A stretch of DNA of 53,336 nucleotides from NCBI GenBank assembly GCA_002690915.1, contig NZGF01000084.1, forward strand, positions 6,532 through 59,867, read 5' to 3'. Below the pieces are notes generated by a model. It did no database searches. It saw only the letters and a list, made by a program, of their open reading frames with translations, and was not told where the DNA came from. Position 1 is the stretch's first letter. Each line of letters opens with the position of its first letter. Origin of the DNA: Crocinitomicaceae bacterium. Lineage in GTDB: Bacteria > Bacteroidota > Bacteroidia > Flavobacteriales_D > Sanyastnellaceae. This document shows positions 1-53,336 of the stretch, in pieces. Made by a program: the position numbers and the translations under genes.

Positions 1-3000
1 ACCGTCCCGGCCTCGGCCGGTTCGAAAAGCATCGAATCAGACGAAACCGATTGATCCGCCCAATTCCATTCCACCGCATCCGCATTGAAGGCGTCAACCG
101 TCAACAGTAGTTCTGAAGCCACACAAGCGGATGAAGCGGTAGTTGAGAAATCCAATTCAGGTGCAGGGACAACTTCCACAACCAATGTGTCCTGGGTGGC
201 GCAAGAGCCCTGACCGGCCTCGACAGCCATACTGTGCGCGCCCAAGCCTAGCACCTGAATATCGATCAAACCAGTTGACGCGTCCAAAACAGCGGATACC
301 GGTGCATCAACGGCCGACCAGATTACCGCCAATGAACCGTTCTCAGCAGCAAGCTCAAGCTCTGCATTGGATGCACATGCTGCTGTATCGGGACCCGCCA
401 GCACTTGGTAAGGGACACCCACAATCAAGTCGATGGTATCGCGGGCAGCGCAACCCGCTTCAGGAAAAAACGCATAGAGCACCTCATAGGCTCCGGGAAT
501 CAATGTTTCCGGATGAAGAATATCGAGGGAATCAATGGAAGCAGCAGCACCTCCTAAGCCCGTGAAAGAGGCCATCCCTGGTTCGCTCCCCCCCGCATAC
601 TCGGTAAGGTCAACCGGAATAGCTTGGTTGCAGATTGTCAAGGATTCGACGGCATTGGTTGGGGACACCTGAAGCACTTCAACGCTCCAATCAATGGCAG
701 CGCTGCATCCCCAATCGTCGGTGGCGTTTACCCATACGGTGTGCGTTCCACTGTTTGGCCACGTGACATTGAGCCAGTTGGCATTACCGGGAACAGATGA
801 TTCGTCAATTGTCCATTCAATTGCTAACGGTAAGGCCTCTCCCTCCACGTCGACTTCCAAGACCAACGAGGAGTCAGGACAAACTTCATTCGATGAGACC
901 ACAGCGAGGGTAGGCTTGTCATGAATATCCAATTCGACATCAGATGAAACTGTACACACTTCGCCGGTGTGGGTGTAGATGTAGTCATACGTGCCAGAGA
1001 ACATGAGATTCAGATCCACTGCGTCGGAAATTTCAGCGCTTAATCCTGGCCCCTCCCAAAATCCAACCAGCTCAACTGGCGTAGGTAAAAACGCCAAGCC
1101 TTGGTTCTCACAAGCATGGAGCTTTGGCCCTAAATCAAAATCAATTGGCGCGACCACCTCGGTCTGCAAATCAGCTGCATTGGCACATCCTGCTTCATCA
1201 ACGACGGAATATGTCAAAACGTGCAAGCCTGTTGCAAGAGCCGATGCATTGAAGACACTCGATGTCACTCCAGATCCCGACCAAGTACCCGTTTCCGGCA
1301 TTGCTGCGGGAAGGTCAATGGTGTTTTCATTGGCACAGACTGCCCATGAAGAAGGAAGGTCAATTGCAGGAAGCTCCAGCACTTCCCATTGCAATTCAGC
1401 GGTGGCTTCGCACCCCAGTGAATCCGCTACCAGAACCGATGCAGTGACCGAGCCAGACGCTATCCAAGGTCCTGTGCTCAGTTCCCAAGGATTATTGCTA
1501 TCCAACATGGCAGGTGCATCCCAAACAAAACTATACGAGCTAAGGCTTGATGCCCCTTCGATTGCCACTGCACCAAAAGCGGTATCTCCAGCGCACACGA
1601 GTGAGGCATGCGAAGCAAGCAGCACGGGCAAAGCAGTGACCTCAACGGCCAAGCTGTCGCTCACTGCACAAGATGCAGCACCTGTGGCGTATGTTACCAT
1701 ATGGATTCCTACGCCCATATCTGTGGGGTCAAACAAAGGTTGCCCTTCAACCAATTGCACCGCACCTTCCCACGTCCCATTGGAAGGTTCGAATCCCGAC
1801 AGTTCAAACGGAGTTGAATCCGCACATACCTTCAGCGACGGGCCGGCCGAAACAACAGGCGGTGCAGATATGTCAACCAATACCGTGTCAGCATTCACAC
1901 AGCCTGAGGTGCCGGTCACGGCATACACCAATTGAACTTGACCTTCGCCAACATCCGCAGGATTGAATGCGTTGGTCTGCTCATTCACTCCTGGGCCACT
2001 CCAACCGCCTGATTCGCCATCCGGTGTGGGCAAAAAGACAGAGAAGTCCTGCGCACACAAGGGTTCCAATGCAGGCACCGTGACCTCGGGGAGCGCAATA
2101 GGATTGACAAAAGCAATGGCATGGTCTTCGCACCCGGCGTCATCGGTAACAAATAATTCAATGGCATCAAAAGGTTCGCTGGCATTCGCAATTACGAATG
2201 GCGAGCCTGAAGATCCAAAATCGACTTGACCGAACCACTCAAGCTCATAGTCGCTGTTTGGCGCCACAGTCCCTCCTCCTGCAAACACTTCCAGCCACAC
2301 GGTATCTCCATCGCAAGCATGGCTTCCTTCTGTCGAAAGCAAAATGGTCGGATTTTCCAGAATTTCCCAACCCATCGTATCCGATGTAGCACACGACCCT
2401 TCGCCTAAATGATAAACCAATGCATGTTGGCCTGGGACTAATTCTGCAATGTCCAACACTCCTGTAGTGCCATCGGTAATGCCTGGTCCGGTCCAATACC
2501 CATCCTCGTGAGTCACCCCTAAAACGGCCAATTCCGTGCTTTCACACAAGATGGTATCGGCTCCTGCTAAAGCCCAAACGGGTGCTTCAACTTGAAAGAG
2601 GACTGAGTCGGAAGATTGACATCCGTGGGCGTCTTCGTAGGTATAAACTACTTCGTGCTCGCCCAAACCAAACGTTCCCGGCACCCATTCGTTTAAAACG
2701 ATTCCTTCCAGGGTCGACCACCAGCCGCCTTCAGGCGAAATCGTGGGAAAGTCTTCTTCAATCAGCTGATTGCAGCCGACCCATGAAGCAGGTGCTGCGA
2801 TGACCGGCAAAGGAACAACCTCAATTTGGTGGGCAACGGTATCTGCACATCCATAATCAGGAAGCCACACCGGATAAGGATCGAATACAACCGCTGCCTC
2901 TACCGTGTGAACGCCGGGGAGCGATTGCCCATTCCAAACAAAACCAGTCGAAGTGGATGTGGAACTTGATGGTGTCCATACGGTATCGGCGGAAACCCCG

Positions 3001-4028
3001 TCAACAATCCATTCTACCGAGGTATCCCAACCGTATGAAGTGATGTTGGCCTGCAGCTCCACAGCATCTCCCGCGCAGGCGACGACATCCGCCTCGACGG
3101 ACACGGATGGCACGAAAAATCCATAAGCGTTGAACCCTACACTGGAAGCGCACTGCTTGTTCCCATGATCAACAGTTGTATAAACAGAACCCAGCACCTG
3201 TGATCCGACGGTATAGCGCGCCGATAGGTCACCAGGCTGGCCGCCTTCCAACAATTCCGAATTTGAGCTCCATGTAAATGCGCCATCGCCCTCGGCGACG
3301 AAATCCACATGCGAACCCAAGCAATACCAAGCGTGTGAAGAACTGACCGACAAGGCTGGAGTCGGGTGGACCGTTACCTGCACTGTGTCTGCGTTTGCTC
3401 CGCATGCATTCGATGCCCAAGCCACCACTTCATTCGGCCCCGACGTTTCGAACGCTTCGACAAGTGGAGCAGGAAAAGCCAAGGTATCCCATGACGTATT
3501 TGTACCCCAGGCAAAGGCGGTAAGCGCTGTATTCCCTGGGTTTACGAGCACTTGAAGCGTTCCTTCCTCACCGGCACATAATTCGGGCACTTCAGTAATC
3601 AAGACTTCCGGTGATCCGGATACAGCTACCATCGCCGCACTGGATGTACCGGAACAATTTTGACCTGAGGTATCCGTTGCAGTCAGTTCAATTTGATAAA
3701 CACCGGATTCGAGGAAGTGGATGGACGGGGTTTCAGATGTTTGCGAGGAGCCCTCTATCCAGTCGAAATTACCTCCGGTTACCTCCCACAAAAACGAATA
3801 ACCTGCAGTTGTCGCAGGATCTAATGTATGGGCCAAAGAAGTCGCGAAAGGCGCACAACCGGCTTCTTCAGCCACTTCGATGCCGAAACCACTGCTCAGC
3901 GGGTGGCATTCGCACGGCTCGAGACAATCTTGAGCAAGGGTCGCTCCCATGCACAACAATCCCAGAAGGCATAACACCAAATGCTGAGCTCGGCAGAAGA
4001 GCGTAGCGGAATTCTTTGATCCATTCAT
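1..4028 (-). CDS. Very large secreted Ig-like repeat protein (3' end outside window)
   Basis: An uninterrupted minus-strand frame runs from the ATG at 4028 to the left edge, giving about 1342 visible residues; the C-terminus lies outside the window. The N-terminus has a hydrophobic signal peptide ending near ATLAQ, followed by a Cys-rich start. The rest is a chain of modules of roughly 80-100 residues with the recurring pattern C...l...G.W.G.gv......F.p...G.h.l.Y......GC...d, typical of the Ig/PKD-like adhesin regions of Bacteroidota proteins that end in a T9SS type B (gliding-motility-associated) domain; that terminal domain is not visible. It is probably a cell-surface or secreted adhesin. 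Many plus-strand open frames across 143-4006 are shadows of this gene. The start at 4028 is chosen because it places the signal peptide at the N-terminus; a longer frame to 4110 is in another phase. Confidence 0.85.
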   Translation of the reverse strand, partial: MNGSKNSATLFCRAQHLVLCLLGLLCMGATLAQDCLEPCECHPLSSGFGIEVAEEAGCAPFATSLAHTLDPATTAGYSFLWEVTGGNFDWIEGSSQTSETPSIHFLESGVYQIELTATDTSGQNCSGTSSAAMVAVSGSPEVLITEVPELCAGEEGTLQVLVNPGNTALTAFAWGTNTSWDTLAFPAPLVEAFETSGPNEVVAWASNACGANADTVQVTVHPTPALSVSSSHAWYCLGSHVDFVAEGDGAFTWSSNSELLEGGQPGDLSARYTVGSQVLGSVYTTVDHGNKQCASSVGFNAYGFFVPSVSVEADVVACAGDAVELQANITSYGWDTSVEWIVDGVSADTVWTPSSSTSTSTGFVWNGQSLPGVHTVEAAVVFDPYPVWLPDYGCADTVAHQIEVVPLPVIAAPASWVGCNQLIEEDFPTISPEGGWWSTLEGIVLNEWVPGTFGLGEHEVVYTYEDAHGCQSSDSVLFQVEAPVWALAGADTILCESTELAVLGVTHEDGYWTGPGITDGTTGVLDIAELVPGQHALVYHLGEGSCATSDTMGWEILENPTILLSTEGSHACDGDTVWLEVFAGGGTVAPNSDYELEWFGQVDFGSSGSPFVIANASEPFDAIELFVTDDAGCEDHAIAFVNPIALPEVTVPALEPLCAQDFSVFLPTPDGESGGWSGPGVNEQTNAFNPADVGEGQVQLVYAVTGTSGCVNADTVLVDISAPPVVSAGPSLKVCADSTPFELSGFEPSNGTWEGAVQLVEGQPLFDPTDMGVGIHMVTYATGAASCAVSDSLAVEVTALPVLLASHASLVCAGDTAFGAVAIEGASSLSSYSFVWDAPAMLDSNNPWELSTGPWIASGSVTASVLVADSLGCEATAELQWEVLELPAIDLPSSWAVCANENTIDLPAAMPETGTWSGSGVTSSVFNASALATGLHVLTYSVVDEAGCANAADLQTEVVAPIDFDLGPKLHACENQGLAFLPTPVELVGFWEGPGLSAEISDAVDLNLMFSGTYDYIYTHTGEVCTVSSDVELDIHDKPTLAVVSSNEVCPDSSLVLEVDVEGEALPLAIEWTIDESSVPGNANWLNVTWPNSGTHTVWVNATDDWGCSAAIDWSVEVLQVSPTNAVESLTICNQAIPVDLTEYAGGSEPGMASFTGLGGAAASIDSLDILHPETLIPGAYEVLYAFFPEAGCAARDTIDLIVGVPYQVLAGPDTAACASNAELELAAENGSLAVIWSAVDAPVSAVLDASTGLIDIQVLGLGAHSMAVEAGQGSCATQDTLVVEVVPAPELDFSTTASSACVASELLLTVDAFNADAVEWNWADQSVSSDSMLFEPAEAGT

Positions 4029-4062
4029 ACGTTTTGGGATACGCAGATGGAGCACAAAACGT
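4029..4062. repeat. 8-bp inverted repeat next to the start of the giant secreted protein gene
   Basis: ACGTTTTG (4029-4036) and CAAAACGT (4055-4062) form perfect 8-bp arms around an 18-nt loop, immediately upstream of the minus-strand ATG at 4028. It may be a leader hairpin or an operator. The rest of the divergent gap to the ammonium transporter (4063-4258) shows no promoter I can defend, only a weak TTTC-N19-TACTTTTC ending at 4213. Confidence 0.35.
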
Positions 4063-4258
4063 TTCATTCGACACGAACATTCTTCCAATCAGGATTTTAA
4101 TCAATGGCATTGCCTTTGATACCCCTGAAGAAGCTGTTGCGGCCTAAAGTCAGTTCGTCAGGAAAATGTGTTGGGGGTAAACTTTCACAAGTCGAAGGAG
4201 AGATGTACTTTTCCAATACGGCAATTTCCCGTTCTTTTTATCGGTTTTTTCACTCAAA

Positions 4259-5548
4259 ATGAACAGAAAATGGAATTTTCTGCTGCTTTCCGCATTGGTG
4301 GCAGCAACCCTCGTCGTTGGTGTTGATTACGACACGATTCAGTCTCAAAGCGCTACTTACGACTCCGGTGACATAGCCTGGATGGTTGTTGCAAGCGCAT
4401 TCGTCCTGCTGATGACGCCCGGTCTCGCCTTCTTTTACGGCGGTATGGTGAATAAAAAAAATGTCATATCCACTATGCTCCAGAGTTTTGTTGCCTTAGG
4501 GGTAATTAGTGTGGTCTGGGTCGTCGTAGGTTTCAGCCTTTGCTTTGGGAATTCTATCGGTGGCATCATCGGCGATCCGCGAACCTACCTCGCCTTTCGA
4601 GGTGTAGGCCTTGTCCCCAACGGGGATTTTGCGGATACCATTCCCTTCTTGCTCTTCGCGCTCTTCCAACTAAAGTTCGCCATCATCACACCCGCTTTGA
4701 TCACAGGGAGTTTCGCGGGCCGCATTCGATTCCGCGCCTACATCTTGTTCATGGTACTCTTCAGCTTAATCATTTACCCACCTTTAGCGCACATGACCTG
4801 GCACCCAGACGGACTGCTTCGCAACTGGGGCGTCTTGGATTTTGCTGGTGGAACGGTGGTACACATGTCAGCAGGTTTCGCGGCATTGGCGGGCGCATTG
4901 TTTTTGGGCAAACGCAATGAGGTGGACGACCAACCTGCCAACATTCCGTTTGTCATTCTCGGTACTGGGTTGCTCTGGTTTGGGTGGTTTGGATTCAACG
5001 CAGGTTCTGCACTTGGCGCCAATGCCGACGCCGTAAAGGCCTTTGCCAACACCAATTTGGCAAGTGCAACGGCGATGATCACCTGGGTATTTTACGACCG
5101 CTTCCAGAACCGGAAAATGTCCGCCCTTGGTGCCTGTATCGGAGCCATTGTGGGGCTCGTCGCCATCACTCCAGCTGCAGGATTCGTGTCCATTTCCCAC
5201 AGCATTTTCATCGGCTTCCTCGCATCTCTGATCAGCAATTGGGCCATTCGGTTCCAATCTCGTTTTGACATTGACGACACATTGGACGTATTCGCGAGCC
5301 ATGGCATCGGTGGCTTGGTGGGTATGATACTTACCGGTGTTTTTGCCGAAGAAGTGGGATTGATTCACGGCGATGCGACCATCTTCGTTCGTCACATCAT
5401 TGCCTTGACCGGGGTCGTGGTGGGTGTCTTCGCCCTTAGCTACGCGATCTACGTTGCTGTCAACCAAATCATTCCGATGCGGGTGCGCACCGATCAAGAG
5501 CAGCGTGGTTTGGACTATTCACAGCACGGTGAAAGAGTAAACTCGTGA
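4259..5548 (+). CDS. amt: Ammonium transporter (Amt/AmtB family)
   Basis: A 429-residue integral membrane protein that moves ammonium/ammonia across the inner membrane. It starts with a cleavable-looking hydrophobic leader, then the Amt hallmarks GDIAWMVVASAFVLLMTPG and AFFYGGMVNKKN. The pore signature DFAGGTVVHMSAG carries the first pore histidine and the later FASHGIGG segment the second. About eleven hydrophobic segments and the length fit the family. No glnK (PII) gene accompanies it, although the pair is usually linked; the next gene is a secreted protein starting 44 nt downstream. The ATG at 4259 lies just after a T-rich and A-rich stretch. Family assignment is very safe; substrate follows from family knowledge. 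Confidence 0.95.
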   Translation: MNRKWNFLLLSALVAATLVVGVDYDTIQSQSATYDSGDIAWMVVASAFVLLMTPGLAFFYGGMVNKKNVISTMLQSFVALGVISVVWVVVGFSLCFGNSIGGIIGDPRTYLAFRGVGLVPNGDFADTIPFLLFALFQLKFAIITPALITGSFAGRIRFRAYILFMVLFSLIIYPPLAHMTWHPDGLLRNWGVLDFAGGTVVHMSAGFAALAGALFLGKRNEVDDQPANIPFVILGTGLLWFGWFGFNAGSALGANADAVKAFANTNLASATAMITWVFYDRFQNRKMSALGACIGAIVGLVAITPAAGFVSISHSIFIGFLASLISNWAIRFQSRFDIDDTLDVFASHGIGGLVGMILTGVFAEEVGLIHGDATIFVRHIIALTGVVVGVFALSYAIYVAVNQIIPMRVRTDQEQRGLDYSQHGERVNS

Positions 5549-5592
5549 TTGGCATATCGAATTTGGACTATCTTCACCTCACACCGCCAAAG

Positions 5593-8400
5593 ATGAACTT
5601 GAATCCTGCATCCACGTTCTGGCTGGCTTTTGCCACCCTATTGCTATCAACGGCTCACGCCCAATCTCCAATCTCATATGGGTACACAGGCGACGTAGAG
5701 CTCTACGTTGTTCCCAGCTGCGTTTCGCAATTGGAAATTGAGCTAAAAGGCGCCTCAGGTGGTGGGTCGAACGGAGGCAATGGTTCGACCATAACCGGCA
5801 TCATTGACGTTGTGGAAGGGGAAATTCTGGAAATCCGCGTGGGCGGAGAAGGCGGCTGTCCTTCTGCTGGCTACAACGGAGGGGGCGAAGGCGGCAATGC
5901 CGGAGGAGCGAACAGTGGCTGCGGCGGAGGCGGTGCATCGGACATCCGAATCGGAGGTTCTGCTCTGGCTGACCGGGTTCTTGTCGCGGCAGGCGGTGGC
6001 GGAATGGGCGGTGGAAACACCGATGCAGATGCAGGTGATGCCGGCTGCAATGACGGAGGTGAAGGGGATAGTCCCTTTGGAGAAGGCGGTAACGGAGCCA
6101 CACAAAATTCTGGCGGCGCTGGCGGTCCACCTTGGATTGGATCGGGAAATGACGGTGATGGAGGCGGACTCGGCTTTGGAGGCGACGGCGCCATAGACCC
6201 GTGTTATGGCGTAGGTCCAGGCGGTGGAGGTGGCGGCGGCTATTACGGTGGAGGTGGCGGTGGCAGTGACTGCTTCGCTTCTGGAACGCTGGGCGGTGGT
6301 GGCGGCGGTGGCGGATCGAGCTTAACACCGTCAGAATTCTTGTGCGTGGGCGGCAACGTTTCTGGTCAGGGCTCCATTGTGATAACCCCAATTGGCGGAG
6401 TAGGCTTGGTGGTCGAACCAACAGCTCCTCAAACCTGTGAAGGCGACTCGCTCTTGTTGACCCTTTCAGGTGCAGATGATTACAACTGGCTCGAAGCCGA
6501 CGGCCTCACGGTCATTGACGGAGCAAGCGTCCTCCTCAATCCGATTGAAACCACCGTGTACAGTGTCATTGCGTCGAACGAGGAATGCATCGACACTGTC
6601 GACGTAACGGTTACTGTCGTCCCCTATCCAGTCATCACCGTGGATCCCGAGTACATTACGACCTGCAACGAACCGGTATCGCTTTCGGCTACGGGCGCCT
6701 TCCAACTCCAGTGGCTGCCAAATGAAAGCCTCGTCGGTAATGGGTATGGTCCGTTTCAGACTGCGAATCCCACCGAGACCACAGTCTACACAGTGATTGG
6801 CACCAATTCTGGTTGCAGTACTGAAGCGACTGTGACGGTCGCTTACCAATTGGAAGTGGAAAGCACCGAATACTATTGCGAAGGAGGAAGCTACAACTTG
6901 CCCGATGGTTCTGAGGTAGACGAAGAGGGAACCTACATCGCAGAATACGTTTCCATCGAAGGCTGCGACAGCATCGTTACAGTCAACCTCTTCGAACAGT
7001 CTACGTATGACTTCCAAATGCCGGTGCAGCTATGCGCTGGAGAGGCTTATACATTGCCAGACGGAACGGTCATCAATGAACCGGGGACGTTTCCAGTGGT
7101 GCTCGAAACTACGCTTGCACAGTGCGACAGTGCCATCACCACAGTCGTATCGATGCTTCAACCATTTGAAACCCAAAACACGCTCGCACTATGCGAAGGA
7201 GAACCTGTAGTCTTGGGCGATGGAACGGTAGTTACGGAGGAAGGCGTGTACACGGTCGTTTTGGCATCCGAGACCAATGGGTGTGACAGCACGGTGACGT
7301 CAAACGTAATTTTCCAACCCAATTATGATACGAACGTAACGTTGGATGCGTGTGATGATGGTTCGTACCTGCTCCCCGACGGGACGGCACCTACCTCTTC
7401 TGGAGTGTTCAGCTTTGACCTGCAAACCACCCTCGGCTGTGACAGCAGCGTGACCATCGACCTTACACTCAATCCGGCGTATGACATCGCCTACAACGCT
7501 TCCATTTGCGCGGGCGAAATCTACACGATGCCCGACGGCGCAGCCATTTCCACCGCCGGCCCTTACAACGCAGTACTGGAAACAAGTGCAGGGTGCGATA
7601 GCAGCATCACCGTCCAACTCACAGTCCATCCGCTTCCCGAACCTTCCAGCAGTGCAGAAGCCAGTTATTGCCTCTATGATGGAAACATTGAACTGAACCC
7701 AACTCCCACCGGCGGAACTCTTGCCGGGGACCTGCTTAACGGAAACACCCTGCAACACGAAGGCGCTGATCCCGGAACTTACGAAGTGAGCTATACGATT
7801 ACAGATGGCAACGGGTGCATGAACATGGACCTGATTGAATACGTACTGGCAACGCCCATTGAACCTACGTTTGATTTTAATATGATTTGCAATGAACTCG
7901 AACTCATCAGTACGGTCGATGACCCCGATGAAGCTTTCGGTTACGAGTGGTACCTCGCAAATGAATTGGTGGCCATATTTCCCAATCCGACGTATTTCTT
8001 CGATCAAACAGGCAGCTTTGAAATGGGGCTCTCTGTGACCGATCCATACGGCTGCATCTATGAAGCGGCTCAGGAAGTATACCTGCAAAACGCTTTGAAC
8101 TTAGACGGGTTCTTTGTTCCTAATGTTTTCACACCCAACGGAGACAACTACAACGATGCATTTCTGATTCCATCCGCGGTGAGCGCATGTTTGAATTACA
8201 ACGTAGACATCTTCAATCGATGGGGTCAATTGATCTACACCATGACACCATTGAAAGCAGCTTTTACTGGCAAAGATGAAGCAGGTAAAACGTTGCCTGA
8301 GGGCGTGTACTACTACACCATGGAAATCCTTGAATATCCTTGCGATGGAACGCCCGAACTGCAACCTTTCTGCAGCGGAACCATCTCCTTATTCCGTTAA
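5593..8400 (+). CDS. Glycine-rich secreted protein with T9SS type B C-terminal domain
   Basis: A 935-residue secreted protein. The ATG at 5593 gives a clean signal peptide (ending STAHAQ); an in-frame GTG at 5545 overlaps the amt stop and adds a non-signal extension, so it is rejected. After the leader comes a glycine-rich domain (about residues 30-265, with many GGGG runs) resembling the glycine-rich domain of ALK/LTK receptors and related bacterial surface proteins. Then come Ig-like segments and five Cys repeats of about 48 residues (about 425-680) of the form C.G..Y.LPDG....G.Y.....GCDS..TV. The last roughly 100 residues contain PNVFTPNGDNYND, FNRWGQLIY and LPEGVYYYTMEI, the gliding-motility-associated C-terminal (type B) sorting domain. 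It is probably a cell-surface adhesin; no catalytic motif is seen. The Gly-rich stretch makes the coding strand strongly G-rich. Confidence 0.9.
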   Translation: MNLNPASTFWLAFATLLLSTAHAQSPISYGYTGDVELYVVPSCVSQLEIELKGASGGGSNGGNGSTITGIIDVVEGEILEIRVGGEGGCPSAGYNGGGEGGNAGGANSGCGGGGASDIRIGGSALADRVLVAAGGGGMGGGNTDADAGDAGCNDGGEGDSPFGEGGNGATQNSGGAGGPPWIGSGNDGDGGGLGFGGDGAIDPCYGVGPGGGGGGGYYGGGGGGSDCFASGTLGGGGGGGGSSLTPSEFLCVGGNVSGQGSIVITPIGGVGLVVEPTAPQTCEGDSLLLTLSGADDYNWLEADGLTVIDGASVLLNPIETTVYSVIASNEECIDTVDVTVTVVPYPVITVDPEYITTCNEPVSLSATGAFQLQWLPNESLVGNGYGPFQTANPTETTVYTVIGTNSGCSTEATVTVAYQLEVESTEYYCEGGSYNLPDGSEVDEEGTYIAEYVSIEGCDSIVTVNLFEQSTYDFQMPVQLCAGEAYTLPDGTVINEPGTFPVVLETTLAQCDSAITTVVSMLQPFETQNTLALCEGEPVVLGDGTVVTEEGVYTVVLASETNGCDSTVTSNVIFQPNYDTNVTLDACDDGSYLLPDGTAPTSSGVFSFDLQTTLGCDSSVTIDLTLNPAYDIAYNASICAGEIYTMPDGAAISTAGPYNAVLETSAGCDSSITVQLTVHPLPEPSSSAEASYCLYDGNIELNPTPTGGTLAGDLLNGNTLQHEGADPGTYEVSYTITDGNGCMNMDLIEYVLATPIEPTFDFNMICNELELISTVDDPDEAFGYEWYLANELVAIFPNPTYFFDQTGSFEMGLSVTDPYGCIYEAAQEVYLQNALNLDGFFVPNVFTPNGDNYNDAFLIPSAVSACLNYNVDIFNRWGQLIYTMTPLKAAFTGKDEAGKTLPEGVYYYTMEILEYPCDGTPELQPFCSGTISLFR

Positions 8401-8412
8401 TAACAATTCAAA

Positions 8413-8766
8413 ATGAAACAAGTAATCTCTTCCCTTTTCCTTTTGCTCGTAATAGGCGCCTCGGCAGCCTTAGCACAGTCCACTCCAGCTTCAACAGCTG
8501 ACATCCAGTCAAGCTATGAAGCCAAGGGCATTAATTACGAACAGGTGCGTTCAATGGTCCAAACCGTCACAGGTCAATCACTGGAAACCGATGACGCAGT
8601 GATGGCGGACTTTTTGCGCACCATCTCATCTTTTCAGGCTGCTGAATCACCTGTACCTATGAGCGATGAGTGGCTGAATCACTGGTCCAATGATTATTCC
8701 ATAACAAATGAGCAAGCGCAAGATTTGTACAAAGTCGCGCTGCGATTCGGGCTTCAACGGCGCTAA
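8413..8766 (+). CDS. Small secreted protein of unknown function
   Basis: A 117-residue protein with a strong signal peptide (ending ALAQS). The mature part is about 95 residues, polar, probably helical and without cysteines; it has two similar helix-forming stretches (INYEQVRSMVQTVTG and ITNEQAQDLYKVALRFG). I do not recognise the family. It begins 12 nt after the stop of the glycine-rich T9SS protein, on the same strand and with an A-rich leader, so the two are very likely co-transcribed and may act together at the cell surface. Confidence 0.75.
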   Translation: MKQVISSLFLLLVIGASAALAQSTPASTADIQSSYEAKGINYEQVRSMVQTVTGQSLETDDAVMADFLRTISSFQAAESPVPMSDEWLNHWSNDYSITNEQAQDLYKVALRFGLQRR

Positions 8767-8858
8767 ATCGCGAACGTCTGTGAACTCCTTGCTGACGACC
8801 ACAAACTTTACTGAGCACTCCCGCGCCAGATTGGAGACAATTTCGTAGACTAAGGTCT

Positions 8859-10031
8859 GTGTATATCACCCAAGCCAACATTCACACCTGCAGAAACGAA
8901 ATCACCAAAACCTGGGGACGCTCAATACAAACGCAGCAGGATTGTGTTGCATTGGCCCAAGCTATACTTGAAAAGACGAACAAAAAGGTGGCGAGCCACA
9001 CCCTTCGTCGTTTTTTCGGTCTTGTAGCGTTTGATGGACAATTCCGAAAAAGCACCCTCGATACACTGGCCAATTTTGTTGGTTATCCATCGTCTGACGA
9101 ATTGTTAGATCGGCTCAAAAACGAGGAAGACCTCGTCGAGTTGTTGATGCGACTTCAGGTTCACAACATTGCGATTGACGAATACTATATCAACCGTCTG
9201 ATCGAACGCGACATTTCGATGGAAGCTGTCATGATGGCGGGTCATCTAATCAATATTCGACTGGAACAAAATGACCAAGAACGGATCATACGCCTATTCC
9301 AAGCGCTTGAACCGCTCAACAAAGGCAGGCATAAGTACTATGCCATCATTTCCGTCTTTGCACATTACGTTGCGCCCAAATTTCATGAACTCCAGGATAA
9401 AGCCTTCATCAATAGGCTCATGCTTGAAACCCCTTTCATCAACTTGGCCCTGTCGTTCTACGTACCCATTATGGAATTGAATGGCGCGTACGGCAATCAC
9501 GTTGAGACGATGTTGAACATATCAACCAATGAAGAGCATCAGCGTTTTGGCCACAGCCTATTGGCAACACGGGCCCTCCTCAATGGCAACCGACAGCTGG
9601 CAATCGAACACTTTAATAAGATTCCGAACGGTACTTATTTCTCGATTCTCGAAGGACGAATTGCCGTTTTGGACTACCTCTTACACGGAGTGAACGAAAA
9701 AGAGATTGGGAAACACTTCACTCCGCCGGTGAACCAAGAGATTTTCTTTTTCAAACCTGTTACCCCCCTTCTTGTCGCATTTGGAAAGCATGAACTTTTG
9801 GAGCACCTCATCCATGAGAACAAACTGCTCGAGATTACGTCTCAGCACTGGATGGAGGAGTCCGTCAAGAAGCAAACAGAGTTGGCAATGGCATGGATTC
9901 TCGCAAAGCACGGAAAGATTACAGAAAGTAAGGCTGCGCTGGAAGCCCTAAAAGACACAACGTTTCCAAATGACTACCAAGGAACGTCGCAACTGATTAT
10001 CGCTGCCACAGAAGCCTTGTTCCAAGCTTGA
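8859..10031 (+). CDS. Cytoplasmic helical protein with an N-terminal HTH-like segment
   Basis: A 390-residue protein without signal peptide or membrane segments. Residues about 20-85 read like a small helix-turn-helix-type domain with the pattern C..LA..I...T...VASHTLRRFFGL.......STLDTLANFVGY; I recall related N-termini in multi-copy proteins of Cryomorphaceae-like genomes. The rest (about 90-390) is alpha-helical with leucine and alanine spacing like TPR or HEAT solenoids. It may be a regulator or scaffold. The start is uncertain: the GTG at 8859 is used, no in-frame ATG precedes it and there is no clear ribosome site. Its stop abuts the stop of the convergent ydbT-like gene with no gap. Confidence 0.75.
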   Translation: MYITQANIHTCRNEITKTWGRSIQTQQDCVALAQAILEKTNKKVASHTLRRFFGLVAFDGQFRKSTLDTLANFVGYPSSDELLDRLKNEEDLVELLMRLQVHNIAIDEYYINRLIERDISMEAVMMAGHLINIRLEQNDQERIIRLFQALEPLNKGRHKYYAIISVFAHYVAPKFHELQDKAFINRLMLETPFINLALSFYVPIMELNGAYGNHVETMLNISTNEEHQRFGHSLLATRALLNGNRQLAIEHFNKIPNGTYFSILEGRIAVLDYLLHGVNEKEIGKHFTPPVNQEIFFFKPVTPLLVAFGKHELLEHLIHENKLLEITSQHWMEESVKKQTELAMAWILAKHGKITESKAALEALKDTTFPNDYQGTSQLIIAATEALFQA

Positions 10032-11540
10032 TTACATCCAAGGCCGATTCGTCGCTTCAGCCTTGTACAACGAAATATCACGCAACTTCGTGGCCGTTTT
10101 TTTTGGAATGTACCGAACGGCAACCGGTCCAGCTGCCGTGTAAATCCGAGCATGTGCGAGTGAGCGGCGACGCATCAACCAGCTTTCCGTGAGGACAACG
10201 CGTTGCGCCTTGCGCAACTCAGTTCTAATGTGCTTCTTGCGGAGCCAACCCGTGCGCATACAAAGTTGCTCCTCGTATACCGTCAACTGGACAGCGTGAT
10301 ATTGCTTGATTGCCGCCATGGACAACCAAACTCCCCAAATGCCCCCAACAATTTGCATCCATCCATAGCCCCAGACCAATAGCGGTAGGATCAAAGCTGA
10401 CCTGAAGATTAGCATACGAATCAACAACATTTTGTGCGGTCGGATTTCTTCAGCCTCGCCTGAAACCGGCGGGAAAAGGATGGCATTGATGCGTTCAGCA
10501 TGGTCCCACTCCAACCCTGGAATCGCCATGCTGACACCCCCCTGCGCTGCCTCTGATTGTGCCCGCGCTTGGTGAATCCGAAACGTTTCAAAGCCTATCA
10601 ATCGTTGCAACACGCCGCTGCTACCTTCCAACATTTGAACCTTGTGTAAGGGGATTTTAAACTCAAATTTCTTGAGTAATCCACCCGATAACTCCAATCC
10701 TTCAGCTTGAACACTAACCTGCAGTTTGTAGTACCGCAACACGGCACCTATGAGTGAAACGAGCATGCCAATAACGACAACTCCTATGGTGAAGAACGGA
10801 ATTAAAAGCACCCACAAGAATTTCAACAGCAACCACGTATACATTGGAACATCCGAGAGCCAATTTGTCAAAATGCCTTCCAAGGGTTCGGCCAAGGCTA
10901 CCACGGAACCAAGCGCAATCAATGCACTGCGCAGGTGATTCTGTGTCAAACCAACTTTAAACAATCGGCTCCAAGAGATGGCAATCAATTGCGTGCTATC
11001 GGACACCGGTTCGGAGACTTCATTCTCCTGATCCCTGAGAACCTTAGCGCCCCCGGACGACAAAATGGATTTAAGCGCCTTCGCATGCTGCACTTTTAGT
11101 GCAGCAATTTCAACTTCTGCACCGCTGGTGCCGGCTGTGTCCACCTTGATGCTCATTACGCCAAAGGCACGTTGCCAAATCGATTGCTCGAGGTTGACCA
11201 CCTGAATGCGTTCAAAGGCGATTGTGATGCGCTCGCGCTCCAAGACTCCGCGGCGAATGACCAATGCTTCTTCTGTCACTTGATACGTAAACTTCCAATA
11301 CTGCAGAAGGGCACTCAAACAGGCAATGGCTAACACAGCAAGGCCAATCCATTCTCCGTAGGCACGAATGTTATCGGAGACGGCTGCCCCTGCCAAAATC
11401 GGCCAGAACCCGCGGATGAATGTCCACGTGTAGTTGACAATGTATTGAAAAACACCCGTGGGATGTTGCCGCAGAACCGGAAAATGAGCCGGTTGTGGTT
11501 GAGACTCTTCGGCGGAATTATGATTGGCTGACACGCTCAT
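10032..11540 (-). CDS. ydbT: Membrane PH-domain protein, YdbT-like
   Basis: About 502 residues, with several pairs of membrane segments alternating with bacterial PH-like (bPH2/DUF304) domains. Repeated signatures are EEALVIRRGVLERERITI with FERIQVVNLEQSIWQRAFG, a central copy with KIPLHKVQMLEGSSGVLQR, and a C-terminal copy with YEEQLCMRTGWLRKKH. Length and tandem layout match YdbT of Bacillus, which partners YdbS. The start at 11540 (MSVSANHN) is preferred over the longer frame to 11591 because it gives a 23-nt overlap with the upstream ydbS-like gene, as expected of a translationally coupled pair. In Bacillus the pair has been linked to resistance to certain antimicrobial peptides; that role here is inference. 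Confidence 0.85.
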   Translation of the reverse strand: MSVSANHNSAEESQPQPAHFPVLRQHPTGVFQYIVNYTWTFIRGFWPILAGAAVSDNIRAYGEWIGLAVLAIACLSALLQYWKFTYQVTEEALVIRRGVLERERITIAFERIQVVNLEQSIWQRAFGVMSIKVDTAGTSGAEVEIAALKVQHAKALKSILSSGGAKVLRDQENEVSEPVSDSTQLIAISWSRLFKVGLTQNHLRSALIALGSVVALAEPLEGILTNWLSDVPMYTWLLLKFLWVLLIPFFTIGVVVIGMLVSLIGAVLRYYKLQVSVQAEGLELSGGLLKKFEFKIPLHKVQMLEGSSGVLQRLIGFETFRIHQARAQSEAAQGGVSMAIPGLEWDHAERINAILFPPVSGEAEEIRPHKMLLIRMLIFRSALILPLLVWGYGWMQIVGGIWGVWLSMAAIKQYHAVQLTVYEEQLCMRTGWLRKKHIRTELRKAQRVVLTESWLMRRRSLAHARIYTAAGPVAVRYIPKKTATKLRDISLYKAEATNRPWM

Positions 11541-12042
11541 CCAGTTGTTGCCTGAGGCGCTTAGCCCTTTCCACATCCATGCCGGGCACACGCAAATTAG
11601 CCCCGGAGTGGCCCGCGGTGTATAATTTCAACGTACACACATTGAATGCGCGTGATAAGGGGCCTTGGGCTATTTCGCTGTGTTGCACGCGGTTGAAGGG
11701 CACAGTAACGGTCTCACGCTTGAAAAATCCTGATCTGTAGCTCAAGTCGTGTTCACGGACAACCACCCCGCGCAATGGAAACCCTTTGACCTCCTCGAGG
11801 GCCCACATCACTCCTAAGGCAATGGCTGCACCAAAGGCAAGCCAAACTCCCCACCGAAAAGAGTTCACCTCTTGCCATTCAAACCACATCAATACTCCCA
11901 ATGCAGCGAACACCAGAAGCATAACGATTGAGTAGACGGCCATCCGCAGGGTCCGGTACCTGAGCGGAAGCCCTTCAAATTCTTCCTCTACGAGGGAAGG
12001 CAAGGCGTCAATGCGCAAGGATGTGTTGGAAAACAAAGACAT
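11518..12042 (-). CDS. ydbS: Membrane PH-domain protein, YdbS-like
   Basis: A 174-residue protein with two N-terminal transmembrane segments (about residues 33-55 and 65-82), then one bacterial PH (bPH2) domain containing REHDLSYRSGFFKRETVTV, PFNRVQHSEIAQGPLSRAF and LKLYTAGHSG. This is the usual YdbS architecture. It is the first gene of the pair and overlaps the ydbT-like gene. The ATG at 12042 is the only reasonable start. Confidence 0.85.
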   Translation of the reverse strand: MSLFSNTSLRIDALPSLVEEEFEGLPLRYRTLRMAVYSIVMLLVFAALGVLMWFEWQEVNSFRWGVWLAFGAAIALGVMWALEEVKGFPLRGVVVREHDLSYRSGFFKRETVTVPFNRVQHSEIAQGPLSRAFNVCTLKLYTAGHSGANLRVPGMDVERAKRLRQQLDERVSQS

Positions 12043-12092
12043 GAGATAACAGCCATGAATGTAAGCGAAACCGTGTAATTCCAGTCATTGGT

Positions 12093-12275
12093 CTACTCCT
12101 GATGTGAACTGAAAGATGACACGGCTCCTGTCTGGCCAGAATTAATGGAGGTATCGCCATCGCTTCCACATGCGGGATCAACTACAATGGGATAAAAACA
12201 AGCTTCATGCAATACCGGCGAATAATCAGAAGTTTTGACGCAACCCGCAGCTAAGGGAGCAATCAAGGACACCAA
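12093..12275 (-). pseudogene. Remnant of a Kazal-like small lipoprotein
   Basis: A 60-codon frame opening at TTG with a lipobox-like stretch (LIAPLAAGC), then CGSDGDTSINSGQTGAV. That resembles the Kazal-type core PVCGSDGxTYsNsgeA found in small lipoproteins of marine Bacteroidota. Several features suggest decay: no ATG or GTG start with a normal signal n-region, an upstream in-frame TAA, loss of the Tyr of the Kazal TY, and loss of the expected cysteines near the end (the tail reads SSFSSHQE). It lies between the SulP gene and ydbS on the same strand. It could instead be a divergent functional lipoprotein, or a chance frame. Confidence 0.35.
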
Positions 12276-12295
12276 ATCTTGGATCCAGTGTCCTT
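12265..12295. repeat. 8-bp inverted repeat downstream of the SulP gene
   Basis: AAGGACAC (12265-12272) and GTGTCCTT (12288-12295) pair perfectly around a 15-nt loop, 25-55 nt past the SulP stop. There is no T-tract on either side, so it is not a standard intrinsic terminator. It overlaps the start of the Kazal-like remnant. Confidence 0.4.
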
Positions 12296-12319
12296 ATCAC
12301 CTGAAACGAATTCATCAAA

Positions 12320-13594
12320 TCACTCCGACTTATCTATCATCAAGCGACCGCAAATCAATGCGACGACGAGACCAATGCCCAGCCCCTTCAGCAAATCGAT
12401 GAATACAATGGCCAAGATGGTCACGACAAAAGGAATGAAATGCTTCATTCCGCTCGCGTAGATGCGTTTGAATGTTGAGGGCTTTGCCAACTTATAGCCT
12501 ACCACAAACAGCACCGCCGCAAGGCTACCAAGTGGAATGTAGGTGAGCAGTGTTGGAGCCAGCAGAAAAAACAAGAGCAGCCAAGCACCGTGCAAAATTG
12601 CGCTGAGCTTGGTAGCATTGCCTGTTTGGATGTTCGCAGATGAACGAACAATCACTTGGGTGATGGGCAACCCACCAATCAATCCACTTAAGGTATTTCC
12701 AACCCCTTGCGCCAACAATTCCCGGTTCGTTGGGGTCACGCGTTTTTCAGGATCTAATTTATCAGTTGCCTCAACGCAGAGGAGGGTTTCCAAGCTCGCG
12801 ACAACAGCAATCGTCACAGCCAAAATCCAAATTGCACCATCTCCAATGGCTGAAAAATCAGGGAACGTCAGGAGCGATCCCCATGCAGACGGATCAATGC
12901 CATTGGCCGTGTGACCTATGGGCACGTCGACCAATTGTTTCGTGGTCAATGCACCTTCCCCTCCCCGCGTTATCAAGTGCACTGCAACTCCGGCAAGCAC
13001 TGCGGTCAAGGATCCCGAAAGCACTTTAGTGAACTGCTGGGCCTTCATGAAAGAAGTCTCCCACAGGACCAAAATGGCAAGGCACACGAACGTCACAACT
13101 GTGGCCGTGGCCGATGCATAACTGATGTTCTCCCCTAGCAACAACAAAACGTCAAAAACCTTGTCTGCCTTCTCAGCCCCGTCAGCGCCAGCATAACCCA
13201 GTCCGTGCGGAATTTGCTTAATGAAGATGATGATTCCGATGGCGGCCAACATCCCAGAGATGACACTGGATGGAAAATACTTACCGACAACACCGGCGCG
13301 AACGATACCCAACACCAATTGAGCCAATCCACCGATTACTATCGCAAGGAGAAATGCCTCGAATCCTACCTCCTGGATGCCGTCATAAACGATGACTGCT
13401 AGGCCAGCAGCCGGTCCGGAAACACCCACATGACTCCCAGAAATGGGTGCAACAATAAGTCCGCCGATGATGCCGGCGATTAAGCCGGCGATGGGCTCCG
13501 CTCCCGAAGCCAATGCAATGCCTAGGCAGAGCGGCAATGCAACCAAAAAAACAACCAAGGATGCAGGAGCATCCTTTCCAATATGCGTAAACAT
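12320..13594 (-). CDS. SulP-family anion transporter lacking the STAS domain
   Basis: A 424-residue membrane protein with about 12 hydrophobic segments. SulP hallmarks are ALPLCLGIALASGAEPIAGL near the N-terminus, GSHVGVSGPAAG, and the later ELLAQGVGNTLSGLIGGLP. The family exchanges or imports inorganic anions (bicarbonate, sulfate). The protein stops right after the last membrane helix (RLMIDKSE), so the cytoplasmic STAS domain normally present is absent. No carbonic anhydrase gene is next to it. The ATG at 13594 follows a possible box TAATTTTC. Substrate is unresolved; bicarbonate is a reasonable guess for a marine bacterium. Confidence 0.9.
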   Translation of the reverse strand: MFTHIGKDAPASLVVFLVALPLCLGIALASGAEPIAGLIAGIIGGLIVAPISGSHVGVSGPAAGLAVIVYDGIQEVGFEAFLLAIVIGGLAQLVLGIVRAGVVGKYFPSSVISGMLAAIGIIIFIKQIPHGLGYAGADGAEKADKVFDVLLLLGENISYASATATVVTFVCLAILVLWETSFMKAQQFTKVLSGSLTAVLAGVAVHLITRGGEGALTTKQLVDVPIGHTANGIDPSAWGSLLTFPDFSAIGDGAIWILAVTIAVVASLETLLCVEATDKLDPEKRVTPTNRELLAQGVGNTLSGLIGGLPITQVIVRSSANIQTGNATKLSAILHGAWLLLFFLLAPTLLTYIPLGSLAAVLFVVGYKLAKPSTFKRIYASGMKHFIPFVVTILAIVFIDLLKGLGIGLVVALICGRLMIDKSE

Positions 13595-13657
13595 GAAGTT
13601 CGAAAATTAAATTGAAAAACGATAAAGCGCGCAGTCCGATGCGGACTGTCGAGGTCT

Positions 13658-13993
13658 TTATGCCTTCATTTCCGGGGGCTCAAATACGCCTCTTCTGTAG
13701 GGTGAGTCCCATGCCCGGTTTGCCGTAGACGAGAGATTGAGTTCGTGCATTGCCATGGTTTCGGCTTTCCGTTCCGCCAAATCCGACCATTTCTTTAGCT
13801 CGTCATCTGCAGCTTCCTCTTCTCCTTGCTTGTTCTCCTCACTGCGCTCATCGTCCGAATCAGCGATGAACCATACGACCTCTTCTTCCCCCCAGTCAAA
13901 GGCGGATGCACATGGCATAACCACCCAACAGACGATGGAGAGCAAGCTAAGCGTGTGTGCCCAGAATGCACGATGTGATAATCCAAACTGCAC
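13658..13993 (-). CDS. Small secreted acidic protein of unknown function
   Basis: A 111-residue frame with a hydrophobic N-terminus ending near CASA, then a highly acidic mature region (GEEEVVW, SDDERSEENKQGEEEAADDE) followed by a helical Lys/Glu stretch and a basic-aromatic tail. The start appears to be GTG at 13993, with an in-frame TAG a few codons upstream. It ends 63 nt before the SulP gene on the same strand, so the two may be co-transcribed. Family unknown; the acidic region could bind cations. Confidence 0.6.
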   Translation of the reverse strand: MQFGLSHRAFWAHTLSLLSIVCWVVMPCASAFDWGEEEVVWFIADSDDERSEENKQGEEEAADDELKKWSDLAERKAETMAMHELNLSSTANRAWDSPYRRGVFEPPEMKA

Positions 13994-14279
13994 ACCGCAA
14001 AACTATGCATTAGAATCCAGGGTTACGCCCTCACAAATGTCAAAATTTCACACTACCTGAAATAAACTACTCTCATAAATGCATTAAGGAACCCTCCAGA
14101 GTCACCGCGGCAAAAACAAGGTAACCAGGAAGTTATTTGCGGCCGTTCGCATCGAGCAAGATTTCCTCGCTGCATCGGCTGAAATTGGGGAAGCCGATGC
14201 TCAAGAAGGGGTAAACCTACAGTAGCTGCAAATCCAATCAACCAAAAGATGAACGACTCTCTTTATCCAAAAGGATCCC

Positions 14280-15479
14280 TTATAAACGCACCGTCGGTGA
14301 AAAATTCAAAGCGATCCACCCCCAATGCTGCCATCCACTCGTACTGGAAGCCCGGTTTTGTGCCGTGTACATGGCGTCGGTCGCATTCATCACAGACCAC
14401 CCGAACGAAGCCTTGACAAAATCGGTGGGATTGAAAACGACGACTGCATCCACTTCATTGGCATACAACGACTCGAATGTCGGACTGTAGAAGCGGTGGT
14501 AGCGCAAGTCCCATGTCGCTTTCCACATTGCTTTTCCAAAGGGTCTGGAACAATGCATTCGCGCATCAGCCATGCCGTTGGCTGGGATGCCGACATAAAA
14601 TTGATCCATCCAACCGTAGTGGCGGTGATTTGTTCCCAAAAATGGATGAAACGCTCGACCCCGTTCATCTCCTTCCAGCCAATCCAAAGCGACCAATGCC
14701 TTTCCCAATCGAACAGATTGGTAGTGAAATTCAGCCACCCCCATGAACGAAGCCAGCTGGCCATTGGCCTCGTCTTGCACGTAAGCTTCAATGACCCAAG
14801 AAGCAGACTTACTCTTGGCTATTCCAGTCCAGGTTGCTCCCGATGTCACCACCGAAGCGGCTGGATCCAGGGAGTTCAGTTGATTAAAATAAAGGAAGGA
14901 GAACCGATGCCGATCGGCCGTAAAAACATGGTATCCCATGATCCGTGTCAATCCTGCGGGAGCATCCCAGGTCAGCGCCGCGGTGGTGGTGCCGATGGCC
15001 GTGGTTTGGTCCCACCGAAAGCCGTCGAGGAATCGACCGTATTGCGACCAGTTGACTGCCCCGACGATCCGCTCATTATCGAATGCGATTCGCTGACGTC
15101 CAGCCGTGAAGCGAGTGTTGGCATTCGGTTTCCATGCGCCCCACGATTCTGTTGCGGCTATTGCACCGTAACCGCCTGTATTGCCCGCCATATCTCCGAA
15201 CATACGCACGTCTTGGAAACCCAAACGAACCTCCCACTTTTCCGTTCCGTGATGCCACGTTAAGCGGGTGCGTTGCATGGTCAGCAACTCCCCAGATTCA
15301 CCCGGCTGCCGGAGTCGCTGGTATCCATCTCGCCATTCCGAACGCGGACGTACTTGGAGCATGATGCGGTCTTCAGCAGCTCCCTGGTCTTGGGCACGCA
15401 ACGGCGCCTCAGCGAGTGCCAACAGCCCGAACACTAAAAGAACAACATACCTCTTCCGCGGTTTCAATCTACTTTTCAT
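14280..15479 (-). CDS. Outer-membrane porin, alginate-export-like
   Basis: A 399-residue protein with signal peptide (LALAEAPLRAQ) and a beta-barrel pattern resembling the alginate-export/OprE-like porin family: RPRSEWRDGYQ and MQRTRLTWHHGTEKWEVRLGFQDVR near the start, TRFTAGRQRIAFDNERIVG in the middle, and alternating aromatic strands to the end. It probably lets an anionic solute cross the outer membrane. The ATG at 15479 is chosen because it starts a canonical signal peptide; the frame stays open for another 62 codons upstream and encodes a cytochrome-like CRTCH stretch annotated separately. Substrate unknown. Confidence 0.8.
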   Translation of the reverse strand: MKSRLKPRKRYVVLLVFGLLALAEAPLRAQDQGAAEDRIMLQVRPRSEWRDGYQRLRQPGESGELLTMQRTRLTWHHGTEKWEVRLGFQDVRMFGDMAGNTGGYGAIAATESWGAWKPNANTRFTAGRQRIAFDNERIVGAVNWSQYGRFLDGFRWDQTTAIGTTTAALTWDAPAGLTRIMGYHVFTADRHRFSFLYFNQLNSLDPAASVVTSGATWTGIAKSKSASWVIEAYVQDEANGQLASFMGVAEFHYQSVRLGKALVALDWLEGDERGRAFHPFLGTNHRHYGWMDQFYVGIPANGMADARMHCSRPFGKAMWKATWDLRYHRFYSPTFESLYANEVDAVVVFNPTDFVKASFGWSVMNATDAMYTAQNRASSTSGWQHWGWIALNFSPTVRL

Positions 15480-15665
15480 TTTGGCCTTGTAGCGCTTTTC
15501 AGTTCCATCCAAATCCATTTCGCCCTCAAAGTAATCACGCACTTTGGACCCGCGCAAGCTGTTGGCCATGCGCATCGGTACATCGGGCATATAATTCCCA
15601 TGGAAATCATGGCAGGTCCTGCAGATGGTACGCTGTCCTGCCTCTGCCAGCTCCGGATGGAACGG
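15480..15665 (-). pseudogene. c-type cytochrome remnant in frame with the porin
   Basis: Upstream of and in the same frame as the porin, 62 codons read PFHPELAEAGQ, then RTICRTCHDFHGNYMPDVP, then MANSLRGSKVRDYFEGEMD. CRTCH is a CxxCH haem-c attachment motif and MPDVP could hold an axial Met, as in small cytochromes c. The frame starts right after a TAA (15666-15668) and contains no ATG, GTG or TTG before the haem motif; there is no export signal. It looks like the 3' part of a broken cytochrome gene that has lost its stop and merged with the porin frame. An alternative is a frameshift near 15665 joining the upstream frame that reads MFSTCDSWVSF. Confidence 0.45.
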
Positions 15666-15744
15666 TTAAATGACACCCAACTATCGCAGGTGCTGAACAT
15701 CCAAACCAACGAAGTGTTATTTTTTTGATTTGCAGCATGTTACC

Positions 15745-16593
15745 ATGAAATCATTTTTACTAGAGAGTGCAAATAATGTCCTATCCGAATCCACCCGGTC
15801 CCGGGTAGAGCGTGGATTGGTGGGCTTGGCCTTGGGAATGTTCATGCTGCATTTGGTCCTGTACGGCATCAACTTAATTTTTGAATTGAATTGGCCCGCC
15901 GCCTACTTCAGCCATCCCCTGCAGACGCTTTACACACCCTTCTCTGCCATTCTGGTAGCAGAGGTATACCTGCTCATCCATTATTTGCCAACTTCTTTTG
16001 CGCGGTCCATGGGCAAACAGATGGAAATTGTTGCCCTGATCGAAATCCGATCAGTCTTCAAAGACGTGGACTTCACCACCAAATGGCCTTGGGAAGCGGA
16101 TTTCTTTCCGCACCTTTTGGGAGCCATGGTCGTAGGCAGCATACTAGTAGCCTTCTACCGGGTCTTGCCGAGGCGCATTGCCCGTATCGAGGAGGTCGAA
16201 CTACAGCGATTCATAGAATTCAAGAAAATCTTAGCCGGCTTTTTGTTTGCTTACCTCATTTTCCTGAGCGGATGGTCCTTCTTCACATGGGCATACGACC
16301 TCTATGCCGGATCAGACTGGGCCTTACACGACCCCAATGACTTCTTCTATAACGACTTCTTTACAGCGCTTATTTTAGTCGACGTATTGCTCTTGGTGAT
16401 ATCATTCAGGTACCTGTCCGATTTCGGCTTGGTGTTTCGCAATTGTGGGTTCATCATCAGCACCATCCTCCTTCGCCGTGCACTGGTCATCGAGCCTTGG
16501 CACGCCCTCGCCTACGAGACGACGAGTGCCTTTTTGGCCCTGCTGGTGCTCTTGTTGCACCGTGGGTTGTCAAGCAATGAACCGGAGGAGTGA
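15745..16593 (+). CDS. Integral membrane protein of unknown function
   Basis: About 282 residues with about six hydrophobic segments, including the stretches GLALGMFMLHLVLYGINLIF, LLGAMVVGSILVAFY and ILAGFLFAYLIFLSGWSFF. A soluble stretch FARSMGKQMEIVALIEIRS precedes an acidic loop. I do not recognise the family; the six-helix plan with charged loops does not contain a pore or transporter signature I can name. The ATG at 15745 is preferred over an in-frame TTG at 15730. It is divergent from the porin locus and convergent, with an 11-nt gap, with the isoaspartyl peptidase. Confidence 0.7.
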   Translation: MKSFLLESANNVLSESTRSRVERGLVGLALGMFMLHLVLYGINLIFELNWPAAYFSHPLQTLYTPFSAILVAEVYLLIHYLPTSFARSMGKQMEIVALIEIRSVFKDVDFTTKWPWEADFFPHLLGAMVVGSILVAFYRVLPRRIARIEEVELQRFIEFKKILAGFLFAYLIFLSGWSFFTWAYDLYAGSDWALHDPNDFFYNDFFTALILVDVLLLVISFRYLSDFGLVFRNCGFIISTILLRRALVIEPWHALAYETTSAFLALLVLLLHRGLSSNEPEE

Positions 16594-16604
16594 TTCGAAT
16601 GTGC

Positions 16605-17642
16605 TCAATGCTCCTCTATCGTGCCTTCCACTGTTGCACCGAACATTGCTACGCCTCGGCTGTCCGGTGAGGACCACGCTCGAAACATACCTGAGCTGTT
16701 GCAGACCAGCGAGATGGCACCCGATGCATTTATAGCGACCACACCTCCATCGCCACCCAGCGCACCCATTTCAGAAAAAACTGCACTTCGGCATGCCTCG
16801 ACAAGCGTTTCGTTACCGTGCAGCATTCGGCCGTGAATATCTTGAGCAACTCCTGTCCGGATGAAATACTCCCCCCATCCCGTGGCAGACACAGCACAGG
16901 TCCGATTGTCTGCCCACGTTCCGGCACCTATGATTGGACTGTCTCCAATCCTACCGTGTTTTTTGTAAGTCATGCCACCTGTCGAAGTCCCCGCTGCTAG
17001 ATTGCCATGGCTGTCCAATGCCACGCACCCCACGGTTCCTCGTTTATCCGCGAGCGCATCCTTCATTGTCGCTTTTCGTTTTGCCCGCAAATAGCGGCCA
17101 TGTGCTTTTTGCGTGAAAAACCAGTCATCGGATGCAGGCTCGTGCCCCATGGCAGCTGCAAATTCACCGGCACCGCGCCCACTGAAAAATACGTGATCGC
17201 TAGAGTCCATAACCGAGCGGGCCACTGAGATGGGATGGCGAAAACCGCGAATCCCTGTCACAGCTCCGCAGTTCCGCGTAAGCCCATCTGCAATTGACGC
17301 ATCGAGCTCTTGGATTCCATCGGCCGTGAAAACAGCCCCACGTCCAGCATTAAACAACGAATCATCTTCCAGCAGCCGAATCACAGCTTCGACAGCTCTT
17401 ACACTCGAACTTCCCTCCAAAAGCATGCTCTCCCCTTGTGCGAGTGCTGCAGACAACGAAGCGCTGTACGCTGCCTGTTGCTCCTCCGATAAATCCTCTT
17501 CTCCAAAATGACCAGCGCCACCGTGAATAGCGATGGCCCAAGCTCGCGGTGCTCCAGAAGCTTCCTCAGTTCCCTGCGGACCGCATCCGATTGCCATGGC
17601 TAAGAGCACCCCACCCCACATTCCTATCGTTGTTCGCTCCAT
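16605..17642 (-). CDS. iaaA: Isoaspartyl peptidase / plant-type asparaginase, lipoprotein
   Basis: A 345-residue N-terminal-nucleophile hydrolase that cleaves beta-aspartyl dipeptides and asparagine. IHGGAGHFG (about 39-47) and the segment DSLFNAGRGAVFTADG are hallmarks. The autocleavage site is G202/T203 in KRGTVGCVALDSHGN, followed by AAGTSTGGMTYKKHGRIGDSP, and T203 becomes the catalytic N-terminal Thr. Residue C20 in AMAIGC is a lipobox, so it is exported and lipid-anchored, as in several Bacteroidota homologues. It lies 8 nt after the cysteine dioxygenase-methyltransferase gene on the same strand, so the two are probably one transcript. Confidence 0.93.
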   Translation of the reverse strand: MERTTIGMWGGVLLAMAIGCGPQGTEEASGAPRAWAIAIHGGAGHFGEEDLSEEQQAAYSASLSAALAQGESMLLEGSSSVRAVEAVIRLLEDDSLFNAGRGAVFTADGIQELDASIADGLTRNCGAVTGIRGFRHPISVARSVMDSSDHVFFSGRGAGEFAAAMGHEPASDDWFFTQKAHGRYLRAKRKATMKDALADKRGTVGCVALDSHGNLAAGTSTGGMTYKKHGRIGDSPIIGAGTWADNRTCAVSATGWGEYFIRTGVAQDIHGRMLHGNETLVEACRSAVFSEMGALGGDGGVVAINASGAISLVCNSSGMFRAWSSPDSRGVAMFGATVEGTIEEH

Positions 17643-17650
17643 GATTCTTT

Positions 17651-19054
17651 TTATTCAACTGGCTTCGTTCCCGACACAAATAATTTGCCGTTGTGGGATT
17701 CTACCCCTACGGCTTGGTCGTAGCCAATGGTTGTCACTTGAATCTCCACAAATCCGGCCTCTTCCATCAGTGAACGAAGGCGAGATGAAGAACAGTAGTG
17801 TAAAAAAGCCACGTGCTCTCCCCGTGTCCTTCGGTAAAAAACATCTCCTTCTTCATACCCTTGCTGGCCCAGCCTTTGATCATGAAATTGCTGAACAGCC
17901 TCGGGACCCCACTCGTATTCATCTTCTGCATCAAACGCATCAACGTAAAAAACCCCTCCCGGATTGAGCATTTCGAAGGAAGCTTTAATGATGTTTCTCC
18001 GCGTTTTACGGTTTGGCAAATGGCCAAATGCATAGAGCAGCGTCACAGCATCAAACGATTCCGAGCGGATGAATTCCTGCGGATGACGCAACGATCCCAA
18101 ATGAACTTGGACATCACGCGCTGCCGCTTGAGCGGCCATCTCTTCGCACATATCCACTCCTTCCATGGTGTATTCTAGTCCCGATTCCATCCGGATGTCA
18201 ATGGCCCTTCTACCGGTTCCACACGCCAAGTGCATGACGCGCTCCACGGGCCGTGAATCGGAAAGGGTCCGGAGGCCCATAGCGACTAGGCCATCGATGG
18301 CGGCAGTGTAGTGACGACGTTTTTGGATTTGCGCATCGAGGGCATCGTATTGGCTTGCCTGTTCGGCGAAATATCCCTCAATCATTCGTTCAATGGTCTC
18401 CGCATCCGGTTTGGGTACGACGTTGCACTGAACATGAGATGCTTCCGGTAGCGGCTCGAAGCGAAAGGCATGTTCCTTGATTCTGCGGTAATTCGACACC
18501 GGCAGGTGAATCGAAGCTGTAGGTGCGCTTTGGTTGCACGTGAAGGCGGTTCCAGATTTCAGATCGTACAAAACCAGGCCATCTAAATCCTCCAGTGCCG
18601 GGTGGTAAAAGTGCAAAGTCACCAGGGCCTCTTGATCGCTCCCATTTCTGATTTTGTGAATCGTACCGTCCGGCTCAGGCACGATGCCTTTGGGGTGGGC
18701 ACGCAGAACATCCTTCTGCCTTAACACGCCATCATTGATTTGATAGGTCACGTTTTCGAGCACACCTTGAAGGCACACGACTGTGCCCCAAAACCCTTCG
18801 TGGTGGTGCACCGCACTCTCCACACCAGGTGGCCAATGGAGCAATACAACTTCAAACGGATCGAGGCACACGATATTTCGCGCGTAGTCGTCATCAGAGG
18901 AAACCTTTGGGACATGGTCAGCCCAATCGCAAAGGGTCCAGTCGATGGATTCGACCCAACGGCACAACACTTCGTACGTCAGTGGTTGAAGTGCATCATC
19001 GGCAAGGCTTGCGCACAAAGCCTCCAGTTCAAATGATTTTTGAGATGCCGACAT
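17651..19054 (-). CDS. Cysteine dioxygenase-like cupin fused to a SAM methyltransferase
   Basis: A 467-residue cytoplasmic two-domain protein. Residues about 20-190 match type I cysteine dioxygenase: iron ligands H83 and H85 in SAVHHHEGFWG, third ligand H133 in TIHKIRN, and Y150 in LHFYHPA, spaced exactly like H140/Y157 of mammalian CDO. G90 replaces the cross-link cysteine (C93), as in bacterial CDOs. Residues about 215-465 are a class I SAM-dependent methyltransferase with motif I VMHLACGTG (273-281), the acidic residue in GVDMCEEM, and a post-motif LNPGGVFYVDAFDAED. The cupin should oxidise a thiol to a sulfinate and the second domain should methylate something; the actual substrates and any coupling are unknown. 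The ATG at 19054 is well supported by the sequence start. Confidence 0.88.
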   Translation of the reverse strand: MSASQKSFELEALCASLADDALQPLTYEVLCRWVESIDWTLCDWADHVPKVSSDDDYARNIVCLDPFEVVLLHWPPGVESAVHHHEGFWGTVVCLQGVLENVTYQINDGVLRQKDVLRAHPKGIVPEPDGTIHKIRNGSDQEALVTLHFYHPALEDLDGLVLYDLKSGTAFTCNQSAPTASIHLPVSNYRRIKEHAFRFEPLPEASHVQCNVVPKPDAETIERMIEGYFAEQASQYDALDAQIQKRRHYTAAIDGLVAMGLRTLSDSRPVERVMHLACGTGRRAIDIRMESGLEYTMEGVDMCEEMAAQAAARDVQVHLGSLRHPQEFIRSESFDAVTLLYAFGHLPNRKTRRNIIKASFEMLNPGGVFYVDAFDAEDEYEWGPEAVQQFHDQRLGQQGYEEGDVFYRRTRGEHVAFLHYCSSSRLRSLMEEAGFVEIQVTTIGYDQAVGVESHNGKLFVSGTKPVE

Positions 19055-19125
19055 GAAGGTTAATTATAAAGTCATACAAGATAGGAGGCCGGCAATCCTT
19101 CTTCCAAATTGCCTTATCTTACGGT

Positions 19126-20655
19126 ATGTTGATTTGGAAGTTAAATGTTTCGTGCTTGATCCTTGCCTTCGGAGCTATGGGATTATTTCCGATGTCGACT
19201 TCAGCCCAATCGGACTGCGGATGGAACCCGGATTTTGAGCAGGATTATGCAATTGGAATAACCGATGTCCTTGCTATTCTTGGTGTCTTTGGGGCCGTTG
19301 ACAACGACCAAGACGGCCTCTGGGACGTCAACGATTTATGCGAAGACATGGAAGCATGCAACTACAATGCGAATCCCACGGAAGCATGCCTCTATGAAGA
19401 TGCGCTTGGGGTATGCGGCGGCGGCAGCATCCTTCCAGAATTGTTAATTGGTTCGTGGCAGTTCTCAACGGTTGAAGGTGCGGTTTCGGTTGGACCGGAC
19501 CCGTACAGCAATGCCTGGTACAGCAGCCCCGCCAATGGGCTTCAAAATGCACAGTACGACGATGTCTACACCTTTCATCCAAATGGATCGTTGACCACCG
19601 AGTACAACGGATCTATTATAGACGCCTTCTCGGAGTACGCCGAGCTCGTTTACGATTGCTCCTCTCCTGCCGCCCAATTCTATCCAAGCGAGGGCACCTC
19701 AGGAGAGGATGCTATTGAATTGCTCTCCAGTGAAGGAGTATGCGAATGCCCTTTCATTGGAACAAACGATGCGGGGTTGGTGTACGACATTGTGACGTTG
19801 AACGAAACGACCCTGGTATTGCATGCCCAAGGGGACGATGCCGACTGCAATGCAGCCGGATTGTACTTCACATTCACTTTCAACCGCATCACTGACGATA
19901 CAGGAGATACTGAGGACGGAGAGGGATATCCCGCAGCTGATACTTACGAAGCCATGACGCTCGTCTGGTCAGATGAATTTGACGGAACCAGTTTGAACTT
20001 GGATAATTGGACTTACGACTTAGGGGCATCGGGATGGGGAAACAACGAGTGGCAGAATTACACCAACAGCACGCAAAACAGTTCAGTTGCAGACGGCTAC
20101 TTGACCATCACCGCTCGCCAAGAAGGTTCGAGTTACACCTCGGCCCGATTGAAATCGCAAGGCCTCCAATCTTTCCAATACGGCCGCATGGACATCCGTG
20201 CAAAATTACCCGAAGGCCAAGGCATCTGGCCAGCAATATGGATGCTCGGAGACAATTTTACCAGCACCGGGTGGCCGGCTTGTGGAGAAATTGACATCAT
20301 GGAAATGATCGGACACCAGCCATCCACGGCCCACGGAACGGCCCACTGGGGTAGCAGTTGGAATTTCCACCAGTACACCGGCTCTAGCATCACCCTGCCG
20401 AACGGAGAAAAATTCAGTGAAGCCTTTCACCTGTTCTCGGTCATTTGGGAAGAAAATCAAATCACGTGGTTGATGGACGATCAGGCGTATTTCTCCATTG
20501 ACAGCGCGCAAATGAACGGCCAGCCCTACCCTTTTAACGCGCAGTTTTTCTTCATTATGAACATTGCAGTGGGTGGCAATTGGCCTGGCTATCCTGATGC
20601 CACGACTGAATTCCCACAGCATATGGTCGTGGACTGCATTCGCGTGTTTCAATAA
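19126..20655 (+). CDS. Secreted GH16 beta-glucanase (laminarinase-like)
   Basis: A 509-residue secreted enzyme. After the signal peptide (ending STSAQ) is a dockerin-like segment (ITDVLAILGVFGAVDNDQDG) and a Cys module (ACNYNANPTEACLYEDALG) common in marine Bacteroidota secreted proteins. A middle domain (about 105-265) is unassigned. The GH16 domain (about 285-509) carries the catalytic ExDxxE as E388-I-D390-IM-E393, plus LVWSDEFDG, RMDIRAKLPEGQGIWPAIWM and WEENQITWLMDD. It should cleave beta-1,3- or mixed-linkage glucans such as laminarin. No C-terminal T9SS domain is visible; the protein ends with the GH16 fold. It is followed 28 nt later by the GH92 gene. Confidence 0.93.
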   Translation: MLIWKLNVSCLILAFGAMGLFPMSTSAQSDCGWNPDFEQDYAIGITDVLAILGVFGAVDNDQDGLWDVNDLCEDMEACNYNANPTEACLYEDALGVCGGGSILPELLIGSWQFSTVEGAVSVGPDPYSNAWYSSPANGLQNAQYDDVYTFHPNGSLTTEYNGSIIDAFSEYAELVYDCSSPAAQFYPSEGTSGEDAIELLSSEGVCECPFIGTNDAGLVYDIVTLNETTLVLHAQGDDADCNAAGLYFTFTFNRITDDTGDTEDGEGYPAADTYEAMTLVWSDEFDGTSLNLDNWTYDLGASGWGNNEWQNYTNSTQNSSVADGYLTITARQEGSSYTSARLKSQGLQSFQYGRMDIRAKLPEGQGIWPAIWMLGDNFTSTGWPACGEIDIMEMIGHQPSTAHGTAHWGSSWNFHQYTGSSITLPNGEKFSEAFHLFSVIWEENQITWLMDDQAYFSIDSAQMNGQPYPFNAQFFFIMNIAVGGNWPGYPDATTEFPQHMVVDCIRVFQ

Positions 20656-20671
20656 ACAGTCACGCATCGCC

Positions 20672-20679
20672 TAGCTTTG
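20672..20679 (+). promoter_or_regulatory. -7 box (TAGCTTTG) 4 nt before the GH92 start
   Basis: TAGCTTTG matches the Bacteroidota -7 consensus TAnnTTTG exactly and sits 4 nt before the ATG at 20684. Transcription from it would start at or next to the start codon, giving a leaderless mRNA for the GH92 gene separate from the upstream GH16 transcript. No clear -33 TTG at the usual 17-23 nt spacing was found. Confidence 0.5.
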
Positions 20680-20683
20680 GTGC

Positions 20684-22981
20684 ATGCGCAATTTGTCCGT
20701 TCTAATCATCCCCTGCTTCGCATGGATATGCGGGTGCTCCGAACCCAGGTCCATTGAACAAGAACCCGATCAAAAACTCACCCAATGGGTGAATCCCATG
20801 ATCGGTACCACCCGAATGGGCCACACGTACCCCGGTGCGACGGTTCCATACGGAATGGTGCAAGTCTCGCCACAATCCCACTATGAGCCATTCCTGCAGC
20901 CCAATGGTGTCTACAACCCGGATACGTACAAGTACTGTGCAGGCTATCAATACGAAGATTCCACCATTCTGGGGTTTGTCCACACCAGCTTCAGCGGAAC
21001 CGGTCACAGCGATTTAGGAGACTTGTTGGTGATGCCAACCGTAGGGAGGCCCGATTTAAGTTCCGACGAAAAAGGAGGTCCGCAATTCGGCAGTCCATTC
21101 CAACATGCACGAGAAACGACCGAAGCTGGATACTATGCCGTAGACCTGAATCGGTATGCGATTCGGGCTGAAGTTACCGCTACCGAGCGCGTCGGCGTAC
21201 ACCGCTATACGTTTGAAGCAGGCGGCGACGCTAACCTCGCGTTGGACTTGGCCTACAACATCTACCACCATCCCGATAAAAACCTCTGGACTTTTGTCCG
21301 TGTGGAAAATGACTCCACGGTCGTGGGCTTCAGGCAAACCACCGGATGGGCGCGCACTCGAACCGTGCATTTTGCAATGCGGTTTGACCGTCCATTCGAG
21401 GAGTATGGCTACGAACGTGGCCAAGCCTTGACATACAATGGATTCTACCGTCGATTCAAGGAGTCGGTTAATTTTCCTGAAATGGCCGGAAAAGACCTTC
21501 GTGCGTGGTTCAGTTTTGGAGCATTTGAACCGGGGGAAACACTCGGTATGCGTATGGCGTTATCCGGGGTATCAACCGCCGGTGCTTTACGCAACTTGGA
21601 ATCTGAAGCGGAGCTACCCGGGTTCGATACCCACCGAGAAGCAGCTGGGAGAAAGTGGAATGATGCCTTGTCCATGGTCCGGATTGAGGCCCTCCAAGAA
21701 GAAGACTATACAACATTCTATACCGCCTTGTATCACAGCATGTTAAGCCCTGTCACCTACGAAGATGTTGATGGGCAGTACCGCGGTTTAGATCAGAACA
21801 TTTATACATCGAATGGCTTCACCAATCACACCGTTTTTTCCCTTTGGGACACATACCGTGCGCTGCATCCGTGGATTAACCTCACCCAACCTGAACGCGC
21901 CGCTGATCTCATCAACAGCATGCTCGCACATGCTGAGCAAAGCGTACACGGCATGCTTCCTATTTGGAGTCATTATGCCAATGAAAATTGGTGCATGATC
22001 GGTTACCATGCTGCCTCGGTTTTGGCTGATGCCGTCGCACACGGAATCGAAGGATGGAATCAACAGGTGGGACTCAAGGCTGCGGTTTCTACTGCGACTG
22101 TTCCTTATTTTGAAGGGTTGGAAGATTATATGAATTTGGGTTACGTTCCTGATGATAAAAACCACTCCGCCGTATCCAAAACCCTAGAGTACGCCTTCGA
22201 TGATTGGTGCATTGCGCAAATGGCTGAAGCCCTGGGAAAAGACGAGGTGGCGAAGACGTTCATGCGCCGATCGGAGGCGTACCGCAACGTCTGGGATCCC
22301 GCCACTCGTTTCATGCGGCCGCGACTGGCGGACGGTTCGTTTCGGAAGGCGTTCGACCCCATGGAAACCCACGGCCAAGGGTTCATCGAAGGCAATGCAT
22401 GGAATTACGGCTTGTACGTACCGCACGCTCCAGACTCTCTGATCGCATGGCATGGAGGACCTGCAGCATTCTCAGCTCACCTCGATTCACTGTTTACCAT
22501 GGAATTGGATGACGCATACTTTGCCCATACAGAAGACATCTCACGGGACGGCATCATCGGAAGCTACGTCCACGGGAACGAACCGGGCCACCACATTGCC
22601 TACCTCTACAACCAGGCTGGAGCTCCTGAGAAGACGCAGGAGCGCGTGAGGATGATTTGCGATGCGATGTATGGAGGAAGCGTCGATGGGCTTTGCGGCA
22701 ACGACGATGCCGGTCAAATGTCCGCTTGGTACCTGTTCTCAGCGTTAGGCTTCTATCCCGTCGCTCCAGGTTCAGGCTGGTATGAATTGGGAAGCCCCAA
22801 CCTACGCGCCGCCACCCTTCAAGTGGGCTACGGCAAGACCCTGCGCATTGAAACCATTGGCAATGCCAAGGACAAAACCCGCGTTCAATCCGTCACCTGG
22901 AATGGAAAAGCGATTCTCGATTGGCAAATCGCTGCCGCGGATCTTGTACAGGGCGGTACGTTGACCTTCACGTTCGAATAA
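20684..22981 (+). CDS. GH92 alpha-mannosidase, lipoprotein
   Basis: A 765-residue exo-acting mannosidase of family GH92 (Ca-dependent; commonly alpha-1,2 and other alpha-mannosidic linkages). N-terminal family signature WVNPMIGTTRMGHTYPGATV with VPYGMVQVSPQ, then GFVHTSFSGTGHSDLGDLLVMP. The catalytic domain has FSLWDTYRALHPW, LPIWSHYANENWCMIGYH, GFIEGNAWNYG, GNEPGHHIAYLYNQAG and DDAGQMSAWYLFSALGFYP. The leader ends in WICGC, an imperfect lipobox, so it is probably anchored. Residue counts fit the family. It probably works on mannose-containing glycans alongside the upstream GH16 enzyme. Confidence 0.95.
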   Translation: MRNLSVLIIPCFAWICGCSEPRSIEQEPDQKLTQWVNPMIGTTRMGHTYPGATVPYGMVQVSPQSHYEPFLQPNGVYNPDTYKYCAGYQYEDSTILGFVHTSFSGTGHSDLGDLLVMPTVGRPDLSSDEKGGPQFGSPFQHARETTEAGYYAVDLNRYAIRAEVTATERVGVHRYTFEAGGDANLALDLAYNIYHHPDKNLWTFVRVENDSTVVGFRQTTGWARTRTVHFAMRFDRPFEEYGYERGQALTYNGFYRRFKESVNFPEMAGKDLRAWFSFGAFEPGETLGMRMALSGVSTAGALRNLESEAELPGFDTHREAAGRKWNDALSMVRIEALQEEDYTTFYTALYHSMLSPVTYEDVDGQYRGLDQNIYTSNGFTNHTVFSLWDTYRALHPWINLTQPERAADLINSMLAHAEQSVHGMLPIWSHYANENWCMIGYHAASVLADAVAHGIEGWNQQVGLKAAVSTATVPYFEGLEDYMNLGYVPDDKNHSAVSKTLEYAFDDWCIAQMAEALGKDEVAKTFMRRSEAYRNVWDPATRFMRPRLADGSFRKAFDPMETHGQGFIEGNAWNYGLYVPHAPDSLIAWHGGPAAFSAHLDSLFTMELDDAYFAHTEDISRDGIIGSYVHGNEPGHHIAYLYNQAGAPEKTQERVRMICDAMYGGSVDGLCGNDDAGQMSAWYLFSALGFYPVAPGSGWYELGSPNLRAATLQVGYGKTLRIETIGNAKDKTRVQSVTWNGKAILDWQIAAADLVQGGTLTFTFE

Positions 22982-23334
22982 TTCAGTCGTTGAGCACAGA
23001 TGACAGACGATTATGGATAACTCCCGAGACTTAAATGAAACGGGTCCAGACAATCGGCAAGGGGTACAGCAAGCAACGCGGCTCGCACACTAAAGGAAAT
23101 TAGCACGTTACCCCCTTCAAAGCGGACTCCACCCTGCTCCCGCACTGCACGTCATGATCAATCAGACAGCCATGCGCTTAACTCGCATCATTGGGGTTAA
23201 TCTATGAAAAGCTGCCTCAACCGGAGCAAAGGCGAATACCGAAAAAATTAGCGTTGAGTTCCCGGGAATTCATTCCGCGCATCAAGAGCAATCCTTCCTT
23301 TTTACTCAACAGCGGAAACCCCAATAGGAAAACC
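22982..23334. other. 353-bp intergenic region
   Basis: Between the convergent GH92 and GapN genes. No frame with coding character was seen. A 10-bp perfect palindrome TTCCCGGGAA lies at 23259-23268, close to an imperfect GGAATTCATTCC. No intrinsic terminator with a T-tract was found. It may hold terminator sequences for both flanking genes that I cannot define. Confidence 0.4.
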
Positions 23335-24891
23335 TCAGAGTAGGTAATTCATGGATGAGAAAGAACTGTGGCCTCCAGCGATTACTTCCTCGACCAGCCC
23401 CTGTTGATCTGAAGAGCAAGCCACCAGGGTACGGATGGAGAAAGAACGCAGCGCAGCTTTTACGCTTAACGTACTTACCGCGCTGTCCTTGCGGCCCGTA
23501 AACGGCAAGGTGTCTGGCCCTCGCTGGCACGAGGAGTTGATGTTTACTCGGCATACTTGATTCACCATGTGATCGATGCATTGCCCTGCAATTTTTGCAT
23601 CGCGTGTAAAGATGCTCACCTGCTGGCCATAGTCACTCTCAGCTATGTCGGTCAAAACTTCTTCAAAATCCTCAAAATCCAACACCGGACAAACCGGACC
23701 AAATTGTTCTTCTTTAAAAATGGCTGTGTCTCGGCTTACTGGGTGAAGGATGGCTGGAAAAAAGGCATTTCCCTCTACTTCACCCCCCCGTTCATTTACC
23801 ACGCTCGCACCCGCTTTTTCCGCTTCGTTAACGTAGTCTTGCATGTAGCCGACCTTTCCCACTTCAGGCAGCGGCGTGATGTCTGCATTGTCGAATGGAC
23901 TTCCCCACTCCAATGCATCTGTTGCTTCTGCAAAAGCCTTCAAAAAAGCATCACGGATGTCTTTGTGCACATACAGCACCTTCAACGCCGTGCAGCGCTG
24001 GCCGTTAAAACTCCACGCTCCCTTGACGCATTCTTTGACTGCTAAATCGATGTCGGCGTCCGGAAAGATTACTCCAGGGTTTTTAGCTTCTAAACCCAAC
24101 ACTTGCCTAACACGATTTGGCTTGGGGTGCTGGCTGATTAATGCGTTGCTCGACTTGCTGTTTCCGATCAATGCAAGCACGTCGATGTGGCCAGTTTGCA
24201 TGATGGGCGACGCCAGCGTGCGGCCGCGACCGAAGATGATGTTGACCACGCCCGGAGGGAAACTCTCGGCGAAGGCTTCCAATAGCGGAGTAATCAACAA
24301 GACGCCGTACTTAGCAGGCTTGAACACGCATGTATTCCCCATTAGCAGAGCTGGCAACAGGACGCAGAAGGTCTCATTCAACGGATAATTAAAAGGCCCC
24401 AGGCAAAGCACCACACCGATGGGGCCGCGGCGAATCTGAGCCAAGGTGCCGTTGACCGACATGATATGACTGCCTTCACGGTGAAGGTTTTTGTATTCGT
24501 CAATAGTCTCTTTGAGGTAGGTCACGGTACGGTCAAATTCTTTCTCTGCATCTGACCGCTTTTTGCAGATTTCCCACATCAACAGTTGCACAACCTCATC
24601 TCGCTTTGGGACCATCAATTCAATGAATTTCTCCATCGCTGCGATTCTTTGAGCCGCTGGTGCTGTCGGCCAAGCACCGCGACCATGATCGTAGGCATTG
24701 CGGGCTGCGTTCAAAGCCTTAATCCCCTCATCACTGGGCAAGTCCGGTGTCGAACCCAGCAAAATACGCTCCCCATCCTCATTTGTGATGGGACTCCATA
24801 CTTGCGTTCGTGTCCCGGACCAAGCTTCAAGCTTACCATCAATCAGAAATTGGGAATGATCAATAACTTTGGTTTGGTGTTGAATAGACAT
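23335..24891 (-). CDS. gapN: NADP-dependent glyceraldehyde-3-phosphate dehydrogenase-type aldehyde dehydrogenase (GapN)
   Basis: A 518-residue aldehyde dehydrogenase that, in the GapN subfamily, irreversibly oxidises glyceraldehyde-3-phosphate to 3-phosphoglycerate with production of NADPH. Catalytic residues: N168 in LGPFNYPLN, general base E268 in LGLEAKNPGV, nucleophile C300 in NGQRCTALK. The C-terminal CQRGPDTLPFTGRKDS and LSVKAALRSFSIR are characteristic of GapN rather than generic ALDHs. Full length, no signal peptide; the ATG at 24891 is good. Monocistronic by position. Confidence 0.9.
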   Translation of the reverse strand: MSIQHQTKVIDHSQFLIDGKLEAWSGTRTQVWSPITNEDGERILLGSTPDLPSDEGIKALNAARNAYDHGRGAWPTAPAAQRIAAMEKFIELMVPKRDEVVQLLMWEICKKRSDAEKEFDRTVTYLKETIDEYKNLHREGSHIMSVNGTLAQIRRGPIGVVLCLGPFNYPLNETFCVLLPALLMGNTCVFKPAKYGVLLITPLLEAFAESFPPGVVNIIFGRGRTLASPIMQTGHIDVLALIGNSKSSNALISQHPKPNRVRQVLGLEAKNPGVIFPDADIDLAVKECVKGAWSFNGQRCTALKVLYVHKDIRDAFLKAFAEATDALEWGSPFDNADITPLPEVGKVGYMQDYVNEAEKAGASVVNERGGEVEGNAFFPAILHPVSRDTAIFKEEQFGPVCPVLDFEDFEEVLTDIAESDYGQQVSIFTRDAKIAGQCIDHMVNQVCRVNINSSCQRGPDTLPFTGRKDSAVSTLSVKAALRSFSIRTLVACSSDQQGLVEEVIAGGHSSFSSMNYLL

Positions 24892-25037
24892 GCATTAATA
24901 ACCTCACAACTCGAGCATTGTTTATGAACAAGCATTGGGTGGGCGTAGATTACTCCAATTCAAGTATAAAAGTCAATCCGTCACCCAGGGCAACGTGGAA
25001 TAAGAATGGCATTACCTAGGATGTCAAGGCCGACGCC

Positions 25038-25045
25038 TATTTTCG
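25038..25045 (+). promoter_or_regulatory. -7-like box (TATTTTCG) before the YeeE/YedE relic
   Basis: TATTTTCG has one mismatch to TAnnTTTG and lies 4 nt before the ATG at 25050, the same geometry as at several intact genes in the window. It suggests that the relic kept its original start region. Confidence 0.35.
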
Positions 25046-25049
25046 CGGA

Positions 25050-25554
25050 ATGTCAGAAATCCTTCAATGGATCAGCCAACCTTGGTGCTGGAATGCAATC
25101 GGACCAGTCATCGCGCTGATGTTTCCAGCGTGCTCGACTTTGCTCAACCGAACCTTCGACGTCGGCTCTTCGCTGAGCACTTGGCAAAGCCTGCTCTTCA
25201 TCAATGAAGGAGGAATTCCAGTGGGATTCGGAACGTGCTGCGCCGAGGGGTGTACCTTCAGGCATGCCCTCGTGAACAGCGCGTTGGCAATGGTGCCAGT
25301 CAGCATTTGGCTAATCCGCAAATCAGGCCGCAAAAGGAACAAAGGCGACCTCATTGGAATCAACGGCAACGCCCCCAACCACTTAACGACCTGCATCGGT
25401 GTCAGCATCTTGGGATTGGGCCATGACTGGTATGTGAATCGGTCCTGTCCACGCCTTGATTGGGAGCGGAACGACCGTCCTCCTCATCTTCATGGTCATG
25501 GTCATCTTTGGGGGGCTAGCTTGCGCTACAATGGGCTCGAAAAGGCATTACTGA
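25050..25554 (+). pseudogene. Decayed YeeE/YedE sulfur-transporter locus, two genes collapsed into one
   Basis: A 170-codon frame that starts like YeeE/YedE (DUF395) transporters of the two-half type: QWISQPWCWNAIGPVIALM, then a shortened region, then LLFINEGGIPVGFGTCCAEG with CTFRHAL, which recalls the family GG.LVGFGTRxAGGCTSGHAI with its Arg, Gly and Ser lost. The following part (GVSILGLGHDWYVNRSCP) recalls the second half-gene, GG.IFGLGWALAGACPGP. Around 25440 the frame must shift by +1, after which GPVHALIGSGTTVLLIFMVM and IFGGLACATMGSKRHY run to a TGA at 25552. Hence roughly 100 residues of half one and most of half two are deleted. Intact relatives import thiosulfate or other sulfur species. 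The relic ends 1 nt before the flavoprotein gene. Confidence 0.65.
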
Positions 25555-25555
25555 C

Positions 25556-26758
25556 GTGTTGAAAGCAGCAGTTATTGGCGGAGGTGCTGCAGGTTTTTTT
25601 GCTGCATTGTCCATTCGGAATCACCATCCCAGTGCAGAGGTTGTGCTGTTTGAAAAGTCGAACAAGGTTTTAGCCAAAGTGAAAATCAGCGGCGGAGGTC
25701 GGTGCAACGTCACCAACGCCACCTTCTCCGCAAGCAGCCTGTCAAAGTGCTACCCGCGGGGTGGCAAAGAACTCAAAAAAACGTTCGATCAATTTCAGAC
25801 CCAAGACACAGTTCGATGGTTTGAACAGCATGGAGTGTTTCTGCACACGGAAGCAGACGGCCGCATGTTCCCAACAACCAACGATTCCCGGACCATTGTG
25901 GAATGTTTGACCCAGGCAGCTGAAGAAGCAAACATTGAAGTGCGCATGCAAACAGCTGTCAGGCAACTCGAATCATCAAATAATGAGTGGATCGTGAATG
26001 ACGAAGCCTTCGACTGTGTTATTGTGGCGACAGGTGGAAGCCCCTCGGCTAAGGGCTTTGACTGGTTGCGTGCTTTGGGCCACCGTATTGCGAACCCGGT
26101 ACCTTCCCTTTTTACGTTCAACATGCCCGGCAATAGCATTACCAAGCTGATGGGCGTGGTCGTGCCCGGTGCCATAGCGCGTATCCAAGGAACCAAATTG
26201 TCCGAGCAAGGCCCTATCCTCATCACGCATTGGGGCATGAGCGGACCTGGCATCTTGAAGCTTTCCGCGTGGGGGGCCCGTGAATTGGCGAATCGCGAAT
26301 ACGCATTCACCGCTCAAATCAATTGGATTGGAGAACCCAATGAAGAGCATGCTCGGAACGTTCTCGAGAAGGCCTTTCCAGAAATTCGAAAGAAAAAACT
26401 GGAGAATGGATGCCCATTTGAGCTTCCTCGGAAATTCTGGTCTTATATCATCGAACGCGCTGGCTGTAATCCCAGCCAGACGTGGATGTCCCTTGGTAAA
26501 AAAGACCGCAACCGTCTATTCAATACCCTCCTCAACGATGCCCATGATGTGCGGGGCAAAACCACGTTCAAAGAGGAGTTTGTAACGTGCGGCGGCATCG
26601 ACATTAGTGACGTTAACTTCAAGACCATGGAGAGCCGCGTTACTCGCGGATTGTATTTCGCTGGGGAAGTCCTCGATGTAGACGGAATCACCGGCGGATT
26701 CAATTTCCAAGCCGCCTGGTCGACGGGGTTCGTTGCTGGGCAATTAAAGGGCCGGTGA
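25556..26758 (+). CDS. BaiN/HI0933-family flavoprotein oxidoreductase
   Basis: A 400-residue FAD-dependent protein. The N-terminal dinucleotide-binding motif is VIGGGAAGFFAA, followed by the family signature KVKISGGGRCNVTNA. Other HI0933 hallmarks are EADGRMFPTTNDS, IVATGGSPSAKGFDW, GPILITHWGMSGPGILKLSA and the C-terminal CGGIDISDVNFKTMES and GLYFAGEVLDVDGITGGFN. Family members are called NAD(P)/FAD-dependent oxidoreductases (YhiN, BaiN); the physiological reaction is mostly unknown. The start is GTG at 25556, directly after the relic's TGA; TTG at 25559 is possible. Confidence 0.92.
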   Translation: MLKAAVIGGGAAGFFAALSIRNHHPSAEVVLFEKSNKVLAKVKISGGGRCNVTNATFSASSLSKCYPRGGKELKKTFDQFQTQDTVRWFEQHGVFLHTEADGRMFPTTNDSRTIVECLTQAAEEANIEVRMQTAVRQLESSNNEWIVNDEAFDCVIVATGGSPSAKGFDWLRALGHRIANPVPSLFTFNMPGNSITKLMGVVVPGAIARIQGTKLSEQGPILITHWGMSGPGILKLSAWGARELANREYAFTAQINWIGEPNEEHARNVLEKAFPEIRKKKLENGCPFELPRKFWSYIIERAGCNPSQTWMSLGKKDRNRLFNTLLNDAHDVRGKTTFKEEFVTCGGIDISDVNFKTMESRVTRGLYFAGEVLDVDGITGGFNFQAAWSTGFVAGQLKGR

Positions 26759-26775
26759 ATGGCTTTTTTTCGCAT

Positions 26776-26783
26776 TAGTTTAG
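26776..26783 (+). promoter_or_regulatory. -7-like box (TAGTTTAG) 4 nt before the pterin dehydratase start
   Basis: TAGTTTAG has one mismatch to TAnnTTTG and ends 4 nt before the ATG at 26788, consistent with a leaderless transcript. Confidence 0.4.
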
Positions 26784-26787
26784 CTGT

Positions 26788-27027
26788 ATGGCATGGAATC
26801 AAACTCCAGAGCGGATGGTGCGTGACTTTCAATTCCCTGATTTTCGGGCGGCAATGGCCTTCCTCAACCGTGTTGCAGATGTGGCGGAAGACCACGGGCA
26901 CCACCCAGAAATTTTGAATGTCTACGGACGGGTGCGCCTCACGTTGACCACCCACGACGCCGGAAATACCGTCACAGATAAGGATCTACGGCTCGCAGCT
27001 GCTATCGATGCATTGATGGCACCCTAA
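26788..27027 (+). CDS. phhB: 4a-hydroxytetrahydrobiopterin dehydratase (PCD/DCoH)
   Basis: A 79-residue enzyme that dehydrates 4a-hydroxytetrahydrobiopterin during recycling of the pterin cofactor of aromatic amino acid hydroxylases. The active-site motif is AEDHGHHPEI with the catalytic His pair, and DF..A..FLNRVADVAE and RLTLTTHDAGNTVTDKDLRL are family-typical. It is slightly short of the usual 95-105 residues because the N-terminal extension is absent, which is common in Bacteroidota. It overlaps its convergent neighbour by 4 nt at the stop codons. No aromatic hydroxylase gene lies in the window. Confidence 0.92.
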   Translation: MAWNQTPERMVRDFQFPDFRAAMAFLNRVADVAEDHGHHPEILNVYGRVRLTLTTHDAGNTVTDKDLRLAAAIDALMAP

Positions 27028-27260
27028 GGTTTTTCGGCTTCCAGATCCATGAACACGCGGTACCTTACTGCGTCGCCAAAAAAGGCCAGCCCCGCCATAA
27101 ACAGCACGAGCCCTGCCGTACCTTCTGCTCCCCACACCCACCAAGCCACATCATCCAACCGCAAAGCCAGCGCGTCAATCGTGACGGACAACCCTGCACC
27201 AATTAGAGCAAATCCGATGGTTCCGTTCCAGAACCAAAGCTTCCGGTACTTTTTCTCCAT
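27024..27260 (-). CDS. Small membrane protein with two transmembrane helices
   Basis: 78 residues starting MEKKYRKLWFWNG at the ATG 27260, with two hydrophobic helices (about 11-30 and 44-63) and a basic/acidic C-terminal tail. A longer frame to 27485 overlaps the divergent rhodanese gene and its N-terminus reads like antisense, so it is rejected. Function unknown; it faces the rhodanese gene across a short divergent promoter. Confidence 0.65.
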   Translation of the reverse strand: MEKKYRKLWFWNGTIGFALIGAGLSVTIDALALRLDDVAWWVWGAEGTAGLVLFMAGLAFFGDAVRYRVFMDLEAEKP

Positions 27261-27313
27261 GATGCAAGTTAGCTCATCGACAAGCTGGTTTAAAGCAGAA
27301 TCGTCATTGGTGC

Positions 27314-27321
27314 TAACTTTG
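27314..27321 (+). promoter_or_regulatory. -7 box (TAACTTTG) 5 nt before the rhodanese start
   Basis: TAACTTTG matches TAnnTTTG exactly and ends 5 nt before the ATG at 27327. The predicted transcript would be leaderless or nearly so. A -33 TTG at the normal distance is not evident. Confidence 0.5.
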
Positions 27322-27326
27322 CTGCC

Positions 27327-27641
27327 ATGTTCTTCACTTCCAAAAGCGACCTTTCGCCCCAAGAATTCAAAGATCAATTGGAGGCTACAGAAGGCACTGT
27401 CATCGATTGCCGCACGGCTGGCGAATGTGCAGGAGGTACATGGCCCGGTGCTCAACAGTTGGATTGGCTGAAAGGAGAAGTCCACGAGGCTCTAGATGGA
27501 TTGGACAAGTCCAGTACTTACTTTCTGTATTGCCGCTCCGGTGTACGTTCAGCCCAGGCTGCGCATTTCATGAAGGCCAGTGGTTTCAGCAATGTACACA
27601 ACGTCGGCGGTTACAACGACATAAGCGATTTGGCGGAGTAA
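27327..27641 (+). CDS. Single-domain rhodanese-like sulfurtransferase
   Basis: A 104-residue cytoplasmic rhodanese domain. The catalytic Cys lies in YFLYCRSGVRSAQAA (loop CRSGVR), and VIDCRTAGECAGGTWPGA corresponds to the conserved VIDVR.xxExxxGHIpGA strand-loop. It transfers sulfane sulfur from a persulfide to an acceptor; partner unknown. Single-domain rhodaneses often accompany YeeE/YedE transporters, and the decayed YeeE/YedE locus lies about 1.8 kb upstream, so this may be a surviving member of a sulfur-handling group (inference). Confidence 0.92.
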   Translation: MFFTSKSDLSPQEFKDQLEATEGTVIDCRTAGECAGGTWPGAQQLDWLKGEVHEALDGLDKSSTYFLYCRSGVRSAQAAHFMKASGFSNVHNVGGYNDISDLAE

Positions 27642-27661
27642 TCCATCGGCAACGCATAAAA

Positions 27662-27686
27662 AAAGGGAGGCATTGCGCCTCCCTTT
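27662..27686. terminator. Bidirectional intrinsic terminator
   Basis: AAAGGGAGGC (27662-27671), a 5-nt loop, then GCCTCCCTTT (27677-27686): a perfect 10-bp stem. A run of seven A precedes GGGAGG on the plus strand, so the minus strand has a T7 tail, ideal for ending the leftward DUF4625-like operon. The rhodanese side has the weaker tail TTTCTATT. Confidence 0.88.
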
Positions 27687-27707
27687 CTATTGTGAGACCG
27701 GAATTAT

Positions 27708-28514
27708 CTACTCCACTTCAACGTGAAATCCAGTCTCCATCTCATTGCCTGCGCCGTCGGTCGCTTTCATCTCGAAATGGCACTCGCCCGTGAGGTAGAC
27801 GGGAACACCAACAGTTTCATCGAATGCGAATTGCGTTTCACCGGCAGGTGCCAGCTCCACTTCCCAGATGACCGTTTCGGTGGCTTCATCGATGAATTCC
27901 AAGACCGCAGCCGTGATGCCATCGCTGTCACTCACGGTTCCTACCACGTTGATGTCAGTACCGGATGCCCAAACGGGTTCATCGTGCCATTCACTTGGAT
28001 CGGTTCCGCCAACTGAAGTAAGGGTAAACTCAGGAATGTAATCGTTCTCGACATGTAATTTGGCAATGAAATCTGAAGCTACATTTCCCTCTTCGTCGAC
28101 AATAGATACAATAACATCCCAGATGCCCCTCGCTGTGTTTGGCACATCCGTATGGAAATCCACCTCAGCTTCAGTCCCGGTGAGAGAAAGAGTTTCTAGC
28201 ACTTCCCAATCAGTTCCACTATGCAAAATGAGGCCATGATCATCCTCGCCGGTCCCTTCCTCGCCTTCATGGGCATGGCCCGCAGCGCTGTGAATGTCAT
28301 AGCGCACCTCGCTGAGGCCTTCGTTATCACAGAAGACGTCTTCAATGTCTAGGTGATCGCCAGCTATGGATTCAATTTCGTCCGCCAAGATGCTGTTGGC
28401 GCCCGCTTCCGGAGTGCAGACCGTTGGTGCCTCCTCGTCTGTTTTTTGGCAAGACGCCAAGGTCAGTACTGCGGTCAATACCGCGGTAAAATTCAGTGCA
28501 AATTTCGTATTCAT
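27708..28514 (-). CDS. DUF4625-like lipoprotein, His/Glu-rich, partner of TonB receptor
   Basis: 268 residues from the ATG at 28514, with lipobox LTLASC (C22). The mature part has two or three beta-sandwich-like repeats (FHTDVP.....W.V.V...D..GN.A, and a second ending AT-DGAGNEMET), as in DUF4625 lipoproteins of Bacteroidota. A loop HSAAGHAHEGEEG followed by GEDDHG is rich in His, Glu and Asp and could hold a divalent metal. Its ATG overlaps the TGA of the upstream TonB-dependent receptor (ATGA), so the two are co-translated. I infer a surface or periplasmic metal-binding lipoprotein that works with that receptor. Confidence 0.75.
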   Translation of the reverse strand: MNTKFALNFTAVLTAVLTLASCQKTDEEAPTVCTPEAGANSILADEIESIAGDHLDIEDVFCDNEGLSEVRYDIHSAAGHAHEGEEGTGEDDHGLILHSGTDWEVLETLSLTGTEAEVDFHTDVPNTARGIWDVIVSIVDEEGNVASDFIAKLHVENDYIPEFTLTSVGGTDPSEWHDEPVWASGTDINVVGTVSDSDGITAAVLEFIDEATETVIWEVELAPAGETQFAFDETVGVPVYLTGECHFEMKATDGAGNEMETGFHVEVE

Positions 28515-30856
28515 TTTAAAATTGATTTTTGGTTTTGGTTCAGCGAAGCGCTGAAACGCAATTCGACCCATCGGCCCTGAGCCACCAAGCCCAGTGCGCG
28601 ATAGGCGCTGATGTGATCAAGCCACGCCGTGTTCAGGACGTTGTGCACATGGAGAGACCAAGTCCCCGTTCGCATGGTTTGATTCAAAGAGAGATCAGCA
28701 AGCAACGCACCCGGTGTGGACGATTCGTTGCGTGCTGTAAGGGTCGCCGGGGCAATGGCTCTGGCTGTCGCTTTCAACGCGCTGCCTTTGCCAGTCCGGC
28801 CTTCCCATGAGATCAGAAGCTGTGATGGTGTTGTAAACGGCAACCCCAGCCCGGTGCGCAAATCCCATTGGCCAAGCACCGACCCCGCCGCTTCCCAAGT
28901 GTGGCGATCCCGGGCACGGGTCAGCGTAGCCTCCATTCCCGTTCGAAACGCATCATTGGCTTCGAACCGGTAAATGAGACCAGCGTGGGAAATCGGTGCA
29001 AATCGAGCACTCGGTGTCAATGAGATGAATCCGCGGTGCAACGCTGCAAACCCATCGGCTCGCCAACTCCAAACCCGGTTGGAGACGGCGCGTTTTAGTT
29101 GACCCCGCCCTTCTACGGTCCACTCCGGTGTCAACTCGGGATTTCCTTGCTCAAACCGGAACGTTCCGTGGTGGATGCCATTCGCCCCCCACTCATAGTT
29201 GCTCGGGACACGCCCGTGAAAGGCAAGCGTCGCCGTGCCGCTCATGGCGCGTTTTTCCAAGCGAAATGGGTGTTGCCACGTCACCATACCACCAGGCAAG
29301 AACTTCGTAAACGCTGTTGCACGAACATCTTCTCCGATAACATCATCCGACGCATTAAACAGGGGCTCCGTGTACCCATCCTGAGCAGCATGTACCGCGT
29401 CCAAACGAACAGAGAGCGTCGAGTGCGTCAACACCGTCTCGCCAATGGCTGATAAGCGCACCCTCCGGTGACTGGGAAGCAAAAACTCCCATCCCTCCGT
29501 TTCGACTTCCTGTGCTTCCACCTGAAAACCAAACGTAGTGTGCGGGCCGCTGCGCTTGACCTCAACGAACCCGTTCCATTCATCCAGCGACAGGCTCAAG
29601 TCCGAATCCGGGAGCGGGCCCCAGCCATGGGCATGGGGCGGTGCGAATTCTTGGCGATGGTTCCACGATGAAGCCGCTTTGGCCGTCCATTGTTGACCTG
29701 TTACCGTCGAAGGTCTCTGCAACGTAAACACGGCTTGGACGCGCGAGGCGTGCTGATGCGGAATGTCGATGTCAAACGCGGCATCGCTGGGCGCCAAATC
29801 GCCTTGCATGGGAACACCAATGATTCCTGGAAACAGCCCTTGGCGCACATCGGAAAAGCGCATAGCCAGCCCGCAGACCCATTGGCTCTGAAACCGGCGA
29901 CCCAAACCGGCGACAGCGTGCAACGCACGGCCCCCTGTATTGGGCAGTTCTTCCGTTTCGAGCGTATACGTGCGGCCGATGTAAGAGAAAGACCGCTGGG
30001 GAACTTGAGTCGCTCCAAATTGTGCTGCGGAGATACCGGCATGCCAGTGGTGGTCATCGCGTGAATCCATGTGCAGCGCAAAGACTTGTCCTCTGGAGTT
30101 GCCGAACCGCGCAGCGCTGCCCCAGCGGGTATTCACTCCGCTCGTGTTCAACAATGATGGCGACTCGAAGCGCAGTCCGCCACCAGCCGATTCCGGTCCC
30201 ATCCAGACGTGACCACCCCCGGCAGTCCAAGTATTGGCCACTTGCAATTCCGGCGCCACCAAGACACCGTGGTCGCTGCCCCAGCGTCCGCCTTGTTGCG
30301 GGACGCCATCTTCCAGCACAGCGACGCGAGACCCATAAAGTCCTCGAATCACCGGCTGGATCAACCCCGCTCCCAAATCCAAGCTCTGCAGGCCAGGAGC
30401 CCTATCCAATTGTTGCATCAGCTCACCCGAATGCAGCTCTTGACTCTCCATTTCAGACGGGCCGACGGTCGCGATCAGCGCTTGCCCCAATTCCACCTGC
30501 AACTCTTCTAGCCAGATGTCCATGTGGGCATCGGTAACCGCCAGCCGCTGCGAGGCGAACCCCACACAACTCACGGCAATGGTATCCACGCCATGGGGAC
30601 ACGACACGTGAAATGCACCCGCTGCATCCGAAGATGTAGCAAGGCCACACGGTCGAGCCATGACCAGGACACCTGGCAGTTTATATTGGGTTAAAGCGTG
30701 AAGAATGTGCCCCTCCACAACGGTATGCCTCTCGCTCTGCGCCAAAGATTGCACACAGAGAATGAGGAACAATGCACACCAAATCCAAGATCGGTTTGGC
30801 ATTACGAACGCCATGAAGGTTCTGCCATTCCCACGCTTCGGCGACGGATTCGTCAT
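28511..30856 (-). CDS. TonB-dependent outer-membrane receptor, His-rich, likely metal uptake
   Basis: About 781 residues: signal peptide (ending QSLAQ), an N-terminal carboxypeptidase-like domain (VEGHILHALTQYKLPGV to IAVSCVGFASQRLAV), a plug with QSLDLGAGLIQPVIRGLYGS and VAVLEDGVPQQGGRWGSDHG, and a 22-strand type barrel. The strand-loop HHGTFRFEQGNPELTPEW and scattered His (SRDDHHWHAG, DIPHQHASR, PPHAHGWG) recall ZnuD-like zinc receptors. It probably imports a metal or small metal complex with TonB energy. Alternative in-frame starts at 30814 and 30802 give shorter n-regions and are plausible. It overlaps the DUF4625-like gene by 4 nt and follows the His-rich small protein gene by 39 nt. Confidence 0.88.
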   Translation of the reverse strand: MTNPSPKRGNGRTFMAFVMPNRSWIWCALFLILCVQSLAQSERHTVVEGHILHALTQYKLPGVLVMARPCGLATSSDAAGAFHVSCPHGVDTIAVSCVGFASQRLAVTDAHMDIWLEELQVELGQALIATVGPSEMESQELHSGELMQQLDRAPGLQSLDLGAGLIQPVIRGLYGSRVAVLEDGVPQQGGRWGSDHGVLVAPELQVANTWTAGGGHVWMGPESAGGGLRFESPSLLNTSGVNTRWGSAARFGNSRGQVFALHMDSRDDHHWHAGISAAQFGATQVPQRSFSYIGRTYTLETEELPNTGGRALHAVAGLGRRFQSQWVCGLAMRFSDVRQGLFPGIIGVPMQGDLAPSDAAFDIDIPHQHASRVQAVFTLQRPSTVTGQQWTAKAASSWNHRQEFAPPHAHGWGPLPDSDLSLSLDEWNGFVEVKRSGPHTTFGFQVEAQEVETEGWEFLLPSHRRVRLSAIGETVLTHSTLSVRLDAVHAAQDGYTEPLFNASDDVIGEDVRATAFTKFLPGGMVTWQHPFRLEKRAMSGTATLAFHGRVPSNYEWGANGIHHGTFRFEQGNPELTPEWTVEGRGQLKRAVSNRVWSWRADGFAALHRGFISLTPSARFAPISHAGLIYRFEANDAFRTGMEATLTRARDRHTWEAAGSVLGQWDLRTGLGLPFTTPSQLLISWEGRTGKGSALKATARAIAPATLTARNESSTPGALLADLSLNQTMRTGTWSLHVHNVLNTAWLDHISAYRALGLVAQGRWVELRFSASLNQNQKSILK

Positions 30857-30895
30857 GAAAGTTGGAAAAATGGAGATAAACGGAAAAACGAAGCG

Positions 30896-31300
30896 TTAGC
30901 TCCTGGCCGGTGGGCCGCGTTCACTCCAAGTGGTCTGCCACGTTACCGTTTGGAAACCCGGACACGGACATCCGGACGACGCGCATGCATGAAAAGTTCC
31001 TTTCGCATTTGCTTCAAGGCGGATAGACACGCCTTGCACAGGGCTAAAGTCCCAACCGCAGATGGTGCATGCATGCTCGTCAACTAACCAATGATCTTCG
31101 GTATGTGTGCCAGCCCACTCTTTGCACCCATCGTGATGGTGCGCATGTTGCCCGTGGTGATGGTGGTGGTTGCAACCAGCGACCACGTGTCCGAATTGGT
31201 GATGCACCTCCAAGCCAATCACCAGTAACCAGACCGAAAGCAAGGTGCCGGAAAACAAGAAACGCTTGCAGGCCTTGTAGGTTGTGAACCGGGCAATCAT
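30896..31300 (-). CDS. His-rich small membrane-anchored or exported protein
   Basis: 134 residues with one N-terminal hydrophobic segment (about 14-31), then a dense His region: H33 H34 H38, H45-H49 (HHHHH), H52, H54-H56. This is followed by HACTICGWDFSP with a CxxC (C78, C81) and a Cys-rich tail CASSGCPCPG. The layout suggests periplasmic binding of Zn, Cu or Ni. It is the first gene of the leftward arm, 39 nt ahead of the TonB receptor. A box TAACTTAG lies 7 nt before its ATG on the minus strand. Family not recognised. Confidence 0.8.
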   Translation of the reverse strand: MIARFTTYKACKRFLFSGTLLSVWLLVIGLEVHHQFGHVVAGCNHHHHHGQHAHHHDGCKEWAGTHTEDHWLVDEHACTICGWDFSPVQGVSIRLEANAKGTFHACASSGCPCPGFQTVTWQTTWSERGPPARS

Positions 31301-31332
31301 GGACGCGCTAAGTTAGGCCTTTCAAGCACAAG

Positions 31333-31348
31333 GAATTTTCAAAAATTC
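31333..31348. promoter_or_regulatory. 16-bp palindrome between the two TonB-receptor arms
   Basis: GAATTTTCAAAAATTC has perfect 7-bp arms around a 2-bp centre (CA). It sits in the 100-nt gap between the divergent His-rich gene and the CxxC TonB receptor gene, where one repressor could control both directions. It is AT-rich, as expected of Fur/Zur-type or similar sites, but I cannot name the regulator. Confidence 0.5.
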
Positions 31349-31385
31349 AGAAAACTCCCGCCCTCCAGCGCCCGTATTCGTGCCG

Positions 31386-31393
31386 TAATTTTG
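31386..31393 (+). promoter_or_regulatory. -7 box (TAATTTTG) 7 nt before the second TonB receptor start
   Basis: TAATTTTG matches TAnnTTTG exactly; the ATG is at 31401. A start site 5-8 nt downstream would fall at or next to the ATG. No -33 TTG is seen at normal spacing, so an activator or relaxed promoter is possible. Confidence 0.5.
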
Positions 31394-31400
31394 TCCCTTC

Positions 31401-33689
31401 ATGGAAAGCAACCTCGGCCGATTCATTTTACTTCTTGCTGCAAGCATGCTCATGGTTGTTCAGGCCATCGGCCAAGCGTCCCTGACCGGCACGGTTTCAT
31501 CCGATGGTAAAGTGCTCGGGTTCTCGGCCACAGTGTTCATCGAGGGAAGCGCTTTGGGTGGAGCCACGAATGAGCTCGGCATGTATGAGATCCGCGGAAT
31601 TCCCGCCGGGACGTATTCAGTCTTCGCAACCGCGGTCGGTTACGTCAGGGCACAAAAGCGCGTGACGTTGTCCGCTTCAGGTTCAGTCGTGCTGGATTTC
31701 AATTTGGAACAAGACCTCGCGTTACTCGGTGAGGTGGTCGTGTCCGGGACGATGAAAGCCGTAAACAAATTGGAGAGCGCCGTTCCAGTTGAAGTCTATA
31801 CTCCCCGATTTTTCAAAGCGAATCCCACCCCATCCGTCTATGAAGCATTGCAGACAGTGAATGGCGTGCGGCCCCAAATCAATTGTGCGGTGTGCAACAC
31901 CGGCGACATCCACATCAACGGGTTGGAAGGGCCCTACACAATGGTGTTAATCGACGGCATGCCCGTTGTCAGTGGCTTGTCTACCGTCTATGGCCTCAAC
32001 GGCATTCCGGCATCGCTCATCGAACGCGTTGAAGTCGTGAAAGGACCCGCGAGCACGCTCTATGGCTCTGAGGCGGTTGGTGGCCTGATCAATGTCATCA
32101 CGAAGCAGACCACCAACGCCCCGCGCGTCGCTTTCGACGCGTTTGGCTCGACCTGGGGCGAAATCAATGCCGATATCGCAGCGAAGTTCAATGCTGGTAA
32201 ACGTGCCGAATCGCTGATTGGAGTGAACCGATTTTATTTCGATCAGCGCATTGATAAGGACGGTGATGGCTTCACCGATATGACCCTTCAGGACCGGCTC
32301 TCCGTTTTTAATAAATGGAACTTCAAACGCCCTGGAAACCGTCTGTTCACGTTGGCTGCGCGATTCGTTCAGGAAGAGCGATTTGGGGGCGATGTGGACT
32401 GGGAGGAGGCGGAACACCGCGGCGGAAATGAAGTCTACGGGGAAAGTATCTACACCGACCGATGGGAGGCATTCGGCGTATACGAATTGCCAATGAAAGA
32501 GCAGGTGCAGGTGCAGTTTAGTGCCAACGGCCATGCACAAAACTCAGTTTATGGGGACACCGAATACATCGCAGACCAGCGCATCGGTTTTGGGCAACTC
32601 CTCTGGAACAAGACTATGGGTGAGCGTCATGCTGTGCTTACCGGTTTGACCATGCGGTATACGTATTACGACGACAATACACCGGCCACGGCCAATGCGG
32701 ACAGCTTGACTCCGCAGAACCAGCCGACCCACACCTACCTCCCTGGCGTTTTTGTGCAGAATGAAATTTCCCTCAACCCCGAGAACAAGCTACTGATCGG
32801 CATGCGGTACGACCGCAATTCGCTGCACGGAAACATCTTCACGCCACGCCTCAACTACAAATGGAATTCCTCGGACAAACGCAATACACTGCGGGTTTCG
32901 TTCGGAACGGGGTACCGCGTCGCCAATGTCTTCACAGAAGACCACGCTGCATTGACTGGTGCACGGGACGTAATCATTGCACAAGACTTGCTGCCGGAGA
33001 CCTCGATCAACGGAAACGTTAACTACGTGCGTCGCATATTCACGCGCGGCGAAGGCATCATCGGCTTGGATGCCACCGCATTTTACACCCACTTCGACAA
33101 CAAGATTTTCCCAGATTACGACACCGACCCCAGCCAAATTCGATACACCAACCTCGAAGGCTTTTCGGTATCGCAAGGGGTATCATTGAATGTCGATGCC
33201 GTGAAGCAAGGGTTCAAGCTCAACGCCGGCGCCACCGCGATGAACGTATTCATCGAACAGCAAGGCGTGCGCGAACGGCAACCGCTCACGGAGCAATTTT
33301 CGGGCACATGGTCCATCGGCTATGTTTTTGAAAAAGCAGGGCTCTCCATCGATTACACCGGGTACGTCTACAGCCCGATGGATCTGCCCACCTTGACCAC
33401 GGAGGACTTCGTCGATCCCCGACCGGCCCAATCCCCCTGGTACAGCATCCAAAACATCCAAGGCACCAAACGCTTCGACAATGGGCTGACGTGTTATGCA
33501 GGTGCCAAGAACCTCTTGAATTGGACACCTTGGGACCACCTGCCTCCCGGCGTTTCATACATGGGAAACACCCAAGACCCCTTCGAGCAAAACACCCCGC
33601 CCGGTGAGTTGGTGTTTGATCCGGCTTACGTGTATGGGCCGAACCAAGGCATTCGCGGCTTCATCGGGCTGAGATGGGCTCTGAACTGA
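31401..33689 (+). CDS. TonB-dependent receptor with CxxC in the plug
   Basis: 762 residues: signal peptide, carboxypeptidase-regulatory-like domain (GTVSSDGKVLGFSATVFIEG to VFATAVGYVRAQKRV), then a plug and barrel. The plug reads QINCAVCNTGDIHINGLEG with C162 and C165, then YTMVLIDGMPVVSGLSTVYG and VEVVKGPASTLYGSEAVGG. The barrel ends with a canonical aromatic C-terminus (LRWALN). The CxxC plug marks a subfamily I recall as common in Bacteroidota; its ligand is unknown to me. Neighbours suggest a metal or a small metal chelate. It overlaps the thioredoxin-like frame that follows, so the two form an operon. Confidence 0.9.
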   Translation: MESNLGRFILLLAASMLMVVQAIGQASLTGTVSSDGKVLGFSATVFIEGSALGGATNELGMYEIRGIPAGTYSVFATAVGYVRAQKRVTLSASGSVVLDFNLEQDLALLGEVVVSGTMKAVNKLESAVPVEVYTPRFFKANPTPSVYEALQTVNGVRPQINCAVCNTGDIHINGLEGPYTMVLIDGMPVVSGLSTVYGLNGIPASLIERVEVVKGPASTLYGSEAVGGLINVITKQTTNAPRVAFDAFGSTWGEINADIAAKFNAGKRAESLIGVNRFYFDQRIDKDGDGFTDMTLQDRLSVFNKWNFKRPGNRLFTLAARFVQEERFGGDVDWEEAEHRGGNEVYGESIYTDRWEAFGVYELPMKEQVQVQFSANGHAQNSVYGDTEYIADQRIGFGQLLWNKTMGERHAVLTGLTMRYTYYDDNTPATANADSLTPQNQPTHTYLPGVFVQNEISLNPENKLLIGMRYDRNSLHGNIFTPRLNYKWNSSDKRNTLRVSFGTGYRVANVFTEDHAALTGARDVIIAQDLLPETSINGNVNYVRRIFTRGEGIIGLDATAFYTHFDNKIFPDYDTDPSQIRYTNLEGFSVSQGVSLNVDAVKQGFKLNAGATAMNVFIEQQGVRERQPLTEQFSGTWSIGYVFEKAGLSIDYTGYVYSPMDLPTLTTEDFVDPRPAQSPWYSIQNIQGTKRFDNGLTCYAGAKNLLNWTPWDHLPPGVSYMGNTQDPFEQNTPPGELVFDPAYVYGPNQGIRGFIGLRWALN

Positions 33690-33700
33690 ATCATGGCACG

Positions 33701-34192
33701 ATGAGGTACGCGCACTTGTCTTTATTGGGGGCGGCTTGGTTGGCCGGAACCATCACCGGTGCTGCACAGGATACTCTCAACCGTTCGATTCAATCGCTCG
33801 AGCAACGGATGGAGGCTGAAGGCAAGCTCGGTGTGGTGTTTTTTTACACGGAATGGTGCACCGTGTGCCACGCCATGGAGCAAGTAGCGTTGCAGAATCC
33901 TGAAGTGCGTCGCCTATTGGATGATCGCTTCGCTTTCGTCGCCTTTGATGCCGAGTCCGAGGTGCCGGTTGAATATGGTGGACAGGTGTTTCGCTACCGG
34001 CCGAGTGGTGTGCACTCAGGCGTGCACGAATGGGCATTGGAGTTGGCCTCGGTCGACGGTAAGATCAACTACCCCACCCTCACTGTTTTCAACGCGCAAA
34101 ATAAAATCCTGTTCCAACACATTGGTCTGCTGGGCGAAGAGTCACTAATCGCGGTTTTGAATGAATTGACGGGTGAATCCAACGGCCGTTAG
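33701..34192 (+). CDS. Exported thioredoxin-fold protein
   Basis: 163 residues from ATG 33701 (signal peptide ending TGAAQ); an upstream ATG at 33674 in the receptor's end would add nine residues. The redox motif is FYTEWCTVCHAME (C53, C56), followed by a thioredoxin-like beta-alpha pattern with the cis-Pro segment INYPTLTVFN and the terminal strand KILFQHIGL. It is periplasmic by its leader. Co-transcribed with the CxxC TonB receptor, it may reduce or deliver metal to that receptor's cysteines, or maintain a partner; this is inference. Its stop overlaps the convergent gene's stop by 4 nt. Confidence 0.88.
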   Translation: MRYAHLSLLGAAWLAGTITGAAQDTLNRSIQSLEQRMEAEGKLGVVFFYTEWCTVCHAMEQVALQNPEVRRLLDDRFAFVAFDAESEVPVEYGGQVFRYRPSGVHSGVHEWALELASVDGKINYPTLTVFNAQNKILFQHIGLLGEESLIAVLNELTGESNGR

Positions 34193-34878
34193 CACGGTTC
34201 GCCGAAGCTGCTCAATAACTCAAGTACGTCGGAAACCGCCACCTGGCCGTCGCCGTTGAGGTCGGCACTGCAGCCCTCGATGCAGCCAAATTCAGAGAGC
34301 AATAGGAGGAGGTCAGCGATGGATACCGTCAAATCCGCATTGAGGTCGGAAGGGCATCCAATCACGGGCAAGGCTTCATCCTCGCCGATGAGGCCGTCGC
34401 AGTTGTTGTCCACCCCTTCTGCCGTCGCCGGTGCACCGGGATATGCCGTGGCGTCGTTATCATCGCAATCGCACACGTTGGACTCTCCGTCGGCGTCGGC
34501 GTCCACGATTCCAGCACAGGTTTCAAATCCCGCCTGGCAATTCGCTTGCACGCACGCCTCGCAGTCGGCCTCAGAACCAAAGGCACAGGCGAAAAAGCAA
34601 CTGTTGGTCACACACGTGCTTTGCTCCGCGAAACAGGCCACGCAACCAGTGGACATCGCTGGCACCCCGCTCTGAATGCAATCCTGAAAGCAGGCGGTGA
34701 TATCGTTGGATAAAAAACACGAAAATCCACAGTCAAAAACGACTCCATTGATGGCTTCCCCTTCGTTGCACAAAAGCTCGAGGTCATCCGCTGTACACTG
34801 CGCTAAGGATGAGGAGAGCACGCCAAATGCAAAGAAACATGCAGGGACCAAGCGCCGGAGACGGGCGTATCTGAACAT
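34189..34878 (-). CDS. Secreted Cys-rich protein with MopE-like and dockerin-like motifs
   Basis: 229 residues from ATG 34878 (signal peptide ending SSLAQ). The first half is Cys-rich with repeated C..C spacing (ACFQDC, GCVACFAEQSTC, ACFGSEADCEAC-like). A middle segment VCDCDDNDATAYPGAP followed by GVDNNCDGLIGEDE matches the putative metal-binding motif of MopE-type proteins. The end has two dockerin-like Ca-binding loops, DLNADLTVSIADLLLLLSEF and DLNGDGQVAVSDVLELLSSF. No catalytic domain is seen. It may bind Ca or Cu at the cell surface. Confidence 0.75.
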   Translation of the reverse strand: MFRYARLRRLVPACFFAFGVLSSSLAQCTADDLELLCNEGEAINGVVFDCGFSCFLSNDITACFQDCIQSGVPAMSTGCVACFAEQSTCVTNSCFFACAFGSEADCEACVQANCQAGFETCAGIVDADADGESNVCDCDDNDATAYPGAPATAEGVDNNCDGLIGEDEALPVIGCPSDLNADLTVSIADLLLLLSEFGCIEGCSADLNGDGQVAVSDVLELLSSFGEPC

Positions 34879-34961
34879 GGTAATAGTACAATTATGCAGC
34901 AGCAACGTTCACTGCATCAATTCAGAATCGACCAGACAAACACGTTCGTTAAGTGAAGCAT

Positions 34962-35348
34962 TCAATCTTGAGGATACGGCAATGGAGCTGCGGGCACATC
35001 GACACCGGGAGAGACGTATGTTACTGTGACGCGCGCGCCCTCTTCACCGGCGTCGACAAGCAATCGCTCTCCATCATGAATCTCGACAGAGCATAGCGTA
35101 TTTGCCGACACCCGAAGAAGGCTCAGAATCTCTTCATTCTGTTCATCCATGACACGAACGACTCCACCGGACTCTGCGGTTTGAATAAGGGCTACCGCAG
35201 GCATAAAAGGAGCGGGTATGTCATCTTGGCCCGCGCCTCCCCCTGTTAGTAACCAAGAGCACTTCGGCGGGATTTCAATCGTCACAGGCCCCTGGCCTAA
35301 GGACGCCTGAGTACAGCAGAGGATTGACACAAAGAAAACTAAGCGCAT
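34962..35348 (-). CDS. Small secreted protein of unknown function
   Basis: 128 residues with a signal peptide (ending ASLGQ) and a mature part of beta-strand character (VTIEIPPKCSWLL, VVRVMDEQNEEILSLLRV, ARVTVTYVSPG) with two cysteines. No recognised family. It is transcribed leftward between the TetR gene and the Cys-rich secreted protein. Confidence 0.65.
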   Translation of the reverse strand: MRLVFFVSILCCTQASLGQGPVTIEIPPKCSWLLTGGGAGQDDIPAPFMPAVALIQTAESGGVVRVMDEQNEEILSLLRVSANTLCSVEIHDGERLLVDAGEEGARVTVTYVSPGVDVPAAPLPYPQD

Positions 35349-35383
35349 AAACCTCTAACACGCACTCCGAACAAAGGTTCTGA

Positions 35384-36049
35384 CTACGCTGGCAAACGGT
35401 CGGAAACAAGCTCTTTTGCGGCCTTGGACAGGTAAGGCTTAAGCACAGTGAAAATGTGGCTAATTCCCTTCAAGCGAAGTACAGTGCCTGGTACCTCGGG
35501 GTATTTCTTATGTGAAAAATCCATCCAGTATCGCCCCAAAACCAGGATGATTTCGGAGACCGCTTCGGAACGTTCGTTTTGGAAATCAATGAGTCCGTGC
35601 TCAGCCGCGTGCAGCATCCGACCTTCCGTCCACCGGTCCAAAAATTCATTAATCACCAGCACTGTCGTCAGCTCTTCATCATCGGACTTGAGCAACGAAT
35701 TGAAATCATCACGCAGCAAATATCGAAAGTCCCAAATGACGTCATATGAGCGAAAAATACCATCAATAATGACCTCTGCATCGCCAGAATCAGCTGTGGC
35801 ATTTTCTTGAGCGAAAACGGTCTGGAGCAAGGCAATGTGAGCCGCCAAAATGTCCTTTTTAGAACGAAAATGATACCACAGAGTGCCTTCGAGTACACAC
35901 GTCTGCTCAGCGATGGAGGCCGTCGTGACCGCTCCAAACCCCCGCTGGTTGAACATGACAAGGCTTGTTGCGAGGATTTGGTCACGCGTTTTCTTCGAGA
36001 ACAAACAGAGGGTTCCCGGGGTCAACAACCCGCTTGTGGCATCAGTCAT
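35384..36049 (-). CDS. TetR-family transcriptional regulator of the alkane monooxygenase operon
   Basis: 221 residues. The N-terminal TetR HTH is TRDQILATSLVMFNQRGF, then TTASIAEQ and EGTLWYHFRSKKDIL; the C-terminal part (about 85-215) is the helical ligand/dimer domain. The ATG at 36049 overlaps the alkB stop by 8 nt, so the regulator is the second gene of the alkB operon. Two identical 18-bp palindromes around the alkB promoter are its likely operators, which would make it an autorepressor. The inducer could be an alkane, fatty acid or acyl-CoA (inference). Confidence 0.9.
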   Translation of the reverse strand: MTDATSGLLTPGTLCLFSKKTRDQILATSLVMFNQRGFGAVTTASIAEQTCVLEGTLWYHFRSKKDILAAHIALLQTVFAQENATADSGDAEVIIDGIFRSYDVIWDFRYLLRDDFNSLLKSDDEELTTVLVINEFLDRWTEGRMLHAAEHGLIDFQNERSEAVSEIILVLGRYWMDFSHKKYPEVPGTVLRLKGISHIFTVLKPYLSKAAKELVSDRLPA

Positions 36050-37097
36050 GGGCTGGCTGGGGTTTCATTTGTGCTGGGACGCGAGGGTTCATAATGTAAA
36101 ACCACAGCGGCGGAACCAAGCTCAACAAAATGGAGGCCGGATAGCCCAGCGGTAAAGTGGGGCTCTCTTCATGGCTGTTCAACACCTGGTACTTCTTCGC
36201 CGACTTGAAGTGGTGATCGCTGTGGCGGGTTAACTCGTACAGGACAATGCGGCCAATGTGCGAATTGGAATTCCAGGAATGGCGAGGCTGGACGCGTTCG
36301 TAGCGACCGGATTCCAGTTTATTCCTGAGCAAACCATAGTGCTCGATGTAGTTAATGCTCTCGAGAAACAGAAAGGCGACGACCCCTGCTCCGGCTGCAA
36401 ACAACATGGTTTCTAACGAAAAAAAGTACCACACTGCTACCAAGTAGGCGGGTTGAATAAGGTGATACCATAGCATGTCGTTTTTGGGAGACACAAAAGA
36501 CAGCTTTTGACCCTTCAGTAATTTCATTTGAAGCAGCCATGCGTTGCGGTATTGTTTGGATACGGAAGTAAACCAAAAGCCATAAACCGTTTGGTTGTAG
36601 TGCGCCGTGGCCCCATCCTCAGGTGTTGCAACGTTCATGTGATGGCCAAAGTTGTGCTCGATGAAGAAGTGCATGTACAGGCACGGCATGTACAGCAGCT
36701 TGCTCATTAACCGCTCCAGCAACGAAGCGCGGTGACCCAATTCATGGGCCACATTGATCCCATTTGTCGCAAGCAAAATCCCCGCTGAAAGCAACAATCC
36801 AACCGCCTCGTAGGCGGCGTAATCATGGGTTTGGACCTGAACGAAGAAAAATACCATCAACCCGAAAACAATCGGAATGTTCGCGTACAACATCGCATCG
36901 AATACCCACATGCGGTTCTTCTTAACCGCTGCATTGCTGTCTAAGTTGGTGACGCTCCCACCCGCAAAAACGTCCAACACGGGCAAGACTATAAAAGCGT
37001 AGAATACTGCTGAATACGTCCAAATTCCTGTGGACTCAAACGAGAAGTACGCCGACACGGGAACGGTATAGGCTAGGAGGTATTTTAAGTCTTTCAT
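36042..37097 (-). CDS. alkB: Alkane 1-monooxygenase-like integral membrane di-iron hydroxylase
   Basis: 351 residues with about six transmembrane helices and the histidine boxes of the AlkB/fatty-acid-hydroxylase superfamily: HELGHR (118-123), EHNFGHH (147-153), NYIEHYG (249-255) and RHSDHH (291-296). AlkB inserts one oxygen atom into the terminal carbon of n-alkanes with electrons from rubredoxin. The start ATG 37097 (MKDLKYLLAY) is preferred over the longer frame to 37157, which would translate through the operators. No rubredoxin or rubredoxin reductase lies in the window, so electrons must come from elsewhere. Substrate chain length is unknown; fatty-acid or terpenoid hydroxylation is possible. 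Confidence 0.93.
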   Translation of the reverse strand: MKDLKYLLAYTVPVSAYFSFESTGIWTYSAVFYAFIVLPVLDVFAGGSVTNLDSNAAVKKNRMWVFDAMLYANIPIVFGLMVFFFVQVQTHDYAAYEAVGLLLSAGILLATNGINVAHELGHRASLLERLMSKLLYMPCLYMHFFIEHNFGHHMNVATPEDGATAHYNQTVYGFWFTSVSKQYRNAWLLQMKLLKGQKLSFVSPKNDMLWYHLIQPAYLVAVWYFFSLETMLFAAGAGVVAFLFLESINYIEHYGLLRNKLESGRYERVQPRHSWNSNSHIGRIVLYELTRHSDHHFKSAKKYQVLNSHEESPTLPLGYPASILLSLVPPLWFYIMNPRVPAQMKPQPAHD

Positions 37098-37111
37098 AGG
37101 CTCGTTTGGCT

Positions 37112-37129
37112 TTTGGGTAAACACCCAAA
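37112..37129. promoter_or_regulatory. Operator 1 of the alkB-tetR operon
   Basis: TTTGGGTAAACACCCAAA: perfect 7-bp arms TTTGGGT/ACCCAAA around AAAC. It lies just downstream of the -7 box of the leftward promoter, over the expected transcription start and 14 nt before the alkB ATG. Confidence 0.85.
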
Positions 37130-37131
37130 CG

Positions 37132-37162
37132 CAAATTAGCCCTGTTTGGGTAAACACCCAAA
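37132..37162 (-). promoter_or_regulatory. alkB promoter (-33 TTTG, -7 TAATTTG)
   Basis: On the minus strand TTTG (37162-37159) and TAATTTG (37138-37132) are separated by 20 nt, the spacing of Bacteroidota -33/-7 promoters; the -7 is one base shorter than TAnnTTTG. The -33 element is inside operator 2 and operator 1 follows the -7 box, a layout suited to repression. Confidence 0.6.
37145..37162. promoter_or_regulatory. Operator 2 of the alkB-tetR operon
   Basis: A second, identical TTTGGGTAAACACCCAAA in the same orientation, 33 bp from operator 1 (about three helical turns). It covers the -33 element of the alkB promoter. Identity over 18 bp, including the asymmetric centre, argues strongly for a functional binding site of the operon's TetR protein. 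Confidence 0.85.
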
Positions 37163-37187
37163 AAAAACTTCCAGCTGAACCTTCCGT

Positions 37188-37838
37188 TTATTTCCCAGCC
37201 AAGTTGAAACCGACCGATATCGTCAAACGGTAACCCGTCTCCCGCATGCGTACGACGTCAAAGTAATCATCCACACTGACGATACCATCCAGTCCAGATT
37301 CCCTTGGGCCCATTTTGTCCGGGACGAAAGCAATGTTGATTGGCATGTTCAGATCGCCCTTGGTATAATTAAATCCCGCGGCGAAAACAAACGACAACCC
37401 GGTAGGCGAGAGGTTGGGACCCGTTGCGAATTCAAAGCCACTCTCTCCGCGAACGCCCACAAGGCTTGACAACGAGGGCAACAATAATCCTTTCTCCATC
37501 CCTGCCACGAGAACAACCCACTCAACAAGTCCTACAACAGGACCGCCGGAATCTGCAAAGCGTGTTTCGAATTGCCATCCGTACTGCGTAGTCCACGTAA
37601 ATGGTAACCCCCCGAACTCTCCGTACTGCAGGCTGTCCATTTCATGGACGCGGTTCAAAAACTGGGAAGTGCTTCCATCGCCAACCACGGTGATTCCGAA
37701 TCTCGGACCAGAAAGGGTGGCGACATCACCATTGGATGAAGCCGTGGAACCGGTGTTTCCGGTCAGAGTCTGGGCGAAACTCGCCGAGCAAAAGAGCAGC
37801 ATTATATTGAATGCTACCAAGAACTTTATGTTTTTCAT
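37188..37838 (-). CDS. Secreted or outer-membrane beta-rich protein of unknown function
   Basis: 216 residues from ATG 37838 with signal peptide (ending CSASFAQ). The mature part has alternating hydrophobic strands (RFGITVVGDGS, YGWQFETRF, LSFVFAAGFNYTKG, YRLTISVGFNLAG) and ends with an aromatic-hydrophobic strand, as in small outer-membrane barrels. No family recognised. It lies upstream of the alkB promoter in the same direction, but the operators separate it from that operon. Confidence 0.7.
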   Translation of the reverse strand: MKNIKFLVAFNIMLLFCSASFAQTLTGNTGSTASSNGDVATLSGPRFGITVVGDGSTSQFLNRVHEMDSLQYGEFGGLPFTWTTQYGWQFETRFADSGGPVVGLVEWVVLVAGMEKGLLLPSLSSLVGVRGESGFEFATGPNLSPTGLSFVFAAGFNYTKGDLNMPINIAFVPDKMGPRESGLDGIVSVDDYFDVVRMRETGYRLTISVGFNLAGK

Positions 37839-37853
37839 ATTGAAAAATTTGAG

Positions 37854-37861
37854 CAAATATA
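37854..37861 (-). promoter_or_regulatory. -7 box (TATATTTG) of the small barrel-like protein gene
   Basis: TATATTTG on the minus strand is an exact TAnnTTTG, 15 nt before the ATG at 37838. A TTG at 37880-37878 lies 16 nt upstream, slightly short of the usual -33 spacing. Confidence 0.5.
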
Positions 37862-38113
37862 ACAAATCTCAAGAGCCCAATTCTGGAATCTATACCTGAT
37901 ACACGGTAAACGACAGAACGACTGGGGCACTGGAGCTTAAACCCATCAGGCACTCCGTTCACTCAGAAGAGCGCTAAGCGAAAGTCCCCGGGTTTATGAC
38001 AAAGGCCCCATTACTCAAGGATCACCAACACATGCATGTTTACAATGTCGCGACGGGTCTCGCGAAGGCTTGCAAAGAAAAATCTTTATTTACACCATAT
38101 AAAACTTTATTTC

Positions 38114-38515
38114 ATGAAAAAGCAAATCCTCGGAACCCTAATAGGATTTCTTGCGCTGTTTGGTTTCGGTGCAATTTACTACGGCATATTAACCGCCGAT
38201 GCTGCGGCTGAAATGATGGCTCAATACGAAGGCTGCATTCACACACCCAACATGGGCCTCATTGTCCTCGGCAACATTCTTGCTGCCTTCCTGTTGGTCT
38301 ACGTCTTTGACAAAATGGGCGTCAACGATGCCAAAAGCGGCGCCTACCAAGGCGCCATGATTATGGCCATTGTCTTTGGGCTTTCCCAGGCCTTTGCCAC
38401 AGCACAGTACACCTTCTATGATGGATCGTTCGCAATGACCGAATGGGTCATAGGCATCATCCATGGCATCCTAGGCGGAGCAGCCATCGGCGCTTACAAT
38501 TCAAAATTGGCGTAA
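38114..38515 (+). CDS. Small integral membrane protein with four transmembrane helices
   Basis: 133 residues from ATG 38114 (MKKQILGTLIGF). Four hydrophobic helices: ILGTLIGFLALFGFGAIYYG, MGLIVLGNILAAFLLVYVF, AMIMAIVFGLSQAFATA and a terminal WVIGIIHGILGGAAIGAY with Gly-rich packing. The longer frames beginning at 37996 and 38036 have no membrane or signal character in the added part and are rejected. It resembles DUF1761-like small membrane proteins, but I am not sure. A strong terminator follows. Confidence 0.75.
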   Translation: MKKQILGTLIGFLALFGFGAIYYGILTADAAAEMMAQYEGCIHTPNMGLIVLGNILAAFLLVYVFDKMGVNDAKSGAYQGAMIMAIVFGLSQAFATAQYTFYDGSFAMTEWVIGIIHGILGGAAIGAYNSKLA

Positions 38516-38535
38516 TAGCACATGTTCTTTCGAAG

Positions 38536-38565
38536 AAAAGCGGGTCCTTCGGGACCTGCTTTTTT
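38536..38565 (+). terminator. Intrinsic terminator with a UUCG tetraloop
   Basis: AAAAGCGGGTCC, loop TTCG, GGACCTGCTTTTTT: a 12-bp stem with one G-T wobble and a T6 tail on the plus strand, about 20 nt after the stop of the small membrane protein gene. It shows that the next gene begins after it. Confidence 0.9.
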
Positions 38566-38593
38566 GTTGCACCTCATCGTGGCGATACCGTGC

Positions 38594-38601
38594 TACTTTT
38601 G
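38594..38601 (+). promoter_or_regulatory. -7 box (TACTTTTG) 4 nt before the EEP-family gene
   Basis: TACTTTTG is an exact TAnnTTTG ending 4 nt before the ATG at 38606 and lies after the terminator, so the gene has its own, probably leaderless, transcript. Confidence 0.55.
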
Positions 38602-38605
38602 TAAC

Positions 38606-39661
38606 ATGACCACACCTGCACGATGGGCCTTGATTGGCCTGCTATTTCTCGCCCGTACTGCCCACGGGCAAACCCTCGACGATTTGGAGTTTGGCTTGCC
38701 CAATACGCTCGACATCGCCACGTGGAACATCGAGTGGTTTCCGAAGAACGGAAACGCCACCATCGAGCGGGTGCAGACCATCATCCAGAACCTCGACATC
38801 GACCTCTGGGCCATTCAGGAAATCGACGATACAACTGCTTTCAAAGGCATGATCGATGCAATCGATGGGTACGAATATGTGCTCATGGACGGTTGGTTCG
38901 GGGGATTGGTTTACGTCTACAACACCGATGCCATCGAGGTACTAAACGCCTATGAAATCTATACCGCCTCCACGTTTTGGAGTCCGTTTCCGCGATCGCC
39001 ATTGGTGCTCCATTTCACCTTCGAAGGTGAATCGTTTCACGCCATCAACAACCACTTCAAATGCTGCGGCAACGGGACCATCAACTGGTCGGATACTAAC
39101 GACGAAGAAACACGGCGCCACGAGGCGTGCATGCTGATCGATGAATACATCCAGCAAGGGCTGCCCGAAGAACGGGTCATCGTGCTCGGGGACCTAAACG
39201 ATCTTATCCAAGAGCCAGCTACCAACAATGTGTTCGCACCGTTTTTGGACCTACCGAACGAATACGCCTTTGCCGACATGGCCATCGCAGAAGGCCCCAG
39301 TTCCGGCTGGTCTTTCCCGGGTTGGCCGTCGCATCTAGACCACTTGCTCTTGTCCAATGAACTCTTCAGTGATTTCGCGGCGCCCTCAACGGTGGTCGCG
39401 TGCTTGGATATCGCATCCTTCATGCCCGGTGGGTGGTCTGAATTCGACACCAACGTAAGCGATCACCGGCCAGTGGTGTTGCAAATGCAGGTCACTCCCT
39501 TGGATGTGGAATCGCTGCAACCCGCATCCCAACAACTCGTGCGCATCACCGATGCGCTGGGACGCTTGTGCCGGTATGCTCCCGGCCGCCTGCTCCTCTA
39601 CCATTTCGACGACGGCTCGGTCCTGAAACACATAAGCCTCAGCGCCCAGTCGCCTTATTGA
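38606..39661 (+). CDS. Secreted endonuclease/exonuclease/phosphatase-family protein
   Basis: 351 residues from ATG 38606, with signal peptide (ending RTAHGQ). EEP-superfamily motifs: IATWNIEWF (metal-binding Asn), AIQEI (Glu), INNHFKCCGNG, VIVLGDLND (Asp/Asn) and SDHRPVVL (catalytic Asp-His). It should hydrolyse phosphodiester or phosphomonoester bonds outside the cell, for example DNA or phospholipid. The C-terminal 50 residues (VRITDALGRLCRYAPGRLLL, then YHFDDGSVLKHISL) look like a degenerate type A sorting module. A frame starting at 38522 runs through the terminator hairpin and is rejected. Confidence 0.88.
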   Translation: MTTPARWALIGLLFLARTAHGQTLDDLEFGLPNTLDIATWNIEWFPKNGNATIERVQTIIQNLDIDLWAIQEIDDTTAFKGMIDAIDGYEYVLMDGWFGGLVYVYNTDAIEVLNAYEIYTASTFWSPFPRSPLVLHFTFEGESFHAINNHFKCCGNGTINWSDTNDEETRRHEACMLIDEYIQQGLPEERVIVLGDLNDLIQEPATNNVFAPFLDLPNEYAFADMAIAEGPSSGWSFPGWPSHLDHLLLSNELFSDFAAPSTVVACLDIASFMPGGWSEFDTNVSDHRPVVLQMQVTPLDVESLQPASQQLVRITDALGRLCRYAPGRLLLYHFDDGSVLKHISLSAQSPY

Positions 39662-39662
39662 T

Positions 39663-40889
39663 TCATTCGGTGGGCGCGGGAAGGCCTTGGGCGCGTTCGA
39701 TCAAGTCCATCATCATGTCCTCCGCCTTGGTGTCGGGTGGGCCTCCTTGCGCTTGCTCGAACCCATAGGATGCGTCCGGTCCGCGGTCTTCCAAATTGAA
39801 TCGGAAAATGTAATCGTCGGGGTGGTTGGCCTTGCCAGAGAAGGTGCCAAACCGGAGGTCGTTCAGCTGCAGCTGGCCGTCATCGCAACGCACGGCGTTG
39901 AAATAACCCGCGCTGAACCACCGGAGCACGGCGAGCGTCTCATCCGTATCGAGGTTGTGCAGCAGTTCGTAGCCTTTCGGAACAGCGTGGAAACGCGGTG
40001 CTACCTCATCGTAGATGGAGTACTGCGCCAAGAGGAACTCATCTCCGGCGTCAGCCACAGCGTTCCAAAGGACGTTGTTGAAGATGGTAGGCGTAATGAA
40101 CAAGGATACGCAATCGATGCGTTGATCCGCCAGTGCCTGCTCCACCGTGGACTCCACCCAGACGTGGTTGGCCACCGTCAAAGCGAGGTACAGCGAACTC
40201 AGCGCAATGCCCGCGCTATTCCAACGGCGACGGCGGTTGTCCTCGCGATCAAAGCGGGCAGCGACTAAGAGGCAAATCAAAAACGGTAAGGTATAAATGG
40301 GGTCCACCACCGAAATGGTGCCCCACGCCACCCGCATATCACTGAACGGCGCAAACACCTGCGTTCCGTACGTCGTGAAGCAATCGAGCAAAATGTGCGT
40401 GAGGAAGCCCAAAAAAAAGAGCTGCACCCAGCCCTTGAAATCGGTCGCTGGCCGTTCCCACGAACCGCTGAAGTAACGCCGCTGACCGTGCCGCCATAAA
40501 ATCCATGCAGCGAGTGGGATGTACAGCACCACCGGCCAAAATCCGCCCGGTGAGAAGATTTGGGTAAGGAAATTCACCACAAATCCTAGGACGATCGCCG
40601 CAAACGCCTTGGCCGCCATGGCAATCTTCGCGTGATGCGGACTGCGGTACAACCGGTCGGTCGCCCATCCGAAAAACAGGGAGCCCAGCACGGTGGCAGT
40701 GAGTGAATGGCTGATGCCTCGGTGAAAGGCCAGGTTGTCCAGTTCGTTCAAGAAAAACTGCCCGAGAACATCCATGTCGGGCAGGGTGCCAGCAACCGCT
40801 CCCCACACCATCGCCCGGTTCCCCAGTTTCTTCCCTAAAACCAACTCACCCACGGCAGCTCCCAACACGATTTGAGACAACGAATCCAT
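39663..40889 (-). CDS. Membrane-bound metal-dependent hydrolase, YdjM/LexA-binding-associated family
   Basis: 408 residues with about five membrane segments in the first half. Family signatures are SQIVLGAAVGELVLG, GTLPDMDVL, FHRGISHSL and FLTHILLDCFTTYGTQVFAP, the metal-binding His/Asp set of PF04307. The second half (about 240-408) is a soluble domain of unknown fold. Start ATG 40889 (MDSLSQ) is preferred over 40934; a CTTTG element lies 4 nt upstream of it. Its reaction is unknown. It is convergent with the EEP gene with a one-base gap. Confidence 0.85.
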   Translation of the reverse strand: MDSLSQIVLGAAVGELVLGKKLGNRAMVWGAVAGTLPDMDVLGQFFLNELDNLAFHRGISHSLTATVLGSLFFGWATDRLYRSPHHAKIAMAAKAFAAIVLGFVVNFLTQIFSPGGFWPVVLYIPLAAWILWRHGQRRYFSGSWERPATDFKGWVQLFFLGFLTHILLDCFTTYGTQVFAPFSDMRVAWGTISVVDPIYTLPFLICLLVAARFDREDNRRRRWNSAGIALSSLYLALTVANHVWVESTVEQALADQRIDCVSLFITPTIFNNVLWNAVADAGDEFLLAQYSIYDEVAPRFHAVPKGYELLHNLDTDETLAVLRWFSAGYFNAVRCDDGQLQLNDLRFGTFSGKANHPDDYIFRFNLEDRGPDASYGFEQAQGGPPDTKAEDMMMDLIERAQGLPAPTE

Positions 40890-40967
40890 AGTGCAAAGAT
40901 CGATAACATTCGGGCTTTGGGATTTTGCCCTCAAACCCGCTCCTCTAGTAAGGAAGCAACAAAAAAA

Positions 40968-41645
40968 TCAACTGAATATCATATCATAAAATGACATTAA
41001 AGCAATCATACTTGTGGCAGCGATGCCCAGAATAATGCCCAACACAGTAATAAGAACCGTGGGAGCCTGGTGCTTATTGCGCCGAACTCTTGATACGATG
41101 TGAGCGATAAGACCCAAAAAGGCAAAAAGGCAAGCCACGCTCAGGACGGCAAAATTCAGCCGGACCAATGCGAGGATTAAGAGTAAGAGTGAAGCTCCAT
41201 ACGCCACGCCGTGAATGCTTACATCGTCATTACTGACCTGTGGCACATAAATTTCTTCTACAGACAAGTAGATGGTGTCTGATTGCAGCTGCGGCCTCGT
41301 ATGCGGTCGATTAAACGGAGCTCTTATCACTTCATTCGCTTCGAACAGTTCATACATTTCAAACTGCCTTTTTCTCCGAGTCAGCCGGGTTTGAGTGAAG
41401 GTTGCCTTAGCCGGGATCGGCTGAGAAGCAAGCAGCTGAGCGGGAAGACGCTCAGCTTCAGATTGGCTCAATTGATTACAGATCGGCTTCATCTTGTCCC
41501 CGACGTCGACTTTTGGCGCATGGTCCTTTCTCCACTCAACGTGCAATCCGGGATTGAGCGACCGTTTCTGGATCGAACACCCTCCAAGAAGCACGCATGT
41601 AGCGAGCGAGAGAAGCAGCCACCGGATATGGAAACAAGCAAGCAT
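40968..41645 (-). CDS. Lipoprotein with C-terminal transmembrane helices
   Basis: 225 residues from ATG 41645, leader MLACFHIRWLLLSLATCVLL followed by the lipobox GGC and SIQKRSLNPGLHVEW. The lipobox-to-VEW segment is a pattern I recall in small Bacteroidota lipoproteins (C...EKR....G..V.W). A polar middle is followed by two or three hydrophobic helices at the end (VAYGASLLLLILALVRLNF, LSVACLFAFLGLIAHIV, TVLGIILGIAATSMIALMSF). The longer frame to 41939 overlaps the divergent esterase and is rejected. Function unknown. Confidence 0.7.
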   Translation of the reverse strand: MLACFHIRWLLLSLATCVLLGGCSIQKRSLNPGLHVEWRKDHAPKVDVGDKMKPICNQLSQSEAERLPAQLLASQPIPAKATFTQTRLTRRKRQFEMYELFEANEVIRAPFNRPHTRPQLQSDTIYLSVEEIYVPQVSNDDVSIHGVAYGASLLLLILALVRLNFAVLSVACLFAFLGLIAHIVSRVRRNKHQAPTVLITVLGIILGIAATSMIALMSFYDMIFS

Positions 41646-41856
41646 GCCATAAGATACGGGCTCTTTAAACGGAGTTTTTGCCTTGCTGCGTTTTTTCTTA
41701 CATGGAGGCTTTGTGAGCTGAGGCAAAACGTGAACTGTAAAGGCCGATACAGCGCGGCATGCCCCAATTGATATTGAGCGTATCGAGACGTACCTTTCTC
41801 CGAGAGAACCAGATAAATAAACACCACCACCCTCAATGATCTCAACTGCATCCCAC

Positions 41857-43035
41857 ATGACGCCAATTAAAGATATACGAACGAGTTTGCTCCTTGCCGG
41901 AATACTATGCGCTTCTGCGCTCTCTGCGCAGCTCACCACCGAATCCTTGGTCGTGGACGGACAGACGCGAACGTATTTGCAGTACGTACCCGTGGACTTT
42001 GATGCTGAGGAACAGGTACCGCTGGTGCTATGTTTTCACGGCGGCTCAGGTGTGGCGGAGGGCCAGCTTGCCATCGGCGATTTGAGGGATACCGCTGACG
42101 AAGAGCGATTCATCTTGGCTTACCCCCAAGCCTTGCCCGACCCCAATGATGGGGGTTCCACCAACTGGCAAGTCGTCACGAGCGGTGATTTACCGTTCAC
42201 GGTCCCGAATCCGCACAGCGACATCGATTTTGTGGCAGCCTTGATTGACGAGATGCATACCCTCCATGGTGTGGACCTCACCCGCGTTTACGCCATGGGG
42301 TATTCCAACGGCGGTGGGTTTGTGTACGACCTCGCCTGCCGCCTGAACGACCAAATCACTGGTGTGGGGGCCGTTGCGCGAACCATGTACGCCGAGTCCT
42401 ACGCCAACTGCCAAACGACCCACCCAACGCCCATCGTCACCATCTTGGGCACGAACGACTTCGCCTCGAATTACGACGGCGTAGTTTACGAAGGCACGTT
42501 GTACTACCACAGCAGCGACGAAGGAAACGCCTTGTGGATCGACGAAAACGAGCTGCTCCCCTACGCTGAGCTGGTCGAGCTACCCGACCTGAACACCTCG
42601 GACGGCAGTACCGTGGAACGCTACCAATGGTCCGATGCCGACGGGTGCCGGGAGCTGACGCATTACAAAGTCTTGGGTGGCGACCACGATTGGCCGGGCG
42701 CGTTCGGCAATATGGACATTGTGAGCCACGAGGTGATTTGGGATCACCTCAAGGAATTTGATATGGACGGCCGTATTGCGTGTGGACCGCTTGCCGTGGA
42801 AAATGAAGAACGCTCAACTTGGTCGATCGCCCCGAATCCGGCCTCGTCGCACTTAATAATCCACGGGGAGCACTTGAACTCACCTGTGCCCTTTCACATC
42901 TTCAACGCCTCTGGCGTCCGCTGCCTCGATGGCAACGTGGCTTCCACGCGCACGGCCATTGAGCTTCATCGCTTCGATCCGGGGCTGTATGGGATTCATG
43001 TAAATGGCGAGACGCGCATGTTCATCGTTCAGTAA
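41857..43035 (+). CDS. Secreted PHB-depolymerase-like/feruloyl-type esterase with T9SS type A domain
   Basis: 392 residues with signal peptide (ending SALSAQ). Alpha/beta-hydrolase of the polyhydroxybutyrate depolymerase/LpqC group: oxyanion region VLCFHGGSG, nucleophile elbow GYSNGGG, Asp in VTILGTNDF and catalytic His in GGDHDWPGAFGNMD. The last about 80 residues (SIAPNPASSHLIIHGEHL, GLYGIHVNGETRMFIV) are a type A T9SS sorting domain. It should cleave esters in polymers (acetyl, feruloyl or PHB). A start at 41836 is possible. A related esterase lies at 51398-52843. Confidence 0.9.
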   Translation: MTPIKDIRTSLLLAGILCASALSAQLTTESLVVDGQTRTYLQYVPVDFDAEEQVPLVLCFHGGSGVAEGQLAIGDLRDTADEERFILAYPQALPDPNDGGSTNWQVVTSGDLPFTVPNPHSDIDFVAALIDEMHTLHGVDLTRVYAMGYSNGGGFVYDLACRLNDQITGVGAVARTMYAESYANCQTTHPTPIVTILGTNDFASNYDGVVYEGTLYYHSSDEGNALWIDENELLPYAELVELPDLNTSDGSTVERYQWSDADGCRELTHYKVLGGDHDWPGAFGNMDIVSHEVIWDHLKEFDMDGRIACGPLAVENEERSTWSIAPNPASSHLIIHGEHLNSPVPFHIFNASGVRCLDGNVASTRTAIELHRFDPGLYGIHVNGETRMFIVQ

Positions 43036-43056
43036 GGCGTCTCCCGAATCGATGCC

Positions 43057-43063
43057 TAATTTG
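43057..43063 (+). promoter_or_regulatory. -7-like box (TAATTTG) 5 nt before a secreted-protein gene
   Basis: TAATTTG, one base shorter than TAnnTTTG and identical to the alkB -7 element, ends 5 nt before the ATG at 43069, consistent with a leaderless transcript. Confidence 0.4.
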
Positions 43064-43068
43064 ACCCC

Positions 43069-44298
43069 ATGTTGCGTCGCTTAATGCGTGTCACCTTTCT
43101 TCTTTTAACCTTCGGAGCAACAAGCAATTTGGTTGGTCAAAGCTCCGAATACATGGAGTTTGGTCAGCGTCTGGAGTGCGTCGTGGCCAACACATGCGAT
43201 TCCGCTTCCGTATATGACTTGGGGTGGATCGCCGCCATTCGATTCGATCAACCAGGTTGGGAATTCTTCAATGAACACGAAAAGAAAAGCCTGACGGATG
43301 GGAGCATCGCCTTGCGTTCGTTTCGACCGATCCAAAAAGAAGACATCATAGAGCTGCGTCCCGAACATGCGGTCGTGTTGCTCCACGCGCGTCACGGCCC
43401 GGCAATTCGCTTGGCGAGCATCTCGCGAAATGGTGTCCCGATCGAAAGTTTTCTGCTGCGTGACCATTACGGCTACTTGTATGAAAAGAACTGGCGCTCC
43501 TTCTCCTTCACTGAAGCGGTCCATTACAACCCTACCCTTGAAGGATTTGAGTTTTTTCAATTGACCTACGGATACGAACCCATTCCGACCCGCGAGCGCC
43601 CTACCCAGGACCCCATCTATCACCAGTCCTACCACCTCGTCACTGTCGATGAATCTGGGCACATCTCGCTCGGCCTTTCTGAGGAAACGGGCGACCGCAT
43701 GTTCAATCGCGAGCCCAGTCGATTCGTCCACCACGAAGTCGCCTTTCAAGAATTCAGCCTGTTTACGGTGCATGACGATGCGATGCCGCGCAATGCCATT
43801 TGGGAAGAACGCTTTCTCACACCGGGCGACATGGATGCCCACGATTCCCTCATCATCCCGCTGGACTTTGAATCCAAGTGGTCCAATCGGTTTTTCTTTT
43901 TGGAACCTGCGGACGGCTACTCCATTGTAGAGGTCGCTCAACGCCACGAAAACATCTTGACGTTTCCAGGCGATGGCACCACATGCAGTCTGGAAAATTG
44001 GAATCGGTTTGCGGCTCCGTGGAGGGACCTGCATTGTACAGAGCACTTTTTTCAGACGGTCCCGCTCAATGCAAATGAGAAACGTCAGTTTCATGCTTTG
44101 GAACAAGACGAGCTCCTCGCGGCATTTGAGGCCGAATGCGGGGCCTACAACCCGGAAGATGAATACAGCTTGATTGCCGTTCCCAGTCCTTATTCCCCCT
44201 TGGTGGTGGTCGATTGCATTGTGCTTCGCGTTCGATTTGAGGGTCCGTCCGGCAGCGGGGAAAACATGATTACCCTCAAATTGGCCAGTGGATGCTAA
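43069..44298 (+). CDS. Secreted protein of unknown function
   Basis: 409 residues with signal peptide (ending SNLVGQ). It has no repeats, no sorting domain and six or more cysteines (CVVANTCDSA near the start, TCSLENW and LHCTEHF later). Beta-rich segments alternate with acidic loops. No motif matches a family I know. Downstream of an esterase by 33 nt but with its own -7-like box. Confidence 0.75.
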   Translation: MLRRLMRVTFLLLTFGATSNLVGQSSEYMEFGQRLECVVANTCDSASVYDLGWIAAIRFDQPGWEFFNEHEKKSLTDGSIALRSFRPIQKEDIIELRPEHAVVLLHARHGPAIRLASISRNGVPIESFLLRDHYGYLYEKNWRSFSFTEAVHYNPTLEGFEFFQLTYGYEPIPTRERPTQDPIYHQSYHLVTVDESGHISLGLSEETGDRMFNREPSRFVHHEVAFQEFSLFTVHDDAMPRNAIWEERFLTPGDMDAHDSLIIPLDFESKWSNRFFFLEPADGYSIVEVAQRHENILTFPGDGTTCSLENWNRFAAPWRDLHCTEHFFQTVPLNANEKRQFHALEQDELLAAFEAECGAYNPEDEYSLIAVPSPYSPLVVVDCIVLRVRFEGPSGSGENMITLKLASGC

Positions 44299-44337
44299 AG
44301 GGCAAATAGAGCTGGGCTCAACAACGGGTTGTGCGCC

Positions 44338-44952
44338 TCACCTTTGGCGCATGACGCCCAGCCGCAAACCAGCGGAGACGCGCCATCCCGAGGGCGGCGG
44401 GAAAAGAGCGGTGGACTCGATGTAGGCGCCCGAATAATCATCGTTGGCCCACGTCCCACCGAGGTATCCATCTACAACCCAGCGACCGATCAACCGCTGG
44501 TAACCAACTTGTAACGATCCCCCGAAGGCCGACCAGCTTGGGTCACCGAACGTGTTGGGCTCGACGAATTGGTACCGCGCATAGCCCAAAAATCCCGCAG
44601 CAGCTGCGTAAACCCCTTGGCCGCGCACATCGACACGCGGGTACCAACGCATGTAAGGTTCAGTGATCAGCCCTCGCTTTATGGCATGCTCTTCGGGGTA
44701 CCATGGGTGCGGTCCACTTTTGAACTCCATGAATCGCTCGCGATGGATGAAATCCAATTCCAAGCCCAGGGCGAAGTTTGCGCCGACCGATTGCTCAAAG
44801 CCCAATGCCCATCGCCCGACCAATGCATCGGTCGCATTCCACTTGAACGCCGTTGTTGAACCCTTCTCGTTTCCTTCCGTTTGGGCGAGCGCTTGCCATG
44901 GAGCACTTGCGAAAATCATCCACAACAACGCGCTGCGTAACCCTTTTTTCAT
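44338..44952 (-). CDS. Outer-membrane beta-barrel protein
   Basis: 204 residues from ATG 44952 (MKKGLRSALLWM, signal peptide ending ALAQ); an in-frame ATG at 44961 is an alternative. Strands such as WALGFEQSVGANFALGLELDFI, YMRWYPRVDVRGQGVYAAAA, GSLQVGYQRLIGRWVVDGYL and a final WRVSAGLRLGVM resemble DUF3575-like or OmpA-type eight-strand barrels. Function unknown. Confidence 0.75.
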   Translation of the reverse strand: MKKGLRSALLWMIFASAPWQALAQTEGNEKGSTTAFKWNATDALVGRWALGFEQSVGANFALGLELDFIHRERFMEFKSGPHPWYPEEHAIKRGLITEPYMRWYPRVDVRGQGVYAAAAGFLGYARYQFVEPNTFGDPSWSAFGGSLQVGYQRLIGRWVVDGYLGGTWANDDYSGAYIESTALFPPPSGWRVSAGLRLGVMRQR

Positions 44953-45026
44953 ACCATCCATGACGTCCAAACGCAGCATTCGGTTAGGCTGTTGCTTTCG
45001 CGTTTACGTTTAACATCTCGGATGAA

Positions 45027-45458
45027 TCATCGCTCGAAAAATTGGCAGCGGTTGTAGGCCTCCACAGCACTTTTTAATTCTCGGCGTGCGGCCCTGTCGC
45101 GTGCTGCTCCAAGGGTCATCCACAACCCGCCCACGGCCGCATTGAAGGCGCCAATTGCATTCTCATTTTCGAGTTGAACCGCTCCAGTGACGGATTGTAC
45201 GATTCCAAGGTTGGCCAAACCAAAGCTCCAAACTCGCTTGCGCTTGGCGGCCAGGAAATGATGTCGGGCTTGGGGGCATCCACTACACAATCGCGCCGCT
45301 GCAGCAGGCCGGTATACGTGCCCATCAAGTTCCACCCTGATTCCACTTTCCCACACGCCTTGCTTGACCGTCATGACGCCGGCCGGACTTGTGATGCCTT
45401 GTCCCAAGCTAGAAATGCAAATCAACCCGAGGCAAACTGTGACCATGAGAAAGCGCAT
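45027..45458 (-). CDS. Small secreted protein of unknown function
   Basis: 143 residues with signal peptide (ending SSLGQ). The mature part contains a CSGCPQARHH motif (CxxC followed by His pair) and an Ala-rich helical second half (AIGAFNAAVGGLWMTLGAAR, ARRELKSAVEAYNRC). The CxxC...HH could bind metal or haem, but this is not a CxxCH. No recognised family. It is downstream of the GH53 gene on the same strand with a 72-nt gap. Confidence 0.65.
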   Translation of the reverse strand: MRFLMVTVCLGLICISSLGQGITSPAGVMTVKQGVWESGIRVELDGHVYRPAAAARLCSGCPQARHHFLAAKRKRVWSFGLANLGIVQSVTGAVQLENENAIGAFNAAVGGLWMTLGAARDRAARRELKSAVEAYNRCQFFER

Positions 45459-45530
45459 GAGGGCAAGCTAACCGAAAACGCGCACATGCACCGCGCTTGT
45501 GGCGTCCATCCTACTTCTGTATTGAAAAAA

Positions 45531-46598
45531 TCAGGGGCCGTCAAAGACGTCCCACGTTGGAAGCGCCTGCCAATCAAAATCAAAGAGGGCCGCGTTCTCC
45601 CAATGACTTCCCTCGGAACTTGTCTCCCCCTGCGAAGCCACCCAATCAGGCGCCCAATAACACCAGCCCATGCAAACACCCGGCTCCAATTGATCCAAGG
45701 CTGCTTGCAAGGCATTGAAATAAGCCCCCTGGCCTTCAGGCGTAAACGGATACCCCGGTGTCTCATCACCGAACCACCACAGGTTGTCCGTCCAATCCGC
45801 CCAATCGGTTGTCCACGCATATGCGGTCTCTGCAATGAAAACAGGAATGCCCGCCGTTTCATGCAACTCCGCAACCGCATCAGCAATGCCATCGATGTCC
45901 TGGAGATGCCATTTGCTGTATTGGCTCACGGCCGCAACATCTGGCGCGTAGCCGGCGTCCGCCAACTCGCCAAAAAACCACGGTGCCATCTCCAGGTTCG
46001 AAACGTGAACGGCTACTGGGCAATTTGGGAATACATCTTCGACTGCACCGTGACCGGATCCCAACAACTCCGCGAGTGGTCCGAAACCATCGCTGACCGC
46101 TCCATGCGGCAACATCATGCCGGGATCGATTTCGTTGCCGAGTTGAATCAGTGCCGGTTCAATTCCATTTGCTTCCAGTGCCTTCAACGTGCACTCCAGC
46201 CAACAGAGCATGGACGCCTCGACTTCTTCAAACGACCCACCGCTCCATGCGGCTGGGGTTTCTTGGTGGGCCGGATCCGCCCACGTGTCGCTGAAATGGT
46301 AATCGATCATGAGGGAAATGCCCAACGAATCCCACCGTTTCGCTTCCTGAAGCACCTCCAGCCAAGAGCTTCGAAGGCCAGGGCTTGGATTGTGCCAAAC
46401 ACGCAACCGCACTAAATCCACCCCTTGCTCTGCGATCCAGTCGCGTGGCGATTCCATTTCAACCCCTTCCTGATCAAGGTAAACCACTCCATCGTCAATC
46501 ATTTCGGGTAAAAATGACGCATCGATTCCTTTCCAGGATTGCGAGTAGGCTGATTGACTCAAGCCGAAAACGAAGAGTAAGACTGCAAAACGAGCCAT
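45531..46598 (-). CDS. ganA: Secreted GH53 endo-beta-1,4-galactanase
   Basis: 355 residues with signal peptide (ending SAYSQ). GH53 is a clan GH-A enzyme that cleaves the beta-1,4-galactan of type I arabinogalactan. Signatures: GIDASFLPEM, LVRLRVWHNPS, IDYHFSDTWADPAHQ.TPAAW, acid/base E156 in QLGNEIDPG and nucleophile E257 in FIAETAY. Length is typical and there is no sorting domain. A TATATTTC box lies 4 nt before the ATG. A long plus-strand frame over 45174-46415 is its shadow. Confidence 0.93.
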   Translation of the reverse strand: MARFAVLLFVFGLSQSAYSQSWKGIDASFLPEMIDDGVVYLDQEGVEMESPRDWIAEQGVDLVRLRVWHNPSPGLRSSWLEVLQEAKRWDSLGISLMIDYHFSDTWADPAHQETPAAWSGGSFEEVEASMLCWLECTLKALEANGIEPALIQLGNEIDPGMMLPHGAVSDGFGPLAELLGSGHGAVEDVFPNCPVAVHVSNLEMAPWFFGELADAGYAPDVAAVSQYSKWHLQDIDGIADAVAELHETAGIPVFIAETAYAWTTDWADWTDNLWWFGDETPGYPFTPEGQGAYFNALQAALDQLEPGVCMGWCYWAPDWVASQGETSSEGSHWENAALFDFDWQALPTWDVFDGP

Positions 46599-46643
46599 GA
46601 TTGAAATATACGGAACAAGGTGCCGTTGAACACCGCAGGTGCG

Positions 46644-46856
46644 TCAAGGAAGCTCGAAGAGGTCTTCAACGCTGCAATTCAGTGTTTGGGCAATTTTCAA
46701 TGCGAGAACGGTAGAAGGCACATAAACGCCATTCTCGATGGCATTGATGCTTTTGCGGGATACCTCAGCCGCAACGGACAAATCCTGCTGGGTCATGTTG
46801 GCCGCCTTGCGATGATGCTCAAGGCGATTGAGCAATTTTTTGTGGTCCCTCCCCAA
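46644..46856 (-). CDS. XRE-family HTH transcriptional regulator
   Basis: 70 residues, essentially only an HTH_3 domain: NRLEHHRKAANMTQQDLSVA, then AEVSRKSINAIENGVYVPS and IAQTLNCSVEDLFELP. It belongs to the short YozG/YgzD-type regulators of one domain. The likely start is TTG 46856, two bases after the TGA of the upstream membrane protein gene, which implies translational coupling. Direct repeats on the operon's promoter suggest autoregulation. Confidence 0.88.
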   Translation of the reverse strand: MGRDHKKLLNRLEHHRKAANMTQQDLSVAAEVSRKSINAIENGVYVPSTVLALKIAQTLNCSVEDLFELP

Positions 46857-46858
46857 CT

Positions 46859-47260
46859 TCAGCGCTTTTCAAAATCCTGAACCGCTTGGGTAATTTCTTT
46901 GCCCGTATTTGGGTATAGGTAGCCCGCGATCAGGGTGCCGACACCAAACAGCGCAATCATCGCACCGACGCCTTCTAATATGCGGCCAATAACGAGGAAC
47001 CCGAACACAAAAAGACCGATGCCGACGAAAATCGTGATCACGCCGTTTCTGCGGTAATCCAACGGCTCCTTTTTGCGTTCCTCAAAGATTTGGAGCAGCT
47101 CTTCCAGTTTCTCTTTATCCTCAAGGTTCTTGGATATTTCGACAATAGCGTCTCGTTTTCCTTTGGCATCGAAGTAGAGCCAAATAAAGGTAGCCAGGGG
47201 TACACTGATGCCCGCTAAAATCCCGAAAATTGGAATAAGAATTTCCGCTTGGTACTGCAT
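46859..47260 (-). CDS. Small membrane protein co-transcribed with the XRE regulator
   Basis: 133 residues from ATG 47260 (MQYQAEILIPIFG). Helix 1 (about 5-25), a charged cytoplasmic coiled region (KGKRDAIVEISKNLEDKEKL, LEELLQIFEERKKEP), then two helices (VITIFVGIGLFVFGFLVIG, VGAMIALFGVGTLIAGYL). It resembles DUF6249-type small membrane proteins found beside short XRE regulators. The longer frame to 47311 runs through the promoter boxes and is rejected. Confidence 0.8.
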   Translation of the reverse strand: MQYQAEILIPIFGILAGISVPLATFIWLYFDAKGKRDAIVEISKNLEDKEKLEELLQIFEERKKEPLDYRRNGVITIFVGIGLFVFGFLVIGRILEGVGAMIALFGVGTLIAGYLYPNTGKEITQAVQDFEKR

Positions 47261-47279
47261 GAGTTCGTTTAATTGTAAC

Positions 47280-47320
47280 GCAAACGTAACATCCAGAAGA
47301 TTGAGAAGCAAACGTTACAT
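47280..47320 (-). promoter_or_regulatory. Promoter of the membrane protein-XRE operon with direct repeats
   Basis: On the minus strand, TTTG (47312-47309), a 20-nt spacer and TACGTTTG (47288-47281) form a full Bacteroidota promoter, 20 nt before the ATG at 47260. On the plus strand, GCAAACGTAACAT (47280-47292) and GCAAACGTTACAT (47308-47320) are near-identical 13-mers 28 bp apart, one covering each promoter box. They are good candidates for binding sites of the operon's own XRE protein. Confidence 0.65.
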
Positions 47321-47461
47321 GTCGCAATCAATCCAATAGGCCGTGCATCCTTGATCCCCTGACCAAAACCTGAACCCCGTATTAAACGTTCTTGTGGAAT
47401 TCATGTCTCATCCTTACAATTACTAACATCCCCGCATCTACCCACAAAAACAAGAATCCAT

Positions 47462-48310
47462 ATGAAGCCTCTACTTCGTACTACAGGACTATTTTGTTGT
47501 TTCATCCTCGGCTTATCCGCCTGCAAAAAAGATGAATGTCCCACTGCAACACCTGACGGAGAACGAATGGTGCTCATTGGCAACAGCTTCTTCCGGCCAT
47601 ACGCTTAAAATTTGGATGTTGTTGCTGCAGATGCGGGATACACAGAACACAACAGAACCATTGTCAATCGAGGTGGAGAGAATGGTTGGCCCAGCAGTTT
47701 TTGGAACGACTCAACAGCCTTAGAGAGCCTGACCATCAAGGCGGCTCTCGACGCAGGGAGCGTTGAGTTGTTCGCAATAACGTCCGGAGGTGATGCAACT
47801 GACCCCATTGCAGGCCACAAGGCATGGATCAATTATGCCCTACAGAACAATCCTGACATTGAGATTGGCATTGCCCTTCCGCCCGTCGACTTTCCTGCCT
47901 CATGGGATTCAACGGCACAATCCTACGGATACACGAATATCCATGACTTCTATCCCGCGGTCGTTGACCATTGGCACACAACCGTCGTTGACAGTTTGAG
48001 GGCTGAATTTCCAGGGATGAACATTTTTTCAATTCCCACAGGTTGGGCAACCATCGAATTGGCCCAAATGCAACAGGATGACCTCCTCGAGGACGACATC
48101 GCTCTTTTTGGAGCGAAGCCGACATCCATCTTCAGCGACGACAAAGGACACCAAGGCCAAATTGTCATTGAAGCAGGGACGCTGGTTTGGTTGGCCAGCA
48201 TTTACGGCGATGATTTGAGCTTAAACAATTACGACACCGGTTTTATTACCGATTTGCATGGCATCGCAATCGAAATCATGGACAACCATCCCGAGGCGTA
48301 CAAGCGATAA
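47462..48310 (+). pseudogene. SGNH-like lipoprotein hydrolase gene with one in-frame stop
   Basis: From ATG 47462 the frame gives a lipoprotein leader (LFCCFILGLSAC), then ERMVLIGNSFF, an SGNH/GDSL block I in which the Ser of GNSF would be the nucleophile. Codon 49 is TAA (47606-47608). The same frame then continues without further damage for 233 codons to 48310, with VDFPASWDSTA, FPGMNIFSIPTGWATIELAQ and DDKGHQGQIV; the DKGHQG His could be the catalytic block V histidine. One base change (for example AAA or GAA to TAA) explains it. Options are recent inactivation, stop readthrough, or a sequencing error. The downstream part could start at TTG 47612, but would lack leader and nucleophile. Confidence 0.8.
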
Positions 48311-48393
48311 AAAAGATGGGGTCAACCGCTGCAGCTGTGCCGCAAAAACATGAGTTGCCGCAAGACTGCACGGGCACGTGCCAATCTGCTGGC

Positions 48394-49533
48394 TTAGAAT
48401 GCCTCACCAATGAAGAAATATATGCCGCTGCCTTCTGCTGTAAAGGCCATGTCCAGTCGGGTGTAAATGTCCTTTTCTGGAAAGATTAAAAAACGAAGTC
48501 CGGCCCCACCGGCCGGAAGGAAGTGGTCCCATTCAAACGAGCGATCATCGCCAAATACCTGGCCCATCGACATGAAGATACTGGCACCCACCCGCTTGGA
48601 AAAAGAAAAAGGCAAAATGCGGTATTCAACTTGACCCGCGATGAGGTTTTTGTCTCGAAATCTTCCAAGGTAATACCCCCTCATCAGGCTTTCCCCTCCC
48701 ATGAGCGCCAGCATGTTGAAGGGCGGATTGCCTGATGTCAATTGGCTGTAGCCTTGTATAGCTAGAACTGTATTCTCTTGAAGCGGAAGGTATACACGCG
48801 TATCTGCGATGTAAGAGATAAAGTTGAAGTCACGCCCATCCAGTGAATGGTAACTTAAGAAACCCCACTCACTGTACACCCCTTTTCTTGGATTCATGGC
48901 ATTGTGGATGTTGTTGTAAATCACCCCCAAGCCCAAGCCCATGTTTCTCGACCCCATGCTTCCAACCTCGGGCACTATAAAATCTTCGGCTGAATCGAGG
49001 TATTCGATACCCGTTAGCCCTTGGTAATCCAGTTCGAGTCCACAATACAAGGACGGCCACGTCTCCCGCATGATCCTCTCACGGATCAAGAGGTACTCTC
49101 CATCGATTATGCTTTGAACCTCTTCTGGGCTGTTCCTTCCGATGCCATGGTAAAAAAGCGGGAAACTCTGGTACCGTGCCTTTCCGTAAAAAAACCAAAT
49201 GTTCTCGTCGCTATACAACGCATGGTCCAGCCACAGACCGTATTGATTCTCCAAGGTCAAAAAGGCGAACGACTTGACCTCGCTCAAACGGTTTTTCAAA
49301 TCTCGATTCGCCGAATACACATACAGGCTCGAAACGCCAAACTCCCAGCTGGTCTCCGGCGCATACGCAAGGGTGGGATAATGAATGAACTTCGCCGCAG
49401 TCGAATCCTCTGCTTGACCAAAGACGCGCTCGAAATAGCGCATGAGGACGCCATTTGTTTCATGCTCATCTTGAGCAAAGCTGCTGGTGGCAATCCCGAC
49501 CAACCAAACGATCAATGTGAGTTGAATTCTCAT
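48394..49533 (-). CDS. BamA/TamA-type outer-membrane barrel without POTRA domains
   Basis: 379 residues from ATG 49533 with signal peptide (ending TSSFAQ). The barrel is of the surface antigen D15 (bacterial Omp85) type: a near-N-terminal FIHYPTLAYAPETSWEFG strand, YNNIHNAMNPRKGVYSEWGF, LALMGGESLMRGYYLGRFRD (the conserved VRGY/F-like block), GGAGLRFLIFPEKD and a terminal strand. It is too short for POTRA domains, as in Bacteroidota patatin-less D15-only proteins. Role unknown. Confidence 0.88.
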   Translation of the reverse strand: MRIQLTLIVWLVGIATSSFAQDEHETNGVLMRYFERVFGQAEDSTAAKFIHYPTLAYAPETSWEFGVSSLYVYSANRDLKNRLSEVKSFAFLTLENQYGLWLDHALYSDENIWFFYGKARYQSFPLFYHGIGRNSPEEVQSIIDGEYLLIRERIMRETWPSLYCGLELDYQGLTGIEYLDSAEDFIVPEVGSMGSRNMGLGLGVIYNNIHNAMNPRKGVYSEWGFLSYHSLDGRDFNFISYIADTRVYLPLQENTVLAIQGYSQLTSGNPPFNMLALMGGESLMRGYYLGRFRDKNLIAGQVEYRILPFSFSKRVGASIFMSMGQVFGDDRSFEWDHFLPAGGAGLRFLIFPEKDIYTRLDMAFTAEGSGIYFFIGEAF

Positions 49534-49682
49534 GCAATTGAAGTTCCTGTTCAAAGTACATCCCTTGGAGATGTGAACGGCCGCTCTATGCCTAAAAAGA
49601 TTCTAGAAGGTGAGCAATCCAGGATGCTGCCACACAACGATTGAATCGTTCAAACCCTTATCCTGTAATAAGTGTGCAAGCG

Positions 49683-50771
49683 TTATCGAACCACCTGAAT
49701 CTTCTCCGTCCACCGCCCTTTGGACGATGCGATTTCGATGAAGTAATCCCCTGCTGCCAAGCCGGAAACATCTACCACAGTGGCCTGGCCAGAAGTCATT
49801 ACCAACCGACCGAAAACATCAAAAATGCGCAAGTCATCAAATTGGCCTTGGATGTTCAGTTGATTACTTGTTGGGACGGGATACAAGACCACATCATGTG
49901 CCGGCTCGACCTCGATGCTTGATGCCGTCTCTGCAATCTGCCAAGTTTGCGACTCCTCATTCCAGGCTTGTGTCACGCAGCAAGTGGGGGTATCCATGAT
50001 GCACATCTCGGCACCGTAAACGACGTAGCCGATGCACGTGGTGATGGTATCGGCCCCCATTGCATTCGAAACGAGGTGGGTACAAGGGCCTGCAAAACAA
50101 CTGTCCTCAGCGAGGACCAAGTCACCAGTGGAAGTGATGATGAAGACCGGAGCCATCGAAGGCAGGCCATTGCCCGTGGTGGGTGCTGCCACTTCGATTT
50201 CAAACTGTGTACCCACGGTATAAATGAAGTCGCATAAGGGCGGATCGGTTTCGTCGCTCATTTGACCGGCTGCAATCGCATTGTAGGGCACAGTGGAGTA
50301 GCCGACGTCGTGGAGGATGATGGTATCGTTGCTCGCCGCCACTTCCAAGGAAACCCACCCCCGGTAGCTTTCTCCTCCTGCATCCATCTTCAGGCCCAAG
50401 AACTTCAATCCTGCCCCGGTAAAGGAGCCTCCTCCGCCCACATCGGTCCCCAAGACCGCATTTCCCGAAGTGTAGGGACCGGTCACAGCATCTCCGCAGT
50501 TGAGGCCGTCGGGGTAACCAAATGTGGAAGCGTCCATGACGTACGAGTCCCAGAGTGAAACCACCCGCGCAGCAGTGGAGCTGCCGGATAACGGGAAGAT
50601 CTCAAAGGTGTAATCGTTGCTCGCGTCCCCGTCAACGTTCAGCGTGAACGGACCGGAGGCTTCTGTCACTGTATCGTTAATGGAGTAGGTGTTGATTTGC
50701 CCTGCGCCAACTGTCGGACAACCAAGAACTCCGAGGATTAAAATGATAAAAGTCGTTTCCTTTTTTTGCAT
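49683..50771 (-). CDS. Secreted protein with T9SS type A sorting domain
   Basis: 362 residues with signal peptide (ending TVGAGQ). Residues about 25-290 are beta-rich with several acidic loops (NVDGDASNDYTFEIFP, DGLNCGDAV, LGLKMDAGGESYRGWVSLE) and a Cys-rich stretch (CTHLVSN, TCIGYVVYGAEMC, TPTCC). The end (DVVLYPVPTSNQLNIQGQFD, GDYFIEIASSKGRWTEKIQV) is a type A sorting domain. The N-terminal domain is not recognised. Confidence 0.82.
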   Translation of the reverse strand: MQKKETTFIILILGVLGCPTVGAGQINTYSINDTVTEASGPFTLNVDGDASNDYTFEIFPLSGSSTAARVVSLWDSYVMDASTFGYPDGLNCGDAVTGPYTSGNAVLGTDVGGGGSFTGAGLKFLGLKMDAGGESYRGWVSLEVAASNDTIILHDVGYSTVPYNAIAAGQMSDETDPPLCDFIYTVGTQFEIEVAAPTTGNGLPSMAPVFIITSTGDLVLAEDSCFAGPCTHLVSNAMGADTITTCIGYVVYGAEMCIMDTPTCCVTQAWNEESQTWQIAETASSIEVEPAHDVVLYPVPTSNQLNIQGQFDDLRIFDVFGRLVMTSGQATVVDVSGLAAGDYFIEIASSKGRWTEKIQVVR

Positions 50772-50907
50772 CCATTCGTTATTTTAGAGGAAAAAGGTAG
50801 TTCTTCTGGACGCGCGACTTACTGCATGCGTGGGGGTAAATCGAATTAACCGGGCGAGGAGAATAAACGGGCTGAATGCATGCGACACAACCCGCTAAAG
50901 CATCCCT

Positions 50908-51384
50908 ATGAACGAAGAACAGCAAAGCCTGACTTTTGTGCCATACACGCCCGCGTACCGTCAGGCCTTTTTTGATTTGAATGCAGCTTGGCTGAACGCC
51001 TACTTCCTGCTTGAGCCTTTCGACATTGAGGTGCTTTCAGATCCTGAAAAAATGGTCATCAAGCCAGGCGGGGCCATCTACGTTGGTCTCTTAAATGGTG
51101 AAGCCATTGCGACGTTTGCGCTTACGCCCCAGGGCGAAGGCACGATGGAATTGAACAAAATGGCTGTCGAGGAAGAACACCGCGGCACGGGGGTTGGCCA
51201 CCAAATGATGGACTTCATCCTTCGCGTTTGCCGCGAACGGGAGGTGCATACGCTGGAACTCTATTCACACACGTCCCTCAAACCCGCCATCCACCTTTAC
51301 GAGAAGTACGGTTTCGAGACCATTCCTTTGCCTGCCGAATGCGTATACGACCGAGCGGACATACGCATGCAGCTGACCTTGTGA
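50908..51384 (+). CDS. GNAT-family N-acetyltransferase
   Basis: 158 residues. Acetyl-CoA-binding motif A is MAVEEEHRGTGVGHQMM (R/Q-x-x-G-x-G/A as HRGTGVG). The flanking strands VGLLNGEAIATFALTPQ and LELYSHTSLKPAIHLYEKYGF are typical of the family, the latter including the Y-x-k-x-GF terminal motif. It transfers an acetyl group to an amine; acceptor unknown. Convergent with the T9SS esterase with a 13-nt gap. Confidence 0.9.
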   Translation: MNEEQQSLTFVPYTPAYRQAFFDLNAAWLNAYFLLEPFDIEVLSDPEKMVIKPGGAIYVGLLNGEAIATFALTPQGEGTMELNKMAVEEEHRGTGVGHQMMDFILRVCREREVHTLELYSHTSLKPAIHLYEKYGFETIPLPAECVYDRADIRMQLTL

Positions 51385-51397
51385 AGGTGGCATCCCG

Positions 51398-52843
51398 TCA
51401 CTCCACGGCCCGGAAGACCTTGCGCACCTGACCGTTGGAAAGCCGCTCGATGACGAGTTGTCCGGCAGCGTTCGCTGGACAAGGACGCCCCAGCATGTCC
51501 CACGTGCCTTGCACGATTGATTCAGCCGATGGCAGGGCAGGCTCGATGCTCAGCGGCAAGTTGGTATTGCAGGTGCTTTCGAAAAATTCCCACGCCACCA
51601 GGCTTGCATCGATGTCCATGTTGCCCCACGCGCCGGGCCAGTCGTGGCCGCCCCCATCGACTTTGTAAAGTGTAAGCCTAGGACACGCCGAAATGTTGGA
51701 CCAATTCGTGACTTCCACCTCGCTGCCGTCGGTCGCATCGGTGTTGGGCAATGGCCCAGTGCCTAAGTTTCCCAACTGAAACAAGTCCGCGAAGAAATCC
51801 ATGGTCTCCGGTATGCTCGGGTACGCTCCCCAGCCGTCTTGATTGGTAGGATCGCCATCGTAGTATGTCACATCGTCTTCTGTACCGTGAATTTCCAGAA
51901 TGTTGGTCGTCGAATACGGGGTGCAGGCATCCATGATGTCTTGCATAATCATCCCAGCGACAGGTGCTACCGCCTGAAAAACATCCGAGGCCTGACACGC
52001 CAACAGGTAACAAAAGTCGCCCCCGTTGGACATTCCCGTCCCATACACCGCCGTCTCGTCCAGCGCGTAGTTTGCTTGCAGGTAATCATTCAAGGCCAGC
52101 GTAAAGGCTACATCGTCCACGTTTTCATTGAATTGGAAATCGTACCCCACGTTAAAAAATGCATTCCCGAAAGAATCTGTTGTCCCTTGAGGGTAGCACA
52201 CCGCAAAACCGAATTCCTCAGCCAATGCATTGAACCCCGAATACTGCATGATGTCATCTGCACTGCCCGTGTACCCGTGAAAGACAAAGACCAATGGACA
52301 TTCCGCAGGAGCAGATTCGGGATGATAATAGATGTATTGCCGTTCCAGCACTTCCGAATTGACCGTGTACTCGAACGTTTCAAAGAAAACACAGCTGCCG
52401 TCATCGGTATTGGCCCCTTGAACAAAATTCAAAGCGCCCGGCTCGGTGCATCCCGGCAAGCTCGTGTCGCAAGCTCCTTCTCCAACCTGAAAAGCGAGAT
52501 AGCCCGCATAGCCATCGTCCAGTGTAAAGGAATCGAGAAACCCCTCAAGCAGCGGCGAGCTGGAAATCTCACCCCCATTCCACCCATCGCCCCAAGAATC
52601 TGAAGCAGCGAAAAAATAGCACCCGTCCTCCAAACACAGCACTTGACTCGACGTCGTCCAGTTTGACTCACCTTGAAACGATGCAATCAACAACGGCTCG
52701 CTGCCGTCCAGAGCCTGAAAGAGTTCCCAGGACATTTCATCGCCCCATTGGGCGGTTGACGTTTCAATGCTCACCTCCGTGAACTCACATTGCGCAAAGG
52801 TTTGGAGTGAAACACAGCAAAAAAGAACGTGTAACCATTTCAT
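51398..52843 (-). CDS. Secreted PHB-depolymerase-like esterase with accessory modules
   Basis: 481 residues from ATG 52843 (signal peptide ending TFAQ); a longer frame to 52918 adds no leader. Residues about 18-130 are a beta-sandwich module (SASDSWGDGWNGG), then the Cys motif GCTEPGALNFVQGANTDDGS. The alpha/beta-hydrolase part has VFVFHGYTGSADD, nucleophile GMSNGG, ILEIHGTEDDVTYYDGD and catalytic His in GGGHDWPGAWGNMD. The tail (GRPCPANAAGQLVIERLSNG, then QVRKVF) is a short type A sorting domain. Related to the esterase at 41857-43035. Confidence 0.9.
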   Translation of the reverse strand: MKWLHVLFCCVSLQTFAQCEFTEVSIETSTAQWGDEMSWELFQALDGSEPLLIASFQGESNWTTSSQVLCLEDGCYFFAASDSWGDGWNGGEISSSPLLEGFLDSFTLDDGYAGYLAFQVGEGACDTSLPGCTEPGALNFVQGANTDDGSCVFFETFEYTVNSEVLERQYIYYHPESAPAECPLVFVFHGYTGSADDIMQYSGFNALAEEFGFAVCYPQGTTDSFGNAFFNVGYDFQFNENVDDVAFTLALNDYLQANYALDETAVYGTGMSNGGDFCYLLACQASDVFQAVAPVAGMIMQDIMDACTPYSTTNILEIHGTEDDVTYYDGDPTNQDGWGAYPSIPETMDFFADLFQLGNLGTGPLPNTDATDGSEVEVTNWSNISACPRLTLYKVDGGGHDWPGAWGNMDIDASLVAWEFFESTCNTNLPLSIEPALPSAESIVQGTWDMLGRPCPANAAGQLVIERLSNGQVRKVFRAVE

Positions 52844-52937
52844 AGCGTGGCCGGTGTTTGGGGATGAAATCATCCTGTGAATCCCGCAATATATGGAAGG
52901 ATGGTCGGGACGGGACAATCAAAGAATTATGCCGACT

Positions 52938-52966
52938 AAAAAAGCCCAGCGTTTGGCCGGGCTTTT
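52938..52966 (-). terminator. Intrinsic terminator of the right-edge gene
   Basis: On the minus strand, AAAAGCCCGGC, a short loop and GCTGGGCTTTTTT: an 11-bp stem with one mismatch and a T6 tail. It follows the stop of the leftward partial gene at 53003 by 36 nt. Confidence 0.88.
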
Positions 52967-53002
52967 GGAGGTTATGAATAAGCGAATGCTCAATAGAAGG
53001 AA

Positions 53003-53336
53003 TTATTCTGGCGCGTTGAAGGCTCCCATAATCGTTCGGGTCCACGTCAACGGATTTCTGTTTGCCGCAGTGGCTTGCGCAAACTTACCAAAGCCTTCCG
53101 ATTGGTACATAGCTTGCGACGCCGTCATGAAGGTCACATAATCCTTAAAGTTAGCCGAGATGTAGTGCGAAATTGCGCCATCTTGACCTGCCATCGCTTG
53201 GTGCAATGCGATTTCGACATTGTACTTATCGAGGTCGGCTTGGCTGTCTTTGATGAGTTGGTCAAAAGCCGCTGCCGTGGCCATCGGATCAGCGACTTCA
53301 ATGCCCCAAAATGCCTGGTAGAAGTTTCCTTCTTTC
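53003..53336 (-). CDS. Partial protein of unknown function (5' end outside window)
   Basis: The minus-strand frame is open from the right edge to the stop at 53003, giving about 111 residues. The visible part starts KEGNFYQAFWGIEVADPMAT, followed by AAAFDQL and a helical segment, and ends with MYQSEGFGKF...RTIMGAFNAPE. The ATG at 53284 is internal, since coding character continues upstream. No signal, membrane segment or known motif is visible. A strong terminator follows. Confidence 0.65.
   Translation of the reverse strand, partial: KEGNFYQAFWGIEVADPMATAAAFDQLIKDSQADLDKYNVEIALHQAMAGQDGAISHYISANFKDYVTFMTASQAMYQSEGFGKFAQATAANRNPLTWTRTIMGAFNAPE

Follow-up and report, generated by a model that had tools for sequence, protein, structure and literature searches.

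A gene joining a cysteine dioxygenase to a SAM methyltransferase in Flavobacteriales and its possible role in cysteine sulfinate methylation

Structure of the fusion gene

The window analysed here, a stretch of 53,336 nucleotides from a Crocinitomicaceae bacterium (assembly GCA_002690915.1, contig NZGF01000084.1), encodes a protein in which a cysteine dioxygenase (CDO) is joined to a class I S-adenosylmethionine (SAM) methyltransferase (Table 1). The open reading frame begins with an ATG at 19054 and ends with a stop codon at 17651-17653 of the minus strand; the plus-strand frame starting at 17651 is riddled with stops. A preliminary description of this DNA had placed the gene at the same coordinates, which hold, but gave no strand. 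The host assembly (2.39 Mb in 84 contigs, 84.9% complete) contains a single match to the fusion protein and no further match to the CDO_I model. A scan for promoters and terminators returned 6 promoter-like sites (2.4 expected) and 0 terminator-like sites (2.9 expected).

Table 1. Location of the fusion gene, its domains and motifs, the adjacent gene, and the second type of fusion. Positions are those of the window unless a locus is named.
Feature	Position	Strand	Details
CDO-methyltransferase fusion gene	17651..19054	minus	467 aa; open reading frame and near-full-length relatives
CDO_I domain	18587..18889	minus	residues 56-156; Pfam CDO_I 35.2 bits, cut-off 23
Y57 and R59, YxRN motif	18878..18886	minus	invariant 31/31; aligns with YTRN of rat and YGRN of B. 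subtilis
Iron ligands H83 and H85	18800..18808	minus	residues 83-85; invariant 31/31; aligned to rat HDH
Third iron ligand H133	18656..18658	minus	invariant 31/31; aligns with the His in rat LHRVEN
T146, H148, Y150, SHY-type triad	18605..18619	minus	H148 and Y150 invariant 31/31; T146 in at least 90% of 31
Conserved inter-domain stretch	18407..18586	minus	residues 157-216
Class I SAM methyltransferase domain	17654..18406	minus	residues 217-467; Pfam Methyltransf_23, 25, 11, 12, 31
Motif I LACGTG	18212..18229	minus	residues 276-281; G279, T280, G281 invariant 31/31
Asparaginase_2 gene	16605..17642	minus	345 aa; Pfam 320.2 bits; start 8 nt past the fusion stop
Type II CDO-methyltransferase fusion, genome G186	L112:7555-9210		551 aa; found via profile match to the CDO half
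Type II CDO-methyltransferase fusion, genome G883	L116:8041-9672		543 aa

The five Pfam methyltransferase models all score over their cut-offs, within residues 262-436. We gathered 41 distinct near-full-length proteins, the window protein included, and aligned 31 of these (alignment A1); CDO_I and Methyltransf_25 match all 31 members at E ≤ 0.001. Residues A177, A180, F197, H207, P214, K215 and P216 of the inter-domain stretch are invariant in the 31 aligned fusions, and this block has a pLDDT of 81-95 in an AlphaFold2 model of the protein (mean pLDDT 90, pTM 0.85). An NCBIfam scan of the window protein yielded no model near its cut-off, and among the matches listed in a PDB sequence search each covers one half of the protein, with no solved full-length relative seen. 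The open reading frame, the Pfam domains and the conserved active sites bear out the earlier reading of a CDO-methyltransferase fusion: judged from sequence, the fusion is genuine, a single gene with two complete domains whose conserved active sites are intact. The protein is predicted to be a bifunctional and probably cytoplasmic enzyme.

Active site of the dioxygenase half

Seven residues of the dioxygenase half (Y57, R59, H83, H85, H133, H148 and Y150) are invariant in all 31 aligned fusions and align with rat and Bacillus subtilis CDO. The preliminary description had named four of them (H83, H85, H133 and Y150) correctly. P152 is likewise invariant (31/31) and aligned to rat CDO, and residue 84, between the first two iron ligands, is variable among the 31. 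We take H133 to correspond to position 140 of rat CDO and R59 to rat Arg60, the binder of the cysteine carboxylate; the other rat counterparts are presumably Tyr58, which serves the substrate together with Arg60, and His155, Tyr157 and Pro159. The CDO_I score, the three histidine ligands and the substrate-site residues place the domain, by sequence, among the Arg-type (type I) CDOs, and its substrate is probably L-cysteine. Such an active site strongly predicts conversion of cysteine to cysteine sulfinate.

At two positions, W89 and E127, the fusion differs from the aligned rat enzyme, which has His and Ile. Mammalian CDO has an SHY motif and a Tyr157-Cys93 link, according to PMC13194613. G90 of the fusion aligns with rat position 93, and the preliminary description was right to place a glycine there, but its view that this is the rule in bacterial CDOs does not hold, because among the six decarboxylase-linked Bacteroidota CDOs (see below), the five whose sequences we read all have Cys at this position.

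The best PDB sequence matches to the CDO half are structures of B. subtilis CDO (YubC; 3eqe, 4qm8), and the best Foldseek match is 4qm9, the Cys-bound form of this enzyme (TMt 0.83, rmsd 2.7, 24% identity). YubC shares its fold and its iron- and substrate-binding residues with the fusion, but is a stand-alone protein of about 170 aa with no methyltransferase.

The methyltransferase half

The motif I glycines and an acidic residue at the end of strand 2 (residue 301; D in at least 90% of the 31 sequences, E in some members of family f3) identify the C-terminal half as a class I SAM methyltransferase. Residues 276-281 and the Pfam matches thereby confirm the complete class I methyltransferase with motif I LACGTG of the preliminary description. 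Many Tyr, Arg and His residues of this half are invariant across the 31-member alignment.

Foldseek matches to the methyltransferase half are a mix of C- and N-methyltransferases and unnamed methyltransferases, with C-methyltransferases on top; among the methyltransferase matches listed, identity to characterised enzymes is 13-22%. The PDB sequence matches of the family profile include N-methyltransferases acting on phosphoethanolamine, aminosugars and glycine/sarcosine, as well as NmbA (9ri2). The 31 members have weak NCBIfam matches to several families, most commonly UbiE/MenG (17/31) and including glycine/sarcosine N-methyltransferase (7/31). Together with the lack of any NCBIfam model near its cut-off for the window protein, these matches assign the methyltransferase to no substrate-named subfamily. 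The nearest unfused methyltransferase relatives in the phylum sample (L108:7972-8685 and L111:8169-8873) lie in apparent polysaccharide clusters, with DegT-like aminotransferase and sulfotransferase-like genes, named by eye, alongside.

Distribution and selection

The fusion was detected at E ≤ 1e-10 in 37 of 150 genomes of relatives (9 of 53 genera, own genome included). As the preliminary description had proposed, we looked for proteins with both domains: within the order Flavobacteriales, 44 of 399 genomes carry the fusion (9 of 70 genera in three families, again counting the own genome), and a profile search of the phylum uncovered a second fusion type, described below. In one of the 44 the protein is divided between two contig ends (G013). 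Three genomes of the own genus have no match, at 96% (G015), 87% (G006) and 64% completeness. A draw of 395 genomes from the phylum, which contains the own genome by construction, has the full fusion in that genome only, with two others matching in the methyltransferase half alone; a profile search of the same 395 matched 20 genomes, of which the own genome matches over the full fusion, 16 over the methyltransferase half and 3 over the CDO half. A collection-wide contig scan, which uses short peptides and detects close relatives only, returned 17 loci, 16 from Flavobacteriales and 1 labelled 'bacterium'; the search in depth covered Bacteroidota genomes. Plasmid records gave no fusion match at E ≤ 1e-5, which leaves plasmid-borne transfer without support.

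Both halves are under purifying selection in the pairs compared. Among 26 coding sequences, the 15 pairs with dS < 1.2, none of which includes the window gene, have omega values that range from 0.04-0.14 in the CDO half to 0.03-0.17 in the methyltransferase half. One genome of the own genus (G019) carries the full fusion on one contig and a partial match, covering residues 383-467 at 95% identity to the window protein, on another (contigs C57 and C41); the second match may reflect a strain mixture or bin contamination.

A second, differently built fusion

The type II fusions come from another Bacteroidota family. They share with the window-type (type I) fusions an N-terminal CDO and a C-terminal class I methyltransferase, but they are longer and the two domains are separated by a spacer of about 100 aa. 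In the G186 protein CDO_I matches at residues 51-157 (25.6 bits, cut-off 23) and the methyltransferase at about 340-435 (Pfam); the G883 protein is 53% identical to it over residues 11-549. In the order to which these two belong, 3 of 119 genomes have a match; that of the third, G827, is confined to the CDO half. With this unfused G827 protein the type II CDO shares 40% identity, compared with 24-29% for type I CDOs.

A tree of nine CDO domains rejects a single clade of fusion CDOs (p-AU 0.010), with the reservation that its nine rows have long branches and that loss of the methyltransferase in the G827 lineage would look alike. The methyltransferase tree places the six fusion methyltransferases on one side of a branch (100/100) and is silent on the number of origins, because just two unfused rows are present in it. 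In the BLAST table, unfused methyltransferases match type I, not type II. Based on the CDO tree and the BLAST table, the CDO-methyltransferase fusion likely had two separate origins. CDO_I itself is uncommon in the phylum draw, with matches in 9 of 395 genomes (8 of them over the cut-off), and two of these nine genomes have CDO-methyltransferase fusions, one being the own genome, drawn by construction. After the G186 fusion gene comes a gene for a pyridine nucleotide-disulphide oxidoreductase, and ahead of it, on the opposite strand, lies a Sulf_transp gene; a second Sulf_transp gene was recognised there by eye.

Genes adjoining fused and unfused dioxygenases

In six of the nine genomes read (G235, G459, G178, G502, G200 and G038), an unfused CDO adjoins a cysteine-sulfinate-decarboxylase-like gene, in the same direction in four and divergently in two. 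Three of the decarboxylases were named by Pfam (PF00282), that of G038 by family search, that of G459 by eye and that of G200 through its 87% identity to that of G502. In G355, G428 and G827 no decarboxylase was seen, by eye, beside the unfused CDO. The linked decarboxylases of G200, G235, G178 and G038 are 57-87% identical to that of G502, for which the best PDB matches are 2jis and 6zek, both cysteine sulfinic acid decarboxylases, and GADL1 matches equally well. G038 belongs to the family of the window genome and has the pair without the fusion. A CDO fused to a cysteine sulfinate decarboxylase occurs in algae.

No decarboxylase was recognised beside the fusion in the neighbourhoods clustered. 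PF00282 proteins occur in 17 of 21 fusion carriers versus 7 of 15 non-carriers, and the four carriers without a match are 96-99% complete. From nine carriers we took one PF00282 protein apiece and compared it with the G502 decarboxylase; all nine lie elsewhere in their genomes, are 22-28% identical to it, and include no close relative of the CDO-linked decarboxylases. Those of G000, G014, G023 and G030 form one group, at 46-61% identity to that of G000. In the fusion, the methyltransferase seems to hold the place that the sulfinate decarboxylase has in relatives. As in the CDO-decarboxylase pairs, the CDO product would pass to a second, linked enzyme; in the pairs, however, this enzyme is an unfused pyridoxal phosphate (PLP) decarboxylase.

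A neighbour of the fusion more widespread than the peptidase gene of the preliminary description is pdxH, a gene of PLP synthesis. Among 25 carriers searched, 24 have pdxH (TIGR00558) over the cut-off, once each, and G061 has in addition a weak partial match. In 16 of the 24, pdxH immediately follows the fusion in the same orientation and is the only pdxH over the cut-off (genera g9, g10, g12, g15 and f5/g25); four of these neighbours were examined with NCBIfam, and all scored over the cut-off. In the other eight (own genus, g3 and f3) pdxH lies apart from the fusion. In the own genome it is on a different contig, for which reason the preliminary description, although it had proposed mapping the neighbours, could not have seen the link. 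Two changes on a quick tree of the fusion suffice for the linkage pattern, which would fit an old link with two later losses. Where the link is absent, several genomes have a phosphatase-like gene upstream of pdxH and two opposed genes after it, and most g9 and g10 loci have the same phosphatase-like gene on the other side of the fusion (names by eye). With pdxH adjacent in many carriers, cysteine oxidation may be coupled to the supply or protection of PLP, or the product may be used by a PLP enzyme. In the three genomes of genus g12 that we read (L054, L055 and L056), the fusion and pdxH are followed, within a few genes, by a gene for the methionine-R-sulfoxide reductase MsrB; this gene was named by NCBIfam in L054 (6122-6625) and by clustering in the other two.

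The preliminary description had instead drawn attention to the isoaspartyl peptidase gene next to the fusion as a possible source of substrate. The 8-nt distance is correct, but the gene (Asparaginase_2) is next downstream in only 4 of 7 own-genus genomes and in 0 of the other-genus loci clustered. Its N-terminus carries what looks by eye like a lipoprotein signal (AMAIGC), and the protein should therefore act outside the cytoplasm; it is probably an exported lipoprotein with no part in the function of the fusion. We ruled it out as a partner on both counts.

Proposed reaction and alternatives

We propose that the N-terminal Fe(II) CDO domain would bind L-cysteine and dioxygenate its thiol to L-cysteine sulfinate, which the C-terminal class I methyltransferase would methylate with SAM, so that methylation would replace the step that comes after CDO in relatives, decarboxylation to hypotaurine. 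The main reason for proposing cysteine sulfinate as the methyl acceptor is the position of the methyltransferase in the place of the decarboxylase. The preliminary description had suggested oxidation of a thiol followed by methylation, and this is the best-fitting reading, strengthened by conservation in three families, purifying selection in the pairs compared and the second fusion, with the product a prediction. The route from cysteine through cysteine sulfinate to a methylated cysteine sulfinate is plausible but tentative, and we hold the narrower statement that the methyltransferase acts on an oxidation product of cysteine with the same caution. Our first guess for the acceptor atom is the amine nitrogen, a choice that is itself rather doubtful; the product would be N-methyl-cysteinesulfinate, possibly multiply methylated.

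Sulfinates are soft S-nucleophiles, and the methyltransferase could act instead on the sulfinate sulfur to give S-methylcysteine sulfone, from which a PLP lyase could release methanesulfinate and pyruvate. The pdxH linkage in 16 of 24 carriers would suit such a lyase, but none was recognised among the clustered neighbours read and the literature search gave nothing relevant to this chemistry, and we regard S-methylation as very improbable. Slightly less so is the reverse order, in which the methyltransferase would N-methylate cysteine and the CDO domain would oxidise N-methylcysteine. NmbA, found among both the sequence and the fold matches of the methyltransferase half, is a class I enzyme that methylates the cysteine nitrogen of bacillithiol, as described in PMC12719100; this leaves room for a reading in which a cysteine nitrogen is methylated. 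Matches to BshC, a family of bacillithiol genes, occur in 33 of 36 genomes and in 18 of 21 carriers, so most carriers may make the NmbA substrate. NmbA is, however, a stand-alone enzyme, and its similarity to the fusion methyltransferase is generic (28 bits to 9ri2), no better than that of other methyltransferases. In addition, PMC13194613 describes substrates of these dioxygenases as bound to iron via thiolate and amine (or carboxylate), so N-methylation ahead of oxidation should hinder it. The CDO domain might also accept another thiol, such as bacillithiol or one of its fragments, homocysteine, 3-mercaptopropionate or a Cys dipeptide. Outcomes of cupin dioxygenases do vary, an example being SbzM, a cupin reported in PMC6331615 to convert cysteine to a sulfonamide precursor. 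The departures from rat CDO at W89 and E127, near the active site, would fit a different substrate; against this, Y57, R59, H148, Y150 and P152 are kept as in rat and B. subtilis CDO. Bacillithiol, moreover, has no free cysteine carboxylate for Arg60 to bind. A thiol other than cysteine is improbable.

Another enzyme could decarboxylate cysteine sulfinate, leaving the methyltransferase to methylate hypotaurine or taurine. The PF00282 decarboxylases of some kind in 17 of 21 carriers leave room for this, as does the single group formed by four of them, but the nine carrier proteins compared fall far outside the 57-87% identity seen within the CDO-linked group, the four carriers without PF00282 are nearly complete genomes, and none was recognised beside the fusion. 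A taurine or N-methyltaurine route is the least probable of the alternatives, and a relative of cysteine sulfinate decarboxylase as its enzyme is unsupported. Finally, the two halves may be fused for common regulation and yet act on different substrates, two unrelated activities being carried on one polypeptide, for example removal of cysteine to protect PLP alongside a separate methylation. Cysteine can trap PLP as a thiazolidine, and the pdxH linkage fits this picture; two differently built fusions with the same domain order, and the invariant residues of the inter-domain stretch, argue for a closer connection, and we consider co-regulation by itself unlikely. Returning to methylation of cysteine sulfinate, the broader proposition that Bacteroidota fused CDO to a methyltransferase at least twice and thereby make methylated cysteine sulfinate, a metabolite and an activity that our literature search did not turn up, is possible though on balance doubtful.

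Among the matches listed in a literature search of titles and abstracts, with few subscription journals covered, there was no CDO-methyltransferase fusion and no methylation of cysteine sulfinate. We found no characterised relative of the fusion; both halves belong to familiar families, and their combination predicts a step in bacterial sulfur metabolism of which we found no description. The preliminary description had drawn an analogy to OvoA. OvoA is a sulfoxide synthase with a C-terminal methyltransferase, and its oxygenase is not known to be a cupin CDO. It shares with the fusion the pairing of a non-haem iron oxygenase and a SAM methyltransferase in sulfur metabolism, and nothing beyond that: the Pfam scan of the window protein (CDO_I, general methyltransferase models, weak cupin and other matches) contains no OvoA-type domain. 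With two differently built fusions, one of them present in three families and frequently next to the sole full pdxH, the system is a good Rosetta-stone case. If the proposed reaction is true, methylation would join decarboxylation and transamination as a fate of cysteine sulfinate, with a connection to PLP synthesis in many marine Flavobacteriales, and a new methylated cysteine sulfinate product in marine bacteria would bear on organosulfur cycling, osmolytes and the cysteine/PLP balance.

Other genes in the window

Divergent from the fusion, on the plus strand at 19126-22981, lie a GH16-family gene, with an N-terminus that looks secreted by eye, and then a GH92-family gene (Pfam), which form a small polysaccharide-use pair. 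About 4 kb downstream of the fusion, a gene at 12320-13594 on the minus strand encodes a sulfate permease family protein (Pfam). A large protein encoded at 5545-8400 on the plus strand has a type IX secretion signal domain, CHU_C, and a match to the glycine-rich domain ALK_LTK_GRD.
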